Part shown: piece by piece, positions 1 to 40,787 of the stretch | Layout of the letters: every line of letters begins with the position of its first letter | Position numbering within the stretch: position 1 is the first letter of the stretch | IMG/VR virus record: IMGVR_UViG_3300045741_000195 | Location: 1-40,787 of that record | Strand: one strand, 5' to 3' | Source: a virus | DNA length: 40,787 nt | The notes under the pieces: generated by a model | What the model saw: only the letters and a program-made list of their open reading frames with translations | The model's database searches: none | What the model was told of the DNA's origin: nothing | Position numbers and translations under genes: made by a program

Positions 1-395
1 CAACGCTGGCTGATCTATCGGCGCCGAGAGATTTCGGGAAATTAGCTGGCTCAATAAGCCCGGCAAAAATATCTGACGGCGTTTGGGAGGTGGACAGCCC
101 AAAAGAATATTCACCTTATATGGAGTGGGGTACTAAGTCTAAGGTCAATATTCCATCCGAATTATCGTCTTATGCTTCTCAATTTATGGGTGGCGGCGGC
201 CAGAGCGGAAACGTTAAGCAGATGATATATGACTGGGTATTAAGAAAAGGGTTGGCAAAGTCAGCACAATGGCCAATATTTATTTCTATAATTCGCAAAG
301 GAGTAAGGCCACATCCTTTCTTTTTCAGGCATAGGCCAGTAGTTGAGCAGCAACTGATCGGCGATTTAAAGCAGTTAATTGAATCAATAGATTGA
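1..395 (+). CDS. HK97 gp10-like head-tail joining protein, C-terminal part (cut by window start)
   Basis: The reading frame is open from base 3 to the TGA at 393-395. No convincing start lies inside: the GTG at 90 falls in the middle of a conserved-looking stretch (FGKLAGSI upstream, then YSPYMEWGTKSKVNIP), so the true start is the ATG at 40667 on the other side of the circular junction. The motif of a tyrosine-rich patch followed by MEWGT is typical of gp10-like proteins, which bind the growing tail to the connector. The next gene starts two bases after the stop. Confidence 0.8.
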   Translation, partial: TLADLSAPRDFGKLAGSISPAKISDGVWEVDSPKEYSPYMEWGTKSKVNIPSELSSYASQFMGGGGQSGNVKQMIYDWVLRKGLAKSAQWPIFISIIRKGVRPHPFFFRHRPVVEQQLIGDLKQLIESID

Positions 396-396
396 G

Positions 397-840
397 ATGA
401 AAGACACGATGAAACCTTTCAGGAAAGCCATTTATGACCGTTTGAAAAATAACGTGGTTTATAAATCTACTGCCGTTGCTATATATGACGAAAAAGTATT
501 CACCGGGGAAACGCCTATTGTTTATATCCTGTTTGGCACCCAGCGAGAACAGAATGTCGATGATACAGATTGCGCCTGGGAAACCCGATCAAGTATAGAC
601 ATATTAATTATATCCAGGACACAGTCAGAAACGTCGAAAGACGTTCTCGACGATATTTCTAACAATATTCTGGATTTATTATTAAATTTGCCGGGGAGTG
701 ATAATCTGGCAGCGCAAACGGGGTTTAAAATTATATACCTGAAAAGGGAAAGTGCAGTTTGCGGATTACTTCAGATTTCACCGACAGAAACGATATTACA
801 AAAACAATTAACTTTGACAGCGACAATTATTCAAAATTAA
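397..840 (+). CDS. Putative tail terminator / tail completion protein
   Basis: A 147-residue protein lying directly between gp10-like and a tail-tube-like gene, which is the usual place of the tail terminator (lambda gpU, HK97 gp11 type). It has mixed alpha and beta character, an N-terminal helix (FRKAIYDRLKNNV) and a central strand with YILFGTQREQ, as in DUF3168-like tail completion proteins, which cap the tail tube and fix its length. The assignment rests on position and general pattern; I cannot name a diagnostic residue. A second ATG is present four codons downstream (MKPFRK) and could be the real start. Confidence 0.55.
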   Translation: MKDTMKPFRKAIYDRLKNNVVYKSTAVAIYDEKVFTGETPIVYILFGTQREQNVDDTDCAWETRSSIDILIISRTQSETSKDVLDDISNNILDLLLNLPGSDNLAAQTGFKIIYLKRESAVCGLLQISPTETILQKQLTLTATIIQN

Positions 841-852
841 AAATCTTCAGCC

Positions 853-1269
853 ATGAGCGTTCCAACCCTTGTTCTTTCAAATGCAGTTCCCTTCGCAATT
901 AGTACTGACGGAGGCGTAACATATAAAAATGTCGTTTGTAAAAAATTATGGGATTATACCGGAACGGCTGAATTAATACAGGAGCCTACCGATTGCGATG
1001 TGCTAACGGCAGTAGGGGCGATAAAGAACTCTTTTAATTTTGAGTTTGTACTCAATACTACTCCGAATGGCGCCAGTGAGTGGGGTTCTAACTCCGTGAT
1101 GGGATGGTTTCAAAACAAAACGCAGATCACGGTAAAAGTTAGCAACGGTACGACTTTTATCCGTTCAATAGCGGGTTATATTTCCACTTATAACGAAACT
1201 GCTGCCCAGGGTGGCATGGTTACCGGCAAAGGAACTTTCAGCGGATCAGGTTCATTAAGCACATCATAA
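853..1269 (+). CDS. Major tail (tube) protein
   Basis: A 138-residue, beta-rich protein with many Gly, Thr and Ser and a repetitive C-terminal end (GKGTFSGSGSLSTS). The size, composition and place just before the tail-assembly chaperone pair and tape measure fit the tube-forming major tail protein, made in many copies to build the non-contractile tail. The gene starts 13 bases after the stop of the terminator gene, and its stop is two bases before the next ATG. The family is inferred mainly from gene order. Confidence 0.6.
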   Translation: MSVPTLVLSNAVPFAISTDGGVTYKNVVCKKLWDYTGTAELIQEPTDCDVLTAVGAIKNSFNFEFVLNTTPNGASEWGSNSVMGWFQNKTQITVKVSNGTTFIRSIAGYISTYNETAAQGGMVTGKGTFSGSGSLSTS

Positions 1270-1270
1270 T

Positions 1271-1684
1271 ATGGCTGCAGGACTTAATTTATTTCCACGT
1301 CAAAGATTTGAACTTATCCTTTCGGATGGTTCAATTATTGCCGGTCAGTTCGGGACACAATCGACAGCACTTTTCGGGCAAAGGAAAAACTTTACTTTAT
1401 CCGAGATTTATAAAAACTTCGTCATTGAACAAAAAGACGAAGAGGATAACGTCGTATATGACGTAAGACTTCACGATATTATTGAATTTATTCTTTGTGC
1501 CTGCGAGTCAGCAGCAAGATTAAAGGGGGATAGGTTCAATTTCACTTCATCTCAACTTTGCCAGTGGGTTGATGATTATACTTTCGATACCGGCATACCT
1601 AATGTATTAATTACACTATACGGGCATTCAGTTGCGCAGGCTAAAGACGAAAAAAAAAATCAGGAGCAACCGGCTACCATTTAG
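1271..1684 (+). CDS. Tail assembly chaperone, unshifted form (lambda gpG analogue)
   Basis: A 137-residue protein between the tube and tape-measure genes, the usual position of the tail assembly chaperone. It would bind the tape measure and guide tube polymerisation. Near its end a run of ten A (1650-1659) allows a -1 slip into a second open frame (to 2001), as in the G and G-T pair of lambda. Without the shift the protein ends in the short tail NQEQPATI at the TAG of 1682-1684. Function is inferred from position and from the frameshift arrangement, both of which are strong indicators for this family. Confidence 0.7.
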   Translation: MAAGLNLFPRQRFELILSDGSIIAGQFGTQSTALFGQRKNFTLSEIYKNFVIEQKDEEDNVVYDVRLHDIIEFILCACESAARLKGDRFNFTSSQLCQWVDDYTFDTGIPNVLITLYGHSVAQAKDEKKNQEQPATI

Positions 1685-2001
1685 AATGGGACGAACTGCA
1701 GCGCCGGTTTTATTGTGCCTGCCCGGACCCGGATATATTCTGGCGAAGCACTTTCGCAGAGGTATTACTTATTATACAAGGTTTTGAGGACAGGCAAAGG
1801 ATAGAGCGCAGAAATGCGTATAACCTTTATTGCGCTTGGACAGAAAAACCCGTTTCTATTTTTGAGTTTTCCCCGCTTACTTATGATGATGAATTGAAGG
1901 AGGAAACGACGGAGGGGCAAATGACGGATTTAGAAATTTATAATTTAGTCAAAAGTTTAAATAATAACTTTGATACACCAATTAGTTTAAATGGCGGATA
2001 A
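1645..2001 (+). CDS. Tail chaperone frameshift extension (lambda gpT analogue)
   Basis: An open frame in the -1 phase relative to the upstream chaperone gene, open from 1645 (after an in-frame TAA at 1642) to TAA 1999-2001. It has no good start of its own; the only internal ATG (1921) would leave about 26 residues. It codes for ordinary protein sequence (WDELQRRFYCACPDPDIFW). A -1 shift at the A run would give a fusion of about 243 residues (129 from the first frame and 114 from this one). It overlaps the tape-measure ATG by 11 bases. It was probably missed by standard gene calling. Confidence 0.75.
   Translation, partial: RRKKKSGATGYHLEWDELQRRFYCACPDPDIFWRSTFAEVLLIIQGFEDRQRIERRNAYNLYCAWTEKPVSIFEFSPLTYDDELKEETTEGQMTDLEIYNLVKSLNNNFDTPISLNGG
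1650..1660 (+). promoter_or_regulatory. -1 ribosomal frameshift slippery site (A run)
   Basis: Ten consecutive A followed by T inside the last codons of the chaperone gene. Read in the zero frame it contains A AAA AAA, a standard -1 slippery heptamer. The frame entered by a -1 slip is open for 114 further codons, which is the classic tail-chaperone arrangement. Confidence 0.75.
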
Positions 2002-3904
2002 TGTATTAAAAGCGGTCATTGATGTGTCGGCACCCGGCGCAAAAGAAACTTTCAACGAAGTTGCCCAGGCGACGCTGAAGGTCAATGAATCGCTAAAGAC
2101 GCTGGGGGCACAGGGTGCCTTAAATACAAAGTCCGTTGCCGATGCGATCGGCAAGCTGAAATTAATTATTTCTCAAACTTCGGATCCAAAAGACCTGCAG
2201 AAATTAAGTATTGCCTTAAATCAACTGCAACAAAAGGCATCCGAATTGCCGCAGCATTTTGAAAAGGTTGAAGTAGGATCGCTTAGAGCCAGTAATGCGG
2301 CGCTTAATCTTACCCATAGTCTCGGATTAATTCCTGCAGAATCATCGCACCTTACACATGGCCTTGAAAGCATCATCTTTTCATTTGAAAACCTGAGGGC
2401 AGAGACCGGATCGACGTCATCAGCGTTGGCTGGACTGGCAGGAACTATTGGTAAAGGGTTAGGCATCGGATTGTTGATTACTGCCACTTCCGGTTTGGTA
2501 GAATGGCTTAATGATGATACGGCAGGACTTGAGGCCATGAAATCGGCTGCTGATAAACTGAAAGAGTCTTTGGATAATATGGTGGGTTCGATTAAGACGC
2601 TGGAAAAGGATTCAGATTTTTTACGGGAAATAGAGAAGTTGAGAGCAGAGGCGGCAGGGGTTAAAGGCCCTGCGCTGGAATTATTCGATCTAAAAAATAC
2701 TATTGCTAAAAATGAAAATGTAAAAAAGGCAATCGGTGAGGACTTAGACAAGATCAAAGGAGAAATTAAAAATAAGTTCAAAGAAATTGAAACTTTAAAA
2801 AGTTTCCCTCTTCAGTTTGAAAAGTTGGATTTTCAATTAACTGCCGAAGGATTAATTCCGAAATCAGCTATTGATGGAGCCCGGGAAAGAACTAAAATAA
2901 TCCTTCAATCGTACAATGATCTCGTAAAAGCAAAGATCGAATTAGAAAATATTTCCATTAATAAAACACAAGAAAACGCAAAGGTAGAGGTCAAAACAGC
3001 TATTGAACTGAATAAAGAACTGGAAGAGGCGCGGAAGAAAAGGATTGCCGATTACCAAAAATATTTACAGGAGTTAGAAGCGGCTTACCAATACGAAAAA
3101 GGAATAATTGATCTTATCGGAGCAGATATTAAGGGGCTTCAGGACACCTTTAAGGGAAATATAACCAGAGATCAAAAGATAAGACTCAATGCCACAGTTG
3201 AAATAAATAAGGACACCTTATCGAGCGACTTCGGTGAAAAATTCAAAGAGATTTCAAAGGACGTTCAGATTAAGGTCAGATCACTTACGGCAAGTAATCC
3301 AATTTTAATAAGGGCAAATACAAAAATTGAACTTACAGCAGACGAAAAGGCTTTACGGAAATCCATAGATAATATCAATCAGATTATTGGAAACATTGCC
3401 GTCGATTCTATTTCTTCGATCGGCGACACGTTGGGTAAAGCATTAGCAGGAGGAGATTTAACGAAAGGATTTAAAGATTTTGCAAGAATAATAGGAGATG
3501 GTTTTCAGGCTATCGGAAAACAAATGATTATTGCTTCGCCTATTATACAGGCATTGAAGGAGGCTATAAAATCATTGAATCCTGCTATTCTTTTGCCGGC
3601 TGGTTTAGCTTTAGTTGCTATTGGGGCTGCATTAAAGCAATCTGTTAGCGGAGTAAAAGGGTTTGCGGGTGGTGGTATATTGCCAGGCGCCGGTGTGCCT
3701 GTATTAGTAGGTGAACGCGGCCCTGAAATATTCATACCCGACACCGGAGGCAGAATTATTCCCAACCATCAACTTTCAGCCGGTGGTATATCTGGCGGAG
3801 GATCGGGAATGAATGTACAGGTAAGTGGTTACCTGATGGGGCGCGGTAATGATCTGGTTGCCATAATTGAATCGGCAAAAAGAAGTAATAACAGACTTGT
3901 ATAA
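1991..3904 (+). CDS. Tape measure protein
   Basis: A 637-residue protein with a long helical, coiled-coil middle, two hydrophobic glycine-rich segments (about residues 145-172 and 525-555) and the C-terminal signature FAGGGILPG...LVGERGPEIF typical of tape measure proteins. It sets tail length during assembly and usually exits the tube on DNA entry. It is short for the family; at about 1.5 angstrom per residue a tail near 95 nm would be expected. It starts inside the frameshifted chaperone frame and its stop overlaps the next ATG (TAATG). Confidence 0.9.
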   Translation: MADNVLKAVIDVSAPGAKETFNEVAQATLKVNESLKTLGAQGALNTKSVADAIGKLKLIISQTSDPKDLQKLSIALNQLQQKASELPQHFEKVEVGSLRASNAALNLTHSLGLIPAESSHLTHGLESIIFSFENLRAETGSTSSALAGLAGTIGKGLGIGLLITATSGLVEWLNDDTAGLEAMKSAADKLKESLDNMVGSIKTLEKDSDFLREIEKLRAEAAGVKGPALELFDLKNTIAKNENVKKAIGEDLDKIKGEIKNKFKEIETLKSFPLQFEKLDFQLTAEGLIPKSAIDGARERTKIILQSYNDLVKAKIELENISINKTQENAKVEVKTAIELNKELEEARKKRIADYQKYLQELEAAYQYEKGIIDLIGADIKGLQDTFKGNITRDQKIRLNATVEINKDTLSSDFGEKFKEISKDVQIKVRSLTASNPILIRANTKIELTADEKALRKSIDNINQIIGNIAVDSISSIGDTLGKALAGGDLTKGFKDFARIIGDGFQAIGKQMIIASPIIQALKEAIKSLNPAILLPAGLALVAIGAALKQSVSGVKGFAGGGILPGAGVPVLVGERGPEIFIPDTGGRIIPNHQLSAGGISGGGSGMNVQVSGYLMGRGNDLVAIIESAKRSNNRLV

Positions 3905-6504
3905 TGAAACCCGGAGTAATATATCGCCTTAAATGGAATACTGTTCAGTCTATTGTCAGTTCATCAATCTCTATTCCGGCGCAGGTAATGATTGTTGACA
4001 TAAAAGACACATTGACTTTAATCCCTGACGGCGATACCGAAAATATTATTTCTCTGACCCCTTCCGGAAATCCTTTAGTTATAAAAGTTATTAATAATGA
4101 TCGGGATAAATTTTCCCCGGTAAGGGCAAAGCAGGCCATTATTCAATTTGAAAGTAATAAATCCGCTTACCAGGATGTGACTACTTTCAGCGATAGTTCA
4201 GATAACCGTTGGCGGGTGTCAATTACGGCTGATGGCAATACGGTTTTTGAAGGCTTCTTGATGCTGCCGGATAGTTCTATGCCTTTTCAGCCAGATCCAA
4301 ATTTAGTGCAGTTGACGGCCTCTGATCATCTCGGAGTGTTAAAAGATTTGCCGCTGGTTACCGATGATGACAGTAATCCCGTAGGGAAATTAAGGATAGC
4401 AGAATTAATTGCACTTTGTCTGAAGCAAACAGGGCTATCATTAAATATTGTTGTTGTCAATAATCTTCGCGCTGGCAGTGGGAAAATTTCTCCACCGGAG
4501 GTAATATTCGGAACATTCAGTAGTATCCCTCAAATAAGGGTTACGCATATTTATGGCGGCTTTTTTTATGTCGGACAAATTATTACTGTAACAGGTACAG
4601 TAAGTAATAATACAACGTTTAATGTTAAGTCCGTTTCAGATGATGGAAGCACAACGTACGTAACCGTACTTGAAACAATTTCATCCGGCGAATCATCCCT
4701 TACTGCTACATTAACCGATTCATTAAGCAATTACCATTTTTATGATGGCGTTTATTTGGACGCAAAGACATTTGAAGCAGAGATAGGGAAAAGTGAATTC
4801 TGTTATTCAGTTCTGGAAAAAATATTAGGTGAGGATTGTTTTTTATCCCAATGGAAGGGGAGTTGGTATATCATGAGGGCAGATGAATATGACGGTAACC
4901 CAATTTACCCGGCAACGTTTGATAAAGACGGAAAATTTGTTTCTTTTGGCGCTCATACCACTTTTAATAAATCAATAGGTGCAAGTGAGATAAGAAGGTT
5001 TGCAAAGGCGGATCAATTACTGGAATTCGACCGGCCTAATAATTTTATAAAAGAAACGTTTAATTTTTTAACTCCATTGGAGATACCTGATAATGTAGAT
5101 TACTCCAGGGGAGCAGTAACTACAAGGGTAAGTAGTGCAGGATATACTGCTTATAATTTAGACGAATGGGGAATAGGTAACCTGTGGGGGTCGGCCGAGA
5201 CAGTACCAGATATTGATGCTGTAATACTGAGGGCATTTAATACACTTGGAGATGAAACGGAAAGATTTATATTACTAACGATGCCGGGGCCTACTACCGG
5301 GGCATTTAACTATATAAGAAGTTCTGCAATACCTTCAGGGAATCAGGATAAATTCACTTTCAACTTTGAGGTGTCAGCCCTCGAAACTAATAGCGGCGAT
5401 GGGACAATTCAAATTTGTTTCGTTGTTCTTTTTGGTTACAATGGCGTCATATATATTGTAAATACGGTCGATCCGGTAGCGACATGGAATAATACCGATC
5501 CGCAGCCACCATTAACATGGAAGATAACCGACGCTCAGTTGTCATTATTCAGAAGTGGTTTATACTGGGCGTTATTACCCGGGCAGGATAAAAGAGAATG
5601 GCAATCATGTATTATTGAGTTGCCTCCGCTGCCGACAGATGGTGATTTGCGAATATATCTTTTTGCGGGGAATCAATCTGCAAGTTCATTTGATAACCTG
5701 AATATCAGATATCAGAACTTAAGGGTGGAGTACAGGGCGAAGATTGGGGGATCATATCAAAAATATACGGGTGACTATAACAAAATTCAGAGAACAACAA
5801 CCGGATTTTTAGCGAAAAGGGAAAAAGATGTATCAATACAGGATTCTCAAAAGCCATTATTTAAAGGTTCTTTTCTTTTCGTTTCAAATACGAGATTATT
5901 ATTTTCCGGGACGGTTACTTTTGCCGCGCCAAATTCAATTTCTATTTCGGGATATAAAGTAAATTCATATTATAAGGGGCAATATTTAATTATAACGGGA
6001 ACAAATTCGGGTGTATTCAGGGTCGTTTCAGTTACTTATCATTTAATTGGGAATACAACTGAAATTATAGTAAAGGAGACTATTTCAACTGTTACCGAGT
6101 CGGCTACTTTGAGCGAATATATCTTTAGGCTTACCGATAGATGGTATTCAGCGGCGCCGTTTTACAATGCCGATCCACCTACTTCAAACGGGTCGCCTCC
6201 ATCTCCCGACTATCTTCATCCTTACGGATATATTCAGGCTTATTCGGTTTGGAATCAATATAAAAATGCTAACAGGATTTTCAGCGGTGCCGTATTAGGA
6301 CTTGGCTCGATGTGGTGCGATGTCTTTGATAAGATCAGCCTTACGGATGCAGACACCAATACGAATAACCGTTATTTTATGTTAATTTCGTTTGAACAAA
6401 ACTGGAAAACGGCCCTATGGTCAGGGGTATTTATCGAAGATTACAATACTGTTATACCGAAAGATTACAGCAGCCCGCATGAATTTAAATATATCAGCAA
6501 ATGA
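3904..6504 (+). CDS. Large tail tip / baseplate hub protein
   Basis: An 866-residue, beta-rich protein directly after the tape measure, where distal tail and tail-associated (hub) proteins are found. The N-terminal half (about 1-400) has the look of the combined hub proteins common in Bacteroidota siphophages; two short repeats of the pattern FSGTVTF / VTGTVSNNTTFNV...VLETISS occur near residues 215-265 and 665-720, suggesting two copies of a small beta domain. No peptidase motif was seen. The start ATG overlaps the tape-measure stop and the stop overlaps the next ATG by four bases. Confidence 0.6.
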   Translation: MKPGVIYRLKWNTVQSIVSSSISIPAQVMIVDIKDTLTLIPDGDTENIISLTPSGNPLVIKVINNDRDKFSPVRAKQAIIQFESNKSAYQDVTTFSDSSDNRWRVSITADGNTVFEGFLMLPDSSMPFQPDPNLVQLTASDHLGVLKDLPLVTDDDSNPVGKLRIAELIALCLKQTGLSLNIVVVNNLRAGSGKISPPEVIFGTFSSIPQIRVTHIYGGFFYVGQIITVTGTVSNNTTFNVKSVSDDGSTTYVTVLETISSGESSLTATLTDSLSNYHFYDGVYLDAKTFEAEIGKSEFCYSVLEKILGEDCFLSQWKGSWYIMRADEYDGNPIYPATFDKDGKFVSFGAHTTFNKSIGASEIRRFAKADQLLEFDRPNNFIKETFNFLTPLEIPDNVDYSRGAVTTRVSSAGYTAYNLDEWGIGNLWGSAETVPDIDAVILRAFNTLGDETERFILLTMPGPTTGAFNYIRSSAIPSGNQDKFTFNFEVSALETNSGDGTIQICFVVLFGYNGVIYIVNTVDPVATWNNTDPQPPLTWKITDAQLSLFRSGLYWALLPGQDKREWQSCIIELPPLPTDGDLRIYLFAGNQSASSFDNLNIRYQNLRVEYRAKIGGSYQKYTGDYNKIQRTTTGFLAKREKDVSIQDSQKPLFKGSFLFVSNTRLLFSGTVTFAAPNSISISGYKVNSYYKGQYLIITGTNSGVFRVVSVTYHLIGNTTEIIVKETISTVTESATLSEYIFRLTDRWYSAAPFYNADPPTSNGSPPSPDYLHPYGYIQAYSVWNQYKNANRIFSGAVLGLGSMWCDVFDKISLTDADTNTNNRYFMLISFEQNWKTALWSGVFIEDYNTVIPKDYSSPHEFKYISK

Positions 6505-7220
6505 ACCGTAAAGTATTAGGAAGAAATGTAATTGTCTCCATGTTAGTGGATGGCAATTACTATCCTATATTTTGCGGTAAAACGGCATCCCTTGATCTTA
6601 CTCAGGATAAAATTGAGGTTACTCATGTCAATAGCGGGGCACATAGAAATTTTGTGCCCGGAATGACAGATTCAACTTTTTCCGTTCAGGGAGTTACCTT
6701 GATAAATAATGATGAACAAAAAGTTAGTATTGTCTATTTAGATCAGTTGGCTATCCGTCGAAGCATAAATACTTTTAGGGTATTATTGACTGACCAGGAC
6801 GGGATCAATTACACGATATCACTTTCGGCTTTTGTATTAAATACTTCGCTTAGTCGCGATGTAAACGCATGGTCACAATCGTCTGTGACTTTCCAGATTA
6901 CGGATGACTGGGTATTTAGTTCGGTTGTGGCACCTCCCGTACTTCCTACCTGTGAAGAGCAAGACCCTATATTTGGAACGCTGGCAGATGGCTCGGCAGT
7001 ATTTACCAGTGCCCTACTTATACAAGGAGTTGGAGAAACGATTACTATACTTCATGTGGCCAGATCCGGGACGACTTATTATATTACTTCTGGAACGCCT
7101 GGAAATCTCGAATATAAATATAACTCAGCGGCAGGGACGATAACTTTTCAGAATGTTGGCAATCCTGCGGATCCGAATTTAGAACCAATAGCAATAAATT
7201 ATAAGAAAACAACACCGTAA
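6501..7220 (+). CDS. Tail protein with tube-like N-terminal domain
   Basis: A 239-residue protein. The first 140 residues (CGKTASLDLTQDKIEVTH, then HRNFVPGMTDSTFSV) resemble the tube-fold major tail proteins of the TP901-1 type, with the pattern 'xDxIEVTxxxSGxxxxFVPGMxDxxxS'. The last 65 residues form a separate small beta domain that is also found alone in the next gene. It could be a second tube-fold protein at the tail tip, or an alternative tail tube subunit. The ATG overlaps the previous stop by four bases. Confidence 0.55.
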   Translation: MNRKVLGRNVIVSMLVDGNYYPIFCGKTASLDLTQDKIEVTHVNSGAHRNFVPGMTDSTFSVQGVTLINNDEQKVSIVYLDQLAIRRSINTFRVLLTDQDGINYTISLSAFVLNTSLSRDVNAWSQSSVTFQITDDWVFSSVVAPPVLPTCEEQDPIFGTLADGSAVFTSALLIQGVGETITILHVARSGTTYYITSGTPGNLEYKYNSAAGTITFQNVGNPADPNLEPIAINYKKTTP

Positions 7221-7483
7221 TGGCCGTAAAGACAAAATATTACTATGGTGATCCGGAAGCCTACGATATAAGGGATGCTGAGTTGACAAATGTAAACGTT
7301 TTGCAGATTACGAGGAGCGGGGCAACGTATTCACAGGGATCGCCGGCTGCAGGATTAATATGCGTTTATCAAAATGCATTTGGAAGAATCCTTTTTGGAG
7401 AACCTTTTACCGGTCCTGATGATCCAAGTTTACCGGTCACCATAAACGATCTGGAAAAAGTAAGTATAAAGTTTAAATATTGA
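7220..7483 (+). CDS. Small beta-domain tail protein, paralogue of the preceding C-terminal domain
   Basis: An 87-residue protein of unknown function. It can be aligned by eye with the C-terminal part of the preceding protein: LQITRSGATY matches LHVARSGTTY, and the patterns N-x3-GxIxF and G-(P)-DP-(S/N)-L-P occur in both at similar spacing. It is probably a free-standing copy of the same virion domain. It overlaps the preceding gene by one base and sits before the fibre genes. Confidence 0.6.
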   Translation: MAVKTKYYYGDPEAYDIRDAELTNVNVLQITRSGATYSQGSPAAGLICVYQNAFGRILFGEPFTGPDDPSLPVTINDLEKVSIKFKY

Positions 7484-7487
7484 AAAA

Positions 7488-9527
7488 ATGAGAAGGATAT
7501 TTTTTGTTATAATGATTTTGTGGGGAGTGGTGGCGGCTGCTCAAACCGGCATTCCCGGATATATTGATGTCAATGAAAAAAGAAATCAAAAGGCTTTAAT
7601 TGCCCGTGCTCTCAACTTACCAGTTGGGATAACGCCGGCGCTGAGAACAGGTCAATGGAATGGATTCGGGGCGATATTCGCCGATAGTACTGGAGGCAAT
7701 AAAGGTATTCATTATTGGAATGGATCGGGTTGGGTAAAACTTGTTGATACGACATCCGTCACAGTATCGGCGGCTAATAACGGAACTTCACTAAGTGGAA
7801 CTACGGTTCAGTTGGGGCAAACAGTAGGAGTTTCTAATCCTGCTATTCTAACTCACGGCACAGAAATACCATTAGATACTTTTTCTTTATATATTAAAGG
7901 AAATATTACCGGAGCATTTCCAGCCTTTCAAAATAGAATACAATTCCGAATGAGTGATTTAGGTACGCATGGTGCGGAAATGAATTGGTTAGGAGGAGGA
8001 GGAATTAATCAATACATAACCTCTACTGTGGGAGATCAATTCCCTTCGGTAAATTATTATGTTGATGGAACATTAGGGGCTTTTAATGGCGTACATTATA
8101 CGGCATCGGATAAACATTACGATATTGTTGATCTTCGTCCAGCAAGCGGATTAACTCATGCAGACATACAAATAAATGGTACGGGAACAGCAAATTGGAA
8201 CTCAGATGGAAGCACCTATCTTGGTTTACAGGGAACACACAGGATAGGTATAAACAGAAGTCTAAACACTATTGGAGCAACATTAGATGTTAAAGGAACA
8301 TTTAAAGTCACAGATTCATCAACTTTATTTTCTCGAATAGGGTCAACCTCTGATAGCGTATATACTAAAAGATCAGACGGAACTTTGGGTGCTGTTTCTC
8401 AATCTTCAATTACCACATCACTCTCATCACTTACCGCAGCTACCACAACCAATTCTATAAGCAATATTGGACAACAAACATGGAGTTTTAACGGGATAAC
8501 AACTGAAGCCGGAGGCTTGCAGCTTGCTTCAACAAGCGTTACATCAGGTAGCATTTTATATATATTGGGTGCATCAAATGGTGCTGCATCAAATTCACAG
8601 GATGGATTGCATATAGATGTATCTGGGGCTAACACAAATTCAACACAAACTACTAATGGCGCAACTATTGTAAATCATCATACCGGAACTGCAAGTACAA
8701 ACAATGCTCTTTATCTTTCAGCAGTAAACGGAACAACCAATAATGCTTTGTACGTTGCAGCCGGAAATGTAAATGTTCAGACTTCCATAATTGATCCTCT
8801 GCTTATCGGTTCTACTGCGGCTGATGGAACGCTTACATTGGAAGGTAATAATGCAGGTGCAGGAAATACATCAACAAACGCCAATGTAATATTTAAGTCA
8901 GGCAATACACCTACGCAGGCGATGGATATTTTGAATAACCAGTTAGTAAGGATAGGAACTGCGCCTGCTACCACTTCAGGATATGGATTGGTAGTTGACC
9001 AACCTAATGATGGTGCATCTAATATCGGCATAAAAGTATCAGCAAACAATCATTCGGCATTTTTAGGAATAGGTTATGACAAACTTTCAAGTGCCGGTGT
9101 ATTGAAAATAGAAGGAAATGGAGGCATTTCTATGCTTGGGGCATCAAGTGTGCAATACTTTAACATGGGTTCAACTGGTTTAACAACTATTGGTGGAAGT
9201 GCAACAGCTACCTCAACAATGCAGAGTGCTGGTTCTATTTCGGCAGCTTACGTAGCAAAAACAGGTAATTACACATTAACGGCTTCAGATCATACGGTAG
9301 AAGTAACAAGCGGAACTAATACACAAACATTGCCAACGGCAGTAGGAATAACCGGCAGGCAATATGTTATTACTAATAGTGGGAGTGGGGTTGTTACAGT
9401 TGGAACGACAAGTTCACAAACTTTTGTGAACGTGACAGCTACACCAACTACATTGACGCTGAATCAATTTAATACTGTTATCGTTGAATCAAATGGTGCA
9501 AATTGGCTAAGAATTACAAGTTTATAA
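7488..9527 (+). CDS. Tail fibre / adhesin-like protein with signal peptide
   Basis: A 679-residue protein starting with a basic then hydrophobic segment (MRRIFFVIMILWGVVAAAQ), a typical Sec signal peptide with a likely cut near residue 19. The rest is rich in Gly, Ser, Thr and Asn, as in beta-helical fibres. The C-terminal 95 residues (GNYTLTASDHTVEV, TLPTAVGITGRQYVI) match the capping domain common in phage tail fibres and Bacteroidota surface proteins. It probably binds the host surface. A signal peptide on a phage fibre is unusual in general. It starts five bases after the previous stop. Confidence 0.7.
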   Translation: MRRIFFVIMILWGVVAAAQTGIPGYIDVNEKRNQKALIARALNLPVGITPALRTGQWNGFGAIFADSTGGNKGIHYWNGSGWVKLVDTTSVTVSAANNGTSLSGTTVQLGQTVGVSNPAILTHGTEIPLDTFSLYIKGNITGAFPAFQNRIQFRMSDLGTHGAEMNWLGGGGINQYITSTVGDQFPSVNYYVDGTLGAFNGVHYTASDKHYDIVDLRPASGLTHADIQINGTGTANWNSDGSTYLGLQGTHRIGINRSLNTIGATLDVKGTFKVTDSSTLFSRIGSTSDSVYTKRSDGTLGAVSQSSITTSLSSLTAATTTNSISNIGQQTWSFNGITTEAGGLQLASTSVTSGSILYILGASNGAASNSQDGLHIDVSGANTNSTQTTNGATIVNHHTGTASTNNALYLSAVNGTTNNALYVAAGNVNVQTSIIDPLLIGSTAADGTLTLEGNNAGAGNTSTNANVIFKSGNTPTQAMDILNNQLVRIGTAPATTSGYGLVVDQPNDGASNIGIKVSANNHSAFLGIGYDKLSSAGVLKIEGNGGISMLGASSVQYFNMGSTGLTTIGGSATATSTMQSAGSISAAYVAKTGNYTLTASDHTVEVTSGTNTQTLPTAVGITGRQYVITNSGSGVVTVGTTSSQTFVNVTATPTTLTLNQFNTVIVESNGANWLRITSL

Positions 9528-9539
9528 AAATAAAATTAT

Positions 9540-11777
9540 ATGAAAAACCTTTTTGCAATTCTCTTAATAATTATTTCGGTTCAGTCTTTTTCGCAGACTT
9601 ATAACGTTCCGGTCAAGACCGGAAACATTGTGCGGTTAAGAAACGGTAGTACAACCGTTTCAACCGCACCAACAGCAACGGCAACTGATTCGATTTACCA
9701 ATTCGTTCTTACACGAATAAAGAAAAGCGTTGTAACGCCTCCTCCTCCGGTTAATCAGGCGCCGATAGCCAGAGCAGGTAATGACATTAGCATTGTTCTG
9801 CCGCTTAATACAGTCACTTTAAATGGGAGCGGAAGTACAGATGATTCAGGAATTGTTTCTTATTCTTGGGCTGCTATTGCCGGTACAGGAGCATTTATAT
9901 CAAGTCCTAATTCAGCTATTACCGTAGTTCAGAATTTAACAGTAGGTACTTATACATTCAGATTAACGGTCACAGATGCCGCAGGATTGACCGGAACAGA
10001 TGATATTAATGTCGTTGTAAATAATATCCCGCCACCTCCTCCTACTTTTTTAATTGAAGGATTTGGTTCAGGCGCAACCGGAGGCAAAGGGTATCAAACG
10101 ATTCACATTACTGATTTATCACAGCTAAAATCTCAAATAGGAAGCAATAGAACTATTTTAATTGATGTTTCTGGAACGATAAATGGAAATCTTTATATAA
10201 GCAATGTATCAAACCTTACAATAGATGCCTATTCTACAAAACAGGATGTAACTATCACAAGCCCTGATAATGATGGAGTATCTGTTGAAAATAGTAATAA
10301 TGTTATTATAAGAGGGTTAAGAAGTATAAATAACGGTACAAGTAATTCGGATGGTTTAAATGCCGTAGGCTCTTCCAAAAATGTAGTGTTTGACCATTGC
10401 TCCGCATACGGAAATACAGACGGCAATATTGATTTAACAGCAACTACGGGAGGTAATTTTACAGTCCAATGGTGTATAATGGGAAATAGTAAGCAAAGCG
10501 GTAATCAACTTATTACTACTTCAAATGCTTCGGCACATCATAATTTGTATATTGGAGATGGTATTGGCGAAGGGGCAGAACGTAATCCATTTGCTCATGC
10601 AAGTTATTCACCTGTAGATTCGCCTAATGTTGATTTTAGAAACAATCTTGTTAATGCTTCAGGACGTTATGCTACTGGCACAGGCTGGAACGCAACAGGG
10701 AACTTTGTAAACAATTATTATGTATCTAATCAAGCAGGATTGATCAACTTATGTTCTGATAAAGGGCATTGTGGTTCAGGCTATGTTTCTGGCAATTTTA
10801 ATCAACCAAATTCCACGGGTGGAACAAGAGTATCAACAGAATACACTATACCTCCCCAATACAAAATAACTACAACTGATGCTATAACAGCAGCACAAGC
10901 AGTTTTGCAGAATGTTGGCCCGTTTAAAAGAGATGCTTATGAGCAAGCTGCTATAAATTCTATTGTAATAGGTACAACGCCTCCTCCAACGGCTTGCACA
11001 GGATATATTTATTCTGCGTGGTCAGCCTGTACAAATGGAGTTCAAACAAGAACGGTTACCGGATATACTCCCGGAGGTTGCACGGGTACACCGACTACAC
11101 AACCTGTACTTACACAATCTTGTACTGTAACACCTCCACCAACAGGCTATACACTTACCTATCAGAATGATTTTAATGTAGCCTCTGATATAAATTCTAA
11201 TCAGCTTGGACGTGGCAGTTTAAGTACAACGCAATCAGTAAGCGGAGGTGCTTCATTTAGAAGTGAAGTAAGGGCTGGTGACGCACCTATTTCAAGCGGT
11301 TGGAGAAGTGAACAACAATACGAGGGCGCAAATCAAAATCCCACGGAAGGCGCAGTAGAATACGATGTATTTTATGAAAATTGGGGCAACTTTGACGGCG
11401 GCGGCCACTCTGTTCAATGGCATCCAAACACATCGGGTGGTTCGGCTATAATAAGTTTGCAGAATTATTCGTCAACATGGGATGTCACCCGTGATCAATG
11501 TACTAACTGCGCAGTAATACACCAAAGTAATGCGCCATCTCATTTATCAAATAGGTGGTATAATTTGCGGTGGGAATTTAAGTGGTCAACGGGCAGCGAT
11601 GGTTATGTTAGGTTATTCGTTGACGGAGTACAAACATTTAATTTCATTGGCGCAACGGCAGATGGTTCGGGGCAATATTTTAAACTTGGTCAAAATAGAT
11701 GGCCTTCAGGAAGTGGAAATATGCAAACAACTTCCGTATGCTACTATGACAACCTAAAAATCTATACTAAAAACTAA
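9540..11777 (+). CDS. Secreted multi-domain polysaccharide lyase (pectate-lyase and PL20-like domains)
   Basis: A 745-residue protein. Visible in order: a Sec signal peptide (residues 1-19, hydrophobic core FAILLIIISV); a PKD-like domain (about 70-165, APIARAGNDISI, GSTDDSGIVSYSW); a right-handed beta-helix of the PL1 pectate-lyase type (about 170-450) with NVVFDHCSAY, DGNIDLT, a later HHNLY and RNPF; a short thrombospondin-1-like module (about 485-530, YSAWSACTNGVQTRTVTG); and a C-terminal lyase domain resembling PF14099/PL20 (about 545-745) with FRSEVR, HSVQWHP and YYDNLKIY. It probably degrades acidic host polysaccharide. Proline-rich linkers separate the modules. Activity on a given glycan cannot be read from sequence. 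Confidence 0.75.
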   Translation: MKNLFAILLIIISVQSFSQTYNVPVKTGNIVRLRNGSTTVSTAPTATATDSIYQFVLTRIKKSVVTPPPPVNQAPIARAGNDISIVLPLNTVTLNGSGSTDDSGIVSYSWAAIAGTGAFISSPNSAITVVQNLTVGTYTFRLTVTDAAGLTGTDDINVVVNNIPPPPPTFLIEGFGSGATGGKGYQTIHITDLSQLKSQIGSNRTILIDVSGTINGNLYISNVSNLTIDAYSTKQDVTITSPDNDGVSVENSNNVIIRGLRSINNGTSNSDGLNAVGSSKNVVFDHCSAYGNTDGNIDLTATTGGNFTVQWCIMGNSKQSGNQLITTSNASAHHNLYIGDGIGEGAERNPFAHASYSPVDSPNVDFRNNLVNASGRYATGTGWNATGNFVNNYYVSNQAGLINLCSDKGHCGSGYVSGNFNQPNSTGGTRVSTEYTIPPQYKITTTDAITAAQAVLQNVGPFKRDAYEQAAINSIVIGTTPPPTACTGYIYSAWSACTNGVQTRTVTGYTPGGCTGTPTTQPVLTQSCTVTPPPTGYTLTYQNDFNVASDINSNQLGRGSLSTTQSVSGGASFRSEVRAGDAPISSGWRSEQQYEGANQNPTEGAVEYDVFYENWGNFDGGGHSVQWHPNTSGGSAIISLQNYSSTWDVTRDQCTNCAVIHQSNAPSHLSNRWYNLRWEFKWSTGSDGYVRLFVDGVQTFNFIGATADGSGQYFKLGQNRWPSGSGNMQTTSVCYYDNLKIYTKN

Positions 11778-11782
11778 ATATT

Positions 11783-12058
11783 ATGAATAATTTTTTGGAA
11801 TCGATCGGCAGAGCGGCACGCACTATTGTTGCCATGATCGTTGTTTTGGGCGGCTTTCTTTTCCTTTTCTTTTTGCTTTATAAAAAGATACCCGTTGAAA
11901 ACAAAGACATTTTGCAGATCGCTGCCGGAATTGTCTTGGCAACAATGGGAGTAGTTACCGGATATTACTTTGGCAGTTCAAAGAACCTAACGGATAAGGA
12001 CAGGGCGGCTCAATCGCTGGAAGAAAAAAAGTTGCAGGTCAACCCTGATGATAAATAG
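11783..12058 (+). CDS. Putative holin (two transmembrane segments)
   Basis: A 91-residue protein with two hydrophobic segments (about 13-34 and 45-64) and a charged C-terminus. The pattern GVVTGYYFGSS followed by a charged tail is common in small phage holins. Such proteins form the pore that lets the endolysin reach the wall. It is separated from the CHAP endolysin by about 3 kb, and two other membrane proteins lie closer to it, so the holin role is not settled. Confidence 0.5.
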   Translation: MNNFLESIGRAARTIVAMIVVLGGFLFLFFLLYKKIPVENKDILQIAAGIVLATMGVVTGYYFGSSKNLTDKDRAAQSLEEKKLQVNPDDK

Positions 12059-12060
12059 CA

Positions 12061-12348
12061 ATGGTTACCCCGCAAAATAAAACAGCGTGGTATGAAGTTG
12101 TAAAAAACTATCTTCCGGCGATTGCCTTAATTGGCACAATGATATGGAATGTATTTTCAACATGGGATTCAGTTAAACGCAATTCAGAAGAAATAAAAGA
12201 TTTAAATAGCAGGTTTGAAAAGTTCATAGAAGATCAGATAAAAATAAATGATAAAGAAGATACCGATATTGAGGAAGCAAAGGATTGGATAAAATACCAG
12301 GAGGGCTATCAGCAGGCGTTGAAGGACATGAAACGAGACAAGCAATGA
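12061..12348 (+). CDS. Small membrane protein with C-terminal coiled coil
   Basis: A 95-residue protein with one membrane segment (about 18-34) followed by a charged helical tail. It is unrecognised. Topology (membrane anchor and coiled coil) and its place in a row of small membrane proteins would fit a lysis accessory or spanin-like role. Its stop overlaps the next start as ATGA. Confidence 0.55.
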   Translation: MVTPQNKTAWYEVVKNYLPAIALIGTMIWNVFSTWDSVKRNSEEIKDLNSRFEKFIEDQIKINDKEDTDIEEAKDWIKYQEGYQQALKDMKRDKQ

Positions 12349-12662
12349 AGGAATCAATCGGGATAATTATTACAGCGATGGGTGGTATAATTACTGCCAT
12401 TATAACCTATTATCTCGGCAAAAAAAAACAGACGGTTGAAATTCAAAATACAGAATTGGACAACGTGGATAAAGCAGTAAAAATTTGGCGGCAATTAGCA
12501 CAGGATATGCAGCGAGACATGGAAAATTGGAAGTCATTGGCTATTAAACTTCAGGGTGAACTTGACGAACTTAAAAATGAAGTACATAAACTTCAGGAAG
12601 AAAATGGAAGGCTTACGATTGAATTAAACAGATTATCAAAACTTATAAATCTAAGACAATGA
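12345..12662 (+). CDS. Small membrane-anchored coiled-coil protein
   Basis: The frame is open from 12285 but I choose the ATG at 12345, which forms an ATGA overlap with the previous stop and begins directly before the membrane segment (IGIIITAMGGIITAIITYYL, residues 4-23). A long heptad-like coiled coil follows (residues 35-100). The 105-residue product could be an inner-membrane spanin-like protein or a structural accessory. The function is not known. The next gene again overlaps by four bases. Confidence 0.6.
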   Translation: MKESIGIIITAMGGIITAIITYYLGKKKQTVEIQNTELDNVDKAVKIWRQLAQDMQRDMENWKSLAIKLQGELDELKNEVHKLQEENGRLTIELNRLSKLINLRQ

Positions 12663-12841
12663 AACAAGAATGGATTGATTATATCGACAAATGCGATAAG
12701 TACATAAAGGCTTATCAAAAGTGGTTAATTGATCTGAAGAAAAAAGTAAAAAAGATGCCGGATGCCGGTGCCTTTGTTGACGCCGGCCCGGGAAGTAATC
12801 CACCACCACCTCCCCCACCACCACCTCCGCATGGCAACTAA
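12659..12841 (+). CDS. Small protein with polyproline C-terminus
   Basis: A 60-residue protein with a basic helical N-terminal part and a C-terminal run of ten prolines ending in HGN. It is unrecognised. It is kept because the ATG overlaps the previous stop (ATGA) and the following gene begins inside its last codons, so it is part of the same tightly packed operon. The proline run could be a linker or a ribosome-stalling element. Confidence 0.5.
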   Translation: MKQEWIDYIDKCDKYIKAYQKWLIDLKKKVKKMPDAGAFVDAGPGSNPPPPPPPPPPHGN

Positions 12842-13274
12842 GAAGTACATAACGTCAATTCTTCTTTACCTTTCGCTGTTGATCGGCGAAGTACATACTC
12901 TTTTTGAAAATACTGGTAATAGCCTTATCAATTGGATATGGTTCAGGAGCGTTCCTATGACCTTACAGTATAATGTGAAGTATGCAACAAATCAACTTTG
13001 GTACATATTCGTATTCGTTGCAATGCTTTATTATACGCCAAACCGGATAAATAAGACGACGGTCAGGGCTTTCGTTTTCTATTCGGTAATTGACACTCTT
13101 TTTTATTTCATAAATTACAAGACCTTTGAGTACAGTATTGTGTACTTTTTGGTGTTATGGTATTGGATAATTGATTATAACTTATTCTATGATAGGGGTA
13201 CTTCTTATAAGTTGTTCGATGCTGATGGTTATGTTAGTGATGGGAATAATCATGTTCATTTACTTAAGAGATAG
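12831..13274 (+). CDS. Polytopic membrane protein
   Basis: I choose the ATG at 12831 (MATKKYITS); the longer open frame upstream would read the polyproline codons in another phase and give an odd His-rich start. The 147-residue product has about four hydrophobic segments (ILLYLSLLIGEV, WYIFVFVAMLYY, AFVFYSVIDTLFYF, IVYFLVLWYWIIDY) and a short soluble tail. It is unrecognised; similar small membrane proteins are found between fibre and lysis genes of Bacteroidota phages. It overlaps the previous gene by 11 bases. Confidence 0.55.
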   Translation: MATKKYITSILLYLSLLIGEVHTLFENTGNSLINWIWFRSVPMTLQYNVKYATNQLWYIFVFVAMLYYTPNRINKTTVRAFVFYSVIDTLFYFINYKTFEYSIVYFLVLWYWIIDYNLFYDRGTSYKLFDADGYVSDGNNHVHLLKR

Positions 13275-13407
13275 CATCAATAAAAATGAAAAATTGAATA
13301 ACGACAGATACGAGGAGATAATGAAAATGGGGAGGTCTATAAGCGACAGCCAGCTTGAACTGAAAAAAAGAATTAAGTTTGTGCTGAATATAAGCGACGA
13401 TGAATGA
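13189..13407 (+). CDS. Small single-pass membrane protein
   Basis: An open frame overlapping the end of the preceding gene by up to about 100 bases. Several ATGs are possible (13171, 13189, 13219, 13225, 13231, 13240); 13189 is given, but a start nearer 13240 would remove most of the overlap. The product has one strong membrane segment rich in Met, Ile, Leu and Val and a charged C-terminal helix. It fits the series of small membrane and coiled-coil proteins here. Its role is unknown. Confidence 0.45.
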   Translation: MIGVLLISCSMLMVMLVMGIIMFIYLRDSINKNEKLNNDRYEEIMKMGRSISDSQLELKKRIKFVLNISDDE

Positions 13408-13669
13408 TATTATTATCAATACCGGATTTTCGGAACATCAATTAAATTTAATCATACAAAAATTAAACACTATGCCAACTCTTGAACAATTCAATGCTGC
13501 CTTTGCGCAGATCAATGATTCAACAAACAATATCGCCGCCGATATTACCCGTTTAACGCAGCAACTCCAGGCCGGCGGCCTTTCAGCGACTGAACAACAG
13601 GCGGTCTTTGATCAGCTAAATGGTGTGGCAGCACAGTTGCAGCAGATTGCGGCGGTAACACCGGAATGA
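13400..13669 (+). CDS. Small helical protein, unknown function
   Basis: An 89-residue protein without membrane segments, mostly helical and rich in Gln, Ala and Asn (repeated TRLTQQLQAGGLSATEQQ and QQIAAVTPE type heptads). Proteins of this pattern are frequent in tail and lysis regions of phages and are taken to be coiled-coil virion or accessory proteins. An alternative start is the internal ATG (MPTLEQFNAA, 13472), because the family usually starts there. It overlaps the previous gene by eight bases. Confidence 0.5.
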   Translation: MNDIIINTGFSEHQLNLIIQKLNTMPTLEQFNAAFAQINDSTNNIAADITRLTQQLQAGGLSATEQQAVFDQLNGVAAQLQQIAAVTPE

Positions 13670-13672
13670 AAA

Positions 13673-14308
13673 ATGAAAATTAATTATTCAACCTACTTTA
13701 AGTGGGGCGTTATTCTTTTTATCTTCCTTGCCGGAATGTGGTTTGCGTGCAACAGGTGCGGCCATTCAGCCGGAAGTAAATCAGGGAGTGATACGCTTTC
13801 TATTAAGCACGACACCTTAATCGTTAATCACCGAGACACCGTTTATTTTGATAACCCGGTTCCGTACAAAGTAATTTATGTGCAGGAAAAAATATTGCAT
13901 GATACTTTGGAAAAGTTTGAGACTGTTCTTGAGCACGTTGACAGTGCGCGAATACTTGAGCAATACCTGGCAAAAAGGTATTATAGTAACACAAGCCCGG
14001 TGGAATACGGCACGGTTATTATAAATGATACGGTAACACAGAACCGGATAACGGGGCGATCAGTAATATTGAATCAAAATATCCCTGAGATCACAAAGAC
14101 AGTAACGCTTAGGGATCCGAAACGAAATGTTTTTTATGCTGGTATCGTTGCACTTGGCAATGCTGCCAATTTACCCTATGCAAGTGGGTTGACTTTTGAT
14201 TTGAAATTAAAAAATGACATGATGATTGGTGGCGGTGGATTGCTGACAAGGGATAAAGCAATGTATATGGTCGAATTAAAAGCGCCGATACGATTAAAGA
14301 GAAGATAA
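13673..14308 (+). CDS. Membrane-anchored protein, possibly spanin-like
   Basis: A 211-residue protein with one N-terminal membrane segment (about 9-25, WGVILFIFLAGMWFACNRC) followed by a soluble part rich in charged beta and helical sequence (SGSDTLSIKHDTLIVNHRDT). The cysteines at the end of the membrane segment could be a lipid or disulfide site. It is a usual neighbour of lysis genes in Bacteroidota phages; a role as inner-membrane spanin is possible but not shown. It is the last gene before a hairpin and the gap at 14309-14414. Confidence 0.5.
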   Translation: MKINYSTYFKWGVILFIFLAGMWFACNRCGHSAGSKSGSDTLSIKHDTLIVNHRDTVYFDNPVPYKVIYVQEKILHDTLEKFETVLEHVDSARILEQYLAKRYYSNTSPVEYGTVIINDTVTQNRITGRSVILNQNIPEITKTVTLRDPKRNVFYAGIVALGNAANLPYASGLTFDLKLKNDMMIGGGGLLTRDKAMYMVELKAPIRLKRR

Positions 14309-14337
14309 AAAAACCGGCCGACTAAAAAGAAGGCCGG
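14307..14337 (-). terminator. Intrinsic terminator reading on the minus strand
   Basis: On the minus strand a CCGGCC/GGCCGG stem of six base pairs with a 12-base loop is followed directly by seven T. On the plus strand the same hairpin has no T tract behind it, so it is a poor terminator for the genes here. No minus-strand gene is seen downstream of it. Confidence 0.5.
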
Positions 14338-14414
14338 GATTAATCCTTTATCCTATGGAAGATTATCTAACAAAACCAAAACGTAAGGACTAAGCTAAAA
14401 CAAAACTTTTATAT

Positions 14415-14678
14415 ATGCAAATACTTAAATTTTTTCTCGATTGGGGTAAACACGGCCTCGGCGCCCTATGGTTGCCTTATTTAATCGTCATGGCGATATT
14501 GGGTTATCAGGTTTACCAAGCCCACAAATCCGAATACGGTAATTATGATGTAAAAGGGCAATGGGTAAAGATTAGCGATACTACTCCGCTTTTAAAGATC
14601 AATCAGTTTAAGGGAATGATCGTCCTTACTGTTATCGCTATCATTATTCATTTCTCCGTCCAGGCGAGTTATAAATGA
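14415..14678 (+). CDS. Membrane protein upstream of the endolysin
   Basis: An 87-residue protein with two hydrophobic segments (about 16-34 and 66-82) separated by a charged loop. It is unrecognised. It is the first of a three-gene set with four-base overlaps ending in the CHAP endolysin, so a holin or antiholin role is plausible. The 106-base gap in front of it contains the minus-strand terminator hairpin and a 12-codon open frame at 14355-14393 with no further support. Confidence 0.55.
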   Translation: MQILKFFLDWGKHGLGALWLPYLIVMAILGYQVYQAHKSEYGNYDVKGQWVKISDTTPLLKINQFKGMIVLTVIAIIIHFSVQASYK

Positions 14679-15031
14679 ATGATCGTTTAATTATAGCGAT
14701 CTTACTTTTTATCGGTATTTTGGCCGGAAGGCTGACCTATGATTTACATTTATATTTTTCAGGCAAGCAAAACCGTCATGTGATAGGGCCGCTGGCTACC
14801 GCTGGCGCTTTAGCTGGCTGCTCTATTCTGGCGGGATGGTTGTCCACCCCGATGTGGTTCTTCGGATTTTGGGCGGCGTTTGATGCCATGTATGGCCTTT
14901 TCATCGGGCAAGGCCTTTTATATGTTGGCGATACAAGTAATCTGGATAGGCTGCAGCATCGATTCCCGGCCCTGAAAATCCTGAAGTTCGTTTTAGCCAT
15001 TATTTTAATCTTAATATTCATCCTTTTATGA
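14675..15031 (+). CDS. Putative holin-like membrane protein
   Basis: A 118-residue protein with about three hydrophobic segments (residues 4-20, 38-64 and 100-118) and a very hydrophobic C-terminus (LAIILILIFILL). It lies directly before the endolysin, with four-base overlaps on both sides (ATGA). Position and topology suit a holin, but similar membrane proteins of unknown role are present in such operons. Confidence 0.55.
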   Translation: MNDRLIIAILLFIGILAGRLTYDLHLYFSGKQNRHVIGPLATAGALAGCSILAGWLSTPMWFFGFWAAFDAMYGLFIGQGLLYVGDTSNLDRLQHRFPALKILKFVLAIILILIFILL

Positions 15032-15498
15032 CACTAACTGAAAAGGCGCTGTCCGTAGCCATTACACAGGTCGGCAAAGAGGAGATGCCCAGAGGTAGTA
15101 ATTGGGGTGAGCCCGTAAAAACCTTTTTGGCATCGGTTGGGATCCGTTTCCCGGCCTCATGGTGCGCCGCTTTTGTATATTGGTCTTTCGATCAGGCATC
15201 AAACGAAATGGGGCTGAATAATCCCCTAATACGTACAGCGGGCGTTCTGGACCACTGGCACCGGGCAAGTGCGGTCCATAAGATTTATAAAGATTATCAG
15301 CCGGGCGATATTTTCATAATGGATCATGGTGGCGGGCTGGGGCACACCGGATTTATTGAGTTCGTGGAAGTGACGGACGGGCAGATTATATTGAATACAG
15401 TGGAAGGTAACACGAATGATACGGGTGCCCGGGAAGGATATGAAGTTTGCAGGCGTAAAAGAAAAGTTTCTTCCATTATTGGGGCCTTGCGTTATTAA
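15028..15498 (+). CDS. CHAP-type endolysin (peptidoglycan hydrolase)
   Basis: A 156-residue single-domain CHAP amidase or endopeptidase. The catalytic Cys is residue 46 (SWCAAFVYW), the His is residue 106 (GLGHTGFIE), and the third polar residue lies in TVEGNTND (about 125-131). It cleaves the cell wall at the end of infection. It has no signal peptide and no cell-wall binding domain, so it needs a holin for release. It is the last gene of the late operon; a strong terminator follows 50 bases downstream. Confidence 0.88.
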   Translation: MTLTEKALSVAITQVGKEEMPRGSNWGEPVKTFLASVGIRFPASWCAAFVYWSFDQASNEMGLNNPLIRTAGVLDHWHRASAVHKIYKDYQPGDIFIMDHGGGLGHTGFIEFVEVTDGQIILNTVEGNTNDTGAREGYEVCRRKRKVSSIIGALRY

Positions 15499-15547
15499 CC
15501 TATCTTTATAGTAGCAGTAGCAATCGTTAATAAAATCGATTACGGAC

Positions 15548-15579
15548 GCCCGGTATTTCTATACTGGGCTTTATTTTTT
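15548..15579 (+). terminator. Intrinsic terminator of the late operon
   Basis: GCCCGGTAT and ATACTGGGC form a nine-base-pair stem (one G-U pair) closed by the four-base loop TTCT, followed by TTATTTTTTT. It lies 50 bases behind the endolysin stop. Confidence 0.9.
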
Positions 15580-15608
15580 AAAAAATATTTTTTTTATTAT
15601 AAAAAGTT

Positions 15609-15722
15609 TATAATTTAGTCCTGAAATATTGATCCGGTTTTGTTTTGTGAGGGGACAAAGCCGGGTTGTTTACTAAATAAAATTAGTAACCCGCCCGCAG
15701 ACCTTCACCTGCGGGTTTTTTT
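15609..15722 (+). ncRNA. Candidate small RNA between two terminators
   Basis: After the late terminator an AT-rich stretch contains TATAAT (15609-15614; also readable as TAATTTAG). About 110 bases with paired segments follow: TTTGT/ACAAA with CCGG/CCGG (15634-15664), TTACTAA/TTAGTAA (15670-15689), and CGGGTT/AACCCG (15662-15693), which competes with the first. It ends in a second strong terminator. No open frame of note is present. It may be a small transcript or a leader with alternative folds. The promoter is weak by Bacteroidota standards. Confidence 0.35.
15694..15722 (+). terminator. Intrinsic terminator
   Basis: CCCGCAG and CTGCGGG form a perfect seven-base-pair stem with an eight-base loop, followed by seven T. 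No gene is found between this terminator and the previous one, so whatever it ends is a short non-coding transcript or read-through from the late operon. Confidence 0.85.
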
Positions 15723-15731
15723 ATTACACTT

Positions 15732-16063
15732 AATGTTCTTTGAAATAATTGGCTGTCAAAAGCGGGGAAAAGATTAAGTTCCTAATGAGGAAAGAAACGA
15801 CTACTGTCTGAGTCCGATACGCCTTTCCAATACTTCCGCAATAGGGCAAAACTTACGGTAAGATGTCGGGTTAATGGAACAACCCCTACACCTCAGACTA
15901 CTCCGTAATGAAGCGACATACCAACAGCCAATTCCCTTCGGGGAATGTTCTTTGAATGAATGGGGAGTGTAATTGCAGGTAACATTGGCGTTCTCATAGT
16001 TGAAATATGATTATGAGTATCTTCCTTAAATCCTGCCACTCCCTTTTCATTCAAACAAAGTAA
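15732..16063 (+). ncRNA. Highly structured non-coding region (candidate cis-acting or free RNA)
   Basis: No coding frame is convincing. Two perfect 13-base direct repeats, AATGTTCTTTGAA (15732-15744 and 15944-15956), contain GTTCTTTGA, which resembles the boxA element in Bacteroidota rRNA leaders. AATTGGCTGT (15747-15756) pairs with ACAGCCAATT (15924-15933). Inside, GTCTGAG (15806-15812) pairs with CTCAGAC (15892-15898), and ATGTCG (15863-15868) with CGACAT (15914-15919); these two helices cross and would form a pseudoknot. A CCC-TTCG-GGG tetraloop hairpin follows (15934-15943). Then a long hairpin: TTTGAATGAA/TTCATTCAAA, GGGAGTG/CACTCCC and GCAGG/CCTGC (15951-16055). The class is unknown; an origin of replication is another option. 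Confidence 0.6.
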
Positions 16064-16090
16064 AACATAAAAACATTTAATAGTGGCACG

Positions 16091-16122
16091 ATTCAGTTTA
16101 ACAGTAGTGTGTTGACCTGAAT
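16091..16122 (+). promoter_or_regulatory. Hairpin, possibly overlapping a promoter
   Basis: ATTCAG (16091-16096) pairs with CTGAAT (16117-16122), with an inner TTAACA/TGTTGA helix. TTGACC at 16112-16117 followed 17 bases later by TTCATA could be read as a sigma70-like promoter, but neither half is a strong match and the Bacteroidota -7 element is absent. Confidence 0.3.
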
Positions 16123-16139
16123 TTATTTTCAACTTTCAT

Positions 16140-16179
16140 AAAGGGCAATCAATGGCACTACACATTGATTAGCCCTTTT
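16140..16179 (+). terminator. Terminator-like hairpin at the start of the replication gene (possible attenuator)
   Basis: AAAGGGC-AATCAATG (16140-16154) pairs with CATTGATT-GCCCTTT (16163-16178), a stem of 15 base pairs with one bulged A and an eight-base loop, ending in TTTT. It lies seven bases before the ATG at 16186. It could stop transcription before the early operon or hide its start region. Confidence 0.55.
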
Positions 16180-16185
16180 GATATT

Positions 16186-16896
16186 ATGAATCACAACTGG
16201 TATGCCGTCATAACGGCTCAGGTACTTCTTTCAAAAGAACTTTCTTCCACCCAAAAATTATTGATTGCACTTATAGCTAACCTTTCAAATGAACGCGGTT
16301 ACTGCTTTGCATCAAATGAATATTTGGGCGAGTGTATTGGAATAAGCGAAATAACAGTAAGTCACAATATTTCTGAGCTGGTAGAAAAGAACTGGATAGG
16401 CCGTGTTCTTCATTTCACAGAAAAAAAGCAAATTGATTACCGTGCCCTCACCATTATCGAGCGGCCATACCTCCCTCCGAAAACGGATATACCCCCCTCC
16501 GAAAACAGCAATACCCCCCTATCCGAAAACGGCAAAGAGAATAACAAAGTATTTAAAAACAAAGAAGAATACTCCCCTAAGGGCGAAAATGAAAATTTTG
16601 TTGATGCTGAGGAAGTTATCTTAAAAAGCCAAATTTGGTTTCAAAATCAGCTACAAAAGCAAAATTTTGAGATCGCCCGGGGCGCGGAAATTTTGCATAA
16701 ATATCATCTACACCTTGAAGAAAGGAATCTTTACCCAATGAACCGAAAGCAAATATTTGCAGGATTTGAAAAATGGTTAATGAACGAAAAAAACTTTAAT
16801 AATGAAACACATCAGCGAACTTCTTCCGGTGGCAATGGAAAACTCGGCACCAGCGCCGCAAGAATCGAAGCCCTCAAAAACTGGCCCGCTCGTTAA
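16186..16896 (+). CDS. Replication protein with winged helix-turn-helix
   Basis: The frame is open from a TTG at 16165, but that start would lie inside a strong hairpin; I choose the ATG at 16186 (MNHNWYAVITAQ), giving 236 residues. The first 90 residues form a winged helix-turn-helix of the HTH_36 type (LSSTQKLLIALIANLSNERG, SNEYLGECIGISEITVSHNISELV), as in phage O-like initiators and Bacteroidota replication proteins. A polar linker with PPSENSNTPLSENGKE precedes a helical C-terminal part. It probably binds the phage origin. It is the first gene of the early operon, and overlaps the next gene by 95 bases. Confidence 0.65.
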   Translation: MNHNWYAVITAQVLLSKELSSTQKLLIALIANLSNERGYCFASNEYLGECIGISEITVSHNISELVEKNWIGRVLHFTEKKQIDYRALTIIERPYLPPKTDIPPSENSNTPLSENGKENNKVFKNKEEYSPKGENENFVDAEEVILKSQIWFQNQLQKQNFEIARGAEILHKYHLHLEERNLYPMNRKQIFAGFEKWLMNEKNFNNETHQRTSSGGNGKLGTSAARIEALKNWPAR

Positions 16897-17461
16897 GGCA
16901 TTACAAGAAAAGCGGATTTTTGAACTTTCTGATCAGGGCGAACTTGAAAAATGTATTCGGTATTGTATGTTACTGGTCGGTATCCGCGCTAATAACTTAC
17001 CCGGGAAGGAAGAAACTTCAGTTTTATTCGCCCATATTCTAAAAAATTACTCCGGGCATACGATATCAGAAATTAGGCTGGCGTTTGAAAAAGCCATTTC
17101 CGGTAAACTTGACATCAGCCCGGATGACGTAAAAGCGTATGAAAACTTCACAGCCGCTTACTTTTCGGCGATCGTCAATTCATACCGAAGATGGGCGCAG
17201 GCTGAATATCGCCAAAATTTGACGGCTTTTGAGCCGCCTCCGGCCACAAAAATTTACACGCAGGAAGAAAACGATGATATTGCCAGGGGCGACGTAGAAA
17301 GGCAATATCAACTTTTCCTGAAAGGATTTGAATTAAAGACCCCTCAGTTCAATCGGGTAATCCTTCATAAAGACGGGCTGATCGGTGAAATGGAAACGAC
17401 GGTTGAATTTTTTCACCGGATGGCCGGTAAGGGGCAGCTGCATATTTATGAAAAAAAGTAA
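16802..17461 (+). CDS. Replication-region protein, unknown function
   Basis: A 219-residue helical protein with IRYCMLLVGIRANNLPGKEE and ISEIRLAFEKAISGKL. It directly follows the replication initiator-like gene, where a helicase loader or an accessory replication protein would be expected; I see no Walker motif, so the role stays open. The ATG at 16802 gives a 95-base overlap in another frame; the ATG at 16835 (MENSAPAPQE) would shorten it and removes only a low-complexity start. Confidence 0.55.
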   Translation: MKHISELLPVAMENSAPAPQESKPSKTGPLVKALQEKRIFELSDQGELEKCIRYCMLLVGIRANNLPGKEETSVLFAHILKNYSGHTISEIRLAFEKAISGKLDISPDDVKAYENFTAAYFSAIVNSYRRWAQAEYRQNLTAFEPPPATKIYTQEENDDIARGDVERQYQLFLKGFELKTPQFNRVILHKDGLIGEMETTVEFFHRMAGKGQLHIYEKK

Positions 17462-17651
17462 AGAAAATTGGATTAAAGTCATATTTGCGGATGATTGCAT
17501 TTATGAAGATTGTGACAATGATAAAGAATGTCCAACTTGTCCGCAATATGGTAAAGATTAAGCGGACTGCCCATGTCCGGGGCCAACGATGCAAGATGAA
17601 TATGATTACAAAGAAGTGAACGGTATTTTATACGCAAAAAAGAAAGCATGA
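17448..17651 (+). pseudogene. Small cysteine-rich protein interrupted by one in-frame TAA
   Basis: From the ATG at 17448 the frame gives 37 residues with a C-x5-C-x5-C-x2-C pattern (CIYEDCDNDKECPTC) and stops at TAA 17559-17561. In the same frame it goes on as ADCPCPGPTMQDEYDYKEVN to TGA 17649-17651. The DCPCPGPT-(x)-DEYEY pattern belongs with the upstream cysteines in small phage proteins as I remember them, so this looks like one 67-residue gene with a premature stop. Alternatively there are two tiny genes (17448-17561 and 17589-17651); both ends overlap neighbours as expected for an operon. Confidence 0.5.
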
Positions 17652-18214
17652 AAATATTAATAGCTTGTGAATATTCTGGGGTTGTCAGAGATGCTTTTAC
17701 TGCAAGGGGGCATCATGCAATAAGCTGTGATTTATTGCCAACTGAATCACCAGGATATCATTGGGAGGGGGATATTTTTGATTGCTTAAAATTTCATCAC
17801 TACAATTTTGACTTAATGATAGCCCACCCAGAATGTAAATATTTGTGTTTTAGCGGGGAAAGGTGGATAACTGAAATACCAGGAAGAATGAAACTTAGAT
17901 TAGAGGCGTTTGAATTTTTTAAAGAATTATATAATCTGCCAATAAAAAAAATCTGCATTGAAAATTCTCATAGTATATTTCTAAATAGGGAGTTTAAAAA
18001 ACCAACATAATCTGTCCACCCATATCATTTTGGAAGTCCATTTAAAAAACTAACTTGTTTATGGCTGAAAGGGCTTAATCCGCTAATACCAATGAATATA
18101 ACCTATAACAGATACCCAGCGGTTCATCGTGAACCACCAGGGAAAGATAGGAGTAAGATAAGGGCAAAAACAGATATTAAAATTGCACAAGCAATGGCAG
18201 ATCAATGGGGATAA
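17648..18214 (+). pseudogene. Phage DNA methylase-like gene interrupted by one in-frame TAA
   Basis: The frame starts at 17648 (ATGA overlap with the previous stop). The start MKILIACEYSGVVRDAF, then SCDLLPTESPGYH and IAHPECKYLCFSG (residues 57-70) match a phage family annotated as DNA (cytosine) methylase. TAA at 18008-18010 ends the product at 120 residues. The same frame continues to 18214 with the expected rest of the family: HPYHFGSPFKKLTCLWLKGL, VHREPPGKDR and QAMADQWG. The stop sits where the family commonly has Gln (a CAA to TAA change). The usual HPPC is HPEC here. The full protein would be about 188 residues. Confidence 0.75.
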
Positions 18215-18263
18215 AACACCCGAAAGGCTTAAAAATGTGGATAACTTTATTTTGTCAAAAGGA

Positions 18264-18292
18264 TTGAAATGTCCAAAAAGGTACTATCTTTG
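18264..18292 (+). promoter_or_regulatory. Bacteroidota-type promoter
   Basis: TTG (18264-18266), an 18-base spacer, then TATCTTTG (18285-18292), a full match to the Bacteroidota -33/-7 consensus TTG and TAnnTTTG. Transcription would start near 18298, about 36 bases before the next ATG. Confidence 0.7.
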
Positions 18293-18333
18293 ATCTGACA
18301 ATCGGTTATTTAATCACTTTAAAAATTATCAAG

Positions 18334-18540
18334 ATGAAAGAAGATGATAAATGCTTAGTCACAAAACCGGAAAGAGTTGAGCAATCGATTCAAACGTGGA
18401 TGAGCGCCTATAATGTAACGCTCAAAACCGATAGAGCGTTTAAAAAAAGATTAGAGGAGCTCAATTCATGGGATGATTGCAACGGAAATTCATATGAGCA
18501 CAACGTAAAAACACAGGCGTTGCAACGTCTTATCTCATAA
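18334..18540 (+). CDS. Small early protein, unknown function
   Basis: A 68-residue charged, helical protein without a recognised family (IQTWMSAYNVTLKTDRAFKK). It is the first gene behind the best promoter in the window and is followed by a hairpin. It is probably a host-takeover or regulatory early gene, which is an inference from position only. Confidence 0.55.
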   Translation: MKEDDKCLVTKPERVEQSIQTWMSAYNVTLKTDRAFKKRLEELNSWDDCNGNSYEHNVKTQALQRLIS

Positions 18541-18557
18541 CTCCATTAACACAATAA

Positions 18558-18590
18558 CCAGCCGGTTACCGTAAATGGAACCGGCTTTGG
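18558..18590 (+). promoter_or_regulatory. Hairpin between small early genes
   Basis: AGCCGGTT (18560-18567) and AACCGGCT (18579-18586) form a perfect eight-base-pair stem, extended by CC/GG. It has no T tract, so it is more likely an RNA stability or operator element than a terminator. Confidence 0.45.
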
Positions 18591-18605
18591 CGGCAAAAGA
18601 CATTT

Positions 18606-18833
18606 ATGGAAATAAAAAGAGAAATACTGGCCTCTTGGAAAGAACATTATAAGCATGGCGACTATATGCTTATCGCTGATAAATTCTGTACCAAGTATCA
18701 GCGGATCAGCCAGCAACTTGCCCGCAAATGGGTGCAAACAGCGTTTAAGACAGGTATAGTGGATGAACGCCTTTATCCAATTATTGAAAAGTTCTATGCT
18801 GATATTGAAAAAAAACTTAAGCAAGTAAAATGA
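18606..18833 (+). CDS. Small helical protein, unknown function
   Basis: A 75-residue protein, helical and basic. The stretch DYMLIADKFCTKYQRISQQLARKWV has the shape of a helix-turn-helix, so DNA binding is possible. An open frame on the other strand covers the same bases but has no neighbours on its strand. Its stop overlaps the lipoprotein start by four bases. Confidence 0.55.
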   Translation: MEIKREILASWKEHYKHGDYMLIADKFCTKYQRISQQLARKWVQTAFKTGIVDERLYPIIEKFYADIEKKLKQVK

Positions 18834-19042
18834 AAAACCTGATCATCTGGACGATCTGGATAATCATTTTAACTCTTATCCTTTCATCCTGTTACTACCG
18901 GCACCGTATGGCTGCATATAAAGAGTTCACAGTAACAACGGTCAATGATAGCGTAATGGTATTGAATAATCATTATCGGGTAAAGAAGTGTAATGGTTGC
19001 CAGATAGGCGATAAGGTAACGGCATTTAGAATCGGAAATTAA
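18830..19042 (+). CDS. Small predicted lipoprotein
   Basis: A 70-residue protein with a hydrophobic signal (IIWTIWIIILTLIL) and a lipobox LSSC, so that Cys21 would be lipidated and the remaining 50 residues exposed outside the inner membrane. A CNGC motif near the C-terminus may form a disulfide. Early phage lipoproteins often block superinfection (for example Llp of T5); that role is inferred from type and position. It overlaps the previous gene as ATGA. Confidence 0.6.
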   Translation: MKNLIIWTIWIIILTLILSSCYYRHRMAAYKEFTVTTVNDSVMVLNNHYRVKKCNGCQIGDKVTAFRIGN

Positions 19043-19069
19043 TTATTGAAAAACCAAAAATTCAAATCT

Positions 19070-19270
19070 ATGACAATATTATTTTTTTCGATCATTCTGA
19101 TTGGGGTACTAATATTTTACTTTTTTGCGATGAAAGAAGTTCAAAAGCAAAAACAGGCAAAAAAAGAGGCCGAAGAAATGAGGGCCAGAATAAAGGAACT
19201 CGATCGATTGCTGGCACCTGACAAAAATGACTGGGATAATTTCGAATACCCAAACAATATAAATGCTTAA
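19070..19270 (+). CDS. Small single-pass membrane protein
   Basis: I prefer the ATG at 19070 (MTILFFSIILIG) to the TTG at 19046. The 66-residue product has one membrane helix (about 2-20) and a strongly charged coiled-coil tail (QKQKQAKKEAEEMRARIKEL). It is unrecognised. It comes directly after the lipoprotein and could act with it at the membrane. Confidence 0.5.
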   Translation: MTILFFSIILIGVLIFYFFAMKEVQKQKQAKKEAEEMRARIKELDRLLAPDKNDWDNFEYPNNINA

Positions 19271-19272
19271 TC

Positions 19273-19467
19273 GTGGGAAAGGAACTTACCAACTATGAAA
19301 GCTGGCAACTTGAAAAGTACGGCGACATCCTTCAGCCGGTTGAATCAATGCCATTGGCTGACATTGATTTCTTTGAAGCCGGTAGCGAGGAACTGGCCCG
19401 CCGCGAAGAATGGCTGAATCTTCAATATGAGCGCCAACTTTGGAAAGACGAATTTTTACACAGTTAA
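19273..19467 (+). CDS. Small acidic protein, unknown function
   Basis: A 64-residue protein with a GTG start two bases after the previous stop. It is acidic and aromatic-rich (YESWQLEKYGDILQP, REEWLNLQYERQLWKDE). No family is recognised. The start codon and lack of homologues known to me keep confidence modest. Confidence 0.4.
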   Translation: MGKELTNYESWQLEKYGDILQPVESMPLADIDFFEAGSEELARREEWLNLQYERQLWKDEFLHS

Positions 19468-19477
19468 ACAATTTGTT

Positions 19478-19678
19478 ATGAAAAAATATATCATCTGCAT
19501 TAAGGATAACCGCGTTCAGTACATTATTAAGCAGCTTGAAACCGGACTCGTTAATATACTCGAAGAATCCCGCCAGGGATTCACCACAATAGAAATAAAG
19601 ATCCGAAACGAAATGGACCTTCTCGATCTACTTCATGCTGGCATCCGTATCGGCACCCTCGAATTTTTTACACAATAA
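19478..19678 (+). CDS. Small protein, unknown function
   Basis: The ATG at 19478 (MKKYIICIKDNRVQY) is chosen instead of the longer frame from 19427 that would overlap the previous gene. The 66-residue product is alternating strand and helix, without a membrane segment. It is unrecognised. Confidence 0.5.
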   Translation: MKKYIICIKDNRVQYIIKQLETGLVNILEESRQGFTTIEIKIRNEMDLLDLLHAGIRIGTLEFFTQ

Positions 19679-19688
19679 AACAATCAAT

Positions 19689-20381
19689 ATGTCAACAGAA
19701 TTAACCAATTTCAGTTTATCACAACCAGCACAGGCAATGGAGGTTGCCGGGATCCTTCAAAGATTTGTTACTGAAAAGAAATTAACCGCAAATATCAAAG
19801 GGAAAAACTATCCATTAGTAGAGGCATGGCAATTTGCCGGCAGCCAATTAGGGCTTTACCCATTACTTACTTCTGTAATTAAGGAAAGCACAAGTGAAGA
19901 AATTAAATATGCAGCGTGGGTAGATATTTGTAGAATGGACAATAACCAAGTAATGAGTAGAGGATTTGCCACCTGCAGCAATAAGGAATCAAGCAAAAGA
20001 CAGTTTGACGAATATGCGATTTGCTCAATGGCCCAAACCCGGGCAGAAGGAAAAGCATATAGAATGCTTTTAAGCTGGCTGATGAAAGCGGCTGGATTTG
20101 AAGCGACGCCAGCAGAAGAAATGGATTTTGCACGGGGTAATAACGAGATCGTTGATGTGCCTGAAGAATGTGAAAGGAAATTATTGCGTGATCTCGTTTA
20201 TAGTTCTGATTTAAGAATTGATGAAATTGAATTGGCATTAGCCGCAATAGAGTCCTGCCCGAACTATGATAAATATGACAAGATCAGAATGAGACTTGAA
20301 TCGAGGCAGAAAACTATTGACACAATAATCAACCACTCTCAGAAAGATATAAATAATCATTTGAAGAAAGTGATTAAATAA
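19689..20381 (+). CDS. Conserved phage recombination/replication-region protein
   Basis: A 230-residue protein from the ATG at 19689 (MSTELTNFSLSQPAQAM). The patterns GKNYPLVEAWQFAGSQLGLYP, DEYAICSMAQTRAEGKAYR and AAGFEATPAEEMD are shared with a widespread group of phage proteins in recombination and replication modules. Some of them are thought to be single-strand annealing or DNA-binding proteins; I cannot confirm that from sequence. It is followed one base later by the next gene (TAATG overlap). Confidence 0.6.
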   Translation: MSTELTNFSLSQPAQAMEVAGILQRFVTEKKLTANIKGKNYPLVEAWQFAGSQLGLYPLLTSVIKESTSEEIKYAAWVDICRMDNNQVMSRGFATCSNKESSKRQFDEYAICSMAQTRAEGKAYRMLLSWLMKAAGFEATPAEEMDFARGNNEIVDVPEECERKLLRDLVYSSDLRIDEIELALAAIESCPNYDKYDKIRMRLESRQKTIDTIINHSQKDINNHLKKVIK

Positions 20382-20734
20382 TGCTTTTACTCCCCGCCAT
20401 ATTACAACGCTACGGCAGTAAAACCGATAAGACATTTACCGTTGTTTTTGCCAGCCAGGAAATAACGCCTGAACAAGTAGCCGCCCTTAATGAAAGCCTT
20501 CAGCAATTCGGTTACCTTGCCTTCAAAGTTGATAAGTTTAAGCAGAAAGAAATTGAAGTAATTGATAACTTGAAATCAGATTATGAGGATACCGGTAAGA
20601 CGCCGGGGCAAAGATTACGCGGAGTGCTTTACCGGTTGTGGGAAAAGGACGCTGAAGGATTTAAAAACCCGGTTGATCATTACAACAGTAAGATGGAGAC
20701 CTTGATTCAACATTTCAAAACAAAACTTGATTAA
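20381..20734 (+). CDS. Conserved phage protein, unknown function
   Basis: A 117-residue protein whose first half is strand-helix (KTFTVVFASQEITPEQ, GYLAFKVDKF) and whose second half carries KTPGQRLRGVLYRLWEK, a pattern I know from replication modules of Bacteroidota phages. It overlaps the previous gene by one base and abuts the next. A role in DNA metabolism is likely by context only. Confidence 0.55.
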   Translation: MLLLPAILQRYGSKTDKTFTVVFASQEITPEQVAALNESLQQFGYLAFKVDKFKQKEIEVIDNLKSDYEDTGKTPGQRLRGVLYRLWEKDAEGFKNPVDHYNSKMETLIQHFKTKLD

Positions 20735-21034
20735 ATGATCCAGCTTTCAATCTTTGACAACCCATGGAAAGAAAGGTTTGAACTTTATCATAAAGACAAC
20801 CCGCAGATTTATGAGACGTTCAGAGCGTTCACCCTGCGGGCAATAAACCGGGGTCACCGGCATTTGTCGGCTGAGTTTATTTACAATATCATCCGGTGGG
20901 AGACAGGCGTAACTGAAAAGGGGGGCGAGTTTAAAATTAACAATAATTATAAGCCTTTTTATTCGCGGATGTTTATGAAAGAATTTCCTGAATATGCTGA
21001 CTTTTTCGAAAAGAGAAGATCAAAGGCGGATTAA
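20735..21034 (+). CDS. Conserved phage protein, unknown function
   Basis: A 99-residue protein with the pattern NPWKERFELYHKDNPQIY, RGHRHLSAEFIYNIIRWE and FKINNNYKPFYSRMFMKEFP. This arrangement is frequent in small phage proteins of replication and recombination regions and has no function that I can name. It ends 152 bases before the next start, in front of the inverted repeat at 21154. Confidence 0.55.
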   Translation: MIQLSIFDNPWKERFELYHKDNPQIYETFRAFTLRAINRGHRHLSAEFIYNIIRWETGVTEKGGEFKINNNYKPFYSRMFMKEFPEYADFFEKRRSKAD

Positions 21035-21153
21035 CGGTGGTGCTTTGCGAAGTGGCGGACATAGATATTCGTCTGCTCGCAAACTTACCACAGCTAAATT
21101 GAAAAATTAAAGAACAGTATTTATTCATCAGCCGCCATTTTGCAAAACACATT

Positions 21154-21484
21154 GTTGTGTGTCAGGGCGGTGCAAAATTAGAGACAATGAAAACAATTTT
21201 TAGGTATCTGCTGAAAAAGTACAGTCAAACTGAAAAAGGCAGAATTGAGATTATGCGTATTATGGATGATAAGGTAAATGATAATTATAGTGAGCAAACA
21301 TTTTACGGAAATGTCTATAACTATTTTATTGAGTTTGTAATAGCAAATCCTTTTATTGTCAAATGTACATTGAAGAATGATAAAGAAAGTTTGGATATGC
21401 TAAAAAGTGGCATTCAAAAAGGATTTGATGAGGCAGTCGGTTATATCAGCAAGGAAGCTGTCAGACCGTAGCCTTGCACACAAC
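21154..21484. repeat. Inverted repeats flanking a small accessory gene
   Basis: GTTGTGTG (21154-21161) and its complement CACACAAC (21477-21484) lie on either side of one small gene; the match extends imperfectly to about 16 bases. The left copy also forms a local ACACA-TTGT-TGTGT hairpin, and GCGGCTTGCCGC (21489-21500) follows the right copy. These ends may mark an inserted gene. Confidence 0.4.
21187..21471 (+). CDS. Small accessory protein, unknown function
   Basis: A 94-residue helical protein from the ATG at 21187 (MKTIFRYLLKKYSQTEKG). The frame also opens at GTG 21157, inside the left inverted repeat, which makes that start less likely. No family is recognised. The gene sits between inverted repeats, with a gap of about 150 bases before it, unlike the tightly packed genes around it, so it may be a recent arrival. 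Confidence 0.5.
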   Translation: MKTIFRYLLKKYSQTEKGRIEIMRIMDDKVNDNYSEQTFYGNVYNYFIEFVIANPFIVKCTLKNDKESLDMLKSGIQKGFDEAVGYISKEAVRP

Positions 21485-21525
21485 ATTTGCGGCTTGCCGC
21501 CGTTTGGATATTTGAAAAACAAAAG

Positions 21526-22428
21526 ATGAGTTTTATTATGCAGTTGATTAGCGAACAAAATGACCAGCCCATATTGTCCAGCCCAAATGGAAGCAAACCG
21601 TTCGTTATGGGCAGTACGGAAGGATTGAATGAAATCTACTGTGAAAGCAATCTGGAAACAATGTCCAAGATGCCGGATGGTTTTGTTGACTTAACTGTTA
21701 CAAGTCCGCCGTATGATAACCTTAGAGATTATAAAGGGTTTTCATTCCCATTTGAAATGATTGCAAAAGAACTTTACCGGGTTACAAAGGATGGTGGCGT
21801 ATTGGTTTGGGTTGTTGGCGATGCTACAAAGGATGGATGCGAAAGTTTAACATCATTCAAACAGGCAATTTACTTTGTAGAGGAATGTGGTTTCAATTTA
21901 CACGATACAATGATTTATGAAAAGGAATCATTGCCACTAACTCACAAACGATATGAACAGCACTTTGAATTTATGTTTGTACTTGTAAAAGGTAAATTAA
22001 AAACCTTTAACGGACTTATGGAAAAATCAATTCATTTTGGGCAAAGCAAAGTATCGGCAAAGCATAGTGCAAGTTTGAATGAGAAAGGAAGTAAGCAAGG
22101 GGGGAAACTTGGAAAAGTAATAACCATTAAGCAATATAAATTAAGAGGCAACATTTGGGAATATGAAACAGGACTTAACGGGCATAGCAAAGATGGAATT
22201 GCCTTTAAACACCCGGCTATATTCCCGGAGAAACTTGCCGCTGACCATATTTACAGTTGGAGTAACGAAGGGGATATTGTTTATGATTGTTTCGGAGGAA
22301 GTGGTACAACGGCAAAGATGGCCCACCTTCAAAAACGAAACTGGATATTGTCAGAGATAAGTAAGGAATACTGTCAGATTGCTGAAAAGAGGATTGCACC
22401 GTACTTGGCCCAAACCTCGCTATTTTAG
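21526..22428 (+). CDS. DNA amino-methyltransferase (N6-adenine or N4-cytosine), orphan
   Basis: A 300-residue methyltransferase. TSPPY is at residues 59-63 (catalytic motif IV) and YDCFGGSGTTA at about 253-263 (SAM-binding motif I). This order, with the catalytic motif first, marks the beta class. TSPPY is common in N4-cytosine and some N6-adenine enzymes. The ATG at 21526 is preferred to a TTG at 21487 lying in the repeat. No restriction enzyme gene is adjacent, so it probably protects phage DNA from host restriction. Confidence 0.85.
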   Translation: MSFIMQLISEQNDQPILSSPNGSKPFVMGSTEGLNEIYCESNLETMSKMPDGFVDLTVTSPPYDNLRDYKGFSFPFEMIAKELYRVTKDGGVLVWVVGDATKDGCESLTSFKQAIYFVEECGFNLHDTMIYEKESLPLTHKRYEQHFEFMFVLVKGKLKTFNGLMEKSIHFGQSKVSAKHSASLNEKGSKQGGKLGKVITIKQYKLRGNIWEYETGLNGHSKDGIAFKHPAIFPEKLAADHIYSWSNEGDIVYDCFGGSGTTAKMAHLQKRNWILSEISKEYCQIAEKRIAPYLAQTSLF

Positions 22429-22476
22429 GACTGGTAGTATTGCCCATAACTCTTGTATTTACGAAACCCAAATTAT

Positions 22477-22746
22477 ATGGCTGATCTTAAATATATTGAA
22501 CAAATATCTAAAGGCTGTACGGTAACATACGGCAATAGGTCTTACCGTGTCCAGCAAGAAAAAAAGTATTTATTCATCATAGTTTTTGAAAATGGCCAAC
22601 GCAGAAAAATTGACATCAAAGATTTGGGATGTTGGTGGGAGTATGGATCCAAAGCTGATTGGGTATTTAATGAATGGTATAAAATTTACCCCGACTACCA
22701 AACTTTTCATTCCTTTGCCGTAAACGAAAAGAATGCCACTAACTAA
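22477..22746 (+). CDS. Small protein, unknown function
   Basis: An 89-residue protein; ATG 22477 (MADLKYIEQISKG) is chosen over a TTG at 22453. It seems to have a small beta-barrel beginning (GCTVTYGNRSYRVQQEKKYL) and a tryptophan-rich end (GCWWEYGSKADWVFNEWY). It is unrecognised. Its last codons overlap the VRR-NUC gene by 14 bases. Confidence 0.5.
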   Translation: MADLKYIEQISKGCTVTYGNRSYRVQQEKKYLFIIVFENGQRRKIDIKDLGCWWEYGSKADWVFNEWYKIYPDYQTFHSFAVNEKNATN

Positions 22747-23068
22747 AGACCGAATTACCCATGACGTTATCCTGACGCTGAAAGCACGGGGCGCCCGTGT
22801 CCGAAAAGTTCATAACGTATCTGCCTACAAAAAAAGGCGTGGGCAAGTTGAAGCTGGTTGGACTGATATTCAGGGTTATTCCCGAAATGGCGTTCATATT
22901 GAGTGCGAAGTAAAGACCATCGGTGATAGATTGAGTCCAGCCCAAATTGAACGGTTGAAAGATTGTCGCGACTGCGGCGGCTTTTCTTATATTGCCACGG
23001 AAAAAAATGGGTCAATAATTATTTACGATTATAATGATTATGTCTTATTAAAACATTTTGAAAAATGA
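22733..23068 (+). CDS. VRR-NUC domain nuclease
   Basis: A 111-residue protein that fits the VRR-NUC form of the PD-(D/E)XK nuclease fold: GWTDIQGY with Asp45, HIECEVK with Glu59 and Lys61 (ExK), then GDRLSPAQIERL. Such small stand-alone nucleases are thought to cut branched DNA, for example as Holliday junction resolvases before packaging. It lies just upstream of the terminase genes, which supports that role. It overlaps the next gene by four bases. Confidence 0.75.
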   Translation: MPLTKDRITHDVILTLKARGARVRKVHNVSAYKKRRGQVEAGWTDIQGYSRNGVHIECEVKTIGDRLSPAQIERLKDCRDCGGFSYIATEKNGSIIIYDYNDYVLLKHFEK

Positions 23069-23256
23069 ACGGCATCTCTTTTCATCGAGGTGAAATTTTT
23101 CTTTTTACCGAAGCCACGCAGTTTAAACAACGGGCTTTATACGTCAACCTTGATCAGCGCAAAAGAATACTCCTGCGCTGGAAAGTCCTAATGAATGGCC
23201 AGTCTTACATCATTCAAATAAGGCCGTATCTTTATGTTCATAGATCCACCGATTAG
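23065..23256 (+). CDS. Small basic protein, unknown function
   Basis: A 63-residue basic protein (LYVNLDQRKRILLRWKVLMN), probably a small beta domain. It is unrecognised. The start overlaps the nuclease stop as ATGA, and it ends 43 bases before the terminase small subunit. Confidence 0.45.
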   Translation: MNGISFHRGEIFLFTEATQFKQRALYVNLDQRKRILLRWKVLMNGQSYIIQIRPYLYVHRSTD

Positions 23257-23274
23257 CAATAATTGCCGTAAAGT

Positions 23275-23284
23275 TGTAATTTTG
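23275..23284 (+). promoter_or_regulatory. Candidate -7 element before the terminase genes
   Basis: TAATTTTG (23277-23284) matches TAnnTTTG. No TTG stands at the usual -33 distance, so it is a weak promoter candidate. Transcription would start near 23290, ten bases before the ATG. Confidence 0.4.
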
Positions 23285-23299
23285 GGTAAATGAATTACA

Positions 23300-23707
23300 A
23301 TGAAACCGAAAAATGATAAAGTCGGTCGCCCTTCAGTTTATGATAACCCAAGCGACCTGCAGACAGAAGCCGAAAAGTTCTTTGCTGAATGTGAGCTGAA
23401 GAAAAAACGTCCAACTATAACCGGCCTTTGCTACTCACTTGGTTTTGAATCCCGTCAATCATTTTATGACTATGAAGAAAAGCCTCTATTTTCTTACATT
23501 ATAAAAAGGCTTCGCCTTTATGTCGAATCAGGCTATGAAGAAGCCTTGAGTCAAAATAACTGCACCGGTGCTATCTTTGCCCTGAAAAATATGGGCTGGA
23601 AAGATAAAAACGAGACCGAATTATCTGGCGGTATTGAAACTTATAAACCATCATGGTTCACTCCCGAAGCTATTATGACAACAAACGGTCATCAAAAAGA
23701 ATCGTAA
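23300..23707 (+). CDS. terS: Terminase small subunit
   Basis: A 135-residue protein with the pattern of DNA-packaging gp3-like small terminases (PF16677): GRPSVYDN, RPTITGLCYSLGFESRQSFY, FSYIIKRLRLYVESGYEEAL and GAIFALKNMGWKDKNE. It binds the packaging start site and hands DNA to the large subunit. Its 3' end overlaps the large subunit gene by 55 bases in another frame, so the two are translationally coupled. Confidence 0.85.
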   Translation: MKPKNDKVGRPSVYDNPSDLQTEAEKFFAECELKKKRPTITGLCYSLGFESRQSFYDYEEKPLFSYIIKRLRLYVESGYEEALSQNNCTGAIFALKNMGWKDKNETELSGGIETYKPSWFTPEAIMTTNGHQKES

Positions 23708-24807
23708 TCAACCAGGGCGGCACCCGTTCAGGAAAGACTTATTCAATTCTAAAAGTAATATTTGAATATTGTTGGAAAAATATCAATTCGGGATCAATTA
23801 TTACCATTGTCCGCAAAACATTACCTGCACTCCGGGGATCGGCTTACAGAGACTTCCTGAAGATAGTAAGCGATGAGGGCATTTATAATGAATCTGATCA
23901 CAACAAGTCAGAGATGACTTACCTATTATTCGGCAATCTTGTCGAATTTATTTCAGTTGACCAACCGCAAAAGATCAGGGGACGTAAAAGAAATATTTGC
24001 TTTATCAATGAGGCCAATGAATTAAGCTATGAGGATTTCTTCCAGCTTAATGTCCGTACAACCGATAAAATAATTATTGACTACAACCCTTCCGACGAAT
24101 TCCACTGGATTTACGACAAACTTCAGCCCCGCCCGGATGCTGATTTCTTTATCACCACATATAAAGACAACCCTTTCCTTGAAAAAGAATTGGTTGACGA
24201 AATAGAGTTACTCAGGCAGGCCGATGAAAACCATTGGCGGGTTTATGGATTGGGTGAGCGGGGAATGAGCCGGGATCTTATTTATACCCATTGGAAAACC
24301 TGCAGCGATCTTCCTTTACGTGGCGAAATATTTTACGGCCAAGACTTCGGGTATAATGTCCCTTCAGCACTTGTGCTATGTGAAATGTTTGAACATCGTA
24401 TCTACGTAAAGGAAATTCTTTATGAAACCAAACTTACAACGGCAGATTTGATTGAACGATATAAAGACCTCGGGGTATCAAAAACGGCTGAAATATTCTG
24501 CGATAGCGCCGAACCAAAAACGATTGAAGAACTTCGACGCGCCGGATATAACGTTTGGGAAGCTAATAAGGATGTGACTGAAGGAATCAGAAAAGTAAAG
24601 TCACTCCCCTTATTGGTAACCGAAAATAGTAGTAATATTGTGAAAGAAATCAGGGGCTATAAGTGGAAAACGGATGTCAATGGAAGGCCTGTACGTGACA
24701 AAGACAAGGACGAGCCGGTAAAATTTAATGATCATGCAATGGACGCAATTCGTTATGCAGTGTTTACAAAACTTCATCAAGATAGCTATACATGGGTGGC
24801 AATGTAA
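23653..24807 (+). CDS. terL: Terminase large subunit
   Basis: A 384-residue packaging ATPase and nuclease of the PBSX (Terminase_3) type. Walker A GGTRSGKT is at residues 22-29 and Walker B ICFINEANE at 115-123. The nuclease domain shows YGQDFGYN, EIFCDSAEP and FNDHAMDAIRYA. It pumps DNA into the prohead and makes the cuts. It is short for the family and has little sequence before Walker A. The start at 23653 lies inside the small subunit gene. Its type does not allow me to tell headful from fixed-end packaging. Confidence 0.9.
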   Translation: MVHSRSYYDNKRSSKRIVINQGGTRSGKTYSILKVIFEYCWKNINSGSIITIVRKTLPALRGSAYRDFLKIVSDEGIYNESDHNKSEMTYLLFGNLVEFISVDQPQKIRGRKRNICFINEANELSYEDFFQLNVRTTDKIIIDYNPSDEFHWIYDKLQPRPDADFFITTYKDNPFLEKELVDEIELLRQADENHWRVYGLGERGMSRDLIYTHWKTCSDLPLRGEIFYGQDFGYNVPSALVLCEMFEHRIYVKEILYETKLTTADLIERYKDLGVSKTAEIFCDSAEPKTIEELRRAGYNVWEANKDVTEGIRKVKSLPLLVTENSSNIVKEIRGYKWKTDVNGRPVRDKDKDEPVKFNDHAMDAIRYAVFTKLHQDSYTWVAM

Positions 24808-24816
24808 TCTAAAATA

Positions 24817-26193
24817 ATGGCAAACATAATTGCACAAATAGGCAGGGCAATACAGGGAGCGGCAGCCGGTTTTATCGGCGGCTTTCGGACTGCCACCACA
24901 AGATTTTGGAGTTTCGGAAATAAAGAAGTTTATTCACCTATTGAGCAAGACCGTTCTATTTCCCACGGTTTCAATTCCAACAACGCCGTTTATTCTATTG
25001 TAAAAAAGTATGCAAAGAAAGCGGCATCTATTGAACGTTATCTTGAAAATAAAAAAGATGATTCGGAAATAGAAAACCATCCGCTTCAGGACTTACTTGA
25101 TCGCCCCAATGAGAACCAGTCCGAATTTTCTTTTTTCAAAACCGTTTACGCTTATTATAAGATTTGCGGAGAGTCTTTTATCTGGCTCAACAGGGGAGAT
25201 GCCACGCAGATGGTTGACAATGCTGGCAACCTTGTTGATCGTACACCTGAACAATACCAGGCAACGCCGGTACTGGAGATGTTCATAATTCCACCGAATG
25301 AGATTGTAATAACCGTAGATCCAAATGATCCGAACACAATATTGGGTTATTTCCTTCGAAATAACCAGCAGATAAGGTTCAGGAAGGAAGATATAGTGCA
25401 TTGGAAAGACATTAATCTGGAGTGGGATGAACTTGCACGCCCTCAGTTACGAGGTATGACGCCACTACGCCCCGGAAGTATGACACTGGCGGCAGACAAT
25501 TCATTTTTGGAATCTATGCTAAGGATGGCTCAGAATGATGGCGCCCGGGCAATAGCTTATAACAAGTCTTTACAGCAACCAAATCCAACCCAACAGTCGC
25601 AGATAGAAAATGTTTTTTCCGATAAGGTCAACAATAAAGACCGAAAGAACCAGGTGCAGGCATTACAGGGTGATTGGGGTCTGTTGCAACTCGGTCTTAC
25701 ATCTGTTGACATGGACACCCTTAATGCCCGAGAGTTTATTTATAAAGAACTTTGCTTTCTTTTGGACGTCCCTTACGGGTTCTTCGATAGCCATACACCA
25801 TACGCGGAAAAGCAATTGGCAGCAAGGGATTGGATAAGCAACTCAATCATGCCGGACGTGAAGGAACTTGACGGTGAACTTAATAGGATGCTTTTGCCCG
25901 CTTTTAATCTTGACCCAAAGAATGTAGAAATCTGCAGCGACTTTGACGATCTACCGGAATTGCAGGATGACAAATTGAAACAGGTACAGTGGATGAACCT
26001 GGCACCATTGACGCCGAATGAAATCAGGGAGGCTTTGGATTATGAGCCAATAACTGACCCGATAATGGATGAAGTATTTATGCCGACAGGTAATAGTTCG
26101 ATCATGAGTGACCCTAACTTACCGGACATGAATAACCCAAACCTACCGGGTAGCAATCAGCAACCAAATACTCAGGAAGATGCTAACGCGTGA
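24817..26193 (+). CDS. Portal protein (HK97 family)
   Basis: A 458-residue portal protein. The patterns NNAVYSIVKKYAKKAAS, HPLQDLLDRPNENQSEF, ICGESFIWLNRG, DIVHWKDINLEW and FLLDVPYGFFD are those of phage portals of the HK97 type. It forms the ring at the head vertex through which DNA passes. The C-terminal 40 residues are Asn/Pro-rich and probably disordered. It follows the large terminase by nine bases and overlaps the next gene by 14 bases. Confidence 0.9.
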   Translation: MANIIAQIGRAIQGAAAGFIGGFRTATTRFWSFGNKEVYSPIEQDRSISHGFNSNNAVYSIVKKYAKKAASIERYLENKKDDSEIENHPLQDLLDRPNENQSEFSFFKTVYAYYKICGESFIWLNRGDATQMVDNAGNLVDRTPEQYQATPVLEMFIIPPNEIVITVDPNDPNTILGYFLRNNQQIRFRKEDIVHWKDINLEWDELARPQLRGMTPLRPGSMTLAADNSFLESMLRMAQNDGARAIAYNKSLQQPNPTQQSQIENVFSDKVNNKDRKNQVQALQGDWGLLQLGLTSVDMDTLNAREFIYKELCFLLDVPYGFFDSHTPYAEKQLAARDWISNSIMPDVKELDGELNRMLLPAFNLDPKNVEICSDFDDLPELQDDKLKQVQWMNLAPLTPNEIREALDYEPITDPIMDEVFMPTGNSSIMSDPNLPDMNNPNLPGSNQQPNTQEDANA

Positions 26194-26407
26194 AGAAATA
26201 GATATATTAATCTATGAGTTATACCCTGTTGTTGACCGTGAAAGAACGTGTGTAAATTTTGCTTTTGAACGGCAATACAAAAGGGAAAAGTACAGAAAGG
26301 AACTTATTGCAACTCATGGCTTGGAGCCAGATATTGTTAAGCAATCAATAGTAAATGTCGATGCTGCCAGAAATATAATAAATCAAAATGACACCCCAGC
26401 AGCGTAG
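26180..26407 (+). CDS. Small protein between portal and MuF genes
   Basis: A 75-residue charged helical protein (LTREEIDILIYELYPVVDRE). It is unrecognised. It overlaps the portal gene by 14 bases and the head morphogenesis gene by 20 bases, which supports it as a real gene of the head operon. Confidence 0.5.
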   Translation: MLTREEIDILIYELYPVVDRERTCVNFAFERQYKREKYRKELIATHGLEPDIVKQSIVNVDAARNIINQNDTPAA

Positions 26408-27302
26408 AAACTATTCAGAACTTCATATCCGAGTCAGCAAAAGGATGGAGTCGAAGTTTGTACGCCTTATCTATGATGCCCTTCAAACGCAGATAAAAAG
26501 ATTTACTCATATTCTAAGAACATCAACCGTCAACCATGCCCGCCATGAACTTGACCGCACAATCATCAATGCTGAACTGGCAAAGCCACTGACAGAATTA
26601 TATAAACTGTTTGGCGTTTATGCCGGGAAAAAGACTTACAGAGAAATAGTGCAATCAGCAAGAGTAAAGGAAAAAGAGCAGAAGGCTGGTCCCGGGTTCG
26701 GGATTGATCAGAAACTACTTGCCGCCATTATCGCCTTTCTGAAAGATCATTTACTTATTAAGGCCGTTATCCCTTTGACTGAAACGCTAAAAAGCGATAT
26801 TCTGGCCATGCTGGTAAAAGGTGAATCTGAAGGCTGGGGCGTTGATAAAATTGCTTTTGAATTGGAGCAGCCCGGATTTTCACTATGGCGGGCCCGCAGG
26901 ATAGTAAGGACTGAATCTCTATTTGCTATGCGTACAGGCAGGGATGCAGCAAAATATGAAGTGCCATGGGAAACTGAAACGATGTGGATAGCGGCCAACG
27001 ATCACCGTACCAGACACAGCCACCGAGACGTTGATGGCAAAAAGGTAGATGAAGGAAAAAGGTTTAAGGTGCCTATTTACAAGACAAAGAAAGGGATAGA
27101 CTTTATTTGGGGATGGGATTATATGATAGGTCCCGGCGATCCTTCAGCCAGCGCAGGGAATGTTATCAACTGCAGGTGTTCGGATCGTACTAACGCAAAA
27201 CGGGACGCAAACGGAAGATTGGTATTTAAAAGGAAAAATCCCTCAGTTTCTATAATTTTACCTTCAGAACGTTTCAGTCCGCATACGGTAATAACAATAT
27301 GA
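26388..27302 (+). CDS. Head morphogenesis protein (Mu gpF / SPP1 gp7 type)
   Basis: A 304-residue minor head protein. The C-terminal MuF domain is clear: RARRIVRTESLFAMRTGRD (about 165-185), then WIAANDHRTRHSHRDVDGK and the final GNVINCRCSDR (about 260). It binds the portal and takes part in head assembly or DNA ejection. The N-terminal half is helical. No toxin domain is fused. It overlaps the next start as ATGA. Confidence 0.85.
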   Translation: MTPQQRRNYSELHIRVSKRMESKFVRLIYDALQTQIKRFTHILRTSTVNHARHELDRTIINAELAKPLTELYKLFGVYAGKKTYREIVQSARVKEKEQKAGPGFGIDQKLLAAIIAFLKDHLLIKAVIPLTETLKSDILAMLVKGESEGWGVDKIAFELEQPGFSLWRARRIVRTESLFAMRTGRDAAKYEVPWETETMWIAANDHRTRHSHRDVDGKKVDEGKRFKVPIYKTKKGIDFIWGWDYMIGPGDPSASAGNVINCRCSDRTNAKRDANGRLVFKRKNPSVSIILPSERFSPHTVITI

Positions 27303-28159
27303 GCGAAATCACCCACGATATAGACTCCCGTCTTAGCCGAAAATTGGAAAGATATATTGAGAAGATGGATTTTGTACTTAGGGAACTGGACAAAAAAGAT
27401 AGTCAAATAGAACTTTTAAAAAATGAAATTGCCGCTATTGAGCCACCGGATTTATCTTTTTTAAACAGACGTATCGATGATCAGGAAGTAAAGATCAGGA
27501 TGCTGACCCTTGAACTTGAAGAAAAAGATAAACTAATAGCTGAAGTAAAAAGTAACATTCCTGTTATTCCTCCTATCCCGGACCTCGGCTATGTAACCAA
27601 GAAGATTGAAATTCAGGAAAACCGTATTTTGGGCATCGAACAAAAGATGCTTCAGCGTAGTGATAAGATTGAAGAAGCAGTGAATAATATTAAGGTCCCT
27701 GATATATCCTCATTACTCGTTAGACTTGATGAACAGGATAAGTCTATCGATTACATATCGGCAAAAATTGAAAAGAAAAATAGTCAGTCATTGTCCTTAA
27801 TAGATTCATTAAAAAAAGATATATCTTTACTGACGGAAGAAAGCAAAGAATTTAATATGGCAACTAAGGACGAGATTATAAGGCATATAAATTCAAAAGA
27901 TTACACTACAAATATTTCCGTTCAGTCAGATAACACAGAAATATTAGCTGGGCTTAATGAAATAAAAAAGATAATTCAGTCAAAGAATAATAACGATGTC
28001 AAGGACAAACTTTCTGAATTGGAAAACAATATTGGTGATAAGATAACCGAAGGTGTTGATTCATTGCTTACTGAAGTAAGTAAAAAAAGGAAATGGAAAT
28101 TCATGCCGGAAAAAAATAAAGATGGCGAAATAACCAGCGCGACAGCGCAACAAATTTAA
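27299..28159 (+). CDS. Long coiled-coil protein, possible scaffold or head fibre stalk
   Basis: A 286-residue protein that is nearly all coiled coil with Glu, Lys, Asp and Ile heptads, with Pro-containing breaks (IEPPDLSFL, IPVIPPIPDLGY, IKVPDISSLL) spaced about 45 residues apart, which suggests three repeated units. The C-terminus KWKFMPEKNKDGEITSATAQ is a short motif often at the end of phage structural proteins. The major capsid protein carries its own N-terminal scaffold-like coiled coil, so this may instead be a virion stalk. Start overlaps the MuF stop. Confidence 0.5.
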   Translation: MSEITHDIDSRLSRKLERYIEKMDFVLRELDKKDSQIELLKNEIAAIEPPDLSFLNRRIDDQEVKIRMLTLELEEKDKLIAEVKSNIPVIPPIPDLGYVTKKIEIQENRILGIEQKMLQRSDKIEEAVNNIKVPDISSLLVRLDEQDKSIDYISAKIEKKNSQSLSLIDSLKKDISLLTEESKEFNMATKDEIIRHINSKDYTTNISVQSDNTEILAGLNEIKKIIQSKNNNDVKDKLSELENNIGDKITEGVDSLLTEVSKKRKWKFMPEKNKDGEITSATAQQI

Positions 28160-28749
28160 TGTTTATGCAAAACGAAAAAGCAAATGCAGTTCACAACACC
28201 GATGCTTCGGTTATTCGTAACCCAATGATGACGGAGAAGGCAGAAGCACATGGCAAGTTCTTTGCCCAATGCTTTGATAAAGATGGCAACCTTAAATGGG
28301 AGGACTATATTGATAATGTGGTGACAACGGTAGGAAAAAATCTTGCCCTCGATACTTACCTTGCCGGATCAGGTTATACGGTCGTCGGTCCTTTCATGGG
28401 ATTAATAAGTTCTACATCATTTTCGGCAGTAGCAGCCGGCGACACGATGGCTTCACATGCCGGATGGCTCGAGGCGGGCAACGCAAATACGCCTACCTAT
28501 ACGGCGCCAAGAAAGACGGCGGCATGGTCGGCAGCCAGTGCAGGCTCAAAAGCACTTTCGGCAGCGTTGTCATTTGCGATAACGGGATCAGGAACAGTGA
28601 AAGGTTGCTTTCTTGTCTTTGGGACCGGCGCAGTAAGTACTATCGACAACACATCGGGCACGCTTTATTCTGCGGGACTATTTACGGGCGGCGATAAAGT
28701 TGTAGCAAATACAGATACGTTGAATGTAAGTTATACGGCTTCACTTTAA
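28159..28749 (+). CDS. Virion structural protein, probable decoration
   Basis: A 196-residue protein. The first part (EAHGKFFAQCFDKDGNLKWE, NVVTTVGKNLALDTYLAG) and the rest, which is rich in Ala, Gly, Thr and Ser, follow a pattern common in phage structural genes near the head module. The role is unknown; a head decoration or fibre-like protein is likely. It overlaps the coiled-coil gene by one base (TAATG). Confidence 0.5.
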   Translation: MFMQNEKANAVHNTDASVIRNPMMTEKAEAHGKFFAQCFDKDGNLKWEDYIDNVVTTVGKNLALDTYLAGSGYTVVGPFMGLISSTSFSAVAAGDTMASHAGWLEAGNANTPTYTAPRKTAAWSAASAGSKALSAALSFAITGSGTVKGCFLVFGTGAVSTIDNTSGTLYSAGLFTGGDKVVANTDTLNVSYTASL

Positions 28750-28759
28750 TAATTAAAAT

Positions 28760-29311
28760 ATGCTTAGCGCTTTTTTTTCCGATAATCCCGCACCGTGGAT
28801 GACGGCCGATGTAAGTGCGGTTACCTTGGCAGCAACTAATAAAGCCCTTTATCCGGCGCCAAACTTCCCGCCATTGGGAGGAAACTTTTTTAATATCATA
28901 GGCCGGTCAATGAATATAAGGGCATTCGGGCGCTGCACTTCCGGCGCCACTCCTGGCAACCTTACAATAGGTGTCTTATATGGCACAGGGGCAGATGCCA
29001 ATGGTGTTGTATTGGCTTCGAGTGCAGCACAGGCATGGACGGCTAATCAGACAAACATGACTTTTTTCATTGATGTTGACGTTCATTGCAGGTCAGTAGG
29101 TAATGCAGGAACATTATTCGTGACAGGATTTGCACGATTCAACGAATCAGCCATTGCCCCCATTATGATGATACCAGCAACGGCACCGGCAGTATCGGGA
29201 GCCTGTGATTTAACCAATAGTGCTTTAATATTAAGCCTGCAGGCGTTACGTTCAGGTTCAACAGCAGAGACAATGCAGATTCATTATTTAAAAGTGATCG
29301 CAACGAACTAA
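28760..29311 (+). CDS. Virion structural protein, beta-rich
   Basis: A 183-residue, beta-rich protein with many Ala, Gly, Thr and Asn (NFFNIIGRSMNIRAFGRCTS, LTIGVLYGTGADANGVV). It is unrecognised; similar small jelly-roll proteins sit on heads or fibres. Placed between two other virion genes, it is probably structural. Confidence 0.45.
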   Translation: MLSAFFSDNPAPWMTADVSAVTLAATNKALYPAPNFPPLGGNFFNIIGRSMNIRAFGRCTSGATPGNLTIGVLYGTGADANGVVLASSAAQAWTANQTNMTFFIDVDVHCRSVGNAGTLFVTGFARFNESAIAPIMMIPATAPAVSGACDLTNSALILSLQALRSGSTAETMQIHYLKVIATN

Positions 29312-29323
29312 TAATATAAATAT

Positions 29324-31534
29324 GTGGCTTACCGGGACTCAACAGTTACATACGCAAATGGGACATCAGTAAATGCCACCAAACCTTCTTTACTTCAGCC
29401 GAGTGATTACTTAGTAGCCTTTCTTTTAATAGATGATGATTTTGCATCACCACCTACGATAACGCCGCCGGCGGGATGGACATTTTTAACTGGAAGCAAT
29501 AAGGGTAACAACGCAGGGGTGCCCGACGGCTTTTGTTCTTTTGTATATACGAAATTAGCCGGATCAAGTGAGCCCGCTACTTGGGCATGGTCAAAAAGTG
29601 GGGCAGCAAAAGACTTTACGGTTATTGTCGTTGCCAATTCAGGCCGGATAGCTAATCCGACAATAATATCACATTATACTACAAATTCAACCGGTAATGC
29701 GACGCCGGTAACAGTATCGGACAGCGGGCTTACAGCCTTACAGGATGATGATGTACTGATATTCGCTATTGGTGATATCACGGTTAATACCGATACATGG
29801 ACATTCAGCGCACCGCCATCCGGCTTTTCGCTTCGGCAGAATGCGGATAACGCATTTAATGTCGCTTGCCTGGCAACAAAGGACGGCGTAGCTGCCGGCG
29901 CCACAGGAACCCTGTCACTTACTCTTACCCGTACGGCAGGAACGGGAACGGCAGGTTATGGAGTAACGGTTCTTTCGCTGCCGGATGCCCCAAACATGAC
30001 AATGTATCGGCCTTCGTTTCCAATGCGTGCCAGAGTTAATATTGAACTTGTAAGGCAGATCATTCCGGTGCAAGGACCTGCTTCCGTATTAAATACTTAT
30101 AATGATAGCGTTACCGAGGCAGCCACAGCCACCGAGGCAACGGACGCATCGGTAATATTCGCAGCGACAATAACAGAAACGGGCGCAGCCACAGAAACGG
30201 AGACGGCAGCATTAATAACCAACCCTGCGATAACGGAGGCGGCGACAGCAACAGAAACCGAGAATGGATTAACAACAGCGATCGCTTCAATAACCGAAAG
30301 TGGGAGTGCAGCCGATTCGCCTGATGCCACCAAAGTACAAGCTGCGGCGATAACCGAGGCAACTTCGGCAACAGAAACAGAGGACGCCGTCAAGATTTTA
30401 GCGGCTTCAATAACGGAATCTGCAGCGGCGGCCGATAGCGAAACAGCGACCATTATTTATGCTGTTAATATATCTGAGAGTGGCACCGCAGCAGAAATAG
30501 AGGATGCCACAAAAATTGAGGCGGCAAATATTACTGAAACCGGAAGCGCAATAGAATCCGAAAGCGTAACTATTGTCTTTGCTGCCACCATAACCGAATC
30601 GGCAACAGCTACCGAATCAGAGACTGTTTCGGCAATATTTAATCCTTCAATAACCGAATCAGCCACAGCCACCGACACACCGGCTGCAAGTGCTGTATTC
30701 GCGGCTACTATTTCTGAATCTGGATCAGCAATAGAAACAGAATCAGCATCATTAATAACCGGTCCTTCGATAAATGAAAGCGGGACGGCCACCGAGACAG
30801 AAAATGCAACTAAAACATTAGTGGCATCTATTTCAGAACTTGGCAATGCAGCAGATTCTGAAGATGCGGTAAAGAATTTATTCGCATCAATAGCCGAATC
30901 AGCGGCAGCACTTGACAGCCAAACCGCAACTATTGTTTATGCTGTGACTATCTCGGAAAGCGGATCTGCAACAGATAATAGTGATGCAATCATTACTAAG
31001 GTTGCCGCAATTTCTGAGTCAGCGGCAGCAACGGATAGTAGTGATAGGTCTTTGCTTTTTGTGGCCGCAACAACAGAGGCAATGTCGGCGGCAGATTCAA
31101 CCGATGCAATTAAAGTCGCTGCAGCATCAATTACAGAGGCGGGAGTCGCTACAGAAACAATTACTGCCACAGTTAGCGGGGTCAATGAAGTTATAGAGGC
31201 GACTACGCCGGATGATAATATAACAGCTTCTTTAGTTACTACTGCAAGCAATACAGAAAGTGCAACGGCGGCCGATACCGTGACATTTGGTTATATTACT
31301 GTATCATCAATTACGGAAACGGCAAACGCAAGCGACCAATCTGACGGAATAGTACTTACCGGATATGCCTATTTAACCGAAAGCGCCACTGCTGACGATC
31401 AATGTGACGCCATAGCGATCACCATTCCTCCTGCAATGCCATCGGGAGGCGGAATGACAAGAGCCAGAAAAAAGAAGAAAATTGATAATAGCCTGTATGA
31501 ATTTTTTAAGGCCTTAATTGAGCGAGATGGATAA
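29324..31534 (+). CDS. Repeat-rich head fibre-like protein
   Basis: A 736-residue protein with a GTG start (the ATG two bases upstream is in another frame and stops after 16 codons). Residues 1-240 form a beta-rich globular domain with PPAGWTFLTGSN and FVYTKLAG, usual in virion and surface proteins. Residues about 260-690 are some 20 imperfect repeats of about 23 residues built on the pattern ITESgtAtEtesA...i.AA, low in aromatic residues and very rich in Ala, Thr, Ser, Glu. The end (RARKKKKIDNSLYEFFKALI) is basic and may bind the capsid. It could be a long flexible fibre. Confidence 0.6.
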   Translation: MAYRDSTVTYANGTSVNATKPSLLQPSDYLVAFLLIDDDFASPPTITPPAGWTFLTGSNKGNNAGVPDGFCSFVYTKLAGSSEPATWAWSKSGAAKDFTVIVVANSGRIANPTIISHYTTNSTGNATPVTVSDSGLTALQDDDVLIFAIGDITVNTDTWTFSAPPSGFSLRQNADNAFNVACLATKDGVAAGATGTLSLTLTRTAGTGTAGYGVTVLSLPDAPNMTMYRPSFPMRARVNIELVRQIIPVQGPASVLNTYNDSVTEAATATEATDASVIFAATITETGAATETETAALITNPAITEAATATETENGLTTAIASITESGSAADSPDATKVQAAAITEATSATETEDAVKILAASITESAAAADSETATIIYAVNISESGTAAEIEDATKIEAANITETGSAIESESVTIVFAATITESATATESETVSAIFNPSITESATATDTPAASAVFAATISESGSAIETESASLITGPSINESGTATETENATKTLVASISELGNAADSEDAVKNLFASIAESAAALDSQTATIVYAVTISESGSATDNSDAIITKVAAISESAAATDSSDRSLLFVAATTEAMSAADSTDAIKVAAASITEAGVATETITATVSGVNEVIEATTPDDNITASLVTTASNTESATAADTVTFGYITVSSITETANASDQSDGIVLTGYAYLTESATADDQCDAIAITIPPAMPSGGGMTRARKKKKIDNSLYEFFKALIERDG
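30090..31395 (+). repeat. Tandem imperfect 69-base coding repeats
   Basis: About 20 degenerate copies of a roughly 23-codon unit inside the fibre-like gene. DNA copies differ at many third positions while the ITES-A-ATE-E-A protein pattern is kept, which suggests an old expansion under selection rather than a recent slippage event. Confidence 0.7.
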
Positions 31535-31540
31535 ATTATT

Positions 31541-31568
31541 TTGATATTTCAAAAAAACTGTAATTTTA
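31541..31568 (+). promoter_or_regulatory. Candidate promoter before the prohead protease
   Basis: TTG (31541-31543), 17 bases, then TAATTTTA (31561-31568), one base off the TAnnTTTG consensus. The ATG at 31573 is only four bases behind, so a transcript from here would be nearly leaderless. Confidence 0.35.
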
Positions 31569-31572
31569 CGTT

Positions 31573-32421
31573 ATGCCAGACCCGAATATTGGAGAAAGCG
31601 AAAAGGATTATATAAGCCGTTGCATGGGTGATTCTCATTCAATGTCTAAATTTCCGGATGAAAAACAGCGTTACGCGGTATGTCAAAGTAAATGGGATAA
31701 TAAAAAAAGTATGCCAGCCGTACCTTCAATAGAGCATAAATCAGTAAATTTTGAGGTAAAGGATTTTTCTAAAGATAGCAGGACGGCTATCATCGCTCAT
31801 GCTGTTTACAACAACATTGATCTTGTCGGAGATATTTCTACAAAGGGTATGTTCAACAGTTCGTGGTCCCGAAAGGATCCAATTTCATTTTACTTCAATC
31901 ACGATCCGGAAAAAGTACCTGGCAAAGTGGTAAAGACCTTTGAGGATGAAACAAAGGCATATACTCAGGTTAAATTCGGGCAATGGACAATGGGTGATGA
32001 TGTGATGGAGATGGTTGACTTCGGCGTAATAAAGGGCGCCAGCTTCGGCTATGAAACCGAAAAAAAAGATTTTATCGTCAAAGGCAATAAGAAGATCAGG
32101 AAACTTTTACAGGTAAAGCATATTGAAACAAGCCTTTTAACGGTTCCGGCAGCAAACCCATTGGCGGGCGTTGTGTCACTGACAAAGGCACTGAAGCCGG
32201 GTGAATTAAAAGTTTTCCGCAATTATATTTCAAACATGGAAACATTCTGCCGCAACTCGAGAGCGTCAGATGATTGTATAAAGGGAATCCTCAAAGATAT
32301 TGAGGAAGTAAAGAGCATCATTTCTTCACACGATACCGAAGTTACTCTGCCAACGGCTGACGGGACTTCCAGCGTTACAAGTTTCTCAAATGCTCTGAGA
32401 TTGTTAACGCTGAAAATCTAA
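31573..32421 (+). CDS. HK97-family prohead protease (S78) with N-terminal extension
   Basis: A 282-residue serine protease that matures the head. The catalytic His110 is in FYFNHDPEKVPGKV and Ser157 in GVIKGASFGYE. The first 45 residues (SEKDYISRCMGD, EKQRYAVCQSKW) form a small cysteine-containing segment found in front of this protease in some phages. The C-terminal part after residue 200 is helical and may act as scaffold or be cut off. It lies just upstream of the major capsid gene. Confidence 0.88.
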   Translation: MPDPNIGESEKDYISRCMGDSHSMSKFPDEKQRYAVCQSKWDNKKSMPAVPSIEHKSVNFEVKDFSKDSRTAIIAHAVYNNIDLVGDISTKGMFNSSWSRKDPISFYFNHDPEKVPGKVVKTFEDETKAYTQVKFGQWTMGDDVMEMVDFGVIKGASFGYETEKKDFIVKGNKKIRKLLQVKHIETSLLTVPAANPLAGVVSLTKALKPGELKVFRNYISNMETFCRNSRASDDCIKGILKDIEEVKSIISSHDTEVTLPTADGTSSVTSFSNALRLLTLKI

Positions 32422-32467
32422 ACACCATCACATAGAGGGTTTAGTTTTCAGTAATTTTTTAATTACT
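32418..32467 (+). promoter_or_regulatory. Two hairpins in the leader of the major capsid gene
   Basis: CTAAAC (32418-32423) pairs with GTTTAG (32439-32444), starting at the protease stop codon. AGTAATT and AATTACT (32450-32456, 32461-32467) form a perfect seven-base-pair hairpin with a TTTT loop, 13 bases before the capsid ATG. They may stabilise or partly terminate the transcript. Confidence 0.4.
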
Positions 32468-32480
32468 AAAAATTAAATTT

Positions 32481-33683
32481 ATGGCAGACGAAATCAAAGA
32501 CGCCGTCGAAGCTATTGAATCAAAAATAAAAGAATTCAAAGCCGATATGACGGAGTCTCAAAAAAAAGAACTTAAAAAGTACACCGATGAACTTGAAAAA
32601 GAAAGGAAAGAGTTCAAGGCAAAGGTGGATGAACTGAATCTGAAAGTTGCCGAAAAAGAAGGAACATTAGGCGATATTCAGCAGGAAGTAAAAGAACTCA
32701 AAGCAAAATCAGGCCGTTTCCGTCCTTCGGCGGGTGGGAAATATGAAGGACTGAGAAACACTATCGCCGATGGTATCGCCCAGGGTATTGCTGAACGTAA
32801 AGCGGATATCATGAAATCTGCATCAGGTGAACTGATGACGCCCCATGAAATAAAGACGGTTGCCGATATTAGCAGTTCAAACCTGACAACGGCCAATTAC
32901 ATTTCGATGCTGGATTGGACAACCGGCATGGAGCCTACAGGTCAGTTTCACTTCAGGAATCTTTTGAATACCATTTTGTCCGATACAGATTTTGTTCAGT
33001 TCCCGCGTGCAAATGTTCCGATAGGGGAAGGTTCATTCGGCAGGCAGGCAACTGAAAATACGGCCAAACGCCAGGTTGACCGTGATTACACAATGGTTAA
33101 TCTTACATTGCTGCCGATGGCCGCTTTCGCTATTTGTTCAAGACAGTCTCTTCGTAATATAATCTTCCTGCAGTCATGGCTGCCTCAGTCAATGATGAAT
33201 CAAATGGAAGAAAGTGAGGACACCGATTTTGCAAATGCGCTGGTAGCTGCAGCAACCGGAAGCACAACAACAACAAAGACGGTAGCAGCGGAAAAGATCA
33301 TTTCGTATCTCAAAAACCTTATACAAGGTAAATTCAACCCGAATGGTGTTGCAGTAGATCCTGACGTATGGGAGGACTTCCTTTCTTTCCGTCCGGGTAC
33401 GAATAAGGAAATGTATTCTTTGCCTTTTGTTGCCGGGGTAACGCCTTCAGGACAGGTAACTGTACTTGGCCGTCCTGTTTATCCGGTTAACTGGTTAACG
33501 GGCCGCAGGGTATTGGTTGGTGATTGGACTAAAGCAGCAATCGTTCAAAGCGAAGGCTTACGTTTGCGTCAATCCGATAGCCACGCATCAATATTTACCA
33601 GCAATGAGATTGCCTTCCTTTTGGAAAGGACCGAAGGGCTGGCGATATTCAGGCCGGATGCGTTCATTACAACGACAGTATAG
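32481..33683 (+). CDS. Major capsid protein (HK97 fold)
   Basis: A 400-residue capsid protein. Residues 1-75 are a charged coiled coil (the delta or scaffold domain, removed by the protease), followed by the HK97-type body with FHFRNLLNTILSDTDFVQFP, MAAFAICSRQSLRNIIFLQ, GVAVDPDVWEDFLSFR and the C-terminal EGLAIFRPDAFI. It builds the head in hundreds of copies. It is followed 27 bases later by a strong terminator, which separates it from the accessory operon. Confidence 0.9.
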   Translation: MADEIKDAVEAIESKIKEFKADMTESQKKELKKYTDELEKERKEFKAKVDELNLKVAEKEGTLGDIQQEVKELKAKSGRFRPSAGGKYEGLRNTIADGIAQGIAERKADIMKSASGELMTPHEIKTVADISSSNLTTANYISMLDWTTGMEPTGQFHFRNLLNTILSDTDFVQFPRANVPIGEGSFGRQATENTAKRQVDRDYTMVNLTLLPMAAFAICSRQSLRNIIFLQSWLPQSMMNQMEESEDTDFANALVAAATGSTTTTKTVAAEKIISYLKNLIQGKFNPNGVAVDPDVWEDFLSFRPGTNKEMYSLPFVAGVTPSGQVTVLGRPVYPVNWLTGRRVLVGDWTKAAIVQSEGLRLRQSDSHASIFTSNEIAFLLERTEGLAIFRPDAFITTTV

Positions 33684-33710
33684 TCTTTTCATGATTGATA
33701 GTGATTGTCT

Positions 33711-33741
33711 ACCGGGGGGGTGGGTAGCCTCCCGGTTTTTT
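33711..33741 (+). terminator. Intrinsic terminator after the major capsid gene
   Basis: ACCGGGGGG (33711-33719) pairs with CCTCCCGGT (33728-33736), nine base pairs with one G-U, and the T tract runs 33736-33741. Partial read-through would set the level of downstream genes. Confidence 0.85.
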
Positions 33742-33777
33742 ATTTTATGGTACGGTAAAGTTTATTATCTTTATTGC

Positions 33778-33862
33778 ATCGTATCACATTGCAATGAATA
33801 AAATCATTCAACTTAAAGCCGGTTCATTCAATACACCTCACTTAATTGTGATGTGATACGAT
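33778..33862. repeat. 12-base perfect inverted repeat before the accessory operon
   Basis: ATCGTATCACAT (33778-33789) and ATGTGATACGAT (33851-33862) are perfect complements 61 bases apart. The sequence between holds a small TGAAT/ATTCA hairpin. TATCTTTA (33766-33773) upstream is a near match to the Bacteroidota -7 element, so a transcript starting near 33780 would begin with the first arm. It could protect the mRNA or bind a dimeric regulator. The rest of the gap 33684-33889 shows nothing else. Confidence 0.5.
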
Positions 33863-33889
33863 ATTGTTTGGATCGGCCTTTTTTATTTT

Positions 33890-34120
33890 ATGAAATTTAT
33901 ACCGATAGAAAAAGCGAGAGGTCTTGAAATTGATCAGCCTGTATTTACTATTGATGCAAACGGTAATTACGGTTACGGAAAATTAATTAAGGAAGAAAAA
34001 ACTGCTAAAGGAATTGAAAGGACATTTGAGATGTCCGCATTTTATCCTGACCCTAATTCAACGGCACCATTATATCCTTATCGTCAAACAAATATTACTC
34101 ACGTCTGTATACCCAAATGA
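33890..34120 (+). CDS. Small protein, first gene of the accessory operon
   Basis: A 76-residue protein, probably a small beta-barrel (LEIDQPVFTIDANGNYGYGK). It is unrecognised. It and the next gene look like small sensor or binding modules placed in front of the glycosyltransferase genes. The stop overlaps the next ATG by four bases. Confidence 0.5.
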   Translation: MKFIPIEKARGLEIDQPVFTIDANGNYGYGKLIKEEKTAKGIERTFEMSAFYPDPNSTAPLYPYRQTNITHVCIPK

Positions 34121-34335
34121 TTCACGAATTAAGAAATACCATTGCGGTTCATACGCCTTTAGGTTTAGGAACGGCAATCGCATGGATTGATTATGGTTGC
34201 GAAGTCAATACAGTTTGGAAAATTCGTTTAAATGATGGTAGAGTAAGAAATTTTTACGACGATGATATACTGATGTATGAAAATAAAATGAACGGTGAGC
34301 CTGAAATTATTATTCCAAAAACATGGAAAAAATGA
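34117..34335 (+). CDS. Small protein of the accessory operon
   Basis: A 72-residue protein with the beta-barrel-like pattern GLGTAIAWIDYG...WKIRLNDGRVRNFYDDDIL, as in small SH3-like proteins. It is unrecognised. Four-base overlaps on both sides place it firmly in the operon. Confidence 0.5.
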   Translation: MIHELRNTIAVHTPLGLGTAIAWIDYGCEVNTVWKIRLNDGRVRNFYDDDILMYENKMNGEPEIIIPKTWKK

Positions 34336-34973
34336 GTGAATGGAACTTAATATCATCGGCTTATTGCCTAAATCTTGATCGTAACGTTCAACGATGGATA
34401 GACAGTTCAATCCAATTTCATAATGTGGGGCTGTATAATGTTGAACGAATTAATTGTATTGAATCTTTGGAAAACCGTTATCTGTCATTTAATAAGTCAC
34501 ACTACGATACGGTTAAAAAGGGTTATGAGACCGGTCAGCCATTTGCCATCTTTGAGGATGATATAATTTTTGATCAGCTATGGAAATATATTGCGGAGGG
34601 TTCGAATCAACTTCCTGAAAATTGGGACGCCCTTTATCTGGGTGCGAATATTTGCGGTGAATGGTCAATGCCAGAAAGGTTCAGTAGCCATCTTTCCCGG
34701 TTGCCTAATGCCTGGCAAAGCCATGCGATTATTTATTCGATGAAGGGAGCAAAGTTTGTTATTGATAACTTTAATCCTGACACATTCCCGGTATATGATG
34801 AATGGTTGCGGGTTAATATGATGCCGATGGGTAATGTTTACTTATTAACGCCAATGATATGCTACCAGCGCCCGATATATTCGGACATTTGGCAGACGGA
34901 AACGAATTATACGGCTGTTCATTTTGCGGGAAATAAATATTTAATGAACAGGGATAAATTTGCAGCTATATGA
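34332..34973 (+). CDS. Glycosyltransferase, GT25-like
   Basis: A 213-residue protein; the ATG at 34332 (MSEWNLISS) forms an ATGA overlap with the previous stop and is preferred to the ATG at 34323. The pattern AYCLNLDRNVQRW near the start, FAIFEDDIIF at 72-80 (the acidic metal-sugar motif) and WDALYLGANICG fit glycosyltransferase family 25, which adds hexoses to lipooligosaccharide or protein glycans. It is the first transferase of the cassette and is short but seems complete. Confidence 0.75.
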   Translation: MSEWNLISSAYCLNLDRNVQRWIDSSIQFHNVGLYNVERINCIESLENRYLSFNKSHYDTVKKGYETGQPFAIFEDDIIFDQLWKYIAEGSNQLPENWDALYLGANICGEWSMPERFSSHLSRLPNAWQSHAIIYSMKGAKFVIDNFNPDTFPVYDEWLRVNMMPMGNVYLLTPMICYQRPIYSDIWQTETNYTAVHFAGNKYLMNRDKFAAI

Positions 34974-35707
34974 TACACTTTATTACTTATAGCGGTGACA
35001 ATATGAGCCGAAGCCGGGAGGTGTGTGTACAGGCTGCTAAAGAGCATGGGGCTGTTGTTATACATGAATATACAAATGCAGATATTGATAACCATTTTTA
35101 TATAAATAACATCGATATCCTAAACGAAACTCGTGGTATCGGTTTTTGGTTATGGAAGCCATATTTTATTAACGAAATTATTTTAGCTTTAAATGATGGC
35201 AATATTCTTATTTACTGCGATGCCGGGGTAAAGATTATTGAGAATGTAAACAGGATTATTGAAGTCATGGATCAGGACATTTTCCTTTTCTCAAATGGGC
35301 ATCAGCACATTCATTGGTGTAAGGCCGATGTTATGCAGGCTATTTTAGGCAGGCAGATTGACGATACGGTTCAACAGGTACAGGCTTCAGTAATATTTTT
35401 TAAGGTCAACCGGAACACAAGGAACTTAGTTAAAGAATGGTTACTATGGTGCCAGATGCCGGGGTTTATTGATGATAGTCCTTCTAAATTACCCAATCAC
35501 CCGGAGTTTGCACAACATCGTTACGATCAGGCAATACTTACCTGCATGGCTATTAAATATGGCTATAAACAGCATTGGTGGGCAGATAAGTTGTGGTATG
35601 AATCGCAGCGTTACCGATGGCCAGAAGATCATTACCCGGTAATGTTTGAACATCACAGGAAAAGAAATCAGGGCGCAAAAACTAATCCGGAGGGTCCGAC
35701 ATGGTAA
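34970..35707 (+). CDS. Glycosyltransferase-like protein
   Basis: A 245-residue protein with RGIGFWLWKPYFI (about 55-67) followed by LIYCDAGVKI (about 82-91). The first motif and a DAG in place of DxD are typical of a group of putative GT-A glycosyltransferases in bacterial surface polysaccharide loci. FFKVNRNTRNLVKEWLLWCQ follows. The donor and acceptor are unknown. It overlaps both neighbours by a few bases. Confidence 0.7.
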   Translation: MIHFITYSGDNMSRSREVCVQAAKEHGAVVIHEYTNADIDNHFYINNIDILNETRGIGFWLWKPYFINEIILALNDGNILIYCDAGVKIIENVNRIIEVMDQDIFLFSNGHQHIHWCKADVMQAILGRQIDDTVQQVQASVIFFKVNRNTRNLVKEWLLWCQMPGFIDDSPSKLPNHPEFAQHRYDQAILTCMAIKYGYKQHWWADKLWYESQRYRWPEDHYPVMFEHHRKRNQGAKTNPEGPTW

Positions 35708-35889
35708 TAAGAACTGAACTTTGTCAAACTAAAGACACCTATATTGAAATATTACAGGTAGTAATGTCCTCGGAAATAGACCGGGTGGCGCCTATAATAG
35801 TATGTGGTATTTTTAAAATAAAACCAAAGGATGGGTATTCTATTAATGATCTTTGGCTAAAAATAGTTCACGCTTATGATAATAGGTAA
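35701..35889 (+). CDS. Small protein of the accessory operon
   Basis: A 62-residue protein of unknown function (YIEILQVVMSSEIDRVAPII). It overlaps the preceding gene by 7 bases and the next by 14, so it is likely translated. No motif is recognised; it may be a remnant of a larger enzyme. Confidence 0.4.
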   Translation: MVIRTELCQTKDTYIEILQVVMSSEIDRVAPIIVCGIFKIKPKDGYSINDLWLKIVHAYDNR

Positions 35890-36382
35890 CGGCGATATAG
35901 CAAGTGCAATAATAGACAGGGAAGATGTCAACTTTTTTGCCTCCGGTGTAAGTAATTCAGCCTGCACAGATTTTAAACAATTTAACCGGGAAATAACGTT
36001 ATTGGATAAAATGCCTAAACACGTTCACGTAGTTTATTTTTCATCACTTTGCATTTATTACAGCCCTTCGTTTTATGCCAATCACAAAAAAATGATGGAA
36101 AGGATTGTAAGAACCTCATTTGATTCCTATACTATTGTGAGGCTGGGAAATATTTCGTGGGGAATTAATCCAAATACATTTATTAATTACTTAAAAGCGC
36201 ATCTTGAAGCTGAGATACAGAATGTTTATAGGCATATAATAGACAAAGAGGAATTTCAATACTGGCTTTCAATGATAAGGGTAGGAGAAAGGGATATTAT
36301 GAATGTCCCTGGTAAAATGGTTTGGGTGCCTGATTTTGTCATGGATCTAAAAATTAAAACTATTGGAAACAGTCAGTCTTAA
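35876..36382 (+). CDS. Short NAD(P)-dependent epimerase/dehydrogenase-like protein
   Basis: A 168-residue protein with a Rossmann start MIIGNGDIASAI (GxGxxA at the very N-terminus), VVYFSSLCIYY with Ser56 or Ser57, and YANHK with Tyr67 and Lys71, the YxxxK pair of short-chain dehydrogenases. It is much shorter than sugar epimerases of this superfamily (about 300 residues), so it may be a minimal or reduced form. In this context it would convert a nucleotide sugar or act on the glycan. It overlaps neighbours on both sides. Confidence 0.6.
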   Translation: MIIGNGDIASAIIDREDVNFFASGVSNSACTDFKQFNREITLLDKMPKHVHVVYFSSLCIYYSPSFYANHKKMMERIVRTSFDSYTIVRLGNISWGINPNTFINYLKAHLEAEIQNVYRHIIDKEEFQYWLSMIRVGERDIMNVPGKMVWVPDFVMDLKIKTIGNSQS

Positions 36383-36908
36383 TCAGGATTCATTGCGCGA
36401 ATGGCAGAATGAGGACATGGAACTTCTGCGTTATACCTATGAACTTTACCCTGAAGATTTTGTACTTGATATAGGAAGTTATTTAAAAGAATGGGGCAAT
36501 GAGATTGTTAAGCGTTATGGTTGTTCGGTAGAATATTTCGACGCGCTGGATAATAAAGCGGCATGGATTTTTGACGGCAAGTTATCTTTCGGAGGCGCTT
36601 ATTATTACACCTCAATGTTTGCCGAAGAAAAAACGGTAGAATATAAATGTGTTGATATTGCTCCTTACCTGAATAAAGAAATCAGGCTGGTTAAGATAAA
36701 CATTGAAGGCGGCGAATACCAGTTATTGGATTACATTATTGAAAAAGGATTGATGAATAACATCGTAGATTTGCAGGTGCAGTTTCATTTAGTGGAGGGC
36801 GCTGATAGTGAAAGGGAATATGAGTTATTGGCCAAACGGTTATCGGTTACCCATGACTTAACATGGCGTTATCCTTTTTGCTGGGAGAATTGGACGATTA
36901 AAAAATAA
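36363..36908 (+). CDS. FkbM-type methyltransferase
   Basis: A 181-residue protein with a TTG start (an ATG is present at 36417). EDFVLDIGSY (about 31-40) is SAM motif I and VKINIEGGEYQLL (about 110-122) is the FkbM signature (normally D-E-G-x-E). FkbM enzymes usually put methyl groups on sugar hydroxyls. It is the first of two methyltransferase-like genes in a row. The 20-base overlap with the preceding gene supports coupled translation. Confidence 0.7.
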   Translation: METVSLNQDSLREWQNEDMELLRYTYELYPEDFVLDIGSYLKEWGNEIVKRYGCSVEYFDALDNKAAWIFDGKLSFGGAYYYTSMFAEEKTVEYKCVDIAPYLNKEIRLVKINIEGGEYQLLDYIIEKGLMNNIVDLQVQFHLVEGADSEREYELLAKRLSVTHDLTWRYPFCWENWTIKK

Positions 36909-36910
36909 CT

Positions 36911-37477
36911 ATGCTATCATTCGCAGAAAAATATGGTGATAATGTTACAAGTCAATTCGGGGAGAATAGAATTATTGACGAATGTATTAAACGGATTCAG
37001 CCTGAATTAAAAATTGCCGTTGAATTCGGGGCGCCAGACAGAATGTATTGCAGTAATATTTATCCGCTTATCGGTAAAGGATGGGATTGCTATTATTTCG
37101 ATGATAAAACGAATGACCCCTATGTTACTAAAAAATTAATAACCGTTGATAATATAAATGGCTTGCCAAAGTGCTCGGTGCTTTCAATGGACACAGACGG
37201 GGCCGATTATTATTTGTGGCAGGCATATAACGGGCAACCAGATATTGTTGTAATTGAGATCAATAGTTCACTTCCGCCGATGGTAGATCATGTAAGCATG
37301 GAGAAGGGAGCCAGCTATATATCAATGCTTACTTTGGGAATCAGTAAAGGTTATTTTTTATTATGTCATACAGGGAATATGATTTTTATTTTGAATAAAC
37401 ATCGATATATGTTTCCTGAAATAAAAGGCGATGGAATAGAAAACTGGGAAGATTACTTTAATAAATCCTGGCAATGA
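36911..37477 (+). CDS. Second methyltransferase-like protein
   Basis: A 188-residue protein that begins with SQFGENRIIDECIKR, then AVEFGAPDRMYCSN (motif-I like) and SVLSMDTDGADYYLWQA, VVIEINSSLPP. This pattern resembles FkbM-like methyltransferases found in glycan loci (usual form S-I-D-x-D-G-x-D-y). It is distinct from the upstream gene. Target unknown; sugar O-methylation is an inference. Its stop overlaps the next start as ATGA. Confidence 0.55.
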   Translation: MLSFAEKYGDNVTSQFGENRIIDECIKRIQPELKIAVEFGAPDRMYCSNIYPLIGKGWDCYYFDDKTNDPYVTKKLITVDNINGLPKCSVLSMDTDGADYYLWQAYNGQPDIVVIEINSSLPPMVDHVSMEKGASYISMLTLGISKGYFLLCHTGNMIFILNKHRYMFPEIKGDGIENWEDYFNKSWQ

Positions 37478-38241
37478 TTACCTCAAAATCACTTTCATCG
37501 GGCGGGCTCGGCAGGATGGGCAATCAAATGTTCACCATTGCCGGGTGTATCGGAATTGCGCTTAGATCGGGGCAGTCCTATGCCTTCCCCGCATGGATAA
37601 CGAAAGACAATGAGATATTCGGACAAAAGCCAGATAATATTAACGATTACCTGGTTAAGTCTTTACCTCCCCTTGCGGATTGGAGTAACTTTTTGGACTA
37701 CGGTTACTTTTGGGGTTATAAAGACGTTTATTTGCCGATTGGCAACTGGTCGATAGATGCGCATATGCAATCAGAAAAATTCTTTAAATCTTATATAAGG
37801 ACAATACGGGAAACATTTACTTTCAAAGATGAACCAGAACAGAATGACTATGTGGCGATTCATTACCGGGCCGGTGATTATATAGATAACCCTGACGCCC
37901 AGCATCCGAGATGTTCTAAAGAATATTATGAAAAGGCAATAGCATTATTCCCGGAAGAAAATTTTTTTGATGTTTATACAGACGATAAAGAAGCATTCAC
38001 CGGTTTGGGAATAAAAGCAAATTTCCGGTTTAACGGAAGATCAAATTACATAGATGATTTTAAATATTTAAAAAGATCAAAATCTTTCATTTGTGCAAAC
38101 AGTTCTTTTTCTTTAATGGCGGCAATATTGGGAGATCATCCTGAAAAGAAGATTGTTTGCCCTCGAAGGTGGTTCGGTTCACAGATGCCGCCAGAATTTA
38201 ATACCGATGATATTTACCCCGAAAACGCTATTATACTTTGA
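37474..38241 (+). CDS. Glycosyltransferase family 11 (fucosyltransferase-like)
   Basis: A 255-residue protein with LGRMGNQMFTIAG (residues 12-24) and YVAIHYRAGDYI (126-137, the HxRxGD motif), then a C-terminal FICANSSFSLMAAIL. These are the three hallmarks of GT11 alpha-1,2-fucosyltransferases and relatives, which use GDP-fucose. It is slightly shorter than typical members (about 290). The GDP-fucose would come from the host, as no synthesis gene is seen here. Confidence 0.85.
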   Translation: MITSKSLSSGGLGRMGNQMFTIAGCIGIALRSGQSYAFPAWITKDNEIFGQKPDNINDYLVKSLPPLADWSNFLDYGYFWGYKDVYLPIGNWSIDAHMQSEKFFKSYIRTIRETFTFKDEPEQNDYVAIHYRAGDYIDNPDAQHPRCSKEYYEKAIALFPEENFFDVYTDDKEAFTGLGIKANFRFNGRSNYIDDFKYLKRSKSFICANSSFSLMAAILGDHPEKKIVCPRRWFGSQMPPEFNTDDIYPENAIIL

Positions 38242-39299
38242 ATATACTTGCCTCCGTTCACCTTTATTTACCTACCCATAACTGCGGAAGTGAGGCAATG
38301 CTTCACCATGTCTTTAAATACCTTATTTCAAAAGGACATCATTGCCGTGTTATCCTTCACAGAGATTTAGACATAGCAACTCCTTATGAATGGGAAGGCG
38401 TTGAAGTATTCGGGTCAAAGCCGGGGACTATGGCAGATACCTATCGGTGGGCAGACGTGATTATTACTCATCTTGACTTTACTCAGTTTACTATCGTGAT
38501 GGCAAGGGAAGCCCGGCGTCCACTGGTTCATTTCGTTCATAACGATATTCCTTATAGTTCAATAGTAAATAATTTTGGTGGCGTTTCAGCAGTCTATAAT
38601 TCAGAATGGATAAAAGAAAAGATCGGTTATACGATACCTGGGTTCGTTCTACATCCTCCCTGCGATGTGGCCTTTTATGATACCGGGGCAACGGTTAAAG
38701 AACTTTTTGACCGGGAATATATTACCCTTATTTCTTTAAATGAACGAAAGGGGGGCCATTTTTTTTACCAAATCGCAAAGGAGATGCCGGATAAAAAGTT
38801 TATGGGTATAATAGGCAGTTATGATAATCCGGGTCCGCTTAAAAAAACTCAGGTAGATATTATTAATGAACTGGTACAGTTACCCAATTTTACCCTTGTC
38901 GCAAATACACCGGACATTATTTCATCCTATAAAAAGACGAGGATTTTACTAATGCCCTCTGACTACGAAAGCTGGGGCAGGACGGCTACTGAGGCGATGT
39001 GTTCTGGGGTCCCGGTGATCTGCACCCCAACACCTGGACTAAAAGAAAACTGCCGGGATGCGGCTGTATATATCGGCAGACCCATTGAAGATTGCAAACC
39101 CGGAGATGCACAGGTCGAACTTGGCGAGGTGAAAGACTGGGTTAAGGCTATCCGCAAATTTGATGACTTTAATTACTACGAAAAATATTCGTTACTTTGT
39201 AAAGCGAGAGCAAAAGAACTTGACCCATTAAAAGAATTGGAAGCCCTCGAAAATTTTCTACATGACAGGAAATTTGATTATAGATTGCAAACGAGTTGA
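38238..39299 (+). CDS. Glycosyltransferase family 4
   Basis: A 353-residue GT-B glycosyltransferase with a TTG start that forms a TTGA overlap with the previous stop; no ATG fits better. LPTHNCGSEAMLHHVFKYL near residue 15 is the N-terminal donor loop; ITLISLNERKGGHFF, then PSDYESWGRTATEAMCSGVP with Glu244 and Glu252 (Ex7E), are typical of GT4 enzymes. Its last 38 bases are also the first of the head-tail connector gene, which couples the sugar operon to virion assembly. Confidence 0.88.
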   Translation: MNILASVHLYLPTHNCGSEAMLHHVFKYLISKGHHCRVILHRDLDIATPYEWEGVEVFGSKPGTMADTYRWADVIITHLDFTQFTIVMAREARRPLVHFVHNDIPYSSIVNNFGGVSAVYNSEWIKEKIGYTIPGFVLHPPCDVAFYDTGATVKELFDREYITLISLNERKGGHFFYQIAKEMPDKKFMGIIGSYDNPGPLKKTQVDIINELVQLPNFTLVANTPDIISSYKKTRILLMPSDYESWGRTATEAMCSGVPVICTPTPGLKENCRDAAVYIGRPIEDCKPGDAQVELGEVKDWVKAIRKFDDFNYYEKYSLLCKARAKELDPLKELEALENFLHDRKFDYRLQTS

Positions 39300-39915
39300 A
39301 AGCAACCCAACGGAGCCGGTTACGGTTCAGGATATTAAAGACCATTTAATTATTACATCATCCGACGACGACGCCTTACTGGCGAGGATGAATATACAAT
39401 GCCGGAAGGCTATCGAAGATTATTGTAATATCTCAATAGTTCCAAAAACAATTACTCTTATTGCCGATTTATATAAGGATTGGGAGTTGCCTTATGGCCC
39501 TGTGACAGGTATTTTGGGCGTTCAAACCAGAACAGGAAATGAAGGTAGCGGTCCGGGGACATATAGCACTTTAACTTCGGGCTGGACGACCGACGGCAAT
39601 GAATTCCTGACCTTTCAGCCTGCAAAGATTGGCAACTTTAATCCGGGTGCCCCTTTTGTCGGATATTTTCAATGGGGACCGTATGCAACGCCGTCGAGAC
39701 CGCAGAGTTATGCAAACAGGTATAAGATAACTTATACTGCAGGCTATTCACCGGTTCCTGATGGGCTGAAGTTGGCGATATTAAATGAGATTGCTTATCG
39801 GTATGAAAATAGGGGTGGTGATCCAAATTTAAGGGCATCTGCATTCACCCAACAAGGAGTATGTGAGCCCGCCCGGATATTAGCTGATCCTTACTTACGT
39901 CAATTATGGTTTTAG
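39262..39915 (+). CDS. Head-tail connector protein (gp6-like)
   Basis: A 217-residue protein. EPVTVQDIKDHLIITSSDDDALLARMNIQCRKAIEDYCN is the standard start of gp6-like (QLRG) adaptors that join portal and tail. The C-terminal half YKITYTAGYSPVPDGLKLAI and AYRYENRGGD is equally typical. The start lies within the glycosyltransferase gene in another frame. It overlaps the next gene by ten bases. Confidence 0.85.
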   Translation: MTGNLIIDCKRVESNPTEPVTVQDIKDHLIITSSDDDALLARMNIQCRKAIEDYCNISIVPKTITLIADLYKDWELPYGPVTGILGVQTRTGNEGSGPGTYSTLTSGWTTDGNEFLTFQPAKIGNFNPGAPFVGYFQWGPYATPSRPQSYANRYKITYTAGYSPVPDGLKLAILNEIAYRYENRGGDPNLRASAFTQQGVCEPARILADPYLRQLWF

Positions 39916-40667
39916 AAAACTTTTCCATAGGGCAGATGCGTTCAAAGGTGACGTTCATGGTAAACAATGCGGCAACCAGTGCAAGTATTACAAGAGACGA
40001 AGTTATTACCGGGGGCAAAAATGATTTTTATTCAGTATTACTTGTAACCCGTGGAAGGATGCGGAATAAAAGCGGAAGTCGAGGCTTATTGTTAGGCATC
40101 CTTGAGGTAAAGGATCAATTTGAACTTATCTGCCGATTTCAAAGTTCTTTAGAGGCAAATATAAAGTCGGATACAAAGGTTGTAGTTGATGGGCAGACTT
40201 ACACAATATTTGGATTTAATAAATTTGATGAAATTAATCATCTCTATATTTTTTATTTGAATACTTCCGACGCTCTTATTAATATTTCATCGCCAACATT
40301 AGGTCCAGAATTGATTACAAATGGTGGTTTTACTGGTAATGATAATAATTGGGAAACAGATGGAACGTGGTTCTACGATAATAATAAAATGTCATTTATT
40401 GGAACTGGAGCAATGGGACAATTACGTCAGTTGGGGCCATTAACGGAAGCAACGTTATATAGATTATCATTTAATATTACTGGAACAGTTGGGTTTGTGA
40501 CTGCTATTATTGGTTCGATTGGTACAAACTCTCATAAATCTTTTAATGCTGGTGATGGTAATGTTTATTTTGATGCAATATGGACAGAGGGGTATAAGGT
40601 TACTTTTTTTGCAGGTCTTGGTTTTGATGGATCAATAACAAATGTTTCAGTAAAGAAAATATTATAA
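39906..40667 (+). CDS. Head closure protein fused to a carbohydrate-binding-like domain
   Basis: A 253-residue protein. Residues 1-120 match phage head-closure (head-tail joining) proteins: IGQMRSKVTFMVNN, FYSVLLVTRGRMRNKSGSR, KVVVDGQTYTIFGFNKFDE. Residues 135-253 form an extra jelly-roll like domain, starting LGPELITNGGFTGNDNNWET, which resembles carbohydrate-binding modules added to virion and surface proteins. The family normally ends near residue 120. The extra domain would be exposed at the neck. Its stop overlaps the gp10-like start. Confidence 0.75.
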   Translation: MVLENFSIGQMRSKVTFMVNNAATSASITRDEVITGGKNDFYSVLLVTRGRMRNKSGSRGLLLGILEVKDQFELICRFQSSLEANIKSDTKVVVDGQTYTIFGFNKFDEINHLYIFYLNTSDALINISSPTLGPELITNGGFTGNDNNWETDGTWFYDNNKMSFIGTGAMGQLRQLGPLTEATLYRLSFNITGTVGFVTAIIGSIGTNSHKSFNAGDGNVYFDAIWTEGYKVTFFAGLGFDGSITNVSVKKIL

Positions 40668-40787
40668 TGCCTAACCAAGTAACCATATCTGGGTTTAAAG
40701 AGTTCGGTGATAAGATGAATAAACTGGCAACGCAATGGCCGGGTGCTTTAGATAAACTTGCAGGAGAGGCGGCTGGTAAATGGGCAA
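40667..40787 (+). CDS. HK97 gp10-like head-tail joining protein, N-terminal part (cut by window end)
   Basis: The ATG overlaps the stop of the preceding gene (TAATG). Forty codons and one base are read before the window ends. The two first bases of the window complete the next codon, and the frame then runs open to the stop at 395. The joined protein would be 171 residues, a normal length for the HK97 gp10 / tail-component family, which sits between the head-closure protein and the tail terminator. The N-terminal FKEFGDKMNKL pattern is typical of the family. Placement between a head-closure gene and a tail-terminator gene agrees with this. Confidence 0.8.
   Translation, partial: MPNQVTISGFKEFGDKMNKLATQWPGALDKLAGEAAGKWA

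Follow-up and report, generated by a model that had tools for sequence, protein, structure and literature searches.

The window, the whole stretch of 40,787 nt that was analysed, is a circularly permuted siphovirus genome. Ten open reading frames (ORFs) at 33890-39299, all on the + strand, are bordered on one side by the gene for an HK97-type major capsid protein (MCP; 32481..33683, +; phrog_10, E 2.1e-14) and on the other by the gene for the head-tail adaptor Ad1, a connector protein (39262..39915, +; phrog_442, 6.2e-22). An earlier reading of the sequence alone had proposed ten genes between the capsid and connector genes, and all ten were found in that position. It had also described neighbouring genes as overlapping by a few bases; overlaps of 4-20 nt in an operon-like packing bear this out, but the second methyltransferase gene is separated from the gene before it by a 2-nt gap (36908/36911), the sole exception. 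At the downstream border, the last gene of the block overlaps Ad1 by 38 nt (39262-39299).

Immediately 3' of MCP lies an intrinsic terminator (33711..33736, +; a 9-pair stem and a T run), followed by a spacer of approximately 150 nt before the block. Since the terminator is strong and the spacer intervenes, there is no direct coupling between MCP and the block. A stem-loop and T run of different sequence also lie 3' of MCP in most relatives examined. Neither terminator nor spacer had been mentioned in the sequence-only reading. Sigma-70 promoter-like matches were no commoner than expected from shuffled sequence (at or below expectation). Three small ORFs on the + strand, s1 (33890..34120), s2 (34117..34335) and s3 (35701..35889), gave no family match, and no relatives of them were found among the fetched loci.

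Enzymes encoded by the block

The remaining seven ORFs, hereafter the cassette, encode four glycosyltransferases (GTs), a short-chain dehydrogenase/reductase (SDR) and two methyltransferase-like proteins. The first, a GT25-like enzyme (34323..34973, +), matched PF01755 (Glyco_transf_25) with 16.2 bits, under the Pfam gathering score of 24, and the glucosyltransferase family phrog_2835 at 7.6e-9; it also gave a weak profile match to procollagen galactosyltransferase 1 (E 0.011). Its acidic EDD motif is invariant (n=19 sequences). GT11, of the alpha-1,2-fucosyltransferase family (37474..38241, +), matched PF01531 (Glyco_transf_11) with 34.3 bits, above the cut-off of 23.9, and phrog_2644 at 1.6e-31, and the HxRxGDY residues are invariant (n=13). 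GT4, which has a TTG start (38238..39299, +), matched PF00534 at 9.5e-13 (Glycos_transf_1, 48.5 bits, above the gathering score of 26.4); both glutamates of its EX7E motif, E244 and E252, are invariant (n=21 sequences).

Single-sequence searches with GTx, the SDR and MTx gave no significant match, and these proteins were resolved by fold or through their relatives. GTx (34970..35707, +) is a GT-A fold glycosyltransferase lacking a Pfam family; nothing significant was returned from Pfam or PHROG searches, and at least 269 matches to it were found in viral contigs. Its AlphaFold (AF2) model (pLDDT 88.9, pTM 0.88) aligned with the GT6 alpha-1,3-galactosyltransferase over 198 residues (Z 14.9, 3.3 A), with Bacteroides BoGT6a (Z 14.6) and with A064R of chlorovirus PBCV-1 (Z 13.8). 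By this model, the folds closest to GTx are those of GT6 and of A064R, which serves capsid-glycan synthesis in the chlorovirus, with other GT-A families scoring nearly as high as GT6. GTx carries DAG where DXD is expected, with D84 invariant (n=15), and no Pfam match places it in GT6. BoGT6a likewise deviates from DXD. PDB sequence searches with GTx, MTx, GT11, FkbM, the SDR and GT4 gave no significant match.

The SDR is a miniature protein of 168 aa (35876..36382, +) resembling NDP-sugar epimerases and reductases. Its AF2 model (pLDDT 88.3) aligned over 165 residues with MoeE5, UDP-glucose 4-epimerase and RmlD (Z 13-14; MoeE5 13.8), and YxxxK (Y67, K71) is invariant (n=15). The modelled Rossmann fold of NDP-sugar SDRs, together with YxxxK, places it among the extended SDRs. 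Catalytic motifs are thus invariant in all four GTs and the SDR. The FkbM-like methyltransferase, with a TTG start (36363..36908, +), matched PF05050 at E 0.00098 (19.7 bits, under the gathering score of 22.7) and TIGR01444 at E 0.007; in relative L063, the protein in a comparable slot matched PF05050 with 39.6 bits (7.7e-10). MTx, a second FkbM-like methyltransferase (36911..37477, +), was recognised through its relatives, of which 7/15 matched PF05050 at E <= 0.1 (best 4e-16); the copy in the window has no PF05050 match and deviates from the VEFGAxDG consensus. The enzyme classes given in the sequence-only reading were right; those of GT4 and GT11 are shown by matches above Pfam gathering scores, and the rest are supported by sub-cut-off matches, folds or relatives.

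Constraint and conservation across relatives

Comparison with one close relative gave dN/dS values of 0.04-0.08 for GT25, FkbM, MTx and GT4, and of 0.19-0.25 for GTx, the SDR and GT11, values that indicate purifying selection on each of the seven enzymes. The cassette recurs in dozens of uncultivated relatives. Order and content were assessed in the 79 distinct loci that include MCP as well as Ad1, and none of them departs from the order GT25-GTx-SDR-FkbM-MTx-GT11-GT4. The dN/dS range of 0.04-0.25 and this exceptionless order show that the block is not a chance assembly, and intact copies in the same order contradict the possibility, raised beforehand, that the genes might be disrupted in all relatives. 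The order is kept across MCPs down to ~30% identity. These data also speak against the cassette being drifting cargo of host polysaccharide genes, useless to the phage: relatives of GTx and GT11 do occur in bacterial genomes, but strong purifying selection and an order held across such divergent MCPs leave that idea next to no credence.

GT4, present at the MCP-Ad1 site in 77/79 loci, is the constant member of the cassette. An unbiased retrieval based on MCP found at least one GT at this site in every relative with sufficient downstream sequence. Retrieval based on GTx placed MCP no more than 8 genes upstream in 64/68 cases and GT25 upstream in 74/78, with GT11 downstream in 50/50 and GT4 downstream in 48/50. 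The rearranged contigs L202 and L208 keep the cassette in the head module and GT4 behind MCP, and in the high-GC contigs L080, L087 and L088 GT4 follows an unrelated-looking MCP. The site is empty in two cultured relatives.

Gene content across the 79 loci is nested. Mapped on the MCP tree, changes numbered 9 for GT25, 6 for FkbM, 4 for MTx and 3 each for GTx and GT11, the last two always jointly. Nesting of this kind is suggestive rather than proof of a stepwise pathway; it could be phylogenetic, the joint change of GTx and GT11 amounts to only three independent events (p 0.25), and L017 carries the SDR but neither FkbM nor MTx. In a Mantel comparison, cassette distances followed MCP no worse than TerL distances did, which indicates co-inheritance and does not separate function from linkage; linkage alone could explain it. 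A class-wide MCP search of 395 genomes recovered only one already known MAG, so the host assignment draws no support from an integrated prophage with host flanks.

Proposed function and alternatives

We consider it probable that the cassette glycosylates a virion protein, probably that of the capsid, in the cytosol, the outer part of the glycan being variable, methylated and of the fucose type. The block would be a late-expressed pathway working in the host cytosol, where a short oligosaccharide is put together on the virion protein itself, most likely MCP. Judged by the nesting of gene content, GT4 may perform the initiating or core step and GT25 an extension, and GT11 and the GT6-like GTx could act as a pair that adds a fucose-type residue and the adjoining sugar. 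The small SDR would make or convert a nucleotide-sugar donor, the FkbM-like enzymes would O-methylate outer sugars, and the conserved terminator after MCP plausibly holds the enzyme dose below that of the capsid protein. We infer the acceptor, linkage, order of steps, sugars and methylation, and likewise a role of the glycan as a shield or adhesion layer.

Virus-encoded GTs without membrane segments are a trait of virion glycosylation systems, and no membrane segment was found in any of the seven enzymes; the fold kinship between GTx and A064R points the same way. The placement at the MCP-Ad1 site, the unbroken order, the nested gene sets and the purifying selection described above also speak for virion glycosylation, for which chloroviruses and O-glycosylated mycobacteriophage capsids are precedents. 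The relatives of GTx in bacterial polysaccharide clusters count against this reading, as does the terminator that parts the cassette from the MCP transcript. MCP is a candidate acceptor, the likeliest one. No shared Ser/Thr acceptor tail is conserved among MCP C-termini across relatives, and no glycosylation motif was identified.

The acceptor could instead be a Ser/Thr-rich head or fibre protein, which we regard as unlikely, although it is the strongest of the alternatives. The product of 29324..31534 (+), speculatively such an acceptor, is a Ser/Thr/Ala-rich head-cluster protein of 736 aa without a Pfam match; Ser and Thr make up 26% of its residues, its repeats keep a 20-residue register, and its gene adjoins those of the protease and MCP. 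L005, L010, L018 and L102 also have Ser/Thr-rich proteins within the cassette or next to it. Some cassette loci lack one, however, and the cassette-free cultured phages L096 and L097 carry Ser/Thr-rich virion proteins as well.

Somewhat less likely again is late remodelling of the host surface glycan, which the sequence-only reading had named as an option besides glycosylation of the particle; it would block superinfection or the re-adsorption of progeny to debris. Phage GTs of the gtr type do modify host O-antigen (PMC12619734), bacterial glycan clusters contain GTx and GT11 relatives, and the product could be exported through host flippases. Against this, 96 intervals (461 interval genes) contain no polytopic membrane protein, whether a flippase, GtrA/GtrB-like or of another kind, the cassette is fixed in the late head module and overlaps Ad1, and integrase and resolvase families were sought in the window and are absent. 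Particle glycosylation is favoured on these three grounds, and surface remodelling fits worse. The membrane flippase/bactoprenol GT pair beside an integrase that marks gtr-type serotype conversion is accordingly absent.

Glycosylation of phage DNA at a hydroxylated base, a role known for several GTs from phages (Pyle 2024, cited in PMC12619734), is highly improbable: a hydroxymethylase of the thymidylate synthase family (PF00303) is absent from the window while controls were detected, and the cassette sits among late head genes. A search for TET/JBP oxygenases gave 0 matches in the window and 0 in the controls as well.

Returning to virion glycosylation, a broader version is put forward tentatively, at somewhat less than even chances. 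Tailed phages of a large clade, with Bacteroidota as their probable hosts, would carry a dedicated stepwise pathway that is physically tied to the capsid gene and decorates the capsid with an oligosaccharide that is branched, fucosylated and capped by O-methyl groups. Such a pathway would be an independently evolved phage counterpart of chlorovirus capsid glycosylation, its outer part (GT11, GTx, SDR) changing rapidly between close relatives.

Comparison with known systems

Virion glycosylation and virus-encoded pathways for capsid glycans are already known, and glycosylated phage particles have so far come from few cultured phages with few enzymes. The open-access literature searched yielded no account of a tailed phage in which several such enzymes form a cassette tied to the capsid gene. 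Should the capsid be the target of the cassette, glycosylated particles would be made by an entire family of phages that are abundant but uncultivated. The graded gene sets would then allow step-by-step dissection of the pathway, GTx, which as a glycosyltransferase family has no Pfam entry, would be explained, and the cassette would be a source of compact soluble enzymes working in the bacterial cytosol.

Chlorovirus PBCV-1 bears a branched, fucosylated, O-methyl-capped glycan on its major capsid protein Vp54 (PMC5408694, PMC7826918). Like the cassette, its pathway (A064R, A111/114R, A546L) has virus-encoded soluble GTs without membrane segments, with a fucosyltransferase, a methyltransferase, a GT4-family enzyme and nucleotide-sugar enzymes. 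PBCV-1 differs in being a eukaryotic virus with an unrelated capsid, and its N-glycan is proven; A064R and GTx are alike in fold only (~11% identity).

Mycobacteriophages Che8 and Rita, tailed phages with their own GTs, have O-glycosylated capsids or tails (Freeman 2023, as cited in PMC11256854, PMC11652166 and PMC12619734). In these secondary accounts one or two GTs are reported, against four GTs plus methyltransferases here, so the set exceeds the single GTs described for mycobacteriophages, as had been claimed; in the related Maravista the GTs lie near the genome 3' end and not between MCP and Ad1 (PMC11256854). Cellulophaga phage phi18:1, a Bacteroidota siphovirus, has a methyltransferase and a GT (gp40-gp41) in its head module (PMC11946311), but between MuF and protease and with a single GT of TOD1/MUCI70 type; gp41 was considered as a GT4 relative and has no sequence similarity to the GT4 of the window. 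Streptomyces phage TurkishDelight carries a GT4 relative (gp20, 30%) downstream of its capsid gene, but as part of a 678-aa protein and without the other cassette genes. Cyanophages S-SM2, S-T4 and P-TIM68 have multi-gene sugar clusters with GT11 relatives (~30% identical) and a GT25 neighbour, but these are T4-like phages whose clusters hold heptose/LPS-type genes and, in the stretches viewed, lie away from capsid genes. Since multi-enzyme sugar clusters thus occur in other phages, the set is not unusual for its number of enzymes, as first supposed, but for its lock to the capsid gene and its conserved order.

Genome and head module

A close relative, contig L016, runs continuously over both ends of the window (L016 6038-6160 corresponds to window 40665-40787, and L016 6158 onward to window 1 onward), and this bridging shows that the 40.8-kb record, listed as 'linear', represents an essentially complete genome in circularly permuted form. 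In the head module the order is TerL, portal, MuF protein, three unknowns, Ser/Thr-rich repeat protein, protease, major capsid protein (MCP), the sugar-enzyme cassette (33890-39299) and the head-tail adaptor Ad1. All ten cassette ORFs lie on the + strand, with neighbours overlapping by 4-20 nt except at one 2-nt gap, and the last of them, GT4, extends 38 nt into Ad1. A strong intrinsic terminator lies directly 3' of the window MCP; a stem-loop and T run, differing in sequence, was found within 160 nt 3' of MCP in 17 of 19 relatives checked (exceptions L102 and L100).

The Ser/Thr-rich repeat gene (29324-31534), flanked by the head genes and the protease, encodes 736 aa with 26% Ser+Thr and ITESGSATETE-type repeats set in a 20-residue register. 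A 636-aa homologue occupies the same place in the related contig L002. An N6/N4 DNA methylase gene (PF01555) at 21487-22428 is unlinked to the cassette.

Conservation and exchange of the cassette

Relatives were gathered by four queries, MCP, GT4, SDR (a miniature NDP-sugar SDR) and GTx (a GT-A glycosyltransferase), and their genes were called mechanically. Retrieval by MCP is unbiased toward the cassette, and every MCP-retrieved relative with enough downstream sequence carried at least one glycosyltransferase at the MCP-Ad1 site. Among the GTx-retrieved loci scored (n=78), GT25 lay upstream in 74/78, MCP no more than eight genes upstream in 64/68, and GT11 and GT4 downstream in 50/50 and 48/50, respectively. 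Pooling the loci that hold both MCP and Ad1 gave 79 distinct MCPs; GT4 was present in 77 of these, although retrieval by GT4 and GTx inflates the counts of both genes. The order GT25-GTx-SDR-FkbM-MTx-GT11-GT4, in which FkbM and MTx are FkbM-like methyltransferase genes, was violated in 0/79. Only six gene sets occurred besides the empty one: GT4; GT25+GT4; GT25+GTx+GT11+GT4; and the last of these extended, as a nested series, with MTx, with FkbM+MTx and with SDR. The two loci without any glycosyltransferase are from phages in culture, Cellulophaga phi10:1 and Flavobacterium 11b; in both, the MCP-Ad1 interval holds small ORFs only. In many GT4-only loci from the GT4 search, the slot before GT4 is filled by another class I methyltransferase or an FkbM protein.

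Because contigs L002 and L016 overlap exactly over 127 nt, they were counted as one relative. Compared with this relative, GTx, SDR and GT11 had dN/dS of 0.19-0.25 and protein identities of only 70-78%. The ratio was 0.04-0.08 for GT25, FkbM, MTx, GT4 and MCP, and protein identity was 94-97% for GT25, FkbM, GT4 and MCP. On these figures the cassette seems to combine a stable core with an outer part subject to exchange or to faster evolution. Within cassette-bearing phages, cassette protein distances correlated with those of MCP no less well than TerL distances did (r 0.55-0.83 versus 0.34), which may be partly due to linkage. A tree test of joint GTx/GT11 change comprised three independent events only.

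Several variants were also seen. HNH- and GIY-YIG-like homing endonuclease genes, identified by eye in the sequences, lie within the MCP-Ad1 interval of L006, L011, L012, L013 and L099. In L017 (1453-2130) and L018 (7642-8349) other members of the cassette give way to a GT2-type enzyme, and L202 and L208 are rearranged, with the GTx-GT11 part before the protease and GT4 still after MCP. The high-GC phage contigs L080, L087, L088, L089, L092 and L094 carry one or two tandem GT4 genes immediately after MCP, so that GT4 follows the capsid gene outside the window's group as well. Other phage contigs (L124-L134), some of them large, also carry the miniature SDR, adjoining GT-like and methyltransferase-like genes.

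Enzyme identities

GT4 and GT11 scored above their Pfam cut-offs. GT25 scored under its cut-off, and its EDD is invariant across 19 relatives. No family was found for GTx in Pfam, PHROGs or NCBIfam. Its predicted model (pLDDT 88.9) has a GT-A fold, nearest to GT6 enzymes (Z 14.9), with Z 14.6 against Bacteroides ovatus BoGT6a and 13.8 against the PBCV-1 capsid-glycan enzyme A064R, values so near each other that no single GT family can be assigned. The model of the 168-aa SDR (pLDDT 88.3) aligns across 165 residues with the folds of NDP-sugar epimerases and reductases (Z 13-14), and the protein's YxxxK motif is invariant in 15 relatives. The methyltransferase-like FkbM and MTx products appear to fall in the FkbM neighbourhood, chiefly via their relatives. 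The window MTx deviates from the VEFGAxDG stretch of its family, and its activity could be weak or altered. No protein of the block has a clear membrane segment.

Predicted pathway, host and parallels

Soluble enzymes that are encoded beside the capsid gene without an exporter, and are probably expressed late, would most simply act on a cytosolic protein and glycosylate it. The graded gene sets suggest an order in which GT4 would perform the base step and GT25 the next, GT11 together with GTx would act further out, and methylation would come last. GT11 enzymes form alpha-1,2-fucosyl links, and GT6 enzymes act adjacent to alpha-1,2-linked fucose; since GT11 always occurs together with a GT6-like fold, an H-antigen-like step is a specific guess for this pair.

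The host is likely a member of the Bacteroidota. The closest cultured capsids are those of Bacteroidota phages, and related cassette-bearing contigs were found in two bins assembled from metagenomes, one of Saprospiraceae (MCP 65%) and one of Taibaiella (52%). As these contigs have the size of a phage, and binning points to a host only weakly, the assignment is no firmer than likely.

Among tailed phages, O-glycans are proven on the capsid and tail of mycobacteriophages, according to work cited in PMC11256854, PMC11652166 and PMC12619734. The closest working parallel to this predicted pathway is that of the chloroviruses, in which soluble virus-encoded glycosyltransferases modify the capsid protein with a glycan containing fucose and a methylated cap (PMC5408694, PMC7826918).
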